Shown: positions 1 through 59,863 of the stretch, piece after piece
How the letters are laid out: the number at the start of each line of letters is the position of its first letter
How positions within the stretch are numbered: position 1 is the stretch's first letter
Source: Methylocella silvestris
Lineage (GTDB): Bacteria > Pseudomonadota > Alphaproteobacteria > Rhizobiales > Beijerinckiaceae
Assembly: GCF_002891535.1 (NCBI RefSeq)
Contig: NZ_PDZR01000024.1
Coordinates: 1-59,863 of the forward strand
DNA length: 59,863 nucleotides
Direction: 5' to 3'
Program-made: the position numbers and the translations under genes
The notes under the pieces: model-generated
The model's database searches: none
The model's input: the letters and a program-made list of their open reading frames with translations, nothing else
What the model was told of the DNA's origin: nothing

Positions 1-126
1 AATCACCTGCTCGAACAAATCGAGAGCTTTCGCGTCGGCGACAAAAACAGGGATCGAGAAGACGACCTCCTCGACACCTTCTGCTATGGCGTCGCCATCG
101 CACTCGGCAATAGCAAGGGATTTTAG
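1..126 (+). CDS. Phage terminase large-subunit C-terminal fragment (cut by window edge)
   Basis: An open frame enters from the left edge and ends at TAG 124-126, giving 41 residues. The end contains EDDLLDTFCYGVAIAL. This resembles the last acidic helix of the nuclease (RNase H-like) domain in phage or prophage terminase large subunits, where a final Asp helps bind the metal. The assignment rests on this one motif in a short fragment, so it could be another phage-related nuclease. It suggests that prophage-type DNA lies left of the window. Confidence 0.45.
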   Translation, partial: NHLLEQIESFRVGDKNRDREDDLLDTFCYGVAIALGNSKGF

Positions 127-171
127 GCGGCTCAGGGCACGTCTTTGCGCGCCGGCCTGCTCACTTAAATT

Positions 172-386
172 TTGATGAATCGGTCAGCCGCGCCGCTGCG
201 CCGTTTACAGACTTTTATGGGCTTTACAGCAACCGCCGAGCAAGTCCGGTTTTTCGCCCGCGATCTGTTCACGCCCGCGCGCGATTTTTCGTGCAGGAAC
301 TCGCAGACCGATTGGCGTCATCCCCCAATAGACACGCCAACGCCATTCTGCAGATACTGAATCCCCGCGGCGACGCGCATCAGTAG
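172..386 (+). pseudogene. Possible frameshifted small phage-linked ORF
   Basis: An open frame from 172 (TTG) or 175 (ATG) reads sensibly through MGFTATAEQVRFFARDLF and then becomes Cys/Pro/Thr-rich. From about 290 the next frame reads VQELADRLASSPNRHANAIL and runs to TAG 384-386. The two pieces together look like one short protein broken by a frameshift near 285-295. No family is recognised. Its end overlaps the end of the convergent gene at 380-1600. It could equally be chance open frame. Confidence 0.25.
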
Positions 387-1600
387 TCTACAAATTCGTG
401 AAGATTGACCCGAAGAGCGGCGGCCTCTTGCTTTAGAGCGCTATCTATCGAGAGGCCGGGCAAATCTGCAATGTTCTGGACATAATTGATATGGGCGTCC
501 CGCAAAAACCGTTGATACTCCGACGTTCCGGCCTGCAATCCCAACACCCGCGGGTCCGGGTCAGCCAGCATGCGCGCCAAGCCTGGGTGTAAGCACGCCT
601 GTTCCGCAACTTCCTGCGGAGTTTCGCGCTGTAACTCAGCCATCTTTCGCACCCAAAGCAAAATTTGGCCTGGCTGGAAACGAGCTGGCAGATCAAATGT
701 CGGCGCGAAGTAATGCGTTCCAAGCTCATCCACATTCTGGCGAAGACGCTGCAACCTGTTTCGTTCACCTTCGGTGAACATAAGGCGTTCGAGACGTCCG
801 CCCTCATTTGATCCCAAGCTCGCTACCACTGCGGCGCACAGGTGCCCGAGATAAGTCGCATTACAAAATCCCGAGACATTCAATGTTTTTCGAACTCGCC
901 ACAGGCGGTAAGCTGCATCGCTCAGCTGTTCGGCCTTATGCAAAAGCATGACCTTCACCGGCGGGCAGGTTCGGTTGAAAAGCCCTGGAATCATCGAATA
1001 TGACGTCTCGTATAAGGTGGGAATCATGTGGCGGGCGAGTATTCCAGGAACTTCAAAACGCATGTATCGAGCCGCCAGCCGAAGGACCGGATCTGGGCCT
1101 GTAGACACGCCGAAATTGACGCCCTCGAACAACGGCTTCGTGATCGCCGCAGCAAACGGCATCGTCGAGTCCTTGTGGCGGCGCAGCGTGCAAAACTGGG
1201 CGATTGATTGCATCACGAGCTTCGGCTTGCGCATGCCAGGAGGTACGTCCCGCCGGGGGAGTTCAGCCGCGATCTCGGACGCGCGCCGCCAGAGCTCGCT
1301 TTTTCCTGCGTCATCGGGCACGGCGGGATGCAGCACATTTACGGCCGTTTCATCCACCCCCTGAGGCAATGTCGAGGTTCGATAAGCATGCTTGCTGGGG
1401 ATATCGAGGAAGACGTATCCAGGCGGCCTTCCATCGGTAAAAACTTCCTTGTTCCAACCGTCTAGAGGCGTGCTTACGCCAAAAACACCGTGAAGCGCAT
1501 CAGACCATGCGCCATCTGCGGGTCTCTCCAACATCAATTGGCGGCACGCGCAAAGCCAAAGGTGAAGCTCAGGAGACTCGACCTCGTCACGGCCGGTCAC
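380..1600 (-). CDS. Hypothetical protein, 406 aa
   Basis: This is a 406-residue protein that I do not recognise. It is mixed in composition, has no signal peptide or clear membrane segment, and has no evident nucleotide-binding or nuclease motif. A Cys/Trp-rich N-terminus (LWLCACRQLM) and a basic mid-region (RKPKLVMQSIAQFCTLRRHK) are the most distinctive parts. The start overlaps the stop of the upstream gene (1597-2055) by 4 bases (ATGA), so the two are almost certainly cotranscribed and translationally coupled. The setting next to a terminase fragment and an IS element suggests accessory, horizontally acquired DNA. Confidence 0.7.
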   Translation of the reverse strand: MTGRDEVESPELHLWLCACRQLMLERPADGAWSDALHGVFGVSTPLDGWNKEVFTDGRPPGYVFLDIPSKHAYRTSTLPQGVDETAVNVLHPAVPDDAGKSELWRRASEIAAELPRRDVPPGMRKPKLVMQSIAQFCTLRRHKDSTMPFAAAITKPLFEGVNFGVSTGPDPVLRLAARYMRFEVPGILARHMIPTLYETSYSMIPGLFNRTCPPVKVMLLHKAEQLSDAAYRLWRVRKTLNVSGFCNATYLGHLCAAVVASLGSNEGGRLERLMFTEGERNRLQRLRQNVDELGTHYFAPTFDLPARFQPGQILLWVRKMAELQRETPQEVAEQACLHPGLARMLADPDPRVLGLQAGTSEYQRFLRDAHINYVQNIADLPGLSIDSALKQEAAALRVNLHEFVDY

Positions 1601-2055
1601 GAACGCCGAACGATCGCCTGCACGACGACCGTCACCTCATGTGCCGTTTCTCGCGCCTGCGCGTTGATCGCGCCCGCGTCAACCAGTACTTTTGCCAACG
1701 TCTCTTCAGCCGCGCGCGCCGCCTCGGGCGATGCGCCGCGCTCCTCGATTGCTGTCAACGCGAGCTGAAGCTGCTTTTGTTGCGCCTCGCCGTCAGAAGG
1801 CTCGATTTTCTTGGCGCGGATTTTGGCCAAGTAGTCGCGCGTGGCGTCGGCGTGCTGCTTAGCGAGGGGCTTTATGCCAAGCTCGTCCAAATAGGCTCCC
1901 GCGTAGCGGTTAAGGACAAAAAGCACAGTTCCAATAAAAAGTGCCTCGCCGATAAAATATCGGTCCTCCGCGCTGGGCGTAGCCAATACGGTCGCTAACG
2001 CCTTGTCCATTTTACTGCTGAACTCGCTTACGGCATTCGACGCATCTGCCATCAT
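1597..2055 (-). CDS. Hypothetical protein with possible membrane helix, 152 aa
   Basis: This is the first gene of a two-gene leftward operon with the 406-aa gene, joined by an ATGA overlap. It starts MMADASNAVSEF. A hydrophobic stretch at about residues 37-56 (GEALFIGTVLFVLNRYAGAY) may be one membrane helix. The rest is charged and Ala-rich and is predicted helical. I do not recognise a family. A small, possibly membrane-bound partner coupled to a larger soluble protein is an arrangement seen in several accessory two-gene modules, but no function can be assigned. Confidence 0.65.
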   Translation of the reverse strand: MMADASNAVSEFSSKMDKALATVLATPSAEDRYFIGEALFIGTVLFVLNRYAGAYLDELGIKPLAKQHADATRDYLAKIRAKKIEPSDGEAQQKQLQLALTAIEERGASPEAARAAEETLAKVLVDAGAINAQARETAHEVTVVVQAIVRRS

Positions 2056-2277
2056 TTTCCCCCTTCGAAGTCAGCAAACGTCGTCCGACGCTTAGATTTG
2101 TTTTTCACTGCGTTGCGCATTCGGCAAAGGACATGAACGCCACCAGCGCCCCGTCAGAAAACTATCCGTCCGCACCTGCCAAGACTAAATAAGTCAAGAT
2201 ACGCACGGTTGCCAATTGCTTCTGAGCCCCGCTTTGCGGACAACAAGTTCTCATGCGCGAAGAGCAATGTGAGATGC

Positions 2278-2306
2278 TGCTGGTTTCATGGACACCGAGT
2301 TAGGCT
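2278..2306. repeat. Left terminal inverted repeat of the IS3-family element
   Basis: The sequence begins TGCTGGTTTC and contains GGACACCGAG. It pairs with the right end with about 21 of 29 matches, and the shared core GGACACCGAG is exact. Confidence 0.8.
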
Positions 2307-2336
2307 AACATAGCTGCATTCTCGAACTCGACGGGG

Positions 2337-3442
2337 CTAGATATCCAGCGTCGAGTGTCGGCGGCGCGGGTTGTAGAAGCGCTCGATATAATTGAACACA
2401 TCGGCAATGGCATCGTCCCGGGTGCGGTAGACTTTGCGGGCGGTGCGTTCGGATTTGAGCGATGAGAAGAAGCTCTCCATCGCCGAATTGTCCCAGACAT
2501 TGCCGGACCGGTTTATCGAGCAGGTGATGCCATGATCGGTTATCAGTCGCTGGAACAGCTCGCTCGCGTATTGGTTGCCCTGGTCGGAATGATGCAGCAG
2601 GCTGTCCGGCTTGCCGCGGCGCCAGATCGCCATGATGAGAGCATCCGTGACGAGCTGGGCGGTCATGCTCGCGCTCATCGGCCATCCAACGCGGCGTGAG
2701 AACAGATCGACGACCGCTGCCACATAGAGCCCGCCCTGAGCTGTCCAGATGCAGGGTGAAGTCGGCGATCCACTTCTGGTTCGGTGCTGAAGCTTCGAAC
2801 GCTCGATCGAGGATGTTGGGCGATACCGCATGACGCTGGCCGGCACTTTTGGCAGGCCTCTGCGTCATGGCCGTACCCGTGGGCCCTGCTAGCGCATCAG
2901 CCGCTCGATGCGATGCAGACCGGCGTCGAGCCGTTCGGCGAACACGTCATGCCAGACCGACGAGTTCCGCAAGTCCGGTCGCTGCCGGCAAAGCTCGACT
3001 GGATCTCGGCAACCAGCACTTCGTCATGCCGGGCCCGTTGGCTGGACGAGCGATTGAGCCAAGCATGAAAGCCCGAGCGAGAGACACCGAGTGCCTCGCA
3101 AATCCACGTAACCGGCCAGATCCCTCGGTGCTTTGCGACGAACGCGAACTTCATATCGAGTCCCTGGCATAGTAGGCCGCGGCTTTTTTTAAGATGTCGC
3201 GCTTTGCGCTTGGCGACTTTGCGCCGCAGCTTCTCGATCTCAAGCTGCTCCGGCTTCATCTGACCATGGCCGGGAAACGCCTGTTGCGGATCGACGGAAT
3301 GCTCTCGCACCCGTTTGCGCAGCGCATTCACATGCAGGTCGAGATCACGGGCCGCCTGCGCGACAAAAACACCTCGATCCACCACCAGCTTCACTGCCTG
3401 GAGCTTGAACTTAAGGCCGAATTTCCGTCTCTCCATCAACAC
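2337..3442 (-). pseudogene. IS3-family transposase orfA-orfB, frameshifted
   Basis: From 3442 leftward the OrfA HTH region is read (AARDLDLHVNALRKRVREHS). OrfB then begins at MKFAFVAKHRGIWPV. The frame is lost near 2990, where an aberrant tail starts after FAGSDRT, and again near 2740-2770. The catalytic triad pieces survive in different frames: WIADFT (first Asp), HHSDQGNQYAS (second Asp) and WDNSAMESFFSSLK (Glu). The stop in the last frame is at about 2337. At least two frameshifts, with a probable compensated pair near 3170-3200, mean it cannot make active transposase. Confidence 0.85.
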
Positions 3443-3460
3443 TCTCCAATTCCAAAAACA

Positions 3461-3489
3461 CCTTACCTCGGTGTCCTCAAAACCGGCAG
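3461..3489. repeat. Right terminal inverted repeat of the IS3-family element
   Basis: The reverse complement begins TGCCGGTTTT and contains GGACACCGAG, matching the left end. It lies just upstream of the orfA start at 3442, so it overlaps the expected element promoter. Confidence 0.8.
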
Positions 3490-3934
3490 CAGCTCACGTT
3501 GGCCAATCTTCAGCTATGGCGTCGCCGCCTGAGGCGACAAGTTCTGGCTTCGGCTAGACAACAACGTGAACGCCGGCACTCAATTTTTGCGCGGAGTTGC
3601 AAATGGCTCAAGAAACGATTGCGAATTTGGTCCTCCGGCAAGATCGTCCTTTGCAACTCGTCGGCAAGCGCCGCAGGAGTTGAAACCCACGTCCTTGCGT
3701 CATACACTCTCAACCGGGGGGCTTCTGCAAATTCGGAGATGATCATGGGACTTGTGATCTGGGTTTGGATTTTATGCGCGCCAGTTGCGGCTATTGCACT
3801 GACTTACCCGCGCTCCTGACGCATTTTGGGCTGCCGAGTTTGATCTGAATTCGGCAGCTAGCACGGCAATGATAGCGTTTGCAGTGTCAGCAAGTTGCCC
3901 AGGTGGGGCACCTTGCCTTCTAGTTAGCTGGAAC
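3490..3934. other. Gene-poor stretch right of the IS element
   Basis: These 445 bases lie between the IS right end and the gene at 3935-4225. Neither strand holds a convincing long gene. A 78-codon leftward frame (3510-3746) turns Arg/Cys-rich and looks spurious. The only candidate I keep is the short hydrophobic peptide at 3745-3819. No repeat, tRNA or obvious terminator is visible. Confidence 0.5.
3745..3819 (+). CDS. Possible small membrane peptide, 24 aa
   Basis: ATG 3745 is preceded by GGAG at 3735-3738 with 6-base spacing. It opens a 24-residue peptide that is almost wholly one hydrophobic helix (GLVIWVWILCAPVAAIAL) followed by a short polar tail TYPRS and TGA. An ATG at 3739 is possible but sits too close to the GGAG. 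Single-helix peptides of this kind are easily missed by gene callers. There is no homology evidence, so this is a candidate only. Confidence 0.3.
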   Translation: MGLVIWVWILCAPVAAIALTYPRS

Positions 3935-4225
3935 CTAACAGCTAGCAAGCTGAGCTGGCGACTTACCATTACGCAAATGAACTGCGAGTGCGTGAAGCGC
4001 TTTCACGCTCAAGATCACGGGATCGCTCTCATCGCGCTCGGCCTCATTGAGGATTGCCTGCGCGAGATAATTTCGAATGGACAGGATCTCTGCGGATCCG
4101 AACTCTTTTAGTTCGCCCTCCAGCATGGCCCAAGCCTGGTCAAACGCCTTCTGACGCACAATCGCACCATTATGCTCAGTTCGGTTAATGGGCACCGCTT
4201 CAACTGCCGGAAGAATGTCGGACAT
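3935..4225 (-). CDS. Hypothetical protein, 96 aa
   Basis: ATG at 4225 is chosen because TGGAG lies 5 bases upstream; an in-frame GTG at 4240 has no such site. The product is a soluble, helix-rich, acidic protein with AFDQAWAMLEGELKEFGSAE in the middle and NEAERDESDPVILSVKALHA near the end. Small conserved proteins of this style are common in Rhizobiales, but I do not recognise a named family. It stands alone between the IS flank and the response regulator gene. Confidence 0.6.
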   Translation of the reverse strand: MSDILPAVEAVPINRTEHNGAIVRQKAFDQAWAMLEGELKEFGSAEILSIRNYLAQAILNEAERDESDPVILSVKALHALAVHLRNGKSPAQLASC

Positions 4226-4444
4226 CAATGCTCCAGTCACATACTTTCGCTAAAAAAAGGTCTTGAAATAGACGTTAAGGCGCGCGTTCAGCGGAACCGT
4301 CATTCCCCGACAGATCGTCCCGCCAGGTTAAGGGCTGAAATTACAGTAGAATTCGCCCATGGCGCGGCAAAGGAGGAAAATCCCCGCTCCCTGTCGATAA
4401 AAGTCCCACATGTCAGGGAAATTACTGACAAAGCGAAGCTTCGG

Positions 4445-5116
4445 CTAAGATTCGCCGAGCCAGCCTTTGCCAGCCGCGTAGCGCACCAGCTGCACCCGGC
4501 TGTCGAAGCCAAGTTTTTCCATCGCCCGCGCCTTATACGTCTCCACCGATTTGACGCTGATGCGGAGTTCGGCGGCGACCGCCTTATGGCTGTGTCCTCC
4601 AGCCGTCAATCGCAAAACCTCTGTTTCCCTCTCGCTGAGGTCAGCAATGGCGCTGAGCGCGACGACGGTTGTCTTTTGTGGTATGCCGCCGAGCACTTTT
4701 CCAGCGATCGCCGGATCGAGATAGATCCCGCCCGCGGCGACGGCTCGTATCGCCCTTATGAGCTCCTCCGCGGCCGAACGCTTCAGAACATAGCCCGCAA
4801 CGCCAAGTTCAAGGAGCTGGCGCAAATATCCGCGATCTTCGTGAACCGTAAGCGCGAGAATCTTGCTCTGAGGACAAGCCGCACGCAAAAGCTCGGCGAC
4901 TTTCGTTCCATTCAGGCCGGGCATCGAAATGTCCAAGATTACGATATCCGGCTTAAGCTCCGTCGCCAAGCTGAGCGCGCTGCGCCCGTCGCAAGCGTCT
5001 CCGACGATCGTCATTTCTGGATCGGCGCCGATCAGCGCCTTGACGCCAGCTAGGACGACAGGGTGGTCGTCGGCGAGAAAAACGCGAAGGGAGATGGGCG
5101 CCGCCGCGGGGCTCAT
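4445..5116 (-). CDS. NarL/FixJ-type response regulator
   Basis: This 223-residue protein has an N-terminal receiver domain (about residues 10-125) with the acidic pair DD at 16-17 and the phospho-acceptor Asp62 in VILDISMPGLNG. A C-terminal LuxR-type helix-turn-helix follows (about 155-215; LSERETEVLRLTAGGHSHKA and SVKSVETYKARAMEKL). Its start overlaps the phytochrome stop in a TAATG junction, so it is translationally coupled to the kinase gene and is its natural cognate partner. It should be phosphorylated in response to red/far-red light and act as a DNA-binding regulator. Its targets are unknown; the PGC next door is a plausible inference. Confidence 0.9.
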   Translation of the reverse strand: MSPAAAPISLRVFLADDHPVVLAGVKALIGADPEMTIVGDACDGRSALSLATELKPDIVILDISMPGLNGTKVAELLRAACPQSKILALTVHEDRGYLRQLLELGVAGYVLKRSAAEELIRAIRAVAAGGIYLDPAIAGKVLGGIPQKTTVVALSAIADLSERETEVLRLTAGGHSHKAVAAELRISVKSVETYKARAMEKLGFDSRVQLVRYAAGKGWLGES

Positions 5117-7431
5117 TAGAGCGGAACATGAATGAAGAGGGTCGCGCCATGCCCGGGGCTGGTTTCAATCTCCAGTTTGCCTCCTACAAGGGACAAGCGC
5201 TCCCGCACGCCAAGAAGCCCAAGGCGGGAGGAGGGCTTTGTCGCCGAGTCGACGTCATCCCAGAGAAAGCCCCTGCCGTCGTCCTCCACGATCATTATCG
5301 CCTCGCTCGACGTCGCCTTCAGAATGACGCCCGCTTTTTTTGCCTGCGAATGCTTGACGACATTCGTGATCGCTTCCTGAAGAATGCGATAGAGCGTCGT
5401 CTCGACAATAGGCGGCAGTCGCCGATCGCTCAAGGCGAGGTGCAAATCAAACTGCAGCCCCGATTTCTGGCCCCATTCCTCCAAGAATTGCTGAATTGCC
5501 GTCTGAAGGCCAAGATCGTCCAGGGCCGTCGGCCGTATTTCCCAGGCGAGGCGATTGACCTCTTTGCCAAGACTCGCCGTCAGGTTTTTGAGATCCGCCA
5601 CCCGTCGCTTGACCGCGAGAGATGAATCGACGTCACGGCCGATACCGTCGAGATCGAGTTGCATTACAGTCAGATATTGCCCCAGACTGTCGTGTAATTC
5701 GCGCGCAATCCGCTGTCGTTCCGCTTCCTGGTTGATGACCGTACTGCGCAAGACTTCGGACAGCTCGGCCTCTACAACAGCCCGGCGATCTGATTCGATC
5801 TTCAGTTGCTGCGCCGTCGTCTCCCATTGACGGATCCGATGGTCGAGCGCCACAAGCAGCGCATCCTGACGCTGGCGCGCACTCTCACGCTCGCGCGCAA
5901 TTTGGTCGACCCGTCGCAGAACAACCTCGAGCAGCGACACCCTGAGCGCCTGCGCGGTCTGAATTGCGACGCTGCTCCACGGGCGCGACTGCAGTCGGAC
6001 TTCCTGCTTCCAAGCGGCGAAGCTCTTTCGCGGCGACAGGCGTTGCCCATCGGGCTCGGCGTTCACCGACTTATCGGGGTTGCCAGCCCACGTCACAGTC
6101 TCGATGATTTCCGGCCGGAACCAGATGACATAATCACGCGGGGTCTTCGACACCGAAAGTGCGATGATTCCGCTAGCCACATCTGCAAAGTCGACGGCGG
6201 GCGCATAAAGCGTAGGCAGCGCCGAGGTATGAAAGACGCCGTCCTCCGCGGTCTCGTTTAGCCAGCCCACGAGCCCGGCCGCCTGATCCGCGTCCGGCGC
6301 CCGTCCGAGATGTGTATAGCGGCCCTCGATCCAGAGCCCCAGTCCATCAGCGGATATAATGTCGAGCAGGCTCGGACGAAGCGTTTCGAGAGCGTCCGCA
6401 AGTTCCCCCACTCCCGCAAGATGCGTCAAAAGTCTGTCGTGCAGGACTTTGGACCGGGATCTAAGCTCGAGCTCGGCGGCAGTGATTTTGGTCTCGAGAA
6501 GGAACGAAGCCATCTGGCTGAAAAGTTCGAGCGCGACGCGCAGGCGATGCGCGACAAAACGCGGCGTCCGTGAATGGCAGGCCACCAGGCCCCACAATTT
6601 GCCGTCGAGAATGATCGACAGCGACATGGTCGCGGCGACACCCATATTTCCCAGATATTCAAGATGAATTGGCGAGACGCTGCGCAATGCGCTCTGGCTC
6701 AGATCGAGCGGGCGCCGTTCCTGCGCGTCGAACACCGGTTCGAGCGGGGCCGGTTCATAGCGCGCGTCGGCGATCAGCCTGATCCAGTTGCGCAGATAGA
6801 GATCGCGGGCCTGCTTTGGAATGTCGGACGCCGGGTAGTGCAATCCGAGGAAAGGCGCCAGCGCCGGGTCTTTAGCTTCCGCGTCGACCGCGCCGCTGCC
6901 ATCGGGCAGAAAGCGGTAGACCATGACGCGGTCGAAATTCGTCGCCTGACGCACGACGTCGGCGACGGATTGGCAGAAAGCCGCGACAGAATCGGCCTCC
7001 TGCACGCTGCGGATCATGGTCTGAACGAGCGCCAGCGAATCATCTACAATGTCCTCATAGACCGGCTCGAATTCGAGAATGAGCGATCCGTCGCTGAAAT
7101 GCGCGGTGACGTCGACGCCACGGTTGCCACCCACGGCGTTCATGCGGAAAGCATGCAACGGGCGGATCATCGCCCCCTCATTATCCAATAAGTCCCGCAG
7201 CCGACCGATCCGCCCGGCCGAGAGCCAGTCTTCGATCGGTTTGCCGATCAGATCGCGCGGCGCAAAGCCGAGGAGCTGTCTTGTATTGCCGCCTGCCTGC
7301 GCCACCGTCAGACTTTCGGCGTCGAGCGCCAGCAAGGCGCCATGGGGCTGAATCGACCCTGGAATATGGATCGGCTCGCGGTCGCAGTTTGACAGGTCCG
7401 CGGCGCCGAACGCGGGCGTCTCGTCATCCAT
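5116..7431 (-). CDS. bphP: Bacteriophytochrome sensor histidine kinase
   Basis: The start is set at ATG 7431 (771 aa), because it overlaps the heme-oxygenase stop by 8 bases and the protein then begins just before the PAS domain. Domain order is PAS (about 15-120), GAF, PHY, HisKA_3-type dimerisation domain and HATPase. Biliverdin-binding Cys16 lies in DLSNCDREPIHIPGSIQPHG. The GAF PASDIP motif and the PHY tongue PRKSF are intact. The H-box is ERQRIARELHDSLGQ, and the ATPase has DDGRGF and GLLGVRERL. The NarX/DegS-type kinase half fits the NarL-type partner downstream and differs from the HWE or classical HisKA modules of many phytochromes. It is expected to be a soluble red/far-red photosensor. 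Confidence 0.93.
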   Translation of the reverse strand: MDDETPAFGAADLSNCDREPIHIPGSIQPHGALLALDAESLTVAQAGGNTRQLLGFAPRDLIGKPIEDWLSAGRIGRLRDLLDNEGAMIRPLHAFRMNAVGGNRGVDVTAHFSDGSLILEFEPVYEDIVDDSLALVQTMIRSVQEADSVAAFCQSVADVVRQATNFDRVMVYRFLPDGSGAVDAEAKDPALAPFLGLHYPASDIPKQARDLYLRNWIRLIADARYEPAPLEPVFDAQERRPLDLSQSALRSVSPIHLEYLGNMGVAATMSLSIILDGKLWGLVACHSRTPRFVAHRLRVALELFSQMASFLLETKITAAELELRSRSKVLHDRLLTHLAGVGELADALETLRPSLLDIISADGLGLWIEGRYTHLGRAPDADQAAGLVGWLNETAEDGVFHTSALPTLYAPAVDFADVASGIIALSVSKTPRDYVIWFRPEIIETVTWAGNPDKSVNAEPDGQRLSPRKSFAAWKQEVRLQSRPWSSVAIQTAQALRVSLLEVVLRRVDQIARERESARQRQDALLVALDHRIRQWETTAQQLKIESDRRAVVEAELSEVLRSTVINQEAERQRIARELHDSLGQYLTVMQLDLDGIGRDVDSSLAVKRRVADLKNLTASLGKEVNRLAWEIRPTALDDLGLQTAIQQFLEEWGQKSGLQFDLHLALSDRRLPPIVETTLYRILQEAITNVVKHSQAKKAGVILKATSSEAIMIVEDDGRGFLWDDVDSATKPSSRLGLLGVRERLSLVGGKLEIETSPGHGATLFIHVPL

Positions 7432-8098
7432 CTGCGCCGCCCGATGAAAACGTCGCGCCGCCGCGCTCCAGGCCGGCGAACCAGGCGCCGAACAGGTGAA
7501 ACGCGTCGATCGCCGCACGTTCGATCTCGGCGACGGCGCCCTCGTCGCCGCCGAAATTTTCGACCGCCGCTACATAAGCCCGCCACATCCGTCCGACGTC
7601 AGCTCCATAGCTGGCAAAGAAGCGTCCGCCAAAAGACGGACTGAGCCCAAGTTTCGGGCCAAGTCGGCGCAGGATCAACTGGCCGCCCAAAGTCGAGCCT
7701 TCCACGACATAAAGAACGCCAAGACCCGCGGCGATCGATCCCGGCCGGGGCAGACTTTTGCGCTGCGGCAGCGCCGCGCATGCGCCGGCGTCGAGGCCGA
7801 AATCGGCAAGGTCGGCGGCGATCCAGGGAAGTTTGCGGCGCGCCTCGAAATCGAGGCCTGTCGGCGTCCAGTGGAGCTCCGACAATGCCTTTTCCAGCGG
7901 AGCATAGAGTCCGAAGAACCGGATCAGCAGCGCAATATAATCGTTGCGGCCCATGTCCCGATCGAGGTCGAGGAGTTGCTCCACACGCTGATGCAAACCC
8001 TCAGTCGCAAGCCGCAAGCGGCCCCTCACGCCAATGCCGGAAAGCTCAGTCACCGCATCCATCATGTCTGGCGAATCGATTTTCTGACGCCGGAGCAT
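7424..8098 (-). CDS. bphO: Bacteriophytochrome-associated heme oxygenase
   Basis: It opens heme to biliverdin, the phytochrome chromophore. The proximal His lies in RLATEGLHQRVEQLLD and the distal helix in YVVEGSTLGGQLILRRL. The length of about 224 aa fits bacterial BphO. The start is uncertain. ATG 8098 is used, ATG 8065 is possible, and a longer frame to 8335 adds a low-complexity Arg/Pro-rich leader that overlaps the upstream gene and looks non-coding. The gene overlaps bphP by 8 bases, which couples chromophore supply to apoprotein synthesis. Confidence 0.88.
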   Translation of the reverse strand: MLRRQKIDSPDMMDAVTELSGIGVRGRLRLATEGLHQRVEQLLDLDRDMGRNDYIALLIRFFGLYAPLEKALSELHWTPTGLDFEARRKLPWIAADLADFGLDAGACAALPQRKSLPRPGSIAAGLGVLYVVEGSTLGGQLILRRLGPKLGLSPSFGGRFFASYGADVGRMWRAYVAAVENFGGDEGAVAEIERAAIDAFHLFGAWFAGLERGGATFSSGGADG

Positions 8099-8204
8099 AT
8101 TCGCAAAACACGCCACGCCGCTGCCGCTCTTTGTAACACGCCGGACGCCGCGACGCCGATTCGGAGAGCCGCGCCGAGACGGCGCCGCACTGTGATGCGG
8201 GGGG

Positions 8205-8711
8205 TCAATTGGACCCCGACTCGTCCCGGGCGCCCCGACGGGCCTTGTTTTTCGCGGCCCTGGCCGACCATTCGTTCGGAGACGCCGGAGTGTCCTTGAC
8301 CGGCTCCTCCACTTCCCCATCAAAGATATGAACACCGGCGAACTGCTCTCGCAAAAGCTTGATCAATCGATCGACGGCGGGGTCCAGCATCCTGACCCAG
8401 ATCGTCTCCTCCTCCGATCCCAGCTCCCGCATCTCGGCGATCCGGGCGAGAGAGGTCTCTCTGTCTTCCATCATCAGCGAAGCAGCAACGCGCGCCGCGT
8501 TGAGTAGGGCTGAAACGGCGGGATCGCTTTTTGCCTGGATCATCAGGCGAGGAATAATCTGCGTTTCGATCATCCGCCTCAGACGGGCGTTTCGATCGCC
8601 GTCTTCAGCGGTCCCTGCGCCGTTCGCAGATAAGGCGTAGCCGTGCGCCGCATCTGGCCGGTCGCCATGTTGCGCCGGCGCGCGAATTTTCAGGTGCGCC
8701 TCAAATTTCAT
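8205..8711 (-). CDS. AerR/PpaA-like helical cap-domain protein without B12-binding domain
   Basis: This protein of about 168 aa starts at ATG 8711; upstream sequence in the same frame is Arg/Cys-rich and unlikely to be coding. Residues around LRRMIETQIIPRLMIQAKSD match ARTIESEIIPRLMIAHSEE of the AerR/PpaA protein at 32055-33023. EEETIWVRMLDPAVDRLIKL matches its VETIYMDLLAPAARRLGDL. These are the N-terminal segment and first helical-bundle part of AerR. The cobalamin-binding Rossmann half and its His are absent; instead a short Lys/Arg-rich tail follows. It precedes bphO by 106 bases on the same strand. It may be a cofactor-free partner of PpsR or of the phytochrome system, but that is inference. 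Confidence 0.6.
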   Translation of the reverse strand: MKFEAHLKIRAPAQHGDRPDAAHGYALSANGAGTAEDGDRNARLRRMIETQIIPRLMIQAKSDPAVSALLNAARVAASLMMEDRETSLARIAEMRELGSEEETIWVRMLDPAVDRLIKLLREQFAGVHIFDGEVEEPVKDTPASPNEWSARAAKNKARRGARDESGSN

Positions 8712-8947
8712 ATCCCGCACGCGCCGCCTCCCCGGATCGATACGATGATATTCTTCTTGTCCGGCCCCTTTTCCCGAGAACGGTCCCGCGAGCCGAAAGC
8801 CGTCGCAAACTGCCATGTTTCGCGCGATTGGCAAACCTTGATCGCGCGAAAATCGAAATTTCCCAAAGCATAATCCGCAGAGGCGTAGCTTCTCTGCACC
8901 GTTCCTCAGCGCGCCAGCAAATCGCCACTCACAAACCAGCGAAGGCT

Positions 8948-10201
8948 CTACAATGGCCGCGTTTTCGCCGACGCGGCGCCCGACCGAGACAGCACATAAA
9001 GCCCAACATCCGTCGCGCCGCTGCGAAAGCCGCCCTCGCAATAGCCAAGATAATATTCCCAAAGCTTTCTGAAGCGGAGATCAAACCCGAGCGTCTCGAT
9101 CGTCGCCCAGTTTTTCTGAAAGCGCGTCGCCCATTCGGCGAGAGTCGCCGCATAGCTTTCGCCAAAGGCCCGGATCGCAAGGAGATCGAAGCCGGCGTCC
9201 GTGATGTTTTTGCGAAGGAGGCTGGGCGACGGCAGCATGCCGCCGGGGAAGACATAGCGCTGGATGAAATCCGAGGCGCTTTCATAGGAGCTGAAGCGCG
9301 CGTCCTCGATCGTGATGACCTGGATGGCAGCGAGGCCTTCGTAACTGAGACGTGCGCGCATCACGTCGAAATAGGCCGGCCAGAAGTGTTTCCCGACGGC
9401 CTCAAGCATCTCGATCGAAACCACCCGATCGAATGTGCCAGTCACATCGCGATAATCCTGCAGGCGTATGTCCGCGCGGCCGGCAAGCCCTGCGCGCGCG
9501 AGACGCGCCATGGTGTAATCGCGCTGCGCCGGCGAGAGGGTAATCCCGGTGACCTCGCAGCCGCGTTCGATCAGCTTCTGCGCCAGGCTGCCCCAGCCGC
9601 AGCCGATTTCGAGCACGCGTTCGCCGCCGGAGAGAGCCAGCTGGTCCAGGATGAAATTCTGCTTCGCTTCCTGCGCCGCCTCAAGCGTCAGATTCGGCTC
9701 GTGAAAAAGAGCGGACGAATAATTCATGTCCTCATCGAGCCAGAGCCCGAAAAATTCATTGCCGAGATCATAGTGGTCCATGATGTTGCGCCGGCTGCCG
9801 CGCCGCGTATTGGCCCGAAGCGCGTGACGCAAACGGTTGAGCATGCGGACTGGAAAAAAGCCGCTCATGGCGTTTTGCAAGCCCGAATCATTGCGCGCGG
9901 CGAGTTCGATCAGCGCCGCCAGATTCGGGGTTGTCCAATCGCCCTCAAGATAGGCGGCGCCAAATCCGGTGTTGCCTTCGAGGAAAAGGCGGCGGATCGC
10001 CCTCCAGCGGCGCACATGAATCTCCGCGCCAGGACCAGGCTGCGCGCCGCGATGTCGAATCGTTTCGCCGCCCGGCGTGATGATCGTCAGGCTGCCGATC
10101 GTCATTTTGCGCAGAAGCGTGTGCAATATCAGATGGCGGACGTTGGCGCGGACATCCTGAGGCGCGAGGAGGCGTTCTCCTTCATTAATCTCGTTCGTCA
10201 A
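8948..10201 (-). CDS. Cyclopropane-fatty-acid-synthase-like SAM methyltransferase
   Basis: A 417-residue protein of the Cfa/UfaM class. The SAM-binding glycine loop VLEIGCGWGSLAQKL and the post-I motif GITLSPAQRDY are clear, and the C-terminal part (FIQRYVFPGGMLPSP) is typical of Cfa. It methylates double bonds of membrane phospholipid acyl chains. It is the last gene of a three-gene leftward operon (FAD protein, DUF1365, Cfa) with ATGA overlaps. In Rhodobacter sphaeroides a comparable gene set belongs to the singlet-oxygen (RpoE-ChrR) response and to methylated furan fatty-acid synthesis, so this one may be UfaM rather than a true cyclopropane synthase. Confidence 0.88.
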   Translation of the reverse strand: MTNEINEGERLLAPQDVRANVRHLILHTLLRKMTIGSLTIITPGGETIRHRGAQPGPGAEIHVRRWRAIRRLFLEGNTGFGAAYLEGDWTTPNLAALIELAARNDSGLQNAMSGFFPVRMLNRLRHALRANTRRGSRRNIMDHYDLGNEFFGLWLDEDMNYSSALFHEPNLTLEAAQEAKQNFILDQLALSGGERVLEIGCGWGSLAQKLIERGCEVTGITLSPAQRDYTMARLARAGLAGRADIRLQDYRDVTGTFDRVVSIEMLEAVGKHFWPAYFDVMRARLSYEGLAAIQVITIEDARFSSYESASDFIQRYVFPGGMLPSPSLLRKNITDAGFDLLAIRAFGESYAATLAEWATRFQKNWATIETLGFDLRFRKLWEYYLGYCEGGFRSGATDVGLYVLSRSGAASAKTRPL

Positions 10202-10995
10202 GGACGGACCTCATCTCTTTCGGGAAGCGGGATAAGACTTGGCGACTGGTCCGGCGGGCCGGGCGAGGGCCTAAGACGCATGCCTTTCAGCAACAGGCGC
10301 AGCGCCTCGAAGTGAATTCCGGCGATGACTTTCAAGGTCATCAACGGATAGGCGAAGAGGAGGCCAAGCAGCCTGCCGCCGGTAAATTCAACGCGCCGCC
10401 CGGAAAAACTCGTGGCGAGCATCACGCCTTCCGGATCAGCCGCATTGACGTTGAAAGCCATCCGCGCGCCGGGCGGCCGGATCGTGAACCTGTAGGTTAG
10501 CTCCATGTCCATGAAGGGAGACACATGCAGCCGCTTCGGGCAATGTTGCGCGATGCGCTCCTGTTGACCGCGCGCGTCGAACAGATAGACGTGCTTCTCG
10601 CCAAATGTATTGTTGACCTCATAGAGGATGGCGACCAGATCGCTTTCTGCGCTGTAGCAGAAATACACGCTGATCGGATTGAAGACATAGCCGAAAACGC
10701 GCGGCATGCATAAAAGCCGTATGGGGCCGCCCTCGGCTGAAAGGCCGGCGAGCCGCAACGCGCCCTCGACTTTCGCGCGCAAGGACTCGGCGCCGGCGTA
10801 TAAATGATCCTTGTCATGGAAACTGATCACATTGGCGCGGTTATAGCCGAACAGCCGCAGCTCGCCGTCGAGCGCGGCAAGCTCGTCGAGATCGAAAAGA
10901 GCAAGAAAAATCCCGTAGCGGAACCTGTGGCGACGCGGCCTCAGGCGCTGATGCATGACGACGCCGGGATAAAAACAGGACGCCCGCGGCTTCAT
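10198..10995 (-). CDS. DUF1365 family protein
   Basis: A 265-residue protein starting MKPRASCFYPGVVMHQRLRP. The blocks HRFRYGIFLALFDLDELA, MPRVFGYVFNPISVYFCY and YEVNNTFGEKHVYLF are hallmarks of DUF1365. Members are nearly always found between a FAD-dependent oxidoreductase and a Cfa-like methyltransferase, as here, with 4-base overlaps on both sides. The biochemical role is unproven; context points to modification of unsaturated membrane fatty acids or protection from singlet oxygen. Confidence 0.88.
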   Translation of the reverse strand: MKPRASCFYPGVVMHQRLRPRRHRFRYGIFLALFDLDELAALDGELRLFGYNRANVISFHDKDHLYAGAESLRAKVEGALRLAGLSAEGGPIRLLCMPRVFGYVFNPISVYFCYSAESDLVAILYEVNNTFGEKHVYLFDARGQQERIAQHCPKRLHVSPFMDMELTYRFTIRPPGARMAFNVNAADPEGVMLATSFSGRRVEFTGGRLLGLLFAYPLMTLKVIAGIHFEALRLLLKGMRLRPSPGPPDQSPSLIPLPERDEVRP

Positions 10996-12335
10996 AACGG
11001 AGCCATCTCCGCATCATGCAGCCTGAGCGAGGGAATGCGCCCGGATTCATTCGGCACGCTCCAGGGACGGCGCACGCCGCCGATCTGTTCGGCGACGGCC
11101 AGTCCGGCCTGCAATCCATCCTCGTGAAAGCCGGCGCCGAAATAGGAGCCGCAAAACCAGATGTTGCGCTTGCCCTGCAGGCTCCAGAGCCGCCGTTGCG
11201 CGTCCAGCGCCGCGGCGTCGAAAACGGGATGATGATAGATTTCACTGTGCAGGACGGAGCCGCGGCGCGGCGCATTCGGCGGGTTGAGCGTCACGAAAAT
11301 ATTCTCGGGCCCGGGCAGGTCTTGCAGCATGTTCATCCAGTAGGTGACGCAGAGGGAATCTCCGCCGCCCTCGCGCATGGTGAGATAGTTCCAGCTGGCC
11401 CACGCCTTGCGCCGCCTCGGCATCAGCATGTCGTCGGTGTGGAGCACGGCCGCATTGCCGCTGTACCTGAACGCGCCAAGCAGCCGCCGCTCATCGGCGC
11501 TGGGGTCCGCCAGCATTGCAAGCGCGTCGTCGGCGTGGGCGGCGATGACGACGTGATCGAACTGCTCAACATGCCCGGCCGGCGACCGGATTTCCGCGCC
11601 TGCAGCCGTCTGCCGGACGGTCAGCGCGGGACTTTCATATCTGACCTCGATATCGCGCAGTATCCGTTCGACATAGGCGCGGCTGCCGCCGGAGACCGTG
11701 CGCCAGACGGGCCTTCCGACCAGCTTCAGGAGGCCGTGATTGTCGAAGAATTTTATGAAGGCTTCGGCCGGAAAATCGAGCATGGTTGTGGCCGGCGCCG
11801 ACCAGATCGCGGCGGCCATCGGCAGAATGTGATCGTCGCGGAAGGGCTCGCCAAACTTCTCCCGCGTGAGATAGGCGCCAAGACTGACGCCCTGCAATGT
11901 CCCGAGATGGGCCGGGGCGTTGGCGTAGAAGCGCCGCAGATCCCGCAGCATCGACCAGAAGCGGGGGCTCGCCATATTGCGAGGCTGCGCGAAAAGCCCC
12001 CTGAGATCGACGCCGCCGCTATATTCGAGGCGGCCGCCGTCGAGGGACACGGCAAACGACATTTCCGATTGTTGCGTCTTGACCCCGATATGGTCGAACA
12101 GCGCCGTCAGATTGGGATAGGTCAGCGTATTGTAAACGATGAAGCCGGTGTCGACAGGCAAAACGCCCGAGGCGGTTTTGACGTCGACCGTGTTGCTATG
12201 CCCGCCGGGCCGCGCCGCCCGCTCGAACATTCTGACGCGATGGGCGCCGCTCAAGAGCCAGGCCGCGGCCATGCCCGCAATTCCGGCGCCGACGACGGCA
12301 ATATTGTAGCCGCTCCCGCGGTCCCCTTGAGTCAT
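10992..12335 (-). CDS. FAD/NAD(P)-binding amine-oxidase-like oxidoreductase (COG2907 type)
   Basis: A 447-residue protein with an N-terminal dinucleotide-binding fold (NIAVVGAGIAGMAAAWLL) followed by ERAARPGGHSNTVDV. A C-terminal FAD segment FCGSYFGAGFHEDGLQAGLA closes the flavin site. The family is linked to acyl-chain desaturation in furan fatty-acid synthesis in Rhodobacter. It is the first gene of the leftward lipid operon, and an ECF-like promoter (GAAAC-N16-CGTA) lies 19-44 bases upstream of its start. Confidence 0.88.
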   Translation of the reverse strand: MTQGDRGSGYNIAVVGAGIAGMAAAWLLSGAHRVRMFERAARPGGHSNTVDVKTASGVLPVDTGFIVYNTLTYPNLTALFDHIGVKTQQSEMSFAVSLDGGRLEYSGGVDLRGLFAQPRNMASPRFWSMLRDLRRFYANAPAHLGTLQGVSLGAYLTREKFGEPFRDDHILPMAAAIWSAPATTMLDFPAEAFIKFFDNHGLLKLVGRPVWRTVSGGSRAYVERILRDIEVRYESPALTVRQTAAGAEIRSPAGHVEQFDHVVIAAHADDALAMLADPSADERRLLGAFRYSGNAAVLHTDDMLMPRRRKAWASWNYLTMREGGGDSLCVTYWMNMLQDLPGPENIFVTLNPPNAPRRGSVLHSEIYHHPVFDAAALDAQRRLWSLQGKRNIWFCGSYFGAGFHEDGLQAGLAVAEQIGGVRRPWSVPNESGRIPSLRLHDAEMAPL

Positions 12336-12353
12336 TTTTTTCCCCCAGTCTAT

Positions 12354-12379
12354 ATACGGCCCGCGCAGGCAAAGGTTTC
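12354..12379 (-). promoter_or_regulatory. ECF-sigma-like promoter for the leftward lipid operon
   Basis: Read leftward, GAAAC (12375-12379) and CGTAT (12354-12358) are separated by 16 bases and lie just upstream of the FAD oxidoreductase start at 12335. The AAC and CGT cores with this spacing match the general form of extracytoplasmic-function sigma promoters. A similar element faces the other way at 12416-12441. Confidence 0.45.
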
Positions 12380-12415
12380 AAGCCCGAAAAGAAATGATTT
12401 TCATAAAATATCGAC

Positions 12416-12441
12416 GGAACTTATCGCCGCCATCACGCGTA
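12416..12441 (+). promoter_or_regulatory. ECF-sigma-like promoter for the rightward hydrolase operon
   Basis: GGAAC (12416-12420) and CGTA (12438-12441) are separated by 17 bases and lie 41 bases before the hydrolase ATG at 12482. This is close to the general-stress (EcfG) consensus GGAAC-N16/17-CGTT. With the leftward element it would make the whole lipid cluster respond to one stress sigma factor. Confidence 0.45.
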
Positions 12442-12481
12442 TCCCGGCGACGCTGCGCGCTCTAACGTCCGAGCTTTTTGA

Positions 12482-13318
12482 ATGTTTCGTCTGGACGAGC
12501 GCCTCGGCCTCGCTCTCCTCAATCTACCGGTCTTGTCAGGCGCAAAAGCGATCGCGCGCGATGTCGCCTATGGAGCGCAGCCGCGCCGCCGTCTCGACGT
12601 CTATGCTCCGACCGCCGCGTCATCGGCGCCGGTCGTTGTTTTTCTGCACGGCGGCGGTTGGGAGACCGGCGCAAAGGAGGACCACCGCTTTGTGATGGGC
12701 GCCCTCGCCGGGCGCGGCTTTGTCGCGATCACATTGAACTACGGGCTCTATCCAGCCGTGCGTTATCCGGTGTTTCTGGAGGACGCGGCGATGGCGGTCG
12801 CATGGACGAAGAACCAGGCCGCGGAGTTTGGCGGCGATCCGGCGCGCATCGTGCTTCTCGGCCACTCCGCGGGCGCCTATATTGCGGCCATGCTGAGCCT
12901 CGATGCGCGTTGGCTCGGCGGCGTCGGACTTGATCCTGCGCGCGATATAGCGGCCGCGATCGGGCTTGCCGGCCCTTATGATTTTCTTCCCCTGCGAAGC
13001 CCCGTGCTCAGAACCATTTTCGGGGCGCCGGAAAGCTGGCCGCAGACCCAGCCGATCGCCTATGTGACAGGCGAGAATCCGAAGATGCTGCTCGCGACAG
13101 GCGATGACGACGACGCGGTCGATCCCTGCAAACCACACCGTCTGGCGGCTAAAATCCGCGAATCAGGCGGCGACGTACAAACGATCGTCTACCCGGGCCT
13201 GTCGCATCGCGGCATCCTCGCGGCGCTCGCCATGCCTTTGCGTTTTCTGGCGCCCGTGCTTGACGATATCGCCGGCTTCATCGCGCAGCTTCGCCCTCGA
13301 ACATCGGATCGGCCGTGA
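12482..13318 (+). CDS. Alpha/beta hydrolase (esterase/lipase family)
   Basis: A 278-residue hydrolase with oxyanion motif HGGGWETG, nucleophile elbow GHSAGAYIAA, a likely acid around DDDDAVDP and a catalytic His in GLSHRGILA. The family (COG0657) hydrolyses esters. There is no signal peptide, so it is probably cytoplasmic. The downstream DUF1295 gene overlaps its stop (GTGA). It is divergent from the FAD/DUF1365/Cfa operon and probably part of the same stress-linked lipid cluster. Its substrate is unknown. Confidence 0.85.
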   Translation: MFRLDERLGLALLNLPVLSGAKAIARDVAYGAQPRRRLDVYAPTAASSAPVVVFLHGGGWETGAKEDHRFVMGALAGRGFVAITLNYGLYPAVRYPVFLEDAAMAVAWTKNQAAEFGGDPARIVLLGHSAGAYIAAMLSLDARWLGGVGLDPARDIAAAIGLAGPYDFLPLRSPVLRTIFGAPESWPQTQPIAYVTGENPKMLLATGDDDDAVDPCKPHRLAAKIRESGGDVQTIVYPGLSHRGILAALAMPLRFLAPVLDDIAGFIAQLRPRTSDRP

Positions 13319-14124
13319 CCGGAATCATCATCATCATAGCTTGCGTCGCGCTTTTGAATTGCGCCATCATGGGGCTTGCGACGCTCGCGCAGCGCGCTAC
13401 CGGCAAATCAGGCTGGGCGGACGCGTTTTGGACGTTTGGCGTCGGCGTTTCAGGGGTCATCTTCGCCCTTGCGCCCCTTGCGCCCGAAGGAGGCCCTTCG
13501 TCGCGCGCGCTGCTCGTCGCCACCATGGTCTCCCTGTGGGCCGCGCGGCTCTGCGCCCATATCGCGCAGCGCGCCTTTCACGGGCCTGACGATCCACGCT
13601 ACGCCGCCTTGAAGCGCGAATGGGGCGAGGCTGCCGCGCGCAAAATGTTCTGGTTTTTGCAAACGCAGGCGTTTTTCGCCGTGTTTCTCGCGCTAAGCGT
13701 CTGGGCCGCAGCCACCAATCCGCGGCCCGGCCTCGATATGAGGGATTTTGCTGGCGCATTGCTGCTTGCGATCGCCGTCATCGGAGAAACGGCGGCGGAT
13801 CGGACCCTGCGGAATTTCGCACGCAATCCGGCCCATCGCGGCCGCGTCTGCGATATCGGACTCTGGCGCTGGTCGCGGCATCCCAACTATTTTTGCGAAT
13901 GGCTCGTCTGGCTCGCCTATCCGGTCATCGCCATCGATCTATCGGGCGCATATCTCTGGGGCTGGTTCGCATTGACGGCGCCGGCGGCGATGTACTGGCT
14001 GCTGGTTTATGTGTCAGGCGTTCCGCTGCTCGAAAAACATATGCTGGAAAGCCGGGGCGAGGCGTACCGCGCCTATTGCGACCGCACCAGCGCGTTTTTT
14101 CCGTGGCCGCCGAAATCGGCCTAG
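13315..14124 (+). CDS. DUF1295 (steroid 5-alpha-reductase-like) membrane protein
   Basis: A 269-residue polytopic membrane protein with a GTG start at 13315 that overlaps the hydrolase stop. Signature blocks are WADAFWTFGVGVSG, WAARLCAHIAQRAF, DIGLWRWSRHPNYFCEWLVW and the C-terminal YRAYCDRTSAFFPW. The RHPNYFCEW block is the conserved reductase/methyltransferase-fold motif of DUF1295. Members co-occur with the FAD/DUF1365/Cfa set. It ends on the convergent DUF2177 gene, and the two stops share CTAG. Confidence 0.88.
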   Translation: MTGIIIIIACVALLNCAIMGLATLAQRATGKSGWADAFWTFGVGVSGVIFALAPLAPEGGPSSRALLVATMVSLWAARLCAHIAQRAFHGPDDPRYAALKREWGEAAARKMFWFLQTQAFFAVFLALSVWAAATNPRPGLDMRDFAGALLLAIAVIGETAADRTLRNFARNPAHRGRVCDIGLWRWSRHPNYFCEWLVWLAYPVIAIDLSGAYLWGWFALTAPAAMYWLLVYVSGVPLLEKHMLESRGEAYRAYCDRTSAFFPWPPKSA

Positions 14125-14522
14125 GCGTGCAAGGCGCGCGTGATGAGAAATCCTGCGGAGGCGGCCGTCGCCGTCAGAATCGCGCCCCATGTCATGTCGA
14201 TCAGACTGAGCGTCCACGTCCAGTTGCGGACCGTCGCCTGACTGGTCAGATCATAGGTCGCGTAGCAAAAAAAGCCGAACAGGGCGCCGTAAGTCGCGGC
14301 GGTCGAAAGCCGCCCGCTCGTCAACGCCGGCGAGACGGCGAATATCACCACGCCTGCAACGAACAGCGCGTAGAAAATGAGCGCGGGCGGCGCGTCGAAT
14401 CCGGGACGCAAAACGTCCTGCAGCGTCGCCCTGTAGAGCCTGTCCCCCATCAGGCTTAGCCACACGAAATCTAGCCCGAGAAAGACGACGGCGGTCGACG
14501 CATAGGCGATCACATAACGCAT
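14121..14522 (-). CDS. DUF2177 family membrane protein
   Basis: A 133-residue four-helix membrane protein starting MRYVIAYASTAVVFLGLDFVW, with FGFFCYATYDLTSQATVRNW, the family signature, near the end. DUF2177 genes are regular members of the same lipid/photo-oxidative-stress clusters. It is transcribed leftward and shares its divergent upstream region with crtI. No function is established. Confidence 0.85.
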   Translation of the reverse strand: MRYVIAYASTAVVFLGLDFVWLSLMGDRLYRATLQDVLRPGFDAPPALIFYALFVAGVVIFAVSPALTSGRLSTAATYGALFGFFCYATYDLTSQATVRNWTWTLSLIDMTWGAILTATAASAGFLITRALHA

Positions 14523-14655
14523 GTTTGACGTCCCTCGCCGGAAACGGATTTGGCCGGCCTGTCTCTTTTTGCTTCAACCTTGTCGCGCGCGCTTCGTTCC
14601 TTTGCTAGCATGTTTGCGGAAAACGAGAAAAGTCGATGCGCGCGAAGACGATGAC

Positions 14656-16146
14656 ATGAACGCCACTCCTTCAGCCGTCGTCGTGGGGGGAGGATTTGGC
14701 GGAATCGCCGCCGCGCTGCGTCTGCGCGCCAAGGGCTGGCGCGTCACCCTGTTCGATCGCGCGCCGATGCTCGGCGGCCGCGCGCAAGTCTTTGAACGCG
14801 AAGGGTTCCGCCACGACGCGGGGCCGACCGTGATCACGGCGCCTTTCCTGATCGACGAATTGTTCGAACTCTTCGGCAAACGCCGCGAGGACTTTATCGA
14901 ATTCATTCCGCTTTCGCCCTGGTACCGATTTCGATTCGCAGATGGCGACGTCTTCGATTATGGCGGCAGCGTCGAAGACACGCTGGCCGAGATCCAGCGC
15001 ATAGAGCCTGCCGATGTCGCGGGCTATATGAATTTGCTCGAGCATTCCCGGCGGATGTTCGACACGGCGTTCACCGCTCTGGCCGACCAGCCGTTTCACG
15101 AATTGCCGACCATGATGCGGCAGGGCGCGGCTCTCGCTCGGCTTCGCGCCTACAAGACGGTCTGGGGCATGGTCTCGCATTTTCTGACGAACCCCAAGCT
15201 GCGGCAGGCTTTTTCCATTCAGCCCTTGCTGCTCGGCGGCGACCCGTTCGAGACCACAAGCATCTACAGCCTGATCCATTATCTCGAACGCCAATGGGGC
15301 GTGCTCTTCGCGAAAGGCGGAACAGGCGCGATCATCGCGGCGCTGGCGAAACTCATGGCGGACCAGGGCGTCGACATTCGCCTCAACTCCACCGTCGACC
15401 GCATTCTGATCGAAGGCGGCGCGGCGCGCGGCGTGAGGCTTTCGAGCGGCGAAATCATCGCCTCCGACATCGTCGTCTCGAACGCCGATCCGATGCATCT
15501 CTATCGGGAAATGATCGACGCATCCGAGCAGCCGCTTTCGATCCGCCTGAAGACGCATTCGAAGCTGTCGATGGGCCTGTTCGTTCTCTATTTCGGGACG
15601 CGGCGCCAATATAAAGATGTGGCGCATCATACGATCTGGCTCGGAGCGCGCTACAAGGAGCTGCTTGCCGACATTTTTCGACGCCGCATTCTGCCCGACG
15701 ATTTCTCGCTCTATGTGCATCGGCCGACGGCGACGGATCCGAGCTTTGCGCCGCCCGGCTGCGACAGCTTTTACGTGCTCTGTCCTGTGCCTAATCTTTT
15801 GGGCGAGATCGATTGGGCCGTCGAGGCGCCGAAGCTTCAGGCGCGCATCGTCAAGGCGCTCGACGCGACGATGCTGCCCGGCCTCGCGGAGGTCATGACA
15901 GCTGATTTCTTCATGACGCCGGAGGACTTCGCCTCGCGCTATCTGAGCTTCGCCGGGGCCGGCTTTTCGATCGCGCCGCTGTTTTCGCAGTCCGCCTGGT
16001 TTCGCTTTCACAATCGAGCCGAAGGGGTCGCAAATCTTTATCTTGCCGGAGCGGGAACGCATCCAGGCGCCGGAATTCCTGGCGTGCTCTGTTCGGCGAA
16101 AGTGCTCGACCGTCTTGTGCCGCCGGCGAACGCGTTCGTGCGATAG
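14656..16146 (+). CDS. crtI: Phytoene desaturase
   Basis: A 496-residue FAD enzyme converting phytoene to neurosporene/lycopene at the membrane surface. ATG 14656 is chosen because the dinucleotide fold follows at once (VVVGGGFGGIAAALRLRAKG). The C-terminal carotenoid-desaturase signature is NLYLAGAGTHPGAGIPGVL. It is separated from crtB by more than 42 kb and from the other crt genes by the bch/puh operon. The 133-base upstream region shared with DUF2177 has no TGT-N12-ACA box, so it is probably not under direct PpsR control. It converges on hemA, with 15 bases between stops. Confidence 0.95.
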   Translation: MNATPSAVVVGGGFGGIAAALRLRAKGWRVTLFDRAPMLGGRAQVFEREGFRHDAGPTVITAPFLIDELFELFGKRREDFIEFIPLSPWYRFRFADGDVFDYGGSVEDTLAEIQRIEPADVAGYMNLLEHSRRMFDTAFTALADQPFHELPTMMRQGAALARLRAYKTVWGMVSHFLTNPKLRQAFSIQPLLLGGDPFETTSIYSLIHYLERQWGVLFAKGGTGAIIAALAKLMADQGVDIRLNSTVDRILIEGGAARGVRLSSGEIIASDIVVSNADPMHLYREMIDASEQPLSIRLKTHSKLSMGLFVLYFGTRRQYKDVAHHTIWLGARYKELLADIFRRRILPDDFSLYVHRPTATDPSFAPPGCDSFYVLCPVPNLLGEIDWAVEAPKLQARIVKALDATMLPGLAEVMTADFFMTPEDFASRYLSFAGAGFSIAPLFSQSAWFRFHNRAEGVANLYLAGAGTHPGAGIPGVLCSAKVLDRLVPPANAFVR

Positions 16147-16161
16147 GCACTTTGCGGCGAC

Positions 16162-17388
16162 CTATTGCGCGGCGATCGCCATCGCCTGCGACATCGGACA
16201 GCGCGCCCAAAGCCCCGACAGCGTATCGACGAGATAATCCATCTGCGCATCGGTATGAACCGGCGAGGGCGTCAGCCTGATGCGCTCGGAGCCGCGCGCG
16301 ACGGTCGGATAGTTGATCGGCTGCACGTAGATCTCATAATCATCGAGCAGCAGATCGGTGATCGCCTTGCAATGCACCGGATCGCCGACGATCACCGGCA
16401 CGATGTGGCTTTGGCTTCTCATCACCGGCAAGCCGGCGTCGGTGAGGCGCTGCTTCAATGTGATCGCGCGCTGCTGGTGAAGCACGCGCTCGGCGCTGCT
16501 GGCTTTCAGGTAGCGGATGCTGGCCAGCGCGCCGGCGGCGACGACGGGTGCGAGCGAGGTCGTGAAGATGAACCCCGCCGCATAGGAGCGAATGGCGTCG
16601 CAACAGGCGCGGCTGCCCGCGATGTAGCCGCCCATGACGCCGAACCCCTTGGCGAGCGTGCCATTTATGATGTCGACATGATCCATCGCGCCGTCGCGCT
16701 CGGCGACGCCGCCGCCACGCGCGCCATAGAGGCCGACGCCATGAACCTCGTCGAGGTAGGTCAGCGCGTGATATTTCTTCGCCAGCGCGCAGACCTCCGC
16801 GATCGGCGCGATATGGCCGTCCATCGAATAGACGCTTTCAAAGACAATCAATTTCGGCGCATGCCTTGGATATTTGCTGAGTTTGGCTTCAAGATCCTTG
16901 ATGTTGTTGTGGCGCCAGATTTCCTTCTGGCCGCCGCCGTGACGAATCCCCGCAATCAGCGAGGCGTGATTTTTCTCGTCGGAAAAAATCACGCAGCCCG
17001 GGAGCAATTTGACCAGCGTCGCGATGGCGGCGTCATTGGCGACATAGGCGGAGGTAAACAACAAGGCGGATTCCTTGCCGTGCAGGTCAGCCAGCTCCGC
17101 CTCGAGCTCGACGTGATAATGGGTGGTGCCAGAAATATTTCGCGTTCCGCCCGATCCCGCGCCGGCCGTATCGAGGGCCTCATGCATCGCCGCGAGCACG
17201 ACGGGATGCTGCCCCATGCCGAGGTAATCATTGGAACACCAGACCGTCACGCTGCGATGCGCGCCGCCCCGTAAATGCTCTGCTTTGGGGAAGGCTCCGC
17301 GCTGGCGGATGATGTCGGCGAAGACGCGGTATCGCCCCTCCGCGTGCAGGGCGTCGATCTGGACCTGGAAGCCTTGTTCGTAGTTCAT
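16162..17388 (-). CDS. hemA: 5-aminolevulinate synthase
   Basis: This PLP enzyme condenses glycine and succinyl-CoA (C4 or Shemin pathway) to feed heme and bacteriochlorophyll. ATG 17388 (MNYEQGFQ, 408 aa) is preferred over GTG 17397 because AAGGGTGG lies about 7 bases upstream. The substrate-binding block is [15 protein letters not shown], and the PLP lysine lies in [13 protein letters not shown]. It is the last gene of the long bch/puh operon, 23 bases after puhE. That places tetrapyrrole supply under photosynthetic control. Confidence 0.96.
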
Positions 17389-17411
17389 TGTCGCCACCCT
17401 TGGAAGCTCAT

Positions 17412-18299
17412 CTAATTGCAGGAAGGCAAGCGCGCGCGCACTTCACCCTGACGGATTGCAAGGGACGTCAGATCCTGCCTCACAAGCAGGGCCTGCAACC
17501 CTATGTCTGGAGTCGTAACCTGTGCGGCCTTTTCACGGGAGCGCTTTGCCCGCAGGCTCCAGCTCCACAGCCTTTCGGCGGGAAGCGGCAAAACCAGAAG
17601 CCAATGCTCGACGATAGCGAGCGTCATCAAGCTGGCGAGAAAAGCGTAGCCCGCCCGCTGGAAATCGGCGGCGTCCGGCGCGATGGCATGCTGCGCAAGC
17701 AGAACGGCGGCCACCGTCGAGGCCGTCACCGAAACCGGAAAAAGCAGGTTCATCGGCTTTTTCTTAAAGTAAGTTTTTAGATATTGAATCGGGGCCGGCA
17801 GAAAGTTTTCCGTCAAATTGAGAACGCCGAAAAATATGTTGAGCTTGGCGCTGAGCCGCATGACCCAGAGAATGATGAAGGTCGCGGCCCCGACCTGATT
17901 GGGACCGCCGTCCGTCGCAGCGAGCACAAGCATCGCGGTGACGAGGATCGCCAGCTCGTGATAGAGCACCGCCTCGAGCGAGAAGCGAAAACGCTGAAAT
18001 CCGGCGGCGCCCTCCGGGCATGCCGTACGGCGAGGGCCGGTCACAACTCCCATGAGAAAGCTCATCTCGTGCCACGCCCATACTATAAGAGCGCATGTGA
18101 AGGCGAGATAGGCGCCGCCAATTGTCGTGTCAGCGCTGCTTTTCGACAATCCATAGAAGGACGCACCCATGAGCGCCGTTGTAGCCAGCAGGCTCCAGCG
18201 AAACGTGTGCGACGGCAGGCCGTTGACATAGATCACAAGGCCCGTGCTGAACCACCAGACGAACAGGCAATACAGAATGGGCAGGCCGTAATCGCTCAT
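17412..18299 (-). CDS. puhE: Photosynthetic complex putative assembly protein PuhE
   Basis: A 295-residue membrane protein (DUF3623) with about seven hydrophobic helices. The start is ATG 18299 ([11 protein letters not shown]); the Cys/Arg-rich extension upstream is not coding. The blocks [36 protein letters not shown] and [20 protein letters not shown] are typical. In Rhodobacter capsulatus PuhE influences reaction-centre assembly and bacteriochlorophyll production. It lies between acsF and hemA as in other purple bacteria. Confidence 0.92.
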
Positions 18300-18312
18300 T
18301 GCGCCGCTCCGG

Positions 18313-19374
18313 CTACCACACGGGGGACAGGCGGATGTCCGCCGGCATGTCGTTGCGCCGCGCCGGCACGAGATAGAGCCGGACGAAGGCAAGGCCGGCG
18401 GCGGCGGTGAGGGCGAACTTCTGCAGCCGGCCGGAAACGCCGCCGCGCTTCTCGGCGCGCGTCATCGCCTCGCCGATGCGCCGCAGGCGATCCAGCCCGG
18501 CGTGGAAGGCGGGATTGTCGAGATCGAGCGTGAGCGGAAAGGTCTGGCGGGAAATTTCGGACGTGATCCTGAAGACGGCAAAATCATACTCGTCCGGCGT
18601 GAGCCCGAGAGCCTTGTGAAATTCCGGCCTTGCATGGTCGCGCACATACATTGTCGCGAAGACGGCGATCAGGAAGAATTTCACCCAGTAGACGTTGACG
18701 CCGCTCAGCAGCTTCGGATTCGCGCGCATCAGCAGCGCGAAAGCCTCGCCGTGCCGGAATTCGTCATTGCACCATTTATCGAACCATTTGAAAATCGGAT
18801 GAATGCGCCGCTCGGGATAGCGCTCCAGCTGCCGGAAGATGGTGATATAGCGCGCGTAGCCGATCTTCTCCGAAAGATAAGTCGCGTAGAAGATGAACTT
18901 GGGCTTGAAGAAGGTGTATTTCTTGGCTTTCGTCAGAAAGCCGAGATCGACCCCGATGTTGAGGTCCTTCAAAGTGGCGTTGATAAAGCCGGCGTGGCGC
19001 GCCTCATCCCGGCTCATATATCCGAACAGCGCGCGGATGTCGGGATTGCTCGCGCGCTTGCGCAATTCAGCGTAGAGCACGCAGCCGGAAAATTCCGCCG
19101 TCACCGAACTCACTAGAAAGTCGATGAATTCCTTGCGCAGCGCTTCGGGCAGATGCGACAGATCGGTATCGAATTCGTCGGTGCGGACGAAATGGCCCTG
19201 GTTGGGATCGCGCGCCATTTCGTCAATCAGGGCGTCCCATTCGGGGCGCACCGGGCTGACGTCGATGCGATCGATTTCGGCGAAGTCGGTTGTGTAGAAT
19301 CGTGGGCTGAGGACGGTGTCGGCCGTCGCCATGGCGGTCGTTTCGTTCGGCGCGCTCTTGCGGTCTGCGGTCAT
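18313..19374 (-). CDS. acsF: Aerobic Mg-protoporphyrin IX monomethyl ester cyclase
   Basis: This diiron oxygenase forms ring E (3,8-divinyl protochlorophyllide) using O2. ATG 19374 is chosen, giving 353 aa: GGAGGG precedes it and the ATGA overlaps the upstream stop. An ATG 12 bases earlier (19386) lacks such a site. The diiron ligands lie in [13 protein letters not shown] and [16 protein letters not shown]. No anaerobic BchE is present in the window, so bacteriochlorophyll synthesis by this locus needs oxygen. Confidence 0.95.
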
Positions 19375-19676
19375 AGCGCCCTCCATGAGGAAAAGCTGAC
19401 GTCGAAGAGTTCGGTGAGCTCGAATTGCGACTTGATGCGCGTCGCGATCCTGTCGAACCAGCCGGGCTGAACGATTGTCGCGCGCCGACGCAGGACGAGA
19501 CGCGAGCCGAACGGCGCCTCTATCGCCTCGCCATGCACGATGACCTCGGCGCCGGGGCCGATGATCGCGTCGCTATCGAGCGTTACATGGGCGTGCAGAC
19601 TGTCGAAACTATGCTCTATTTCGATGGCGCAGGGAGCTTCAAAGCGCCTGCGGCCAAGCAGCCAATCCGCGTTCAT
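19371..19676 (-). CDS. Conserved puh-operon protein, 101 aa
   Basis: This small soluble protein lies between puhC and acsF, where many alphaproteobacterial PGCs carry an unnamed conserved gene. It starts [20 protein letters not shown] and contains [20 protein letters not shown], a beta-rich, carbohydrate-binding-like or cupin-like sequence. Four-base overlaps join it to puhC and acsF, so it is translated with them. The function is unknown; a role in reaction-centre or pigment assembly is inferred only from context. Confidence 0.85.
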
Positions 19677-20146
19677 GGCGCGCTTCCTTTCTCCGTCAGA
19701 AGCTTCGCGAAAGCTCCCGAATTGGTCTCGCCGAATGCGTTGAGTTCGACCACGCGTCCCGTCGCGCGATCCTCGATAGACAGCGCGCTATCCTCGCCAA
19801 GTTGCAGGCGGAAGGGCGGCCCGGCGGTCGCCGTGGTGATCGCCGCATCGTCGGCGCGGCGCTCTCTCGCGAAGGAGCGAAGCACCCCCCGGATGAAGCC
19901 GTTGGCGCCTGCCGAGAGCACGGTAACCTCCGTGTTGTTGCTGGCGTCGAACACGGCGACCGATCCGTCGGCGCGATCTTCGAAACGCAAATCGCGCGAA
20001 ATGCTTGCAGCGGGCGCCGGCGCGCGATAGACGCCAGCGCCTGTCAGCCGGCCGATCGAGACCAGCAGAAGCGCGAAAACGACCAGCCCACCGGCTGCAA
20101 AAAGCGGCAGACGGGGAAACGGGCGATAGCCGACAAACTGGTTCAT
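19673..20146 (-). CDS. puhC: Photosynthetic complex assembly protein PuhC
   Basis: A 157-residue protein with an N-terminal membrane helix (about 16-35; LFAAGGLVVFALLLVSIGRL) and a periplasmic beta-rich domain (SISRDLRFEDRADGSVAVFD; GENGFIRG-like block GANGFIRGVLRSFARERR). PuhC promotes assembly or reorganisation of RC-LH1. It overlaps puhB by 4 bases. Confidence 0.93.
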   Translation of the reverse strand: MNQFVGYRPFPRLPLFAAGGLVVFALLLVSIGRLTGAGVYRAPAPAASISRDLRFEDRADGSVAVFDASNNTEVTVLSAGANGFIRGVLRSFARERRADDAAITTATAGPPFRLQLGEDSALSIEDRATGRVVELNAFGETNSGAFAKLLTEKGSAP

Positions 20147-20841
20147 GACGCTTTTTCCTGCATCGCCGCGCTGTCCTGATCGGCGCAGCCGCGGGCGTCC
20201 CTGTTGGGACGCGAGCCCTCATAGACCTTGAGGCCGGGCGCCGAACGCTTGGTCGCTGAGGAGAAGCTGGTGAGCGCTCCGGCGAGAATGGCGGAAACGC
20301 GGGCGGCCTGCGGCACGGCGCGCAGCATCGGCTCGGGCTTCGCCCAGCGCCACGGCCGCGCATGCGGCCAAAGAATGAGATAGGCGAATTTGTCCGTGCC
20401 GGACAGGGCCAGCGCAATGTCGCCAAAACCCTCCGCATCCGCCTTGAGTGCGGCGGATTCGACGATTGTGAAGGGGAAGTTGATGGTGATCGGCAGGGCG
20501 ACGCCGATGCGCATGACGATCCGTTTGCTGGTGATGGAATAGACCGTTGTTTTCGCCGTAAGCCAGGCGATCAGCGTCAGCATCCCGCAGGACAACATCG
20601 CGAGTGGGACGAGCCAAAGGAAGGATTGCGCGGCGCCCCGCAGCCCAAGGCCGTCCGCCGCCGCGGAGCCGACGCCCCACGCCAGAAGAATCGCGAAATA
20701 AACAGCGACAGCGCGCACATGGAAGACGCTGCGCGTCAATCGTCCCCAATCGGGGGCGCCCTGCCAGAGCAGTTTCTCTCCGTCCGGCAGGGGCTGCGGC
20801 AGGCCGCGGATGGGTTCGAACTCGAAATCATCCTGGATCAT
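20143..20841 (-). CDS. puhB: Photosynthetic complex assembly protein PuhB
   Basis: A 232-residue membrane protein with a bacterial PH-like domain. The N-terminus has PLPDGEKLLWQGAPDWGRLT. Two hydrophobic segments are followed by TTVYSITSKRIVMRIGVALP and a C-terminal hydrophilic part. PuhB is a reaction-centre assembly factor in Rhodobacter. It is cotranscribed with puhA, with a 4-base overlap. Confidence 0.93.
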   Translation of the reverse strand: MIQDDFEFEPIRGLPQPLPDGEKLLWQGAPDWGRLTRSVFHVRAVAVYFAILLAWGVGSAAADGLGLRGAAQSFLWLVPLAMLSCGMLTLIAWLTAKTTVYSITSKRIVMRIGVALPITINFPFTIVESAALKADAEGFGDIALALSGTDKFAYLILWPHARPWRWAKPEPMLRAVPQAARVSAILAGALTSFSSATKRSAPGLKVYEGSRPNRDARGCADQDSAAMQEKAS

Positions 20842-21599
20842 GCGATCGGCTCCGCGCGCTGGGGCGTGGCGTAGAGCTTGCCGCCGCCGTAATAGCCATA
20901 GATCTTGTCTTCTTCGAGCAAGGTCACCTGATCCGGGTTGCGATGACCCGGAACATTGGCGAACTGGGACGCCAGGATGGCGTCGACCCGGACTTTTCGC
21001 GCCCGGCGGTCGATGCGCGCGAGGCCCATCGGCAGCAGGACGCTCCCGGCGCCGACATCAACTTCAAGGTAGCGAATGACCACCTCGGAGCGATCGACCC
21101 ATATGTCGCCCACGGTTCCAGCAACGGCGCGGTCGGCGCCGACCACGCTCATGCCGCGAGGATCAGGATCGCGGCTGTCAAGTCCGAAGGACGGATCCAC
21201 GCGGAGCGGAACGATCCGGGGCTCGCCATTGATGGTCACATCGGGAATGTCGCGCCTTAGCGCGTAGGATCCCGGCCCGACGCCGCCGCCCATCGGATCT
21301 CCGCTTGGCAGCAAAGGCGCTCCCGGCCAGACCGCCGCCGGCCGCGCGGAGAACGCGGGCTGGTTCGCCGCGCCGCTCGGCGCCGACATGCTGTTGCCGT
21401 CCGCAAGGCGGAAGATTTTCGGCCGCGGCAGGGGAGTGACGCCGTCGCTCGTGGCGTTACGGGCCCCCTCGACGAGCGGATAGCCCTCGCGCTTGTCTTC
21501 GCCCCGCAAATACAGGATCAGAAGCGCGAAAAAGATCCAGAACGTGTAAAGCACGACCTGGGCGACATCGATGTTGCTTGTGATGGATCCGGCGTTCAT
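20838..21599 (-). CDS. puhA: Photosynthetic reaction centre H subunit
   Basis: A 253-residue protein with a short periplasmic N-terminus, one membrane helix (about 12-30; VVLYTFWIFFALLILYLRGE) and a large cytoplasmic beta-barrel domain. The motifs REGYPLVEG and PRGMSVVGADRAVAGTVGDI are typical. Subunit H caps the L/M dimer and guides proton entry to QB. It follows lhaA by 24 bases in the bchF...hemA operon. Confidence 0.97.
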   Translation of the reverse strand: MNAGSITSNIDVAQVVLYTFWIFFALLILYLRGEDKREGYPLVEGARNATSDGVTPLPRPKIFRLADGNSMSAPSGAANQPAFSARPAAVWPGAPLLPSGDPMGGGVGPGSYALRRDIPDVTINGEPRIVPLRVDPSFGLDSRDPDPRGMSVVGADRAVAGTVGDIWVDRSEVVIRYLEVDVGAGSVLLPMGLARIDRRARKVRVDAILASQFANVPGHRNPDQVTLLEEDKIYGYYGGGKLYATPQRAEPIA

Positions 21600-21623
21600 G
21601 GACGATCCTCCAAATCTGTGAGG

Positions 21624-23054
21624 TCAACCGGCGCTCTTGCCGAGCTCGAATGCGCCTGCCGCACCGCCCTCTCGTGCGTCGTGGCGCACGAGAGGGCCGA
21701 TCGCGACAAGGGTCACGAACATCAGCATGAGCTCGATCATATAAACCGCTATGTAACCTGTGGCCGGAGCGGCGACGGCGGGCCCGAACGCGCCTTGCGC
21801 GGCGAGGGTCGACACCCCGTCGGCGATGGCGCCTCCGAGCGCAATCGCGAGCCCGGCGGCGCTCGCCTGCGCCGCCCCCCAGGCGCCGAGCGCCATGCCG
21901 GCGGCGTCGCGCCTGGCCTGGTTCATCGTCGCGGTCAGCGTGCCATGTGCGAACAGTCCGGCGCCGAACCCGATCAGCACCGTTCCGACGCCGAACAACT
22001 GCGCCGAGTCGAGCGGCGCGGCGAAGATCACAGCGCTGAAGGCGGCAAGCCCCGCGAGCAAGCCATAGGCGGAAACGCGATACGGATCGGCGGCCCGGCC
22101 GAGAAGCCGCGCGGCGAGCCACAGGCCGCAAATGCTGCCGATCGCCAGCATCGCCGTCAGCGCGGTGGTCGCGCCGACGGGCAGTCGCAGCACCTGACCG
22201 CCATAGGGCTCGAGAAGAATGTCTTCCATGCTGAACGCCGCCGTGCCGAGCGCGATCACCAGAAGCCGGCGCCTCGCCCGCTCGCTCTGGCGCAGATAGG
22301 CGCTCCAAGAGGCGGCGAAGGACGGGCGCGGCGCGATGAGCGGCTGAAGCGCCCGGCGCGGCTCCTGTTTCCACAAGGCGATCATGTTCAGCCCCATGGT
22401 CAAGACGGCGGCGCCCTGAATCACCTGGATCAGGCGAAGTTCGCTGAAGTTGGCGAGAAGCGCTCCGAACGCGAGGGCGCTCGCAAGCATCCCAACGAGA
22501 AGCATCATGCAAAGCAGGGCGACGACGCGCGGACGCGCATGGGCCGGAGCCAGATCTGTAGCAAGCGCCAGCCCCACCGTCTGCGTCGTATGCAGACCCG
22601 CGCCAACCAGAAGAAAGGCGAGAGCAGCGGCGACATGGCCGGCCCAGATCGGTCCATTGGAATCGCCTGACAAAATAATCAGGGCGAAGGGCATGATAGC
22701 GAGGCCCCCGAACTGGACGAGCGATCCAAGCCACAGATAGGGCACCCTGCGCCATCCGAGAGCGGAACGATGGGCGTCGGAGCGGAAGCCGACGACGGCG
22801 CGAAAGGGAGCGAAAACCAGAGGCAGCGAAACCATCAGCGCGACGAGCCAGGCTGGAACGCCAAGCTCGACGATCATGACGCGGTTCAGCGTGCCGACCA
22901 GCAGCACGATGGAAACGCCGACGCTGACCTGAAACAGCGAGAGGCGCAACAATTTGCCAAGGGGTAGCTCGACGGTGGCGGCGTCGGCGAACGGCAGCAG
23001 GCTCGGACTGAGTCGCATCCAATTGCGCGCAAGTTTTTCGTTGAGCTTCGTCAT
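21624..23054 (-). CDS. lhaA: LH1 assembly factor, PucC/LhaA family
   Basis: A 476-residue, 12-helix PucC-family (MFS-fold) membrane protein. ATG 23054 overlaps the bchM stop (ATGA); the Arg-rich frame upstream is antisense-like noise. The signature FQVSVGVSIVLLVGTLNRVM and VPYLWLGSLVQFGGLAIMPF are present. LhaA helps insert LH1 polypeptides and bacteriochlorophyll. A second PucC-family gene, bch2, lies at 49268-50638. Confidence 0.93.
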   Translation of the reverse strand: MTKLNEKLARNWMRLSPSLLPFADAATVELPLGKLLRLSLFQVSVGVSIVLLVGTLNRVMIVELGVPAWLVALMVSLPLVFAPFRAVVGFRSDAHRSALGWRRVPYLWLGSLVQFGGLAIMPFALIILSGDSNGPIWAGHVAAALAFLLVGAGLHTTQTVGLALATDLAPAHARPRVVALLCMMLLVGMLASALAFGALLANFSELRLIQVIQGAAVLTMGLNMIALWKQEPRRALQPLIAPRPSFAASWSAYLRQSERARRRLLVIALGTAAFSMEDILLEPYGGQVLRLPVGATTALTAMLAIGSICGLWLAARLLGRAADPYRVSAYGLLAGLAAFSAVIFAAPLDSAQLFGVGTVLIGFGAGLFAHGTLTATMNQARRDAAGMALGAWGAAQASAAGLAIALGGAIADGVSTLAAQGAFGPAVAAPATGYIAVYMIELMLMFVTLVAIGPLVRHDAREGGAAGAFELGKSAG

Positions 23055-23751
23055 GCCCGGCGAAGCTCCTGCGCTTGCGAAACATAGAATCCGTTCTTGA
23101 TCCTTTGCGTTCGGGCGAAACGCCAATTCGAAAGGCCCGGCTCGTCGACAAGTGCGCGCCGCAAGGCGGCTTCCGCGACAGGCGAAATGGCGGGCGCGCG
23201 ATCTTTGCGCGGGAACAGCCGCCCGGCCGCGTGCATGATCGCAAGCGCCGGAGTTCTCGGGGCAAAGGTGAACAGCATTGACGCGCGGGTCCGGGCGCCG
23301 ATTTTGTTTAAAGCCTCCACCATATCGGCCTGCGGATAATGGATGAGGCAGTCCATGCCGACGATGTGATCGAAATCGCCGAGCCCGGCGTCGAGCATGT
23401 CGCCGGCGAGAAATTCGATTGAGCCTCCGCCTGGGCAGCGCGGCGCCCGCTGCCGTGCGAGCGCGATCAGCGTCGGCGAAAGATCCACCGCGACGACCGC
23501 CGCGCCACGCCGCGCCGCCTCGACGGCAAGCGCGCCGGAGCCGCAGCCGGCGTCGAGCAGGCGCAAGCCCGACATGTCGTCCGGTAGCCACGAGAGCAGC
23601 GTCTGGCGCATCGTCTCGCGCCCGGCCCGGACGCTCGCCCGGATGCGCCCGAGAGGAGCATCCGAGGTCAGCCTTGACCAGGCCTCGACGGCGGTGCGGT
23701 CGAAATAGGCTTCAATCGCCGAGCGGCGCTCGAGATAGGAGAGGCCAGCCA

Positions 23752-23752
<1 letters not shown>
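23051..23752 (-). CDS. bchM: Mg-protoporphyrin IX O-methyltransferase
   Basis: A 233-residue SAM-dependent methyltransferase with motif I LLDAGCGSGALAVEAARRG, then AVVAVDLSPTLIALAR and VGMDCLIHYPQADMVEALN. It methylates the C13 propionate of Mg-protoporphyrin IX. It abuts bchL (shared base 23752) and overlaps lhaA by 4 bases. Confidence 0.95.
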
Positions 23753-28376
<4,624 letters not shown>

Positions 28377-28377
28377 C

Positions 28378-29922
28378 TCAGCGGCTGTAGTGCGCTTTTG
28401 CGTCATAAAGCGTCTCGATGGTGATGAGCGGAAGTCCGCGCTCCTGCGCGTAGCGCTCGGTGTTGCGCCGGGCCTTGCCGCGCACAAAAAAGGGAATGGA
28501 TTTCAGCTCGCGCTCGGCGCCCGCGTCCCAGGCCAGGATGGCGGGCGTGTCGGGCATGTCGATCGCCTGGGACGCCTGGGGCATCGCGACCGCAACGCCG
28601 AGATGGGATGGCAGAGCCTCGTCGTTGAATTCGTCATCGCCGCGAAACATCGTCAACAGATGTTCCTCAAGGCCCATCATCAGCGGATGCACCCAGCTGT
28701 CGAAGATCACATTGGCGCCCTCGAAGCCCATCTGCGGCGAATGACGCGCGGGAAAATCCTGCACATGCACCGGCGCGGAGATCACCGCGCAGGGGATGCC
28801 AAGACGCTTGGCGATATGGCGCTCCATCTGCGTGCCGAGCACCAGCTCCGGCTGCAGCCTTTCGATCTCAGCCTCGACTTCGAGATAGTCGTCGGTGATC
28901 AGCGCGTTGAGCGAATAGAGCGCCGCCGCCGCGCGCATCTCGCGGGCAAATTCGCGGCTGTAGGAACCGAGCCCTGCGACTGTAAATCCAAGCTCCTGCG
29001 AGGCGACGCGCGCCGCCGCAATGGCATGCGTGGCATCGCCGAAAATGAACACGCGCTTGCCGGTCAAATAGGTCGAATCAACAGAGCGCGAATACCATTC
29101 CAGCCGAGATTCGGCCGAACCCAGAAGCGGGCGCGGGTCGAGACCGGCAAGGCTCGCCACCTCCTCGATAAAGGCGCGCGTCGCTCCAACTCCGATCGGC
29201 TGAGTCTTGACCAGCGCCTGGCGGTGTGTGCGCTTTAGCCATTCGGCTGCCTCAAGCGCGACCTCGGGATAAAGCACGATGTTGAAATCGGCCTCCGGCA
29301 GGCGCGCGAGATCGTCCGGAGAGGCGCCGAGCGGCGCGCAGACATTGACCCCGACGCCGAGCCGGTCGAGCAGCAAGGTCACTTCACGGATATCGTCGCG
29401 ATGCCTGAATCCAAGCGCCGTCGCGCCGAGCAGATTGCAGCAGGGCCTTACGCCGGCGCGCTTTTCGCGCGGCGCAGCTGGCGCCTTCGCGAAGGCGCGC
29501 ACGAGATTGTAGAAGGTCAGCGAGGCGCCGAAGTTTTCCTTGCGCTGATAGGCGGAAAATTCGAGCGGAATGACGGGAACCGGCAGGCCGAGCCCAAGGG
29601 CGAGGCCGCCCGGATCATCCTGGATCAGCTCGGCGGTGCATGAGGATCCGACAAGCAGCGCCTTTGGCTTGAAACGCTCATAGGCCTCTTGCGCCGTTCT
29701 CTGGAACAGCGCGGCGGTATCGCCCCCAAGGTCGCGCGCCTCGAAAGTGGTGTAGGTCACCGGCGGGCGCGTGTCGCGCCGCTCGATCATGGTGAACAGC
29801 AGATCGGCATAGGTGTCGCCCTGCGGCGCGTGCAACACATAATGCACATCTTTCATCGCAGCCGCGATGCGCATGGCGCCGACATGGGGAGGGCCCTCAT
29901 AGGTCCAGAGCGTCAGCTGCAT
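28378..29922 (-). CDS. bchB: Protochlorophyllide reductase subunit B
   Basis: A 514-residue NifK-like catalytic subunit, starting [18 protein letters not shown]. It contributes to the 4Fe-4S NB-cluster and active site; [20 protein letters not shown] is conserved. The C-terminal domain has [20 protein letters not shown]. It works with BchN and BchL to reduce ring D of protochlorophyllide. Three bases separate it from bchN. Confidence 0.97.
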
Positions 29923-29925
29923 GGC

Positions 29926-31736
<1,811 letters not shown>

Positions 31737-31790
31737 GGGAGATCCTCTTCGGATTCTGGACTTCAACAGGCTATGCGCCCCCTCAAAAAG

Positions 31791-31824
31791 TGTCAACAAA
31801 AGATTACGTCATTATTTATTGACA
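31791..31824 (-). promoter_or_regulatory. Degenerate PpsR/CrtJ operator upstream of bchF
   Basis: Two imperfect boxes, TGT-N12-ACG (31791-31808) and CGT-N12-ACA (31807-31824), overlap by 2 bases. The outer half-sites TGTCAA and TTGACA are perfect inverted halves. The pair lies 55-88 bases upstream of the TTG start. Geometry differs from the other three operators in the window, which have 26-bp start-to-start spacing. Confidence 0.6.
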
Positions 31825-32054
31825 ACAACCCGGCTCAGGAGTTGGATGGCGAGAACACGGGATTGCCTAGCCATTCGAAACATGCTTTTTTTAGGATTGG
31901 ACGCATTCGAAGACCCGCAATGCGAGATCAAAAGCCACGACAAGGCCGCGATCGGCCCTCTCTCATTGCACGATCATAAGGGCGCATAAGCGTCCGCCGT
32001 CCGGGGGGAAACCGGGTCGGGCTCAAACCCGGCCATCGGTCAGGGAGCGGGGCA
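31825..32054 (+). other. aerR leader/promoter region with a hairpin
   Basis: This is the part of the bchF-aerR divergent gap on the aerR side. It holds no gene that I can support. A hairpin CCGGGT-N9-ACCCGG (32012-32032) sits 22 bases before the aerR ATG, and GGGAG lies close to the start. No TGT-N12-ACA box is seen on this side apart from the shared one at 31791-31824. I see no riboswitch signature. Confidence 0.4.
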
Positions 32055-33023
32055 ATGCCGACTGTCAATCGGAGACTTCACGACGACTGTTCAGCGCCCG
32101 GGGAGTGCGCCGATCCCCGCGGTTTGTTCTCCTGGGGCGATCTATTCGAAAGCAGGGCGCATAGTTCCGCGCGTATGAGCGTCTCGCCGGACGGGGGCCA
32201 GTTTTCGTCGGCGAAGTCATCGGGACAGAGATCGCGGACAACGCGGCTCGCGCGCACCATCGAGTCGGAAATCATCCCCCGTCTGATGATCGCCCACAGC
32301 GAGGAGACGCCGCGCACGTCGCCGATTGCGCCCCCCTCGCAAATCAAAATGCCTGACGTCGAACGCTTCGCCGAGCTGGTCGTGACGCAGGACGCCGCTG
32401 TCGGCTATTCCTGTGTCGCGGCCGTGCTGGACCAGGGCGTTTCCGTGGAGACGATTTATATGGATCTGCTGGCTCCGGCGGCGCGGCGGCTCGGGGATCT
32501 TTTTGACGAAGACATCTGCTATTTCACGGACGTCTCTATCGGCCTCGCCCGGCTCCACCAGATCATGATGAACCTCGCCGAGTTCATGCGTTCGCGGAGC
32601 TTTCCGCTCGCCGGCGCCCGGCGCGCGCTGCTCGTTTCCTTGTGCGAGGAGAAGCACAATTTCGGGCTCTTCATGGCTGCGAACTTTTTTCGCAGGGCCG
32701 GCTGGGACGTCTTCGGCTGGCCCTTGATGGCGCCGCAGGAGCTCGCCGCCATCGTCTGCAATGAGTCTTTCCATCTTGTCGGGATTTCGGTAAGTTGCAC
32801 CGATCATCTGGATCGTGTGCGGCGGGCTATCAGCATGGCCAGAAAAGCCTCCCGCAACAGGGCCGTAAAGATCATGGTGGGCGGCCTTCCGTTCTGCGAT
32901 CATCCAGAAACCGCCGCCGAACTCGGCGCTGACGCGGCTTCATCGGATGGGCTGCAGGCTGTGCAGATCGCAAACAAGCTGGTCGGGTCCGTCCCGGGCG
33001 CCGGCCGCACCGGGATCTTTTAG
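32055..33023 (+). CDS. aerR: B12-binding PpsR antirepressor (AerR/PpaA)
   Basis: A 322-residue regulator starting at ATG 32055 with GGGAG upstream. The N-terminal signature RTIESEIIPRLMIAHSEE is followed by a helical cap (ETIYMDLLAPAARRLGDLFD) and a C-terminal cobalamin-binding Rossmann domain. The base-off ligand His lies in CEEKHNFGLFMAANFFRRAG, and VMVGGLPFCDHP-like IMVGGLPFCDHPETAAELGA supports the nucleotide-loop pocket. AerR/PpaA antagonises PpsR/CrtJ in response to light via cobalamin. It is 30 bases before ppsR and on the same strand. Confidence 0.93.
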   Translation: MPTVNRRLHDDCSAPGECADPRGLFSWGDLFESRAHSSARMSVSPDGGQFSSAKSSGQRSRTTRLARTIESEIIPRLMIAHSEETPRTSPIAPPSQIKMPDVERFAELVVTQDAAVGYSCVAAVLDQGVSVETIYMDLLAPAARRLGDLFDEDICYFTDVSIGLARLHQIMMNLAEFMRSRSFPLAGARRALLVSLCEEKHNFGLFMAANFFRRAGWDVFGWPLMAPQELAAIVCNESFHLVGISVSCTDHLDRVRRAISMARKASRNRAVKIMVGGLPFCDHPETAAELGADAASSDGLQAVQIANKLVGSVPGAGRTGIF

Positions 33024-33053
33024 GCCCTCAGAAATGGGGCTCTTATAGCTGAC

Positions 33054-34496
33054 ATGGACATGGCCGCCGCGCGCACGCAACATCGTCAGTTGAAGGATCC
33101 AAAATCCTCTCTCGGAGCATTGAACGCGTTCGACACGGCGAAATTGATCACCGCCGCATCGGACGTCACGCTCATCCTGGACAACGACGGCCTTATTCGC
33201 GACGCCGCGTTCGCCGCCGACCTCGTCGGGGAGCCTCAGACCCATGATTGGATCGGCCGCCGCTGGCCGGATATTGTTTCGAGCGACAGCAAGACAAAGG
33301 TCGAAGAGCTTCTGCGCGACGCCGCCGCGAAGACAGACCTGCGGTGGCGACACGTCAATCATGTCGCCGCCGGAGCCGCCGCGGATCTGCCGATCCGCTA
33401 TTGCGCCCTTCAGGTTGGCCAGAAAGGCCGCATCGTTGCGCTTGGCCGCGATCTGCGCGCGATAGCCAAATTGCAGCAGCGCCTTTACGACGCGCAGCTC
33501 TCCCTTGAGCGCGAATATTCGCGGCTTCGTCTTTCGGACACGCGCTACAGGCTGATGTTCGAAGTCATTTCCGACGCCGTCCTGATCGTCGACGCTGGAA
33601 CGCTGAAGATCGTCGAGGCCAATCCGGCGGCGCTGCGGCTTATCAACAGGACGACGCGGCGCACCATCGGCCGATCCTTTCTCGATCTTTTCGACGCCGG
33701 CTCAGCGCCGGTCGTCAACGGGCTGATCGCCGCGGTCCGGGTCGCGGGCCGCGCCGACGAGGCGATCGCGCTGCTTGCCGACCGCGCCGGTGAAGCCGCG
33801 ATCTCCGCGACGCTGTTCCGGCAGGAAGCGCTTTCGCATATCCTCGTCCGGCTGACGCCAACCCGCCGAGACAACGCGGCCGAGGCCTTGCCGAAAACAA
33901 AATCGACGCTGCTCCGGATGGTCGAAAAACTGCCGGACGGCTTTGTCGTCACCGGCTCCGACTGGCGCATCATGAGCGCCAATCCAGCCTTCCTCGACAT
34001 GGCAAATCTGGCGAGCGAGGACCAGGCGCGCGCTGAATCTCTTGAGCGTTTCGTAGGACGCGACGGCGTCGCCTTCAACGTGCTGACCTCGCATCTGCGC
34101 GAGCACGGGCTCGTTCGTAATTTTGCAACGACGCTCAACGGCGATTCAGGAACCTCGGAAGAAATCGAGATCACCGCCGTGTCGGCTCCCGACGAGGATC
34201 AGGCCTGCTACGGCTTTACCTTCCGGCCTGTGCGCGGCCGCCTCGTCCAGCCGCCGCAGGCGGGCGGCAGCGGTCCGCGCTCGGTCGAGCAATTGACCGA
34301 ACTGGTCGGCCGCGTGTCTCTGAAGGACATCGTGCGCGAATCGACCGACATCATCGAACAACTCGCGATTAAAGCGGCGTTGCAGCTGACCGGCGACAAC
34401 CGCGCCTCGGCCGCCGACATGCTCGGCATGAGCCGGCAGAGCCTTTATGTGAAGCTGCGGCGCCACAGCCTCGGCGATCTCGATCCCGAATATTGA
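33054..34496 (+). CDS. ppsR: PpsR/CrtJ transcriptional repressor of photosynthesis genes
   Basis: A 480-residue protein. Order: N-terminal PAS-like domain (about 27-130), glutamine-linker helix (LQQRLYDAQLSLEREYSRLR), PAS1 (about 160-265), PAS2 (about 285-390) and a C-terminal Fis-type HTH (ASAADMLGMSRQSLYVKLRR). It should bind paired TGT-N12-ACA boxes and repress bch, crt and puf genes in oxygen. Oddly, the HTH segment reads IEQLAIKAALQLTG. The Cys known there in Rhodobacter (Cys420/424, redox-active) is Ala438 here, and only two Cys remain, in YCAL and ACYG. Confidence 0.95.
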   Translation: MDMAAARTQHRQLKDPKSSLGALNAFDTAKLITAASDVTLILDNDGLIRDAAFAADLVGEPQTHDWIGRRWPDIVSSDSKTKVEELLRDAAAKTDLRWRHVNHVAAGAAADLPIRYCALQVGQKGRIVALGRDLRAIAKLQQRLYDAQLSLEREYSRLRLSDTRYRLMFEVISDAVLIVDAGTLKIVEANPAALRLINRTTRRTIGRSFLDLFDAGSAPVVNGLIAAVRVAGRADEAIALLADRAGEAAISATLFRQEALSHILVRLTPTRRDNAAEALPKTKSTLLRMVEKLPDGFVVTGSDWRIMSANPAFLDMANLASEDQARAESLERFVGRDGVAFNVLTSHLREHGLVRNFATTLNGDSGTSEEIEITAVSAPDEDQACYGFTFRPVRGRLVQPPQAGGSGPRSVEQLTELVGRVSLKDIVRESTDIIEQLAIKAALQLTGDNRASAADMLGMSRQSLYVKLRRHSLGDLDPEY

Positions 34497-34537
34497 CGCT
34501 GCGGCCTCTTACGCCCTGGCTCCGCGCGAGGCCCCCG

Positions 34538-34699
34538 ATGAGCCCGAAAATATTCGGCATTCTCGATATGGCCCTGAGCTTTGGCGGCGTCTTTGCTTTC
34601 GGGCTCTGGCAACTGGCTTGCCTGCGCCGGGGCGGGCGCGACGTGCGGTCGGAGCGGCCAACGAAAACGACTGCATCCGATCACGATCCCCCCGCCTGA
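34538..34699 (+). CDS. Small membrane protein downstream of ppsR, 53 aa
   Basis: ATG 34538 is preceded by GAGG; a TTG at 34493 overlapping the ppsR stop is an alternative (68 aa). One membrane helix (about 10-27; MALSFGGVFAFGLWQLACLR) is followed by a polar Arg/Asp tail. It overlaps the 3' end of the convergent crtC by 19 bases. Position between ppsR and crtC suggests cotranscription with aerR-ppsR. The family is unknown to me. Confidence 0.65.
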   Translation: MSPKIFGILDMALSFGGVFAFGLWQLACLRRGGRDVRSERPTKTTASDHDPPA

Positions 34700-35769
34700 T
34701 CGGCCCCGGGGCCCACGTCCCATGGCGCGCGTGGCATCTTGAACGGCAGCAGCGCCTTGACCCAATTCGTGGCGAAGCGATCGAGCGACAGGCTTTCGTG
34801 GACCATGAGCATCGGTTCGCCCGACAGCCGCACGGACACGAGCGACCTTGCATAAAACGGAGCGTCTTCAAGAGTGCGCAAAAGCCTCGCCTGCGCCTCG
34901 CTCCGTACCCAGCGCGTCATGCGCCAGAGCGTTTGCTTAAGTTTTACGCGCGGCGGCGCGCCAATCGGATGAATCCGCCCGCTGGAGTCGATGGCGAGCG
35001 CGAGGTCGAGCCGCCCGCCGTCCCGGTGCAGCACATCATAGAACACGACCGCGCCGTCGGCCGTCTTCGCGCGCGACCAGTCCCAATGCGTGAAATCGTC
35101 CTCCAGCGGCGCGTCGCCCCAATTGGCGTCGAAATAGCCCTCGCCGATCCAGCGCAGCGGCGGATGCTCCATCTCGACCTCGACCCGCGCGGCCGGGGCG
35201 ATCGGGCGCCAGAGATGACGCCCGCCGGCGTCGAGCATGAAGGACAGGGCGCCGAACATGCGCGGCGTGACCCGGACGACGCCGCGCAGCCGTTTGGGAA
35301 AGGGCGCGGCGATTTCATCGATGACGATGGTCAAGGCGTCGCCGTTCCAACTCATCGAGCTCGGACCGATGGAAAGATGCGAGGCCTCACAGCGGACATC
35401 TTCCCGGCCGCGCTCGGTCATCGCCCAGTGGCGGGCGCGCTCGCCATAGAGCGCGACGTTGAAGGCGCAATGATTCAGCGGATCCTTGCGGCCGGACCAG
35501 GCGTAATAGGGCGAGAAAACACTGCCGATCATGGCGATGATCGCGAGGCCGAAGCGGCCGTCGTCGCTTATCGCGTCAAGGTAGCGCCAGGCGTAGCCGC
35601 CCGGCGGAACCGGCGCGTCGAAAGGCGGTCCGCGATCAGGCTTTGCGCGGCCAGTCTCCCCGACAGCGCCGCCATCGGCACACCCGGCCCCGGATGCGCG
35701 CTGCCGCCCGCCAGATAGAGGCCGGGAATTTTCGAGCGCGATCCCGGCCGCTGGAACGAGGCCATCCAC
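34681..35769 (-). CDS. crtC: Carotenoid 1,2-hydratase (hydroxyneurosporene synthase)
   Basis: CrtC adds water at C1 of acyclic carotenoids, an early step toward spirilloxanthin. Core motifs are MIGSVFSPYYAWSGRKDPLN, HWAMTERGRE, GRHLWRPIAPAARVEVEMEH and GYFDANWGD. Family-like sequence already begins at FDAPVPPGGYAWRYLDAISD. Yet between GTG 35769 and ATG 35532 (MIGSV) the frame has no ATG, GTG or TTG. Starting at GTG 35769 overlaps crtD by about 200 bases; starting at ATG 35532 (283 aa) truncates the conserved N-terminus. I list the longer form with this doubt. It lies downstream of crtD in a leftward operon. Confidence 0.85.
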   Translation of the reverse strand: MDGLVPAAGIALENSRPLSGGRQRASGAGCADGGAVGETGRAKPDRGPPFDAPVPPGGYAWRYLDAISDDGRFGLAIIAMIGSVFSPYYAWSGRKDPLNHCAFNVALYGERARHWAMTERGREDVRCEASHLSIGPSSMSWNGDALTIVIDEIAAPFPKRLRGVVRVTPRMFGALSFMLDAGGRHLWRPIAPAARVEVEMEHPPLRWIGEGYFDANWGDAPLEDDFTHWDWSRAKTADGAVVFYDVLHRDGGRLDLALAIDSSGRIHPIGAPPRVKLKQTLWRMTRWVRSEAQARLLRTLEDAPFYARSLVSVRLSGEPMLMVHESLSLDRFATNWVKALLPFKMPRAPWDVGPGADQAGGS

Positions 35770-37115
35770 CCATGGCTCGCGCGCCCGTAGAGGGCGCCCC
35801 CCGTCGCCGGAAAGAGCGTTTCGAAGTCCCGCGGCGTCGCTGTCGCCGTCGAGTTCGCGGAATGCCCGATCTCGAGGCCGCACTGGTTGAGGAGCGCAAA
35901 AACGCGGCGTCTGCATTGGTCAATCTCCGCTGCGTCGAATGGATCGGAATCGCCGGTCGCCGGCGCATTGATGAGAATGAGCAGCCGCTCGGGAAGACTC
36001 CCCTCGCCTCCAGGCGCCGCGCCGCAATCGTCGCGGTCCTGCGCGCAGATATAGACCGTCGGCTGGAACGGCGTGCGCCCGCGCCGGAACAGGGCGTCGA
36101 ACTCGGCGGCGTAATCGTTCGAGAAAAACACATTGTGCCTGACCAGAGGAAATCCGCTGGCCGGCGCGTTCAACATCCATGTGACAGCGGACAGGGAGCG
36201 CTGCGCGCGCGGCGCCGGACTTGCCGCGACGGCGGCCTCCGCGCCGAAAAGACCGGAGGCCAGCGCCGCAACGTCGGCGTTGACGATCACCGCGCTCGCC
36301 TCGATTGTCTCGCCCGTTGAAAGAACGACGCCGGCGGCGCAGCCGTTCCGGATCAGAATGCGACGCGCCTCGGCGCCGTATCGGAATTCCGCGCCGCGCC
36401 GAACGGCAAGCCCGCTCAGGGCGCGGGCCAGCGCATGCATGCCGCCCTCGACCAGAAAAATGCCGTCGCGCTCAACATGAGCGATCAGCATCAGGGTCGC
36501 GGGCGCAAGGAAAGGGGACGATCCGCAATAGGTTGCGTAGCGCCCGAACAATTGCCTGAGGCGAGGATCGTGGAAATAGGCGCCGAGCCGGCTCCACATC
36601 GTCGCAAAGGGATGGATGCCGGCGAGATCAGCAAGGCCGGAAAGTCCGGCGCGTCCGACAAGCCCCGCCGGGCTTGGCCGCTGCGCCCGGATGAAGTCTT
36701 TTTCCAGCGTCGCATAGATGTGCTGCGACTCGGCGCAAAAGGCGGCGTAGCGGCGCGCTTCCGCCGCGCCGGCGAAGGCGCCGATCGCTTCGACCGAGCG
36801 GGTCATGTCGGCGAACAGGTCGAGCCGCTCGTCCGCGCTCCAGGCGTGCCGGGCGATGATCTGGCTCTTTTTCAGCGTCACATGATCGGCGAAGCAATCG
36901 CCGGCGCTGGTGAACAGTTCGTCGAACACCCAGCGCATCGTGAACAGCGTCGGGCCGGCGTCGATGTGTGCGCCATCGACCTCTACAGTGCGGATTTTTC
37001 CGCCCGGCGCGTCGGCCTTTTCGAGGACGATGACCTCGCAACCGCGCGCCGCGAGATTGGCGGCGGCGGAAAGGCCGCCGATCCCGGCTCCGATCACGAT
37101 GATTTTTTCGCCCAT
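35568..37115 (-). CDS. crtD: Methoxyneurosporene/1-hydroxy carotenoid 3,4-desaturase
   Basis: A 515-residue FAD desaturase starting at ATG 37115 (MGEKIIVIGAGIGGLSAAAN). C-terminal signature: LYLAGGSAHPGPGVPMAALS. It introduces the C3,4 double bond after CrtC. It is divergent from crtE, with two PpsR boxes and promoter elements in between, and its 3' end overlaps the possible 5' part of crtC. Confidence 0.94.
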   Translation of the reverse strand: MGEKIIVIGAGIGGLSAAANLAARGCEVIVLEKADAPGGKIRTVEVDGAHIDAGPTLFTMRWVFDELFTSAGDCFADHVTLKKSQIIARHAWSADERLDLFADMTRSVEAIGAFAGAAEARRYAAFCAESQHIYATLEKDFIRAQRPSPAGLVGRAGLSGLADLAGIHPFATMWSRLGAYFHDPRLRQLFGRYATYCGSSPFLAPATLMLIAHVERDGIFLVEGGMHALARALSGLAVRRGAEFRYGAEARRILIRNGCAAGVVLSTGETIEASAVIVNADVAALASGLFGAEAAVAASPAPRAQRSLSAVTWMLNAPASGFPLVRHNVFFSNDYAAEFDALFRRGRTPFQPTVYICAQDRDDCGAAPGGEGSLPERLLILINAPATGDSDPFDAAEIDQCRRRVFALLNQCGLEIGHSANSTATATPRDFETLFPATGGALYGRASHGWMASFQRPGSRSKIPGLYLAGGSAHPGPGVPMAALSGRLAAQSLIADRLSTRRFRRAATPGATLTR

Positions 37116-37160
37116 GGCGTCGATCCCTAGCGGCGATTGCGTTGCCGGGGCCCGTTCTGG

Positions 37161-37204
37161 TGTCAATATAAATTGACACACAAAAATGACAATATAAACT
37201 TACA
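37161..37204. promoter_or_regulatory. Tandem PpsR/CrtJ operator and promoter, crtD-crtE
   Basis: Box 1 is TGT-N12-ACA at 37161-37178, nearly a full palindrome. Box 2 is TGA-N12-ACA at 37187-37204 (one mismatch). Starts are 26 bases apart. Toward crtE, a -35-like TTGACA (37173-37178) and a -10-like TAAACT (37195-37200) are 16 bases apart and lie within the boxes, so repressor binding should block polymerase. Confidence 0.85.
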
Positions 37205-37231
37205 ATCGGGAAACGCCGCAGGAGCTCCAAA

Positions 37232-38101
37232 ATGGACGCCATCATGCACATCGAATCGGCGCTGGAGACAGCGGCCGCTCTCGCCGCTTCCGACGACGCG
37301 CCGCCTCGCCTCGCCGCCGCGATCCACTACGCCATTTTCCCCGGCGGCGCCCGTATCCGTCCGCGCCTGTGCCTTGCTGTTTCCGCCGCCTGCGGCGCGC
37401 AAAATCTTGGCGCCAGCGCCGCCGCTGCGGGCGCGATCGAGCTGTTGCATTGCGCCTCGCTGGCGCATGACGATCTGCCCTGTTTCGACGATGCGCCGAC
37501 GCGGCGCGGCAAGCCGTCCGTTCACGCCGCCTTCGGCGAAGCGCTGGCCGTCCTCGCCGGCGACGCGATGATCGTCATGGCGTTCGAGAGCATCGCCCGC
37601 GCCTTCATGGACCGGCCGCATCTGCTGCCGCCCCTCGTGCAGACCATCGCGCGGGCCGCCGGAATGCCAAACGGGATCGCCGCCGGTCAAGGCTATGAAA
37701 GCGAGCCGCAGCTCGCCCGCAGCCAGTATCAGCGCGCGAAAACCGGCTCCCTCTTTGTCGCAGCCACCGTCGCCGGAGCTCTCGCCGCGGGCGCCGATGG
37801 CGCGCCTTGGCGCATGCTCGGCGAGGGATTGGGCGAGGCGTATCAGATCGCCGACGACATCCGCGATGTGGCCTCCTCGCCGGAGGCGATCGGCAAGCCC
37901 GTCGGGCGCGACGCCGCGCTCGGGCGGCCGAGCGCGGCTCTGGAGCTCGGCATCGACGGCGCGGTGGCGCTGTTGAAACGATTGACGCGCGAGGCGGTCG
38001 ATTCCATCCCGGCCTGCCCAGGCGCCGACTGGCTCAAGGCGCAAGTGTTGATCGAGACCCTGCGCGTGCTGCCGGAAGAGCTGCTGCGGCGCGCCGCCTG
38101 A
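37232..38101 (+). CDS. crtE: Geranylgeranyl diphosphate synthase
   Basis: A 289-residue trans-prenyltransferase. The first aspartate-rich motif is DDLPCFDDAPTRRGKP and the second is YQIADDIRDV. It supplies GGPP for phytoene (CrtB) and for the bacteriochlorophyll tail (BchG). It is the first gene of the crtEF-bchCXYZ-puf superoperon and sits directly after the paired PpsR boxes. Confidence 0.95.
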   Translation: MDAIMHIESALETAAALAASDDAPPRLAAAIHYAIFPGGARIRPRLCLAVSAACGAQNLGASAAAAGAIELLHCASLAHDDLPCFDDAPTRRGKPSVHAAFGEALAVLAGDAMIVMAFESIARAFMDRPHLLPPLVQTIARAAGMPNGIAAGQGYESEPQLARSQYQRAKTGSLFVAATVAGALAAGADGAPWRMLGEGLGEAYQIADDIRDVASSPEAIGKPVGRDAALGRPSAALELGIDGAVALLKRLTREAVDSIPACPGADWLKAQVLIETLRVLPEELLRRAA

Positions 38102-38130
38102 GGCCGCGCCGCGCGCTATGCGGGGCTCAC

Positions 38131-39327
38131 ATGAAGTTGCATGCGCCAAAACTCGGTACGCGGATTGAGACTCCGCCATATGCGCACCGGAGCGTGAGCG
38201 CTGATGAGCAAGCGTGCAGTTTTTTTGACCGCATCTTTGCTCTGCGCGATCGCCTGCTCGGCAATCCCCGCTTCCATGACTGGATGAGCGCTTTTCCACT
38301 GACTCGTCCGATCGTGCGCAATCGCGCCGGCGCCCTGTTCGATCTGTGCTCGGGGTTTGTCTACACCCAGATCCTGCTGGCGTCGGTGCGCGTCGGCCTC
38401 CTCGAACGCCTCGCCGCCGGTCCGCAGACCGCAAGCGTCCTTGCGGCGCAGCTTTCTATGTCGCCCGACGCAACCCTGCGCCTGCTGAATGCGGCCGTCG
38501 CATTGGGGCTCGCGTCAAAACGCAGCGGCGGCCGATATGGTCTCGGCGTCACCGGCGCAGCGCTGCGTGGAAATCCCGGCGTCCCCGAGATGATCGAACA
38601 CAACGCCATGCTGTATGCCGATCTTGCCGACCCGGTCGCCTTGCTGCGGAACCAGCGTCCGGCCGGCGAGATCGCGCGTTTCTGGCCCTATGCGCGGGCG
38701 GCGCGGCCGGGCGATCTGCCGGCCGAAGAGGTTGGCGCCTATAGCGCGCTGATGTCGGCCTCGCAATCCTTCATCGCGCCGGACATCGCTGCGGCGTGGC
38801 CGTTCGAGCGGCATCGGCGTCTGCTCGATATCGGCGGCGGCGAGGGCGCCTTTATCTGCGCGATCGCCGCGCGCGTAAAAACCGATCTGCGCTTTACCCT
38901 GTTCGATCTGCCGGCCGTCGCGGCGCGCGCGAAAGACCGTTTGGAGGCGGCCGGCCTCGGACCCCGCGTCGACACCGTCGGCGGCGATTTTCTGGAAGGC
39001 CCACTGCCGCAGGGCGCCGACCTGGTGACGCTGGTCCGAATCATTCACGATCATGAGGATGAAGCCGCGCTCAAACTGCTCCGCAACATCGCCGCGGTGT
39101 TGCCGCCGGACGGCACGCTGCTGATTGCCGAGCCGATGTCGGGAACCGCCGGCGCCGCGCGCGCAGCCGACGCCTACTTCAGTTTCTTTTTCCTCGCGAT
39201 GGGCCGCGGACGGCCGCGCACGCCGGCGGAGATCGAACGGCTTCTGCGCTCGGCGGGATTTCGTCGCATCCGCAGGATCGCGACGCGCCGGCCTTTGATG
39301 ACGAGTCTGATAGCCGCCTCGCATTAG
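38131..39327 (+). CDS. crtF: Hydroxyneurosporene/demethylspheroidene O-methyltransferase
   Basis: A 398-residue methyltransferase with start at ATG 38131, 29 bases after crtE. The dimerisation region lies at about 60-130 (CSGFVYTQILLASVRVGLLE). The SAM-binding motif is RRLLDIGGGEGAFICAI and the catalytic region is LVRIIHDHEDEAALKLL. It methylates the C1 hydroxyl made by CrtC. Confidence 0.94.
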   Translation: MKLHAPKLGTRIETPPYAHRSVSADEQACSFFDRIFALRDRLLGNPRFHDWMSAFPLTRPIVRNRAGALFDLCSGFVYTQILLASVRVGLLERLAAGPQTASVLAAQLSMSPDATLRLLNAAVALGLASKRSGGRYGLGVTGAALRGNPGVPEMIEHNAMLYADLADPVALLRNQRPAGEIARFWPYARAARPGDLPAEEVGAYSALMSASQSFIAPDIAAAWPFERHRRLLDIGGGEGAFICAIAARVKTDLRFTLFDLPAVAARAKDRLEAAGLGPRVDTVGGDFLEGPLPQGADLVTLVRIIHDHEDEAALKLLRNIAAVLPPDGTLLIAEPMSGTAGAARAADAYFSFFFLAMGRGRPRTPAEIERLLRSAGFRRIRRIATRRPLMTSLIAASH

Positions 39328-39334
39328 AGGAATG

Positions 39335-39378
39335 TGTAAAGAAAGGTTGACAATCTCGTTTGTCATTTTAAACTTACA
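39335..39378. promoter_or_regulatory. Tandem PpsR/CrtJ operator and promoter of bchC
   Basis: Two exact TGT-N12-ACA boxes lie at 39335-39352 and 39361-39378, again 26 bases start to start (8-base gap). TTGACA (39347-39352) and TAAACT (39369-39374), 16 bases apart, form a sigma-70-like promoter that the boxes cover. It begins 7 bases after the crtF stop. Confidence 0.88.
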
Positions 39379-39417
39379 TTTGTTCCGGGCCAGAGCCCGG
39401 CGCAAGTGGGGCTCCGC

Positions 39418-40365
39418 ATGGATACGCTCGCGGTTATTCTCGAAGAGCCGGAACATCTCGTTCTCGGGCGGCTCGATATCGTCGAGCCCGGCGAGGAGGA
39501 TGTCGTCGTCGACATTGAATGGAGCGGGATCAGCACCGGCACAGAACGGCTGCTCTACACCGGCCGCATGCCTGAGTTTCCCGGCATGGGCTACCCTCTC
39601 GTGCCCGGATATGAATCCGTCGGGCGCGTCGTCGCGGCGGGCCCTCGCTCGGGCGCCACGGCCGGAGCCCGCGTCTTCGTGCCGGGGGCGCGCTGCTTTG
39701 GGTCCGTGCGCGGCCTGTTCGGCGGCGCGGCCGCGCGGGTGGTTCTCCCGGGCAAGCGCGCGACGCCGATTGGAGAGGCGCTCGGCGAGCGCGGCGTGCT
39801 GCTCGCTCTGGCGGCGACCGCCTATCACGCCACGGCGTCCGGCGACGGCGCCGAACAGCCGGACCTCATCATTGGACATGGCGCGCTGGGACGTATCATG
39901 GCTCGTCTTGCGCTCGCCGCGGGCGCCATGCCGCCGCCGATCGTGTACGAAACCAACCCTGCCCGGCGCGACGGAGCGAGCGGCTACAGCGTGCTCGATC
40001 CAGCCGATGACGATCGTCGTGACTATCAATGCATCTGCGACGTCAGCGGAGATCCCGCTATTCTCGACAGCCTGATCGCGAGGCTCGCCCCCGGCGGCGA
40101 GATCATTCTCGCCGGCTTCTATGAGGCTCCTCTTTCCTTCGCCTTTCCGCCCGCCTTCATGCGCGAGGCGCGCATCCGGGTCGCCGCGCAATGGCTGCCG
40201 GCCGATCTTTGCGCGGTCCGCTCTCTGGCTGAATCCGGCGCGCTCGATCTTGGCGGCCTCATCACCCATCGCCGCGCGCCCGACAATGCGGGCGAAGCCT
40301 ACCGGACGGCTTTCGGCGATCCCTCCTGCCTCAAGATGGTCCTGGATTGGAGACAACATTCATGA
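39418..40365 (+). CDS. bchC: Bacteriochlorophyllide a dehydrogenase
   Basis: A 315-residue zinc-alcohol-dehydrogenase-fold enzyme that oxidises the C3 hydroxyethyl group to acetyl. ATG 39418 is preferred (GTGGGG upstream); GTG 39406 is possible. Motifs: [18 protein letters not shown] and [16 protein letters not shown]. The stop overlaps the bchX start (ATGA). Confidence 0.95.
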
Positions 40366-41396
40366 ACGCTCACCCGGCCGAGGCTTCTCCCGCAGGGCGC
40401 GTCGAGGCGCGTCCCATCGAGGATATGGCGCTTAAGCTTCGCGCTGAGGCGGCTATCGAAGCCGAGCCGGCGCCGGCGTCCGAACCGACGAAGAAAACAC
40501 AGATCATCGCCATCTACGGCAAGGGCGGCATCGGCAAGAGCTTCACCCTCGCCAATCTCTCCTACATGATGGCGCAGCAGGGCAAGAAAGTGCTGCTCAT
40601 CGGCTGCGACCCCAAAAGCGACACCACCTCTCTCCTGTTCGGCGGCAAGGCCTGCCCGACAATCCTTGAAACCTCGAGCCGCAAGAAACTTGCGGGCGCG
40701 CAGGTCGAGATCGGCGACGTCTGCTTCAAGCGCGACGGCGTGTTCGCGATGGAGCTCGGCGGCCCGGAAGTCGGACGCGGCTGCGGCGGCCGCGGCATCA
40801 TTCACGGCTTCGAGCTGCTCGAAAAGCTCGGCTTCCATGAATGGGATTTCGACTATGTGCTGCTCGATTTCCTCGGCGACGTGGTCTGCGGCGGCTTCGG
40901 CCTGCCGATTGCGCGCGACATGTGCCAGAAAGTGATCGTCGTCGGATCGAACGATCTGCAGTCGTTATATGTCGCCAATAATGTCTGCTCGGCCGTCGAT
41001 TACTTCCGCCGGCTCGGCGGCAATGTCGGCGTCGCCGGCCTTGTCGTCAACAAGGACGATCACACCGGCGAAGCGCAGGCCTTCGCGAAAGCCGCCGGCA
41101 TTCCGGTCCTGGCGTCGATCCCGGCCGACGACGACATCCGGCGCAAGAGCGCCAGCTACGAGATCATCGGCCGGCCGGGCGGACAATGGGCGTCCGTGTT
41201 CGAGGAGCTCGCCCGCAATATCGCCGAGGCTCCCCCCATGAGGCCCTCGCCGCTGACGCAGGACGGGCTGCTCGGATTGTTCTCCGGCGACGCCGTCGGC
41301 AGGGGCGTCGTGCTCCAGTCGGCGAGCTCGACCGACATGATGGGCGCGGCTCGCCTCGAGAAGAAATCACTCGAGATCATCTACGACGCCGTTTGA
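40362..41396 (+). CDS. bchX: Chlorophyllide a reductase iron-sulfur ATPase (X subunit)
   Basis: A 344-residue NifH-like ATPase. ATG 40362 overlaps the bchC stop and has GGAG 9 bases upstream. The P-loop is [17 protein letters not shown]. Cluster Cys lie in [10 protein letters not shown] and [14 protein letters not shown]. It donates electrons to BchYZ. The N-terminal 45 residues are an Ala/Glu-rich extension not found in BchL. Confidence 0.96.
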
Positions 41397-41441
41397 CGAC
41401 AAACCCCCAAGCCGCCTCAAAATTCCGCGCAGCGAGCCGCA

Positions 41442-42983
41442 ATGAACAAGACGCTTCTTCCCTCCGACAAGCCCGCGCTCGAAGCCGGGGCGCCGATCGC
41501 GCATGGCGACGGCCTCGGCTGCCACGCGGGCGCTGGGGAGATGCGCCGCGCCGCCGCGGCGGCGGGCAAGAGCGAGACGCTCGAACGCTACGCGGCCGAC
41601 TATCCGGCGGGGCCGCACGACCAGCCGCAAAGCATGTGTCCGGCGTTTGGCTCGCTGCGCGTCGGGTTGCGCATGCGCCGGACCGCAACCGTGCTCAGCG
41701 GATCGGCTTGTTGCGTCTACGGACTGACTTTCACCTCGCATTTTTACGGCGCGCGGCGCACAGTCGGCTACGTGCCCTTCAATTCGGAATCGCTTGTCAC
41801 GGGAAAGCTGTTCGAAGACATTCGCGACGCTGTGTTTGGCCTCGCCGATCCGCAACTCTACGACGCCATCGTGATCATTAATCTGTGCGTTCCGACCGCG
41901 TCCGGCGTGCCCTTGCAGATTCTTCCCAAGGAGATCAACGGCGTTCGCATCATCGGCATCGACGTGCCGGGATTCGGCGTTCCGACCCACGCCGAAGCGA
42001 AGGACGTTCTCGCCGCCGCCATGCTGCGCTACGCCCGCGCCGAGGCGGAACAGGGCGCCGTACAGGCGCCGCGCGCCGGCCGCAGCGAGCGCCCGACCAT
42101 AACGCTTCTTGGCGAGCTGTTCCCCGCCGATCCCGTACAGATCGGCATGATGCTGGAGCCGCTCGGCCTTGCCGCCGGTCCTGCCGTTCCGACGCGCGAA
42201 TGGCGCGAGCTCTACGCCGCCTATGACTGCGCTGCGGTCGCCGCCTTTCATCCCTTTTATCGCGCTTCGATCCGCGAATTCGAGGCCGCCAGCCGCAAGA
42301 TCGTAGGCTCTGCCCCAGTGGGCAGCGAAGGAACGGAAAGCTGGCTGAACGCCATCGGCGAGGCCTGCGGCGTCCCGCGCGCAAAGATCGACGCCGCCAA
42401 CAACCGGCTGCTACCGGTCATCCGGGCCGCGCTCGCCGCAAGGCCGGTCAAGGGGCGTATTACGCTTTCGGGCTATGAGGGTTCCGAGCTTCTCGTCGGA
42501 CGGCTGCTCGTGGAGAGCGGCGCCGATGTCCGCTATGTCGGGACGGCGTGTCCGCTGACGCCCTGGTCGGAGCAGGACCGGCAATGGCTTGAGGCCAAGG
42601 GCGTCAAAGTTCAGTTCCGCGCCTCGCTCGAGCACGACCTCGCCGCGCTCGCCGAATATGAACCGGACCTTGCGATCGGCACGACGCCGGTGGTGCAGAA
42701 GGCCAAGCAGGGCGGCACGCCCGCGCTCTATTTCACCAATCTCATTTCGGCGCGGCCGCTGATGGGGCCGGCAGGGGCGGGCTCGCTCGCCGAGGTCGTC
42801 AACGCTTCGCTCGCGGCCAAGCCGCGCTTCGACGCCATGCGCGAATTTTTCGAGGATGTCGGCGAAGGTTTTGCCGCGGGCGTATGGGAGAAGAAGCCGA
42901 CGGACCGGCCCGAATTTCGCGCGCTCTACAAGCGCCGCATCGAGGCGAGCGCCAAGGCGCGTCAGGGCGAGGATATCAAATAA
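41442..42983 (+). CDS. bchY: Chlorophyllide a reductase Y subunit
   Basis: A 513-residue NifD-like subunit. Cluster-binding Cys occur in [13 protein letters not shown] and [20 protein letters not shown]. With BchX and BchZ it reduces ring B to the bacteriochlorin; alphaproteobacterial enzymes can also reduce the 8-vinyl group. This matters because no bchJ or bciA is seen in the window. It ends in a TAATG junction with bchZ. Confidence 0.95.
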
Positions 42984-44440
42984 TGCTCGTTCTGGATCAT
43001 GATCGCGCCGGCGGCTATTGGGGCGCCGTCTATGTGTTCAGCGCCATCAAGGGGCTGCAAGTCATCATCGACGGTCCCGTCGGCTGCGAAAACCTGCCGG
43101 TCACGTCGGTTCTGCATTACACCGACGCCCTTCCGCCGCATGAATTGCCGATCGTCGTCACGGGCCTCAGTGAGGAGGAGCTCGGCCAGACAGGAACGGA
43201 GGGCGCCATGAAGCGCGCCCATCGCACGCTTGATCCGGGTCTGCCCAGCGTCGTCGTCACCGGCTCTATCGCCGAGATGATCGGCGGCGGCGTCACGCCG
43301 GAAGGAACCAACATCCAGCGCTTTTTGCCGCGCACGATCGATGAAGATCAGTGGCAATGCGCCGACCGCGCCATGAACTGGCTATGGACGGAGTATGGTC
43401 CGAAGAAAGTTCCCCAGCGCAAGCCGCGCAAACCGGATCAGAAGCCCCGCGTAAATATCATTGGCCCGTGCTACGGCGTGTTCAACAGCCCGAGCGATAT
43501 TGCCGAGATCCGCCGGCTGGTTGAGGGCATAGGCGCCGAAATCAACATGGTCTTCCCGCTCGGCAGCCATCTCGCCGATGTGGCGAGGCTAGCCGACGCC
43601 GACGCCAATATATGCCTCTACCGCGAATTCGGGCGGCTGCTCTGCGAGGGGCTTGAGCGGCCTTATCTGCAGGCTCCAATCGGGCTGCATTCCACGACCA
43701 GCTTTCTGCGCACGCTCGGCGGACTGCTTGAGCTCGACCCTGAGCCTTTCATTGACCGCGAGAAGCACACGACGATCAAGCCGCTGTGGGATTTGTGGCG
43801 CTCGGTCACGCAGGATTTCTTCGCGACCGCGAGCTTCGCAATCGTCGCCAATGAAACCTATACGCGGGGCGTTCGTCATTTTCTTGAAGAGGAAATGGGG
43901 CTGCCCTGCTCCTTCTCGATGTGCCGCAAGGCCGGCGTAAAGCCCGATAACGCGGCGGTGCGCGAGGCAATCGGCAAGAAGGCGCCGCTGATCGTGTTCG
44001 GCAGCTTCAATGAACGCATGTATCTCGCCGAGGCCGGCGCGCGCGCGATCTACATCCCGGCGTCGTTCCCCGGCGCGATCATCCGCCGCCATACCGGCAC
44101 GCCTTTCATGGGCTATGGCGGGGCGACCTACATCGTCCAAGAGGTGTGCAACGCGCTGTTCGACGCGCTGTTCAATATCATCCCGCTCGCCGCCGACATG
44201 GACCGGGTCGAGGCGACGCCGGCCCGCCTCGGACTCGCGGCGTCGACGCCCTGGGACGAAGCGGCGCATCGCCTTCTCGAACAATATGTCGAAGCCGAGC
44301 CGGTTCTCGTGCGCATCTCGGCGGCAAAACGCCTGCGCGACCGCGCCGAACAGGAGGCCCGCTCGGCCGGAGAAGCAAGCGTAACGGCCGAGCGCGTCAG
44401 CCGCGCGCGCGATCAGATCGCGCAAGGGAGGGCGGCATGA
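42983..44440 (+). CDS. bchZ: Chlorophyllide a reductase Z subunit
   Basis: A 485-residue NifK-like subunit starting at ATG 42983 ([20 protein letters not shown]), which shares a base with the bchY stop. The cluster Cys is in [19 protein letters not shown]. The C-terminus is a coiled, charged tail. The stop overlaps a 23-codon mini-ORF by ATGA. Confidence 0.95.
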
Positions 44441-44508
44441 GGGCGTCAGGCGACAGCCTTACGCCGCTCAACGAGGCGTTCGGGCTGCATCCATTGGCAG
44501 GAGGATGA
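44437..44508 (+). CDS. Translationally coupled mini-ORF between bchZ and pufQ, 23 aa
   Basis: The ATG overlaps the bchZ stop (ATGA). The frame encodes [20 protein letters not shown] and three more residues, then stops 4 bases before pufQ. Its last codons GCA-GGA-GGA-TGA form the pufQ Shine-Dalgarno sequence. A ribosome finishing here would cover the pufQ start, so this may be a coupling or leader peptide. No homology is known to me. Confidence 0.4.
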
Positions 44509-44512
44509 CGAC

Positions 44513-44746
44513 ATGACTCTCGGGGCGCCTTCACATCACGGGCCGGCTTTCGCCCAAAGGCAGCGCAGCGGCTTCAATCGCCTGTTCACGCCGATTTTGG
44601 TCGTCTGTTTGATCGGCGCCGCCTTCGACATCATCCTTCCCCGGCATTGGCGGCTTCTGCCGCAGCCGGATGGTGCCCGCAAACCGTTCCTCGATCATGT
44701 CGTCGACAAGGCGGAGGCGTTGACGGCGTTCGCCTTCCTGGAGTGA
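44513..44746 (+). CDS. pufQ: PufQ-like small membrane protein
   Basis: A 77-residue protein between bchZ and pufB, the usual place for pufQ. A hydrophilic N-terminus is followed by one membrane helix (about 26-45; LFTPILVVCLIGAAFDIILP) and a polar C-terminal helix ending AEALTAFAFLE, which resembles the end of Rhodobacter PufQ. PufQ is linked to bacteriochlorophyll traffic and early puf expression. GGAGGATGAC precedes the ATG. The assignment rests on position and layout more than sequence identity. Confidence 0.65.
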   Translation: MTLGAPSHHGPAFAQRQRSGFNRLFTPILVVCLIGAAFDIILPRHWRLLPQPDGARKPFLDHVVDKAEALTAFAFLE

Positions 44747-44766
44747 GGGAGAGATCTTTTCGACGC

Positions 44767-44812
44767 CGCGCCGCGGCGCGCATGAATCCCCGCCGCGCGG
44801 GAAAGGCGCGGC
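44767..44812 (+). promoter_or_regulatory. Two GC-rich stem-loops upstream of pufB
   Basis: A 14-base perfect palindrome (44767-44780, core GCGCCGCGGCGC) and a hairpin GCCGCGC-N7-GCGCGGC (44792-44812) occupy the pufQ-pufB gap, ending 33 bases before the pufB ATG. They may protect the 5' end of processed pufBA mRNA or modulate translation. Confidence 0.5.
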
Positions 44813-44845
44813 AATGGCGAAAGCCGCTGCAATGGAGAGGATAAT

Positions 44846-45076
44846 ATGATCGACGACATCGACGGGCGGAGCTCGCTATCCGGGCTCAGCGATTCAGAGG
44901 CGAAGGAGTTTCACAAACTCTTCGTAACAAGCTTCTTGATTTTTACCGGAATCGCGATCGTCGCGCACATTCTTGTGTGGATGTGGCGCCCCTGGATCCC
45001 CGGCCCGAACGGCTATTCGTCGCTCATCGACAGCGCAAGGGACGTTGCGATGAGCGTCATCCCGCATATCGTCTAG
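44846..45076 (+). CDS. pufB: Light-harvesting LH1 beta chain
   Basis: A 76-residue antenna polypeptide: acidic N-terminus ([19 protein letters not shown]), one membrane helix and the bacteriochlorophyll-ligand His in [25 protein letters not shown] precedes the ATG. It is slightly longer at the C-terminus ([20 protein letters not shown]) than the roughly 50-residue mature LH1 beta of model species. Confidence 0.96.
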
Positions 45077-45085
45077 GAGGGGGTC

Positions 45086-45298
45086 ATGGAACTGTACAAA
45101 ATCTGGCTCGTATTCGATCCGCGCAGGGCGCTGATCGGACTGTTCGTCTTCCTGTTCGGACTGGCGATTCTGATTCACTTCATTTTGCTCAGCACCGACC
45201 GCTTCAACTGGCTCGAAGGTCCGCGCGCCTCGCGGGTGAAGGCGAGCGAGTTGATCGCGCCGCCCGCGCCGGCTCTCGATTTCGTCAGATTCGGCTGA
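45086..45298 (+). CDS. pufA: Light-harvesting LH1 alpha chain
   Basis: A 70-residue polypeptide with [20 protein letters not shown], a single membrane helix, the ligand His in [17 protein letters not shown] and a polar C-terminal tail. GGAGGGGGTC precedes the ATG, 9 bases after the pufB stop. Confidence 0.96.
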
Positions 45299-45322
45299 CG
45301 GGACCGCACGCTAAACGCCAAT

Positions 45323-45345
45323 GGGCAGGCCGTTCAGACCTGCCC
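45323..45345 (+). promoter_or_regulatory. Intercistronic hairpin between pufA and pufL
   Basis: GGGCAGG-N9-CCTGCCC, a perfect 7-bp stem, follows pufA by 24 bases. In Rhodobacter such hairpins shield the pufBA segment from 3'-5' exonucleases so that LH1 exceeds reaction-centre subunits. No U-run follows, so it is not a simple terminator. Confidence 0.75.
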
Positions 45346-45411
45346 GTCACTCCCTCTGCCGACGCGCGACTTGTCGCGCCGCGCCCGCCCTTCGTTGAGG
45401 AGGCTCCGCCG

Positions 45412-46236
45412 ATGGCGATGTTGAATTTCGAAAAGAAATATCGGGTTCGTGGCGGCACGCTGATCGGCGGCGATCTGTTCGACTTCTGGGTCGGGCCATT
45501 CTTCGTCGGCTTTTTCGGCGTAACGACGATCTTCTTTGCGACGATCGGAACCGCGCTCATCATCTATGGCGCGTCGCTCGGACCGACATGGAACATCTGG
45601 CAGATCAGCATCGCGCCGCCAGACCTTTCCTACGGGCTCGCGCTGGCGCCGCTCAAGGAAGGCGGCCTCTGGCAAATCATAACGATGTGCGCGCTCGGCG
45701 CCTTCATCTCATGGGGACTGCGGGAGGTCGAGATATGCCGCAAGCTCGGCATCGGTCTTCACGTGCCCTTCGCATTCTCGGTGGCGATTTTCGCCTACGC
45801 CACGCTCGTGGTGTTCCGGCCGCTCGCCCTCGGCGCGTGGGGTCATGGCTTCCCATACGGAATCATCAGCCATCTCGATTGGGTGTCGAACGTTGGGTAT
45901 CAATATCTGCACTTCCACTACAATCCGGCGCATATGATCGCCGTCAGCTTTTTCTTCACGACAACTTTCGCGCTCGCGCTGCATGGCGGAGTGATCCTGT
46001 CCGCCATCAACCCGGGCCGCGGTGAGGCGGTGAAGACGCCGGAGATCGAGAACGCCTTTTTTCGCGACGTGATGGGCTATTCGATCGGCACCATAGGCAT
46101 TCATCGGCTCGGCCTCTTCCTGTCCTTGTCTGCAGGATTCTGGAGCGCCGTCTGCATCATCATCAGCGGCCCCCTTTGGACGCACGGCTGGCCCGAGTGG
46201 TGGGGCTGGTGGCTCAATCTTCCGATCTGGCGCTAG
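45412..46236 (+). CDS. pufL: Photosynthetic reaction centre L subunit
   Basis: A 274-residue, five-helix membrane protein starting [26 protein letters not shown] lies 9 bases upstream. The special-pair and iron-ligand histidines lie in [17 protein letters not shown] and [20 protein letters not shown]. It binds bacteriochlorophylls, bacteriopheophytin and QB. Confidence 0.98.
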
Positions 46237-46251
46237 CCGAGGAACGCCGCC

Positions 46252-47217
46252 ATGGCAGAATATCAGAATATCTTCACACAGGTTCAGGTCCGCACGGCGC
46301 ATGAGTTTGAAGCGGCCCTTCCGGTCGGCGCGCTGCCGCGCGAAGGCAAGCCATTCCTGTCCTACTGGCTCGGCAAGATCGGCGACGCGCAGGTCGGCCC
46401 GATCTATCTTGGCTGGAGCGGCGTTGTCTCGTTGATCTTCGGCTTCATCGCCTTCGAAATTATCGGGCTCAACATGTGGGCTTCCGTCAACTGGAGCCCA
46501 ATCCAGTTCGCGCGGCAGTTGCCCTGGCTCGCGCTGGAGCCGCCGTCGCCCAAATACGGCATCCACATTCCGCCGATGAGCGAAGGCGGATGGTGGCTTC
46601 TCGCCGGATTCTTCCTCACGCTTTCGATTCTCATCTGGTGGGCGCGCATTTATATCCGGGCGCGCGAAATGAGGATGGGAACGCATGTCGCCTGGGCCTT
46701 CGCGGCGGCGATCTGGCTGTACCTCGTCCTCGGCTTTATCCGTCCACTGATGATGGGCAGCTGGTCAGAAGCCGTCCCATTCGGCATCTTCCCGCACTTA
46801 GACTGGACCGCAGCCTTCTCGATCCGCTACGGCAATTTGTTCTATAATCCGTTCCACATGCTTTCGATCGTGTTCCTCTATGGTTCGACGCTGCTGTTCG
46901 CCATGCACGCGGCAACGATCCTCGCGGTCAGCCGCTTCGGCGGCGAGCGTGAAATCGAGCAGGCGGTCGATCGTGGAACCGCCGCCGAACGGGCGGCGCT
47001 GTTCTGGCGCTGGACCATGGGCTTCAACGCCACAATGGAGTCCATTCACCGCTGGGCGTGGTGGTTTGCGGTGCTATGCCCACTGACCGGCGGCATCGGC
47101 ATTCTGCTCACCGGCACGGTCGTAGACAATTGGTATCTTTGGGCAATCAAGCACGGCGTCGCTCCTGCCTACCCGCATATCTTCCCGATCGTGCCAGATC
47201 CGGCTCTGACGCAATAG
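46252..47217 (+). CDS. pufM: Photosynthetic reaction centre M subunit
   Basis: A 321-residue, five-helix protein starting [19 protein letters not shown]. Histidines lie in [31 protein letters not shown] and [18 protein letters not shown]. It binds QA and the non-haem iron with L. It is 15 bases after pufL. Confidence 0.98.
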
Positions 47218-47225
47218 GCGCGACA

Positions 47226-48242
47226 ATGAAAACGACAGCTCTTCTTTCGACTGCGGCATTGACGATCTGCCTCTCGCTCGGCCTTGGCGGCTGCAAGGAA
47301 GATCGGCTGACAGTAAAGCAAACCGGCTATCGCGGCCTCGGCATGGTGCAGATCAACGAGACGGCGGCCCTCGACGCGATCACAGCGCGAAACCAGCCGC
47401 CGGATCCGATTGATCCGGTAGAAAAAAGCGGGACGCCCTCGTCCCAGGTCTATCAGAACGTCAAGGTTCTAGGCGACCTCGACTCCAATGAGCTGATGCG
47501 CCTGATGACGGCGATCACGCAATGGGTCGCACCGGAACAGGGGTGCAATTACTGCCACAATCCGGAAAATCTCGCCTCCGACGATCTCTATACCAAGGTC
47601 GTGGCGCGGCGTATGATTCAGATGACTCAGCATATCAACGCCGACTGGACCAAGCATGTCGATGGCGTCGGCGTCACCTGTTATACCTGCCATCGCGGAC
47701 ATCCCGTCCCCGCCAATCTGTGGTTCAGCAATTCCGTCGCCGAAGCGCATGGCTTCTTCGGCTACAGTCCTGACGCAAAGAATCATCCGGGAAGCCTCAT
47801 CGGCCTCGCCTCGCTGCAGAATGATCCGTTCACGAAGCTTCTCGACTACTCTCAAGAGATCCGCGTGATCGGCAATACCGCGCTGCCGCAGGAGCCGGAG
47901 CGCCCCTCGATCAAGCAGACCGAATTAACCTACGGGCTGATGATGCATATCTCGAAGGCGCTCGGGGTCAATTGCACCTTCTGCCACAACAGCCGCTCTT
48001 TCTTCGCCTGGGATCAGAGCACGCCGCAGCGCGCCACCGCCTGGTACGGCATCAGGATGGTGCGCGATCTCAACCACAATTTCCTGGAGCCGCTGAAGGC
48101 GAGTTTCCCGCCGGAGCGGCTCGGCGCTGGCGGAGACGTTCCGAAAATCAATTGCGCTACCTGCCATCAGGGCGAGAGCAAACCGCTCAACGGGGCGAGC
48201 ATGATCAAGGACTTTCCGGAACTGGCAGTCGTCGGCAAGTAA
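47226..48242 (+). CDS. pufC: Reaction-centre tetraheme cytochrome c subunit
   Basis: A 338-residue periplasmic cytochrome starting at ATG 47226. It has a lipoprotein signal peptide (SLGLGGC; Cys at about 23 is the lipid anchor). Four CxxCH sites occur at about residues 107 (CNYCH), 152 (CYTCH), 250 (CTFCH) and 310 (CATCH). It re-reduces the special pair. Its presence means electrons reach the reaction centre through a bound cytochrome, unlike in Rhodobacter. Confidence 0.96.
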   Translation: MKTTALLSTAALTICLSLGLGGCKEDRLTVKQTGYRGLGMVQINETAALDAITARNQPPDPIDPVEKSGTPSSQVYQNVKVLGDLDSNELMRLMTAITQWVAPEQGCNYCHNPENLASDDLYTKVVARRMIQMTQHINADWTKHVDGVGVTCYTCHRGHPVPANLWFSNSVAEAHGFFGYSPDAKNHPGSLIGLASLQNDPFTKLLDYSQEIRVIGNTALPQEPERPSIKQTELTYGLMMHISKALGVNCTFCHNSRSFFAWDQSTPQRATAWYGIRMVRDLNHNFLEPLKASFPPERLGAGGDVPKINCATCHQGESKPLNGASMIKDFPELAVVGK

Positions 48243-48341
48243 TCCTACTCTTCGAACCTTTATTTTGACGCATGATGTTGGTCGCAAAAACTCTGCAACA
48301 TTTAGGCGCCACGCTCCAGCACAAACTAACCGGCTGACCCT

Positions 48342-49271
48342 ATGACCATCGAACTGCCACATGGCAACGAATCCGTCGCCGCAACAGCTCTGCCTCACCC
48401 CAGGGCGGTGCTTGAACTGCTGAAGCCCGTCACCTGGTTCCCGCCGATGTGGGCGTTTGGTTGCGGGGTCGCCTCGCAGCCCGGCCCGGTCGGCGCCAGA
48501 ATTGGCGTCATCCTCACCGGGATCGTGCTGGCGGGGCCGCTTGTTTGCGCAACCAGCCAGGCGGTCAATGACTGGTTCGACAGGCATGTCGACGCCATCA
48601 ACGAGCCCGGCCGTCCGATTCCATCAGGACGCATTCCCGGGCGGTGGGGTCTTGTCATCGCCTGCGGCTGGACCCTTCTTTCTCTGTTCGTCGCCGCGAT
48701 TATCGGGGTTTGGGTTTTCGTCGCCGCCGCGCTTGGGCTTGCGCTCGCCTGGGCCTATAGCGCGCCGCCGCTGCGGCTGAAGCAGAATGGCTGGTTCGGC
48801 AATAGCGCCTGCGCGCTCTGCTATGAGGGCCTCGCCTGGGTGACGGGCGCCGCGGTCATGGCCGACGGCGCCTTGCCGGACTGGCGGATTTTCATCATCG
48901 CCTTTCTCTACAGCGCGGGCGCGCACGGAATCATGACTCTCAATGATTTCAAATCGGTCGAGGGCGATCGTCGCATGGGGATCGGCTCGCTGCCGGCGCT
49001 GCTCGGGGTGGAGCGGGCCGCGCGCGTCGCCTGTATCTTCATGGCCGTCCCGCAGATCGCCGTCGTCGCGCTGTTAGCGCTTTGGGGACGCCCGGTTCAT
49101 GCCATCGTCGTCCTGCTGGCGCTGATCGCTCAATGCGTGCTGATGCCGCGGCTGCTTGAAAATCCCCGCGCGAAGGCGCCCTGGTACAATGGAACCGGGG
49201 TCACGCTTTATGTCCTCGGCATGCTCGTCAGCGCCTTCGCCCTGCGCTCCGTTCTGGCTGGAGGCGCATGA
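48342..49271 (+). CDS. bchG: Bacteriochlorophyll a synthase (geranylgeranyl transferase)
   Basis: A 309-residue UbiA-family membrane prenyltransferase. The substrate-binding aspartates lie in SQAVNDWFDRHVDAINEP, with YSAPPLRLKQNGWFGN and GIMTLNDFKSVEGDRRMGI. It esterifies bacteriochlorophyllide a with geranylgeranyl-PP. It overlaps bch2 by 4 bases. Confidence 0.96.
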   Translation: MTIELPHGNESVAATALPHPRAVLELLKPVTWFPPMWAFGCGVASQPGPVGARIGVILTGIVLAGPLVCATSQAVNDWFDRHVDAINEPGRPIPSGRIPGRWGLVIACGWTLLSLFVAAIIGVWVFVAAALGLALAWAYSAPPLRLKQNGWFGNSACALCYEGLAWVTGAAVMADGALPDWRIFIIAFLYSAGAHGIMTLNDFKSVEGDRRMGIGSLPALLGVERAARVACIFMAVPQIAVVALLALWGRPVHAIVVLLALIAQCVLMPRLLENPRAKAPWYNGTGVTLYVLGMLVSAFALRSVLAGGA

Positions 49272-50638
49272 TGGACGCGGGGCTCGGCTGGCTCAAGATC
49301 ATGCGGCTTGGCCTCGTGCAGGCCTCGCTTGGCGCCCTCGTCGTCCTGACAACCTCGACGATGAACCGCGTCATGGTGGTCGAGCTCGCCCTGCCCGCGA
49401 TGCTGCCCGGCGCCTTGGTCGCCTTGCATTATGCATTGCAGGCGCTGCGTCCGCGCTGGGGGTATGGCTCGGATCTTGGCGGCAGGCGCACGCCGTGGAT
49501 TGTCGGAGGCGTCGGCCTGCTTGCGCTTGGCTGCGTCGGCGCGGCGCTCGCCATCTGGCTGATGGCGATCAATCTTATCCTCGGCGTAGCGTTCGCCTCC
49601 TTCTGCTTTGCGCTTATCGGCGTCGGCGTCGGCGCCGCCGGCACGTCGCTGCTGGCCCTGCTTGCGGCGGAGACCGCGCCGGAGCGCCGCGCCGCGGCGG
49701 CAACCATCGTCTGGATCATGATGATCCTCGGCTTCGTCGTCACGACAGTCAGCGTCGGGCATTGGCTCGATCCCTATACGCCGGAGCGGCTTCTCGCCGC
49801 CACGTCCTGCGTCGCCGCCGCGGCGATCATCGTCAGCGCGCTCGCCATGTGGCGCATCGAGCCCGCGCGGAGACCATCCGCAGGCCCGCCGCTTCAGGGC
49901 AACGCGCCCGCCATGCCGTTCCGCCACGCCCTCGGCGAGGTCTGGTCGGAACCCGAAGCGCGCCGCTTCACCATCTTCATTTTCGTCTCGATGCTCGCCT
50001 ATAGCGCGGAAGAATTGATCCTCGATCCATTCTCGGGGGCCGTCTTCGGCTATTCGCCGGGCGCGTCGACGAAGCTCTCTGGCGTGCTGCATGGCGGCGT
50101 GCTCGCCGGCATGATCCTTGTGGCGCTGGCGGGAAGCGGATTTGCCGGAAAGCGGCTGCAATCGCTGCGCGGATGGTCGATTGGCGGCTGCATCGGATCG
50201 GCGCTCGCGCTGATCTCGCTCGTCTTCGCCGCTCTGTCCGGCGGAGACTGGCCTCTGCGGACCTCAGCCTTCGCGCTTGGCATGGCGAACGGCGCGTTCT
50301 CGATCGCCGCGATCGGCTCGATGATGAGTCTCGCCGGACTCGGACGTCCCGGCCGCGAGGGCGTCCGCATGGGGCTTTGGGGCGCCGCGCAAGGCATCGC
50401 GTTCGGGCTCGGCGGACTGTGCAGCGCGGGCGCGAGCGATTTTTTCCGCGCCGTGTTCGCCTCGCAGGGAACAGCCTATGCGCTGGTTTTCGCGGCGGAG
50501 GCCGTCTTGTTCCTGTTCGCCGCCGCGATCGCCGCGAGCATGCAAACGAGTACGCAGGGACACAAATCTGCGGCGTCCGGCTTCAATTCCTTTCGGACTC
50601 TTTCTGGCGCGGCGCCGAGCGCCGTCAATCAACGGTGA
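49268..50638 (+). CDS. bch2: PucC-family transporter Bch2 (ORF428-like)
   Basis: A 456-residue, 12-helix MFS/PucC-family protein between bchG and bchP, where ORF428/bch2 is expected. The N-terminus has GLGWLKIMRLGLVQASLGAL and TTSTMNRVMVVELALPAMLP. It is proposed to move or deliver bacteriochlorophyll during antenna assembly; the exact role is unsettled. Confidence 0.92.
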   Translation: MMDAGLGWLKIMRLGLVQASLGALVVLTTSTMNRVMVVELALPAMLPGALVALHYALQALRPRWGYGSDLGGRRTPWIVGGVGLLALGCVGAALAIWLMAINLILGVAFASFCFALIGVGVGAAGTSLLALLAAETAPERRAAAATIVWIMMILGFVVTTVSVGHWLDPYTPERLLAATSCVAAAAIIVSALAMWRIEPARRPSAGPPLQGNAPAMPFRHALGEVWSEPEARRFTIFIFVSMLAYSAEELILDPFSGAVFGYSPGASTKLSGVLHGGVLAGMILVALAGSGFAGKRLQSLRGWSIGGCIGSALALISLVFAALSGGDWPLRTSAFALGMANGAFSIAAIGSMMSLAGLGRPGREGVRMGLWGAAQGIAFGLGGLCSAGASDFFRAVFASQGTAYALVFAAEAVLFLFAAAIAASMQTSTQGHKSAASGFNSFRTLSGAAPSAVNQR

Positions 50639-50640
50639 GC

Positions 50641-51843
50641 ATGATGAAAGAGCTTGAAACCTTTGACGTCGTCGTGGTCGGAGGCGGCCCTTCAGGCGCT
50701 ACCGCCGCGCATGATCTCGCCCGCGCCGGGCGCAAGGTTCTGCTGCTCGACCGGGCCGGCCGCATCAAGCCCTGCGGCGGCGCGATCCCGCCGCGCCTCA
50801 TGCGCGATTTTGACATTCCGGCTCACCTTCTCGTCGCCCGCATCAATTGCGCGCGTATGGTGTCGCCTTCCGGCAAGCGCGTCGATATGCCGATCGAAGG
50901 CGGCTATGTCGGCATGGTCGATCGCGAAGTGTTTGACGAATGGCTGCGCACGCGCGCCGAAGCCGCAGGCGCCCTGCGGCGCACGGGCGCGTTCGAGCGC
51001 TTTTCGCGCGGCGAGGACGACGTCGCCATCGTTCAATTTCGCACGCGCGACGGGAAGGGCGCCGAGACCTTCGAGCGCGTGCGGGCGCAAAGCGTGATCG
51101 GCGCGGACGGCGCGCTCTCGCTCGTCGCGCGGCAGGCGGTTCCGCACGCCGGCCAGCCGAAATATGTGTTCGCCTATCACGAGATCATCCGCTCTCCGGA
51201 GAAGCGGAGCGAGGATTACGATGCGGCGCGTTGCGACGTCATCTATCGCGGCGCGATCTCCCCGGATTTCTATTCCTGGATTTTTCCGCATGGCGCCACC
51301 GCCAGCGTCGGAACCGGAACGGCGCGCAAGGGCCTTTCGCTCAAGGACGCCGTGAAAACGCTGCGGCAGGCGACGGGGCTTGAAGGCGCTGAGACGCTAC
51401 GCCGGGAAGGCGCGCCGATTCCGCTGCGTCCGCTGCGCCGGTGGGACAATGGCCGTGACGTGGTTCTTGCCGGAGACGCCGCAGGCGTCGTCGCGCCGGC
51501 CTCGGGCGAGGGCATCTACTACGCCATGGTCGGCGGACGCTACGCCGCCGAGGCGGTCGAAGCGCTTCTGGCGACGGGCGACGCGCGGGCGCTGAAGCAC
51601 GCCCGCAGCCGCTTCATGAAAGAGCACGGACGAGTGTTCTGGATTTTGGGGATCATGCAATATTTCTGGTACGGCAGCGATAAGAGGCGCGAAAGCTTCG
51701 TCAAGATCTGCGAGGATCGCGACGTGCAAAGGCTGACATTCGACGCCTATATGAACAAGCAGCTGAAGCGCGCCGACCCGATGGCGCATGTGCGCATCTT
51801 CTTCAAGGATCTCGCCCATTTGTTCGGCCTGGCGCGCGCATGA
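50641..51843 (+). CDS. bchP: Geranylgeranyl reductase
   Basis: A 400-residue flavoprotein (start ATG 50641, or 50644) with an N-terminal FAD fold (DVVVVGGGPSGATAAHDLAR) and PCGGAIPPRLM. The C-terminal FAD block is VVLAGDAAGVVAPASGEGI. It reduces the geranylgeranyl tail to phytyl. It overlaps tspO by ATGA. Confidence 0.96.
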   Translation: MMKELETFDVVVVGGGPSGATAAHDLARAGRKVLLLDRAGRIKPCGGAIPPRLMRDFDIPAHLLVARINCARMVSPSGKRVDMPIEGGYVGMVDREVFDEWLRTRAEAAGALRRTGAFERFSRGEDDVAIVQFRTRDGKGAETFERVRAQSVIGADGALSLVARQAVPHAGQPKYVFAYHEIIRSPEKRSEDYDAARCDVIYRGAISPDFYSWIFPHGATASVGTGTARKGLSLKDAVKTLRQATGLEGAETLRREGAPIPLRPLRRWDNGRDVVLAGDAAGVVAPASGEGIYYAMVGGRYAAEAVEALLATGDARALKHARSRFMKEHGRVFWILGIMQYFWYGSDKRRESFVKICEDRDVQRLTFDAYMNKQLKRADPMAHVRIFFKDLAHLFGLARA

Positions 51844-52397
51844 GCTGGACAGCGGGGCGAGACGCGGACCAACAGATGAGCGAGCCTCTTGGCCAATCGT
51901 CGGCGGGTTTCCCGCGCTGGAAGCCGCTCCTCGTCGCAGGCCTCGCCGGCGCGCTGGTTCTTTTTATCGGCGGCACGATCACTGACATCGGGCCCTGGTA
52001 TCACAGCCTGCGCAAACCGTCCTGGCAACCGCCCGACTGGCTGTTCGGACCGGCCTGGACGGCGATTTTCATTCTCGTCACGCTCGCCGCCGCAAAGGCG
52101 TGGCAGGGCGCGGGCAGCCGCGAAAACCGCCACTGGGTTCTCGGCCTCTTCGCCCTCAACGGCTTCCTCAACATCATGTGGAGCGTGTTCTTTTTCCGGC
52201 TTCAACGTCCGGACTGGGCGCTTCTCGAAGTGGCGCTTCTGTGGCTTTCGATCCTGATGCTGATCGTGTTTTTCTGGCGGCGGACGCGGGCCGCGAGCCT
52301 GTTGCTCACGCCCTATCTGGCCTGGGTCAGTTTCGCAGCGGCGCTTAACCTTGCGGTCGTCATGCTGAACGGCGCCGGCGCCGCGCATGTCTCATAG
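51840..52397 (+). CDS. tspO: TspO/MBR family tetrapyrrole-binding membrane protein
   Basis: A 185-residue protein (or about 173 if translation begins at Met13), with five predicted helices. Signatures are WYHSLRKPSWQPPDWLFGPA, NGFLNIMWSVFFF and LTPYLAWVSFAAALNLAV. In Rhodobacter TspO modulates photosynthesis-gene expression through porphyrin export or sensing. It overlaps bchP by 4 bases. Confidence 0.94.
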   Translation: MSWTAGRDADQQMSEPLGQSSAGFPRWKPLLVAGLAGALVLFIGGTITDIGPWYHSLRKPSWQPPDWLFGPAWTAIFILVTLAAAKAWQGAGSRENRHWVLGLFALNGFLNIMWSVFFFRLQRPDWALLEVALLWLSILMLIVFFWRRTRAASLLLTPYLAWVSFAAALNLAVVMLNGAGAAHVS

Positions 52398-52405
52398 GAC
52401 GCCAT

Positions 52406-52666
52406 ATGGCCGATTTATTTTCGAGCGGGCGCGTCGCCGATCTGATCCTGATCCTGATGGCGGGCGAGGCGGTGTTTTTTCTTCTGTACCGGCGGGCCGG
52501 CGGCGGGGGCTTCCTGTTGAACCTCCTGTCCGGCTTTTGCCTGATCCTCGCCCTGCGCGCCGCCCTGTCCGGCCTGTGGTGGGGCTGGATGGGGCTTTTT
52601 CTGGCCGCGGGCGGCCTTGCCCACGCCGCCGACGTGGCGCGCTGGTGGCGCAGGCGGGAAAACTGA
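52406..52666 (+). CDS. Small conserved membrane protein, 86 aa
   Basis: An 86-residue protein with about three hydrophobic segments (LILILMAGEAVFFLLYRR; LLNLLSGFCLILALRAAL; GWMGLFLAAGGLAHAADVAR). It follows tspO by 8 bases and is probably the last gene of the bchG operon. The whole gene lies opposite the C-terminal extension of bchO. Its membrane-like composition argues that it is the real gene in this overlap. The function is unknown. Confidence 0.75.
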   Translation: MADLFSSGRVADLILILMAGEAVFFLLYRRAGGGGFLLNLLSGFCLILALRAALSGLWWGWMGLFLAAGGLAHAADVARWWRRREN

Positions 52667-53569
52667 AGGAGCTGGCGACGCTGACCCGGCCTCATCCTGT
52701 TCGATCGCCGCCACGATGAGGTCGAACGCTTCTTCCGGACGCTCCTCATGCAGAAGATGACCGCCGCGGCGCAGGATGATCTTGCGCGATCCCGGAACGA
52801 GGCCGGCGGCGGCGTGGGCGTCCCTGACCGGTATCGCGCGATCATCCTCAGTCGCGACAAGCACGAGGTGGGAGTCGAGCCGCGGCAGGTCGCGCCGCAG
52901 GCTTTTGAGATCCCAATGCGCCATCATGCCGAGCGTCGCGCCGACATGGCCGGGATTACGGAACAGACGCGCGTAGAACTCGACGCCGCGCCTGTCGAGA
53001 TGGGCGCCGACGTTTCTGAGCGTGCGCTCCACCGAGCTCCGCTCCGACGCCAGCCACGCGAAAAGCCTTGGCGCGGGAATGAGCGTGTTTTTGAACATCA
53101 TTTTGGCCAGCGGCGAAAACACCCGGCCCGCGAAGCCGTCGAACGGCAGCAGCGCGCCATTGAGGCTGAACAGGAGGCGCGGCTCGATCGCGCGCTCAAC
53201 GCGCATCCGGCACAGGATCGCCGCCCCCGCCGAATGGCCCGCGGCATAGGCTGGGTTCATGTCGAGCGCGGCGACAAGAGACGAGACCGCTTTGGCCATG
53301 CCGTCCGTCGACATGTCGCGCGCGCGCGGCGCCTGCGTGAAGCCATGGCCGGGAAGGTCCGGCGCGACGATCGTAAAACGGCGCGCCAGCAAGGGGGCCA
53401 GATCGCGCCACGAATGCGTCGAGGAGCCCGCGCCATGCAACAGCAGCAGAACAGGGCCATCGCCCATTATTTGCACGTGCCAGCGCAACTCTCCGGCCGT
53501 GACGAAGCGGCTCGTCGCGCGGTTCGGCCAGTCGGCGCCGTCCTTGTCCCAGTCCAGTCGGTCCGACAC
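52415..53569 (-). CDS. bchO: Mg-chelatase-associated alpha/beta hydrolase BchO with run-on C-terminus
   Basis: The fold runs from residue 1 to about 295: HGAGSSTHSWRDLAPLLARR, nucleophile Ser in AAGHSAGAAILCRM and catalytic His in RRGGHLLHEERPEEAFD. BchO is usually about 290 aa and encoded after bchD. Here no stop occurs until 52415. The extra 85-90 residues are Gln/Lys/Pro-rich low complexity and antisense to the 86-aa membrane gene. The natural stop was probably lost, or the tail is tolerated. It is cut off from bchID by an opposite-strand gene, unlike the usual bchIDO operon. Confidence 0.88.
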   Translation of the reverse strand: MSDRLDWDKDGADWPNRATSRFVTAGELRWHVQIMGDGPVLLLLHGAGSSTHSWRDLAPLLARRFTIVAPDLPGHGFTQAPRARDMSTDGMAKAVSSLVAALDMNPAYAAGHSAGAAILCRMRVERAIEPRLLFSLNGALLPFDGFAGRVFSPLAKMMFKNTLIPAPRLFAWLASERSSVERTLRNVGAHLDRRGVEFYARLFRNPGHVGATLGMMAHWDLKSLRRDLPRLDSHLVLVATEDDRAIPVRDAHAAAGLVPGSRKIILRRGGHLLHEERPEEAFDLIVAAIEQDEAGSASPAPSVFPPAPPARHVGGVGKAARGQKKPHPAPPQAGQGGAQGEDQAKAGQEVQQEAPAAGPPVQKKKHRLARHQDQDQIGDAPARK

Positions 53570-53652
53570 CGCGCTTCAGCCTCCCGCATCGCCGCGAGGC
53601 CAGCCTGCATCATCCGCGACCATTCGCCAAATTCCCGCGCCCGACCCGCCGC

Positions 53653-55170
53653 ATGAAGAAGCCGGACGGGATCATCGCCGCCCTTGCGTTCGCGGCCATT
53701 GTGGTCGCCCTGACGCATCTGTTCGGTTTCCGCGCCGACCTTGACGTCGAACGAACCAGCGTCGCCGGGACGCCGGTGACGATCTTTCGCAAGGCGGACG
53801 ACGGCCCGGCCCCGGCCGTTGTCATCGCGCATGGATTTTCCGGCTCGCAGCAGCTGATGCAGCCCTTCGCCGAAACCCTGGCGCAGAATGGCTATGTCGC
53901 CGTCACCTTCGATTTTCTCGGACACGGCCGCAACCCCGCCGCCCTGCCCGGCGGCCTCACGGACCAGGAGGCGAGCCTGCGCGCGCTGCTCGCCGAGCTC
54001 GGCGCGGTCGCCGATTTTGCGCGCAGGCTGCCCGCCAGCGACGGCCGCCTCGCCGTGCTCGGCCACTCCATGGCGGCCGATATCGTCGTGCGCTACGCCA
54101 ATGAAAATCCGGCTGTGGCGGCGACAGTCGCGGTGTCGATGTTCTCGCCGGAGGCCTCGGCGCGCTCGCGCAATCTTCTCGTCATTACCGGGGCGCTTGA
54201 GCCGGGGGTGCTGAAAGAGGAAGCCCTGCGCGTCGCGCGCGACGTGGCGCCCGGCGCCGCCAAAGAGCGCGTGACCTATGGCGATTTCGCGGACGGGTCA
54301 GCGCGGCGGATCGCCTTCGCGCACGGGGTCGAACATATCGGCGTGCTCTACAGCGCCGAGAGTATGACCGAGGCGCTCTCGTGGCTGAACGCGGCCTTCG
54401 CGCGCCATGGCTCCGGCTTCATCGAGGCGCGCGGCGCCTGGCTCGGCCTGCTGTTTCTCGGTCTCGTCCTGCTCGCCCGCCCTTTAACGCGCCTCCTGCC
54501 GCAGGTCGCGACATCGCCGGTCGGGCGCGGCTTGCGTGGCCGCGCCTTTGCCCTTGCCGCCCTCGCGCCGGCCGCGCTGACGCCGCTCATTCTCTGGAAA
54601 GCGCCGACAGCATTCCTGCCGCTTCTGCTCGGCGACTATCTTTTATTGCATTTCGGGCTTTACGGCCTCCTGACAGCCGGCGCGCTAGCGCTGGCGCCGG
54701 CGAAAAAGCCCTCTGGCGGCGTGATCGTCTCCAAGGCGCGGCTGGCGCTCGCCGCCGCGCTCGTCGCCGCTTACGCCTGCGGCGCGATCGGCCTCGCGTT
54801 CGATCGTTTCGTCACGGCGTTTTTTCCGCTTGGCGGCCGCGCCCCTCTGGCGCTCGCGCTCGCCTGCGGCACGCTGCCGTTTTTCATCGCCGACGAATAT
54901 TTGACTCGCGGCCCGGCGGCGCCACGCTTCGCGTATGCGCTGACCAAAATCTGCTTTCTCATCTCCCTCGCGCTGGCGATCGCGCTCAATCCGGCAAGGC
55001 TCTTTTTTCTCATCATCATCGCGCCGGTGATTTTGATTTTCTTTGTCATCTACGGGTTGATCAGCGGCTGGACTTATCGGCAGACCAATCATCCGCTGCC
55101 CGGCGCGCTGGCGCTGGCGGCGGCCTTCGCCATGGCCATCGCCGCCGTCTTTCCCGTCGTCAGCCCGTGA
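53653..55170 (+). CDS. Alpha/beta hydrolase fused to a polytopic membrane domain
   Basis: A 505-residue protein. An N-terminal membrane anchor (about 7-23) is followed by a hydrolase domain (about 40-250) with AHGFSGSQQLMQPFAE, a Ser elbow AVLGHSMAADIVVRYA and a late His in FAHGVEHIGVLY. The C-terminal half has about seven to eight membrane helices. It lies between bchO and bchD on the other strand and overlaps the bchD stop by 11 bases. I know no PGC role for it; it may be an intruder in the bchIDO unit. Confidence 0.82.
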   Translation: MKKPDGIIAALAFAAIVVALTHLFGFRADLDVERTSVAGTPVTIFRKADDGPAPAVVIAHGFSGSQQLMQPFAETLAQNGYVAVTFDFLGHGRNPAALPGGLTDQEASLRALLAELGAVADFARRLPASDGRLAVLGHSMAADIVVRYANENPAVAATVAVSMFSPEASARSRNLLVITGALEPGVLKEEALRVARDVAPGAAKERVTYGDFADGSARRIAFAHGVEHIGVLYSAESMTEALSWLNAAFARHGSGFIEARGAWLGLLFLGLVLLARPLTRLLPQVATSPVGRGLRGRAFALAALAPAALTPLILWKAPTAFLPLLLGDYLLLHFGLYGLLTAGALALAPAKKPSGGVIVSKARLALAAALVAAYACGAIGLAFDRFVTAFFPLGGRAPLALALACGTLPFFIADEYLTRGPAAPRFAYALTKICFLISLALAIALNPARLFFLIIIAPVILIFFVIYGLISGWTYRQTNHPLPGALALAAAFAMAIAAVFPVVSP

Positions 55171-56926
55171 GCCGCGCAAGCGGCGGGCGGCGCACCGCCC
55201 GTGCAAGCGCCGACGCGTCGGCGAACGGTAGCGGCAGATAGCGCGCGTTCATTTCCGCCGCGAGCCGCTCGGCGTCCGGCTGGGGCCGCGGCGAAATATC
55301 GATCAACGCCGCCTCGAGGCCGGCCGCGCGGGCGAGCCGTGCGGCGTCGAGCGCGTCTTCCTTTGCCCGTTTTCGTCCGGCCGCCTTGCCGCCGGCTGAA
55401 ATATTCGCGGCGCCGTCGGTCATCAGGACGATGAAGGGCGAACGGCCCTTGCGCTTTTCGGCCTCCGCAAGGCGCACGGCGGCGGCGATGCCATCGGCCA
55501 GCGGCGTCGCGCCGCCGCCCGGCATGTCTGCAAGGCTACGCTTGGCGCGGAGCAGCGAGCGCGTCGGCGGCAGCAGCAACTCCGCGCTTTCGCCGCGAAA
55601 CGCCAGCAGCGCCACTTCATCGCGGCGCACATAGCATTCGGCGAGAAGCAGCTCGACGGCGCCCTTGGCTTCCGCCAGCCGGTTCAGCGCCGACGAACCC
55701 GACGCGTCGACCGCGAAGATAGTCACGGTCTGTGCGCGCTGTTTGACGCGCGTGACGCGAAAATCCTGACGCTCGATCGGCAGGCGCCCCTCGCCTCCGG
55801 CGCCCGCGCCGCCGCGGAGCAGGCGCCAGGGCGCGGCGGCGCGCAGCGTCTCGATGACGTTGAGCCGCTGTCCGTCTTTCGGCGCGCCCTCGACGACGTC
55901 GGCGGGGCGGCCGCGCAGGCCCGCTCGTTTGAAGCCGCCGGATTTGCCGCCAGAGCCGCGCGCGCCGCTGGAGGCGCGCTGCAGGCGCTCCATCATGCCG
56001 GGCGGAACGGCGGCGCGAGCCGCCTCGACGACGAGGTCTTCGGCCGATGGATCGACACTCTCGCCGTCGCTATCGGGCGGCGCATCGCTGTCGCCGTCGT
56101 CCTGGTCCGGCGCCTGCGGCGGATCGCCGGCGGCGGGCGAGGTTTGCGCGCGCGGCGCAAGCACCAGAGCGGCGGCACAGGCCGCGTCCGCGGTCGAAAC
56201 CTGTGTCCGGCCGCCGAGCGCCGCCGCCGCCCTGGCCGATTGCGCGGCAAGCAGCAGGGCGCGCAGCGATTCAACGCCGAGGGCCATCGCCGCGGCGTTG
56301 AGATGCGCGATCATCGCCGCATCGATATCGACGGCGCCCAAGCGCGCCCGCGCCGCCGCGATGTCCGCCGCGGTCCAGGGCAACTCGATGAAGTCGCGCA
56401 GCGCTAGCTCCGAAAGGTCGACGAGAAAGCCGAGGCGGTCGGTCAGCGCGGCAGGCGCGCGCTCATCGTCAGAGGCGCCTTCATCGAGCGCGACGACGCC
56501 GAACCGCGCGGGCGCCTTCAGCGCCAGGCCATCGCGCTCGATGCTCACTTCCGCCGTGTCGAGCGTCGCGGCGATGCGCGCAGCCGCGGCGGGTTCAAGG
56601 CGCTCGGCCATGGCGAGCAGGATGATTCCGCCGTCGCTTTCGGCAAGCAGGCCGCGCTCGGCGACGGGACGGCCGAGACGCAGAGTTTCGGTGAGATCAA
56701 GGCCGCCGAGAAGGCGGCTGTCCGGAACGCCGATCGGAACGCGGCGTAGCGGCGTTGCTTCTGGAAGCAGGCGGGTCAGCCAGGACAAAAACGCCTCCCG
56801 CGCGGGCCCGCTCCTGGCGCGAAGCACGATCCCTCGCAGTCCAGCCGGATCGATTGCGAACAGCGCCCCGGCCAGCAAGGGGTCGCGCCATGTGTCGCCG
56901 CCGCCGCAGGCGCCAGTCTCGCTCAC
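55160..56926 (-). CDS. bchD: Magnesium chelatase D subunit
   Basis: A 588-residue protein: an AAA+-like N-terminal domain without a good Walker A (VPIGVPDSRLLGGLDLTETL), an acidic Asp/Pro-rich linker (about 275-310) and a C-terminal vWA integrin-I domain with MIDAS FAVDASGSSALNRLAEAKGA. It forms a hexameric complex with BchI. It overlaps bchI by 4 bases. Confidence 0.95.
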   Translation of the reverse strand: MSETGACGGGDTWRDPLLAGALFAIDPAGLRGIVLRARSGPAREAFLSWLTRLLPEATPLRRVPIGVPDSRLLGGLDLTETLRLGRPVAERGLLAESDGGIILLAMAERLEPAAAARIAATLDTAEVSIERDGLALKAPARFGVVALDEGASDDERAPAALTDRLGFLVDLSELALRDFIELPWTAADIAAARARLGAVDIDAAMIAHLNAAAMALGVESLRALLLAAQSARAAAALGGRTQVSTADAACAAALVLAPRAQTSPAAGDPPQAPDQDDGDSDAPPDSDGESVDPSAEDLVVEAARAAVPPGMMERLQRASSGARGSGGKSGGFKRAGLRGRPADVVEGAPKDGQRLNVIETLRAAAPWRLLRGGAGAGGEGRLPIERQDFRVTRVKQRAQTVTIFAVDASGSSALNRLAEAKGAVELLLAECYVRRDEVALLAFRGESAELLLPPTRSLLRAKRSLADMPGGGATPLADGIAAAVRLAEAEKRKGRSPFIVLMTDGAANISAGGKAAGRKRAKEDALDAARLARAAGLEAALIDISPRPQPDAERLAAEMNARYLPLPFADASALARAVRRPPLARLTG

Positions 56927-57948
56927 GCCGCCGCCGGAAGTTCGCTCATCGCCCGCTCGACGCGCCGCGTCGAGCCGGATTCGTCCAGCGGATTGCGCCG
57001 TAGCCGGTGCCGCAGGGCGGCGGGCGCGATCTGGCGCAGATGTTTTTCCGCGACGCTCAACGAGCCTTCAAGCGCGGCGATGGCGCGAGCGGCGCGGATC
57101 AGCGTCAGCTCGCCGCGCAGCCCGTCGGCGCCGAGCCGCATGCACAGCCGCGCCGCCCATTCGATCGCGGCGTCGGGCGCCTCGACGGCGGCGAGCCGCT
57201 TGCGCGCGCCGATGATTTTCGCGCGCAGGCGCCGTTCTTCCTTGCGCCAGAGCGCCGCGAAACCTTCGCGGTCGCGGTCGAAGGCCTCGCGCCGGCGCAC
57301 CGCCTCAACGCGCGATTTGACGTCGGATGGCGTTTTCACCTCAACCATGAGGCCGAAGCGGTCGAGCAGCTGCGGCCGCAACTCGCCCTCTTCCGGATTG
57401 CCGCTGCCGATCAGCACGAAACGAGCGGGATGGCGCAGGCTGAGGCCCTCGCGCTCGACGAGATTTTCGCCGGAGGCGGCGACGTCGATCAGGAGATCGA
57501 CGAGGTGGTCCTCGAGCAGATTGACTTCGTCGATATAGAGAAAGCCGCGATGGGCGCGACAGATAAGCCCCGGCTCGAAGGATTTTTGTCCGAGCGTCAG
57601 CGCCTTTTCGAGATCGAGCGCCCCGACGAGCCGGTCCTGCGTCGCGCCGAGCGGCAGATCTACCACCGGCGTCGGCGAAAGCCGGGTCTTCAGGCCGCCG
57701 GCCGCCTTGCGGGCGCGGCAGGCTGGGCAAAGCTCGGCGCCGGATGGATCGCAGCCGTAGCGGCATCCCTCGACGGTGCGGATCGGCGGCAGCAGCGCCG
57801 CCAGCGCGCGGACCGCGGTCGATTTGCCGGCGCCACGATCGCCGAAGACGAGCACGCCGCCAATGGTCGGGTCGACCGCGGCACAGACGATGGCAAGTTT
57901 TAATTCTTCCTGCCCGACGATCGCCGTGAAGGGGAAGGCAGTCGGCAT
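56923..57948 (-). CDS. bchI: Magnesium chelatase I subunit (AAA+ ATPase)
   Basis: A 341-residue ATPase. ATG 57948 is chosen for its GGAGG with 5-base spacing; longer starts at 57960 or 58011 would run into the operator. Walker A is VLVFGDRGAGKSTAVRALA and Walker B is GFLYIDEVNLLEDHLVD. It powers Mg insertion into protoporphyrin IX with BchD and BchH. It is divergent from crtB. Confidence 0.96.
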   Translation of the reverse strand: MPTAFPFTAIVGQEELKLAIVCAAVDPTIGGVLVFGDRGAGKSTAVRALAALLPPIRTVEGCRYGCDPSGAELCPACRARKAAGGLKTRLSPTPVVDLPLGATQDRLVGALDLEKALTLGQKSFEPGLICRAHRGFLYIDEVNLLEDHLVDLLIDVAASGENLVEREGLSLRHPARFVLIGSGNPEEGELRPQLLDRFGLMVEVKTPSDVKSRVEAVRRREAFDRDREGFAALWRKEERRLRAKIIGARKRLAAVEAPDAAIEWAARLCMRLGADGLRGELTLIRAARAIAALEGSLSVAEKHLRQIAPAALRHRLRRNPLDESGSTRRVERAMSELPAAA

Positions 57949-58002
57949 TGGCGCCTCCATTGGCCTCGATCGCCGCTGCTGCGCCGATGGGAATGCATTT
58001 GC

Positions 58003-58046
58003 TGTAACCAAAAATGTACGTTACCATATGTCAATATAAATGTACA
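58003..58046. promoter_or_regulatory. Tandem PpsR/CrtJ operator, bchI-crtB
   Basis: Box 1 is TGT-N12-ACG (58003-58020, one mismatch) and box 2 is TGT-N12-ACA (58029-58046, exact). Starts are 26 bases apart, as at crtE and bchC. The operator lies in the divergent gap and could control both directions. The -35 position toward crtB is weak (TGTACG) and the -10 is TAAATG. Confidence 0.8.
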
Positions 58047-58076
58047 CCGCCGCAAACTGTTTGGGGGAGAGTTTCG

Positions 58077-59144
58077 ATGGCATTCGGGCTTGAGGCTGTG
58101 ACCGCCACGCATGAAATCGCGACCCTGCCGGGCGGCCAGACCGCGTTTCCCCCGGAGGCCGCGCGCCGCGAGCCCGCCGATGCGCCGGACGAAATTGTCC
58201 TCCTGGCGCGCGAGCAACTGAAAAAGGGGTCCACGAGCTTCTTTAAAGCCGCCCGCCTGTTTCCCAAGAGCCAGAAGGCGAGCGCATTCTTGCTCTACGC
58301 CTGGTGCCGCCATTGCGACGACGAGATCGACGGCCAAATCCTTGGAGCCGCGCCAGACATGACGCGACCACCCTGCCAACGAAGCCTTGAGGCGCGCGAG
58401 CGCACGCTCGCGACATTGCGTGAAAAAACCGTCGCCGCGCTCGCTGGACAGGCCGACGAGCCGGTCTTCGTCGGATTGCAGCGCGTCGTCGCTTCTCATC
58501 AAATTCCTCACCGCTACCCGCTCGACCTTATCGAGGGCATGGCGATGGATGTGCGCGGACGAAGCTACGCCTGCCTCGAGGATACGTTGAGCTATTCCTA
58601 TTACGTCGCTGGCGTCGTCGGCGTGATGATGGCGACAATCATGGGCGTTCGCGACCGCGCGACGCTTGAGCGCGCGTCGGACCTTGGAATCGCCTTTCAG
58701 CTCACCAATATCGTCCGCGATGTCGTCGCCGACGCTGCGCTGGGCCGTTTTTATTTGCCGCAAAACTGGCTCGACGAGGTGGGCATTCTTCCTTGCGAAA
58801 TCGGTGAAAGACGTCATCGCGAGAAGGTGTTCCGTATTTCGGCGCGGCTCCTCGATGTCGCCGACGACTATTACAGATCCGCGTTGATCGGCATCGGGCG
58901 CCTCCCGTTTCGTTCGGCCTGGGCGATTGCTTCCGCCCGGCGGATCTATCGCGGGATTGGACAGGCGGCGCGCGCAAGCGGGGCCGCCGCCTGGGACCGT
59001 CGCGCGCGCGCCGGAACAATCACTCAGGCTTCGGGGATTGCGCTCGGCGCGGTGGAGGCCGCGGTCCTCGTCTCCCTTCGCGGCCGCAGCGAGCGAAAGC
59101 CGCGGCTCGGCCTCTGGACGCCTTCTCATCTGTGGACAAGTTGA
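58077..59144 (+). CDS. crtB: Phytoene synthase
   Basis: A 355-residue squalene/phytoene synthase. ATG 58077 is preceded by GGGGGAGAG. The two aspartate motifs are WCRHCDDEIDGQ and NIVRDVVADAALGRFYLP. It condenses two GGPP to phytoene. It stands at the far right of the PGC, separated from crtI by over 42 kb, although crtI and crtB are usually adjacent in related bacteria. Confidence 0.95.
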   Translation: MAFGLEAVTATHEIATLPGGQTAFPPEAARREPADAPDEIVLLAREQLKKGSTSFFKAARLFPKSQKASAFLLYAWCRHCDDEIDGQILGAAPDMTRPPCQRSLEARERTLATLREKTVAALAGQADEPVFVGLQRVVASHQIPHRYPLDLIEGMAMDVRGRSYACLEDTLSYSYYVAGVVGVMMATIMGVRDRATLERASDLGIAFQLTNIVRDVVADAALGRFYLPQNWLDEVGILPCEIGERRHREKVFRISARLLDVADDYYRSALIGIGRLPFRSAWAIASARRIYRGIGQAARASGAAAWDRRARAGTITQASGIALGAVEAAVLVSLRGRSERKPRLGLWTPSHLWTS

Positions 59145-59416
59145 ACCGAAATCCCCAGGCTCTCGTAAGCCTCTCGGTTTGCCACCACGATCGCCTTTCC
59201 GAATCCATGAATTCATGGTGATCGCCTTGCCGCGATCTGAACTGCGGAACGAGTGCCGACCTCACAAATGAGTGGACTCGCGCGGCGAAGAGAGCGTCAC
59301 TGTCGACAACGACGCAGGCCTTGGCCTGGCTGATCCTACCCCGCTGGCGATGCAGCCATGGCGGGGTTGCGGTGGTGACGGCGCGAGCCGTCCCAACGCA
59401 AGAAGGATCCTCGAAC

Positions 59417-59805
59417 ATGTCGCTCAGCAAACCCAAGCCCAAAATCGCTTCGCCGAAAGCCCGTCGGGCCGCCGCGGCCTCCCCCATCGCTCCTGTTGAC
59501 GCCAAGGTCGAGGCAGAATCCGCGGCCAAGGTCTCGCCCAGTCTAAAGCCTGCGCCGCGCGCGGGCACAAAGCAGGATGCGGTGATCGCAATGCTCAGGC
59601 GGCCTCAGGGCGCGACGATTTCCGCCATCATGACGGCAACAGGCTGGCAGCAGCATTCGGTTCGCGGCTTCCTTGCGGCCGTGGTGCGCAAGAAACTCGG
59701 CCTGACGTTGGCGTCGGACAAACGGGGGACGCGCGAGTCTACCGTCTCCCGACGGAAGACAGCGGGCCGCCCGCCAAGGAAAAGGCGCGCCGGAAGGCGG
59801 CGTGA
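59417..59805 (+). pseudogene. DUF3489 family protein, frameshifted
   Basis: ATG 59417 opens a basic, Ala-rich N-terminus followed by the DUF3489 core GTKQDAVIAMLRRPQGATIS and TGWQQHSVRGFLAAVVRKKL. After LASDKRG the frame turns Arg-rich, while the next frame gives DARVYRLPTEDSGPPAKEKA and stops at TGA 59803-59805. One missing G in the run of five G's near 59730 would restore the gene. The family is small, DNA-binding-like and common beside DUF2924/recombinase genes. It could be a true mutation or a sequencing indel. Confidence 0.7.
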
Positions 59806-59807
59806 CG

Positions 59808-59863
59808 ATGTCTTCGGTCTCTTTCGATCGCGCCGCGTTGAATGCCGAGGCCGAGCGCTTTCG
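59808..59863 (+). CDS. Start of a downstream gene, cut by window edge
   Basis: ATG 59808 follows the DUF3489 stop by 2 bases and reads MSSVSFDRAALNAEAERF before the edge. A DUF2924-type protein often follows DUF3489 in Rhizobiales, but 18 residues are too few to confirm this. Confidence 0.35.
   Translation, partial: MSSVSFDRAALNAEAERF

Follow-up and report, generated by a model that had tools for sequence, protein, structure and literature searches.

We identified a gene, here called Q, that encodes a small AerR-like protein without a B12-binding domain and that belongs to the phytochrome locus of Methylocella silvestris, as seen from both gene order and co-occurrence. The gene lies on the minus strand (8205..8720) of the 59,863-nucleotide stretch of DNA analyzed, hereafter the window. 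AerR is understood as a B12 photoreceptor that acts on the repressor PpsR/CrtJ, and the same genome also encodes a full-length AerR with its B12 domain (Pfam; 32055..33023, plus strand) side by side with PpsR (TIGR02040, 429 bits; 33054..34496, plus strand), about 24 kb from Q. A different arrangement, in which a receiver domain is fused to an AerR-like cap, was found directly after bphP in the family containing Hyphomicrobium. Gene order and domain loss show that Q and these fusions are two separate arrangements tying a B12-less AerR alpha1/cap module to phytochrome.

The frame of Q was confirmed at 8205-8711 and gives 168 amino acids from the ATG at 8711. A GTG at 8720, nine nucleotides further upstream and preceded by GGAGG, is the likelier start (171 amino acids) because the matching sequence in a second genome of the genus, G003, has an ATG at this position (MRGLK compared with MRDMK in the window). 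Q had been placed immediately upstream of bphO and bphP by an earlier sequence-only reading, and indeed 106 nt separate its stop codon (8205) from the ATG of bphO (8098). The genes that follow on the same strand are bphO, encoding a heme oxygenase (PF01126; 7424..8098), bphP, encoding a bacteriophytochrome with a HisKA_3 kinase (5116..7431), and a response regulator gene with a GerE (LuxR/NarL-type) output (4445..5116). The start of bphP overlaps the end of bphO, and the start of the response regulator gene overlaps the stop of bphP, so these three genes form a tight unit. Q is probably on the same transcript as bphO. A promoter and terminator scan listed nothing within the gap between them. 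Adjoining the response regulator is a gene for a small protein (101 amino acids; 3935-4240, minus strand) without a Pfam match, which has a counterpart in G003 (L009:9733-10080, minus strand; 39% identity over 67 amino acids) and is possibly a further member of the locus.

The sequence-only reading had aligned two blocks of Q, in order, with the N-terminal region of the window's AerR. This alignment is well above chance: the local score is 101, compared with a mean of 32.8 (standard deviation 5.1) and a maximum of 63 for 2000 shuffles of Q. When its own genome was searched in six frames with Q, only Q itself and the window's AerR (2.8e-5) were returned at E <= 0.001, and the reverse search with AerR recovered Q at 9.1e-5. 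A search with a profile of the AerR N-terminal region and cap, which had been proposed as a check, agrees. The profile, built from 16 segments with Q left out, scores Q at 50.8 bits (an E-value of 2.7e-11 in a database of four million sequences), while the best score among the 4509 shuffles reported, from 5000 given, is 11.8 bits. Alignment of Q with AerR by hhalign has a probability of 97.5 and an E-value of 5.7e-12. The AerR profile A2 does not include Q and has members that match full-length AerR including the B12 half; the choice of these members is partly circular, as most were found through Q. Within Q the profile score comes from alpha1 (23.9 bits alone) and cap helices 1-3 (24.3 bits alone), and both residues 1-39 and the tail score below zero. 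These comparisons support the view that Q is a divergent, probably cobalamin-free derivative of AerR. Q has no match among Pfam families or PDB sequences and a single chance-level row each in NCBIfam, PADLOC and PHROGs (E 0.21, 0.025 and 0.24), and no relative was confirmed when named genomes were scanned with Q.

Q retains the AerR N-terminal helix alpha1 (IETQIIPRLM) and cap helices 1-3. Based on the AerR alignment and profile, the alpha1 block, which includes IETQIIPRLMI, occupies 8535..8594 (minus strand; residues 40-59 of the 168-amino-acid form), and helices 1-3 occupy 8337..8525 (minus strand; residues 63-125). The columns of cap helix 4 are gaps, and the complete four-helix cap is not present. 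Where helix 4 and the Rossmann domain would stand, Q has a polar, partly basic tail with no similarity to AerR (8208..8336, minus strand). Both Pfam B12 families, covering the cap and Rossmann parts, are found in AerR and neither in Q, and the AerR C-terminal profile has no match within the Q frame. The B12-binding half had already been noted as missing; to this we add the loss of helix 4.

Conservation was assessed against 210 AerR frames that also encode the B12 domain in frame, among which W94 is found in 208, F101 in 203, and Q112 in 169. The proline of the IIPRL motif (180 frames) is not universal, and the histidine that follows alpha1 occurs in 130. Q has the proline, arginine and leucine of IIPRL. 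The alpha1 block and helices 1-3 are common to Q and the AerR/PpaA proteins (SAerR, 7te2; LAerR), but Q lacks helix 4, W94 (replaced by leucine), the histidine after alpha1 (replaced by alanine) and the B12-binding Rossmann domain, and it lies beside bphP whereas aerR/ppaA genes lie beside ppsR. Crystallised SAerR (7te2) matches the N-terminal and cap profile from position 65 of the profile onward and not before, which puts the IIPRL block of Q ahead of the SAerR cap; the block may represent an N-terminal extension absent from SAerR. LAerR of R. capsulatus is reported to differ from SAerR by an N-terminal extension (PMC6199135). A structure model of Q from an alignment of 4 sequences has low confidence (mean pLDDT 46.8). 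It is made up of helices only (35-60, 64-80, 84-96 and 101-123), the arrangement that AerR would lead one to expect, but a Foldseek search gave no match at E <= 0.001.

With W94 replaced and neither helix 4 nor a Rossmann domain present, Q is not expected to bind B12 in the known way or to dock on PpsR via helix 4. In AerR the helix 4 residues Thr105, Ser109 and Gln112 have been modelled to meet the linker of CrtJ (PMC9144470). These losses bear on the suggestion, made in the sequence-only reading, that Q occupies the site of AerR on PpsR and competes with it. In its favor, the homology is real and the genome carries the gene for full AerR next to ppsR. However, Q has lost the helix on which the docking residues were modelled (PMC9144470), which leaves the simple form of this suggestion unsupported, and we consider it quite improbable. 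The argument is not final since the published AerR-CrtJ/PpsR interface was also modelled, with the AppA-PpsR structure as a guide (PMC9144470).

Full AerR together with this BphP is found in three of 15 genomes of the genus: that of the window (G000), G009 and G003. A Q-like ORF is located near bphP in exactly these three and is absent from the other 12, so that the co-occurrence survey proposed in the sequence-only reading finds it in every BphP-bearing genome. In four further genomes of the genus, AerR has fainter matches that correspond only to the B12 part of larger frames, and a faint Q match in G007 (E 0.002) lies in a frame with stops and was judged unrelated. Both G000 and G009 contain a second, weaker BphP match elsewhere, and G003, unlike G000 and G009, encodes a member of the methane/ammonia monooxygenase family (PF02461).

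In G009, Q is 93% identical and found in the same gene order. The two copies differ by 14.0 synonymous and 10.0 non-synonymous changes, giving a dN/dS of 0.22 that rests on this one pair with few differences. The same comparison gives 0.27 for aerR, 0.15 for ppsR, 0.04 for bphP and 0.48 for bphO. In G003 the Q-like ORF (L009:9222-9503, plus strand) encodes only 94 amino acids and is located between crtI and the response regulator gene, with the bph genes on the other strand. It matches residues 10-58 of Q (23 of 49 identical), keeping alpha1 without the cap; the histidine after alpha1 that Q has lost is retained. This ORF could be a relict or, alternatively, a minimal alpha1 protein. The truncation of Q relative to AerR, the still shorter form in G003 and the very long, unplaced branch of Q in a tree of caps would all fit a decaying AerR duplicate without function. 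Nevertheless, Q is open and of nearly equal length in two species with dN below dS, only one non-synonymous difference falls within the 44 codons of its tail, and the start context is conserved up to G003. We regard decay as an unlikely account of Q.

Beyond the genus, B12-less relatives were sought by profile in overlapping samples of the order (397 genomes, 75 matched), the class (385 genomes, 27 matched; the second place of G917 was left out) and the family (397 genomes, 133 matched). The order and class loci contain 167 matching frames, 154 with an in-frame B12 domain and 13 without. The latter are Q of G000 (3 loci), Q of G009 (4 loci), the G003 ORF (2 loci), two frameshifted AerRs, one contig-end fragment, and L096, described below. 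The frameshifted copies, L137 and L138, are split AerRs from G754 and G525 with the B12 part in a neighboring frame; neither they nor the contig-end fragment L184 are Q-like. Weak matches to Q in G172, G089, G283 and G127 (second place) fall in frames without AerR similarity, and those in G270, G331, G007, G095 and G137 likewise have none by locus checks only. In the window's own family, none of the 70 matches checked from a longer list (30 and 40 loci) is without a B12 domain, and all 40 of the latter set have one. Among the frames of L186-L256, which comprise the 30 family loci and those of the Hyphomicrobium-containing family, the domain is present in 43 of 58, and the other 15 are seven fusions seen at several loci.

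The first of these fusions, L096 (5753-6643, plus strand), is from G713, on contig NZ_RXIZ01000001.1 of a Hyphomicrobium sp. metagenome assembly. It consists of a receiver domain (PF00072) followed by alpha1 and a complete cap, and then a stop codon. We found seven such proteins over nearly their full length, from four genera, among 103 genomes of the Hyphomicrobium-containing family. The other six are 42-66% identical to L096: L216 (8178-9077, minus strand), L217 (8851-9744, plus strand), L218 (8902-9771, plus strand), L219 (8679-9527, plus strand), L220 (8620-9456, plus strand) and L221 (2011-2880, plus strand). A B12 domain was sought in frame and is absent from all seven. Every fusion directly follows bphP near crt genes, and its first codon shares nucleotides with the stop of bphP (ATGA in six cases and TGATG in one). 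The phytochrome of L096, the one scanned of the seven, has a HisKA kinase. The receiver residues D13, D65, T96 and K117 are invariant; we take these to be the positions expected of a phosphorylated receiver. IIPRL, W94 and Q112 are kept in all seven and F101 and the histidine after alpha1 in six, and the conservation of IIPRL persists even though nothing in these proteins can bind B12 in the known way. In the cap tree the fusions form one group (99/97). Full AerR is encoded beside ppsR in two of the fusion genomes (L125 of G713 and L222 of G1185), and the other five contain a further cap-type match each. A 200-genome sample of the class searched with a fusion profile at E <= 1e-25 gave partial matches, to the receiver only or the cap only, and no full fusion. 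A structure model of the fusion from an alignment of 2 sequences has low confidence (mean pLDDT 52.3), and neither this model nor that of Q carries weight in the argument here.

The fusions resemble Q in having alpha1 and cap without a B12 domain and in lying beside bphP. However, they carry a receiver and a complete cap including helix 4, and Q has neither, with no match to Response_reg. Since Q has no receiver domain, the fusions are an analogy to Q, not orthologues. Their anatomy argues strongly that BphP would phosphorylate the receiver and that the cap would in turn act on PpsR, presumably by contact; the same reading applied to Q is weaker, as Q has no receiver and no helix 4. As independent cases, the fusions support the idea of a B12-less AerR module as a phytochrome output. 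It is possible, though we hold this with some doubt, that AerR alpha1 and cap constitute a portable, cobalamin-independent module for the control of PpsR that was recruited to phytochrome signalling two or more times: in the Hyphomicrobium-containing family in the form of a receiver-cap response regulator whose translation is coupled to that of BphP, and in the window's genus in the form of stand-alone Q. A literature search limited largely to open-access papers brought up neither a receiver-AerR-cap protein nor an AerR-like protein encoded next to bphP, which does not prove that such reports are absent.

There is precedent for an AerR-like protein without B12. Rhodospirillum rubrum has HP1 (Rru_A0625), a protein of 181 amino acids that resembles AerR and has no cobalamin motif; its gene lies beside ppsR, and its deletion abolishes pigment synthesis during dark, low-oxygen growth (PMC10734443). 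Small size, AerR-likeness and the lack of a cobalamin motif are shared with Q, a likeness of description rather than of sequence. However, HP1 is the AerR-type protein of its ppsR locus, whereas Q neighbors bphP, and its genome encodes full AerR as well. The SCHIC domain of AppA (4hh3 and others) also has an AerR-like cap, with only a weak match to the AerR profile (E 0.07 to 0.17), but it has a Rossmann part and binds heme (PMC9144470), and Q has no such part. Control of a PpsR by a phytochrome is known from R. palustris, where BphP1 and PpsR2 form a direct complex (PMC6899989). BphP1 is described as binding PpsR2 itself with a PAS9/HOS output and no kinase, in contrast to the window's BphP with its HisKA_3 kinase and own response regulator. 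LH4 in R. palustris is under a BphP2/BphP3 phosphorelay with receiver proteins, and no AerR part is described in the portion of the report available (PMC6879726).

The sequence-only reading also suggested that Q links phytochrome to PpsR without cobalamin. The phytochrome side of this proposal is supported, both by co-occurrence (three of three genomes) and by the fusions (seven of seven); the PpsR side is a hypothesis. The reading we favor, at somewhat less than even confidence, is that Q is an accessory regulator of the phytochrome branch, a cobalamin-free derivative of AerR that makes contact mainly through alpha1. Q would be made together with bphO, bphP and the response regulator, would meet PpsR or PpsR-bound AerR, and would be tuned by its own amount instead of by B12 photochemistry. 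It may respond to red light. Alpha1 is proposed as the working contact because it is the part that Q and the G003 ORF best share with AerR. In the Hyphomicrobium-containing family, the receiver with alpha1 and the whole cap would be a phosphorylation-controlled version. Counting against an accessory regulator are the missing helix 4 and histidine after alpha1, the lack of a receiver, the very long, unplaced branch of Q in the cap tree, the G003 ORF, which is capless and on the opposite strand, and the failure to find an exact PpsR palindrome near Q.

Instead of acting on PpsR, Q might serve the phytochrome two-component system as a helical adaptor that binds BphP or the NarL-type response regulator and uses an AerR-derived scaffold for this other contact. 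Its location with bphO, bphP and the response regulator gene, roughly 24 kb from ppsR, and the loss of the modelled PpsR-docking helix are consistent with such a role. However, the best-kept part of Q is the alpha1 motif that it has in common with full AerR, and the scans of Pfam, NCBIfam, PADLOC, PHROGs and PDB sequences gave no known adaptor of this kind. We regard an adaptor as somewhat unlikely.

If the module is indeed portable, there would be a red-light pathway from BphP to PpsR parallel to the B12 pathway of AerR. B12-less forms coupled to phytochrome would reveal the part of AerR that makes the regulatory contact and the way in which a single repressor can integrate red and blue light. 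The receiver-cap fusions open this idea to direct testing, as they come with a kinase encoded next to them, a predicted target, and a receiver whose conserved positions are those expected.

An exact PpsR palindrome (TGTN12ACA) was sought near Q in the window and none was found. At the edge of the photosynthesis gene cluster, beyond the bph genes, is a transposase-type helix-turn-helix protein (PF01527; 2897-3442, minus strand). The window as a whole contains seven exact palindromes of the PpsR type, compared with a chance expectation of 2.07. Four of the seven, at 37161, 39335, 39361 and 58029 (plus strand), are located before or between crtD/crtE, bchC and genes near 58.0 kb, as read from the ORF list.
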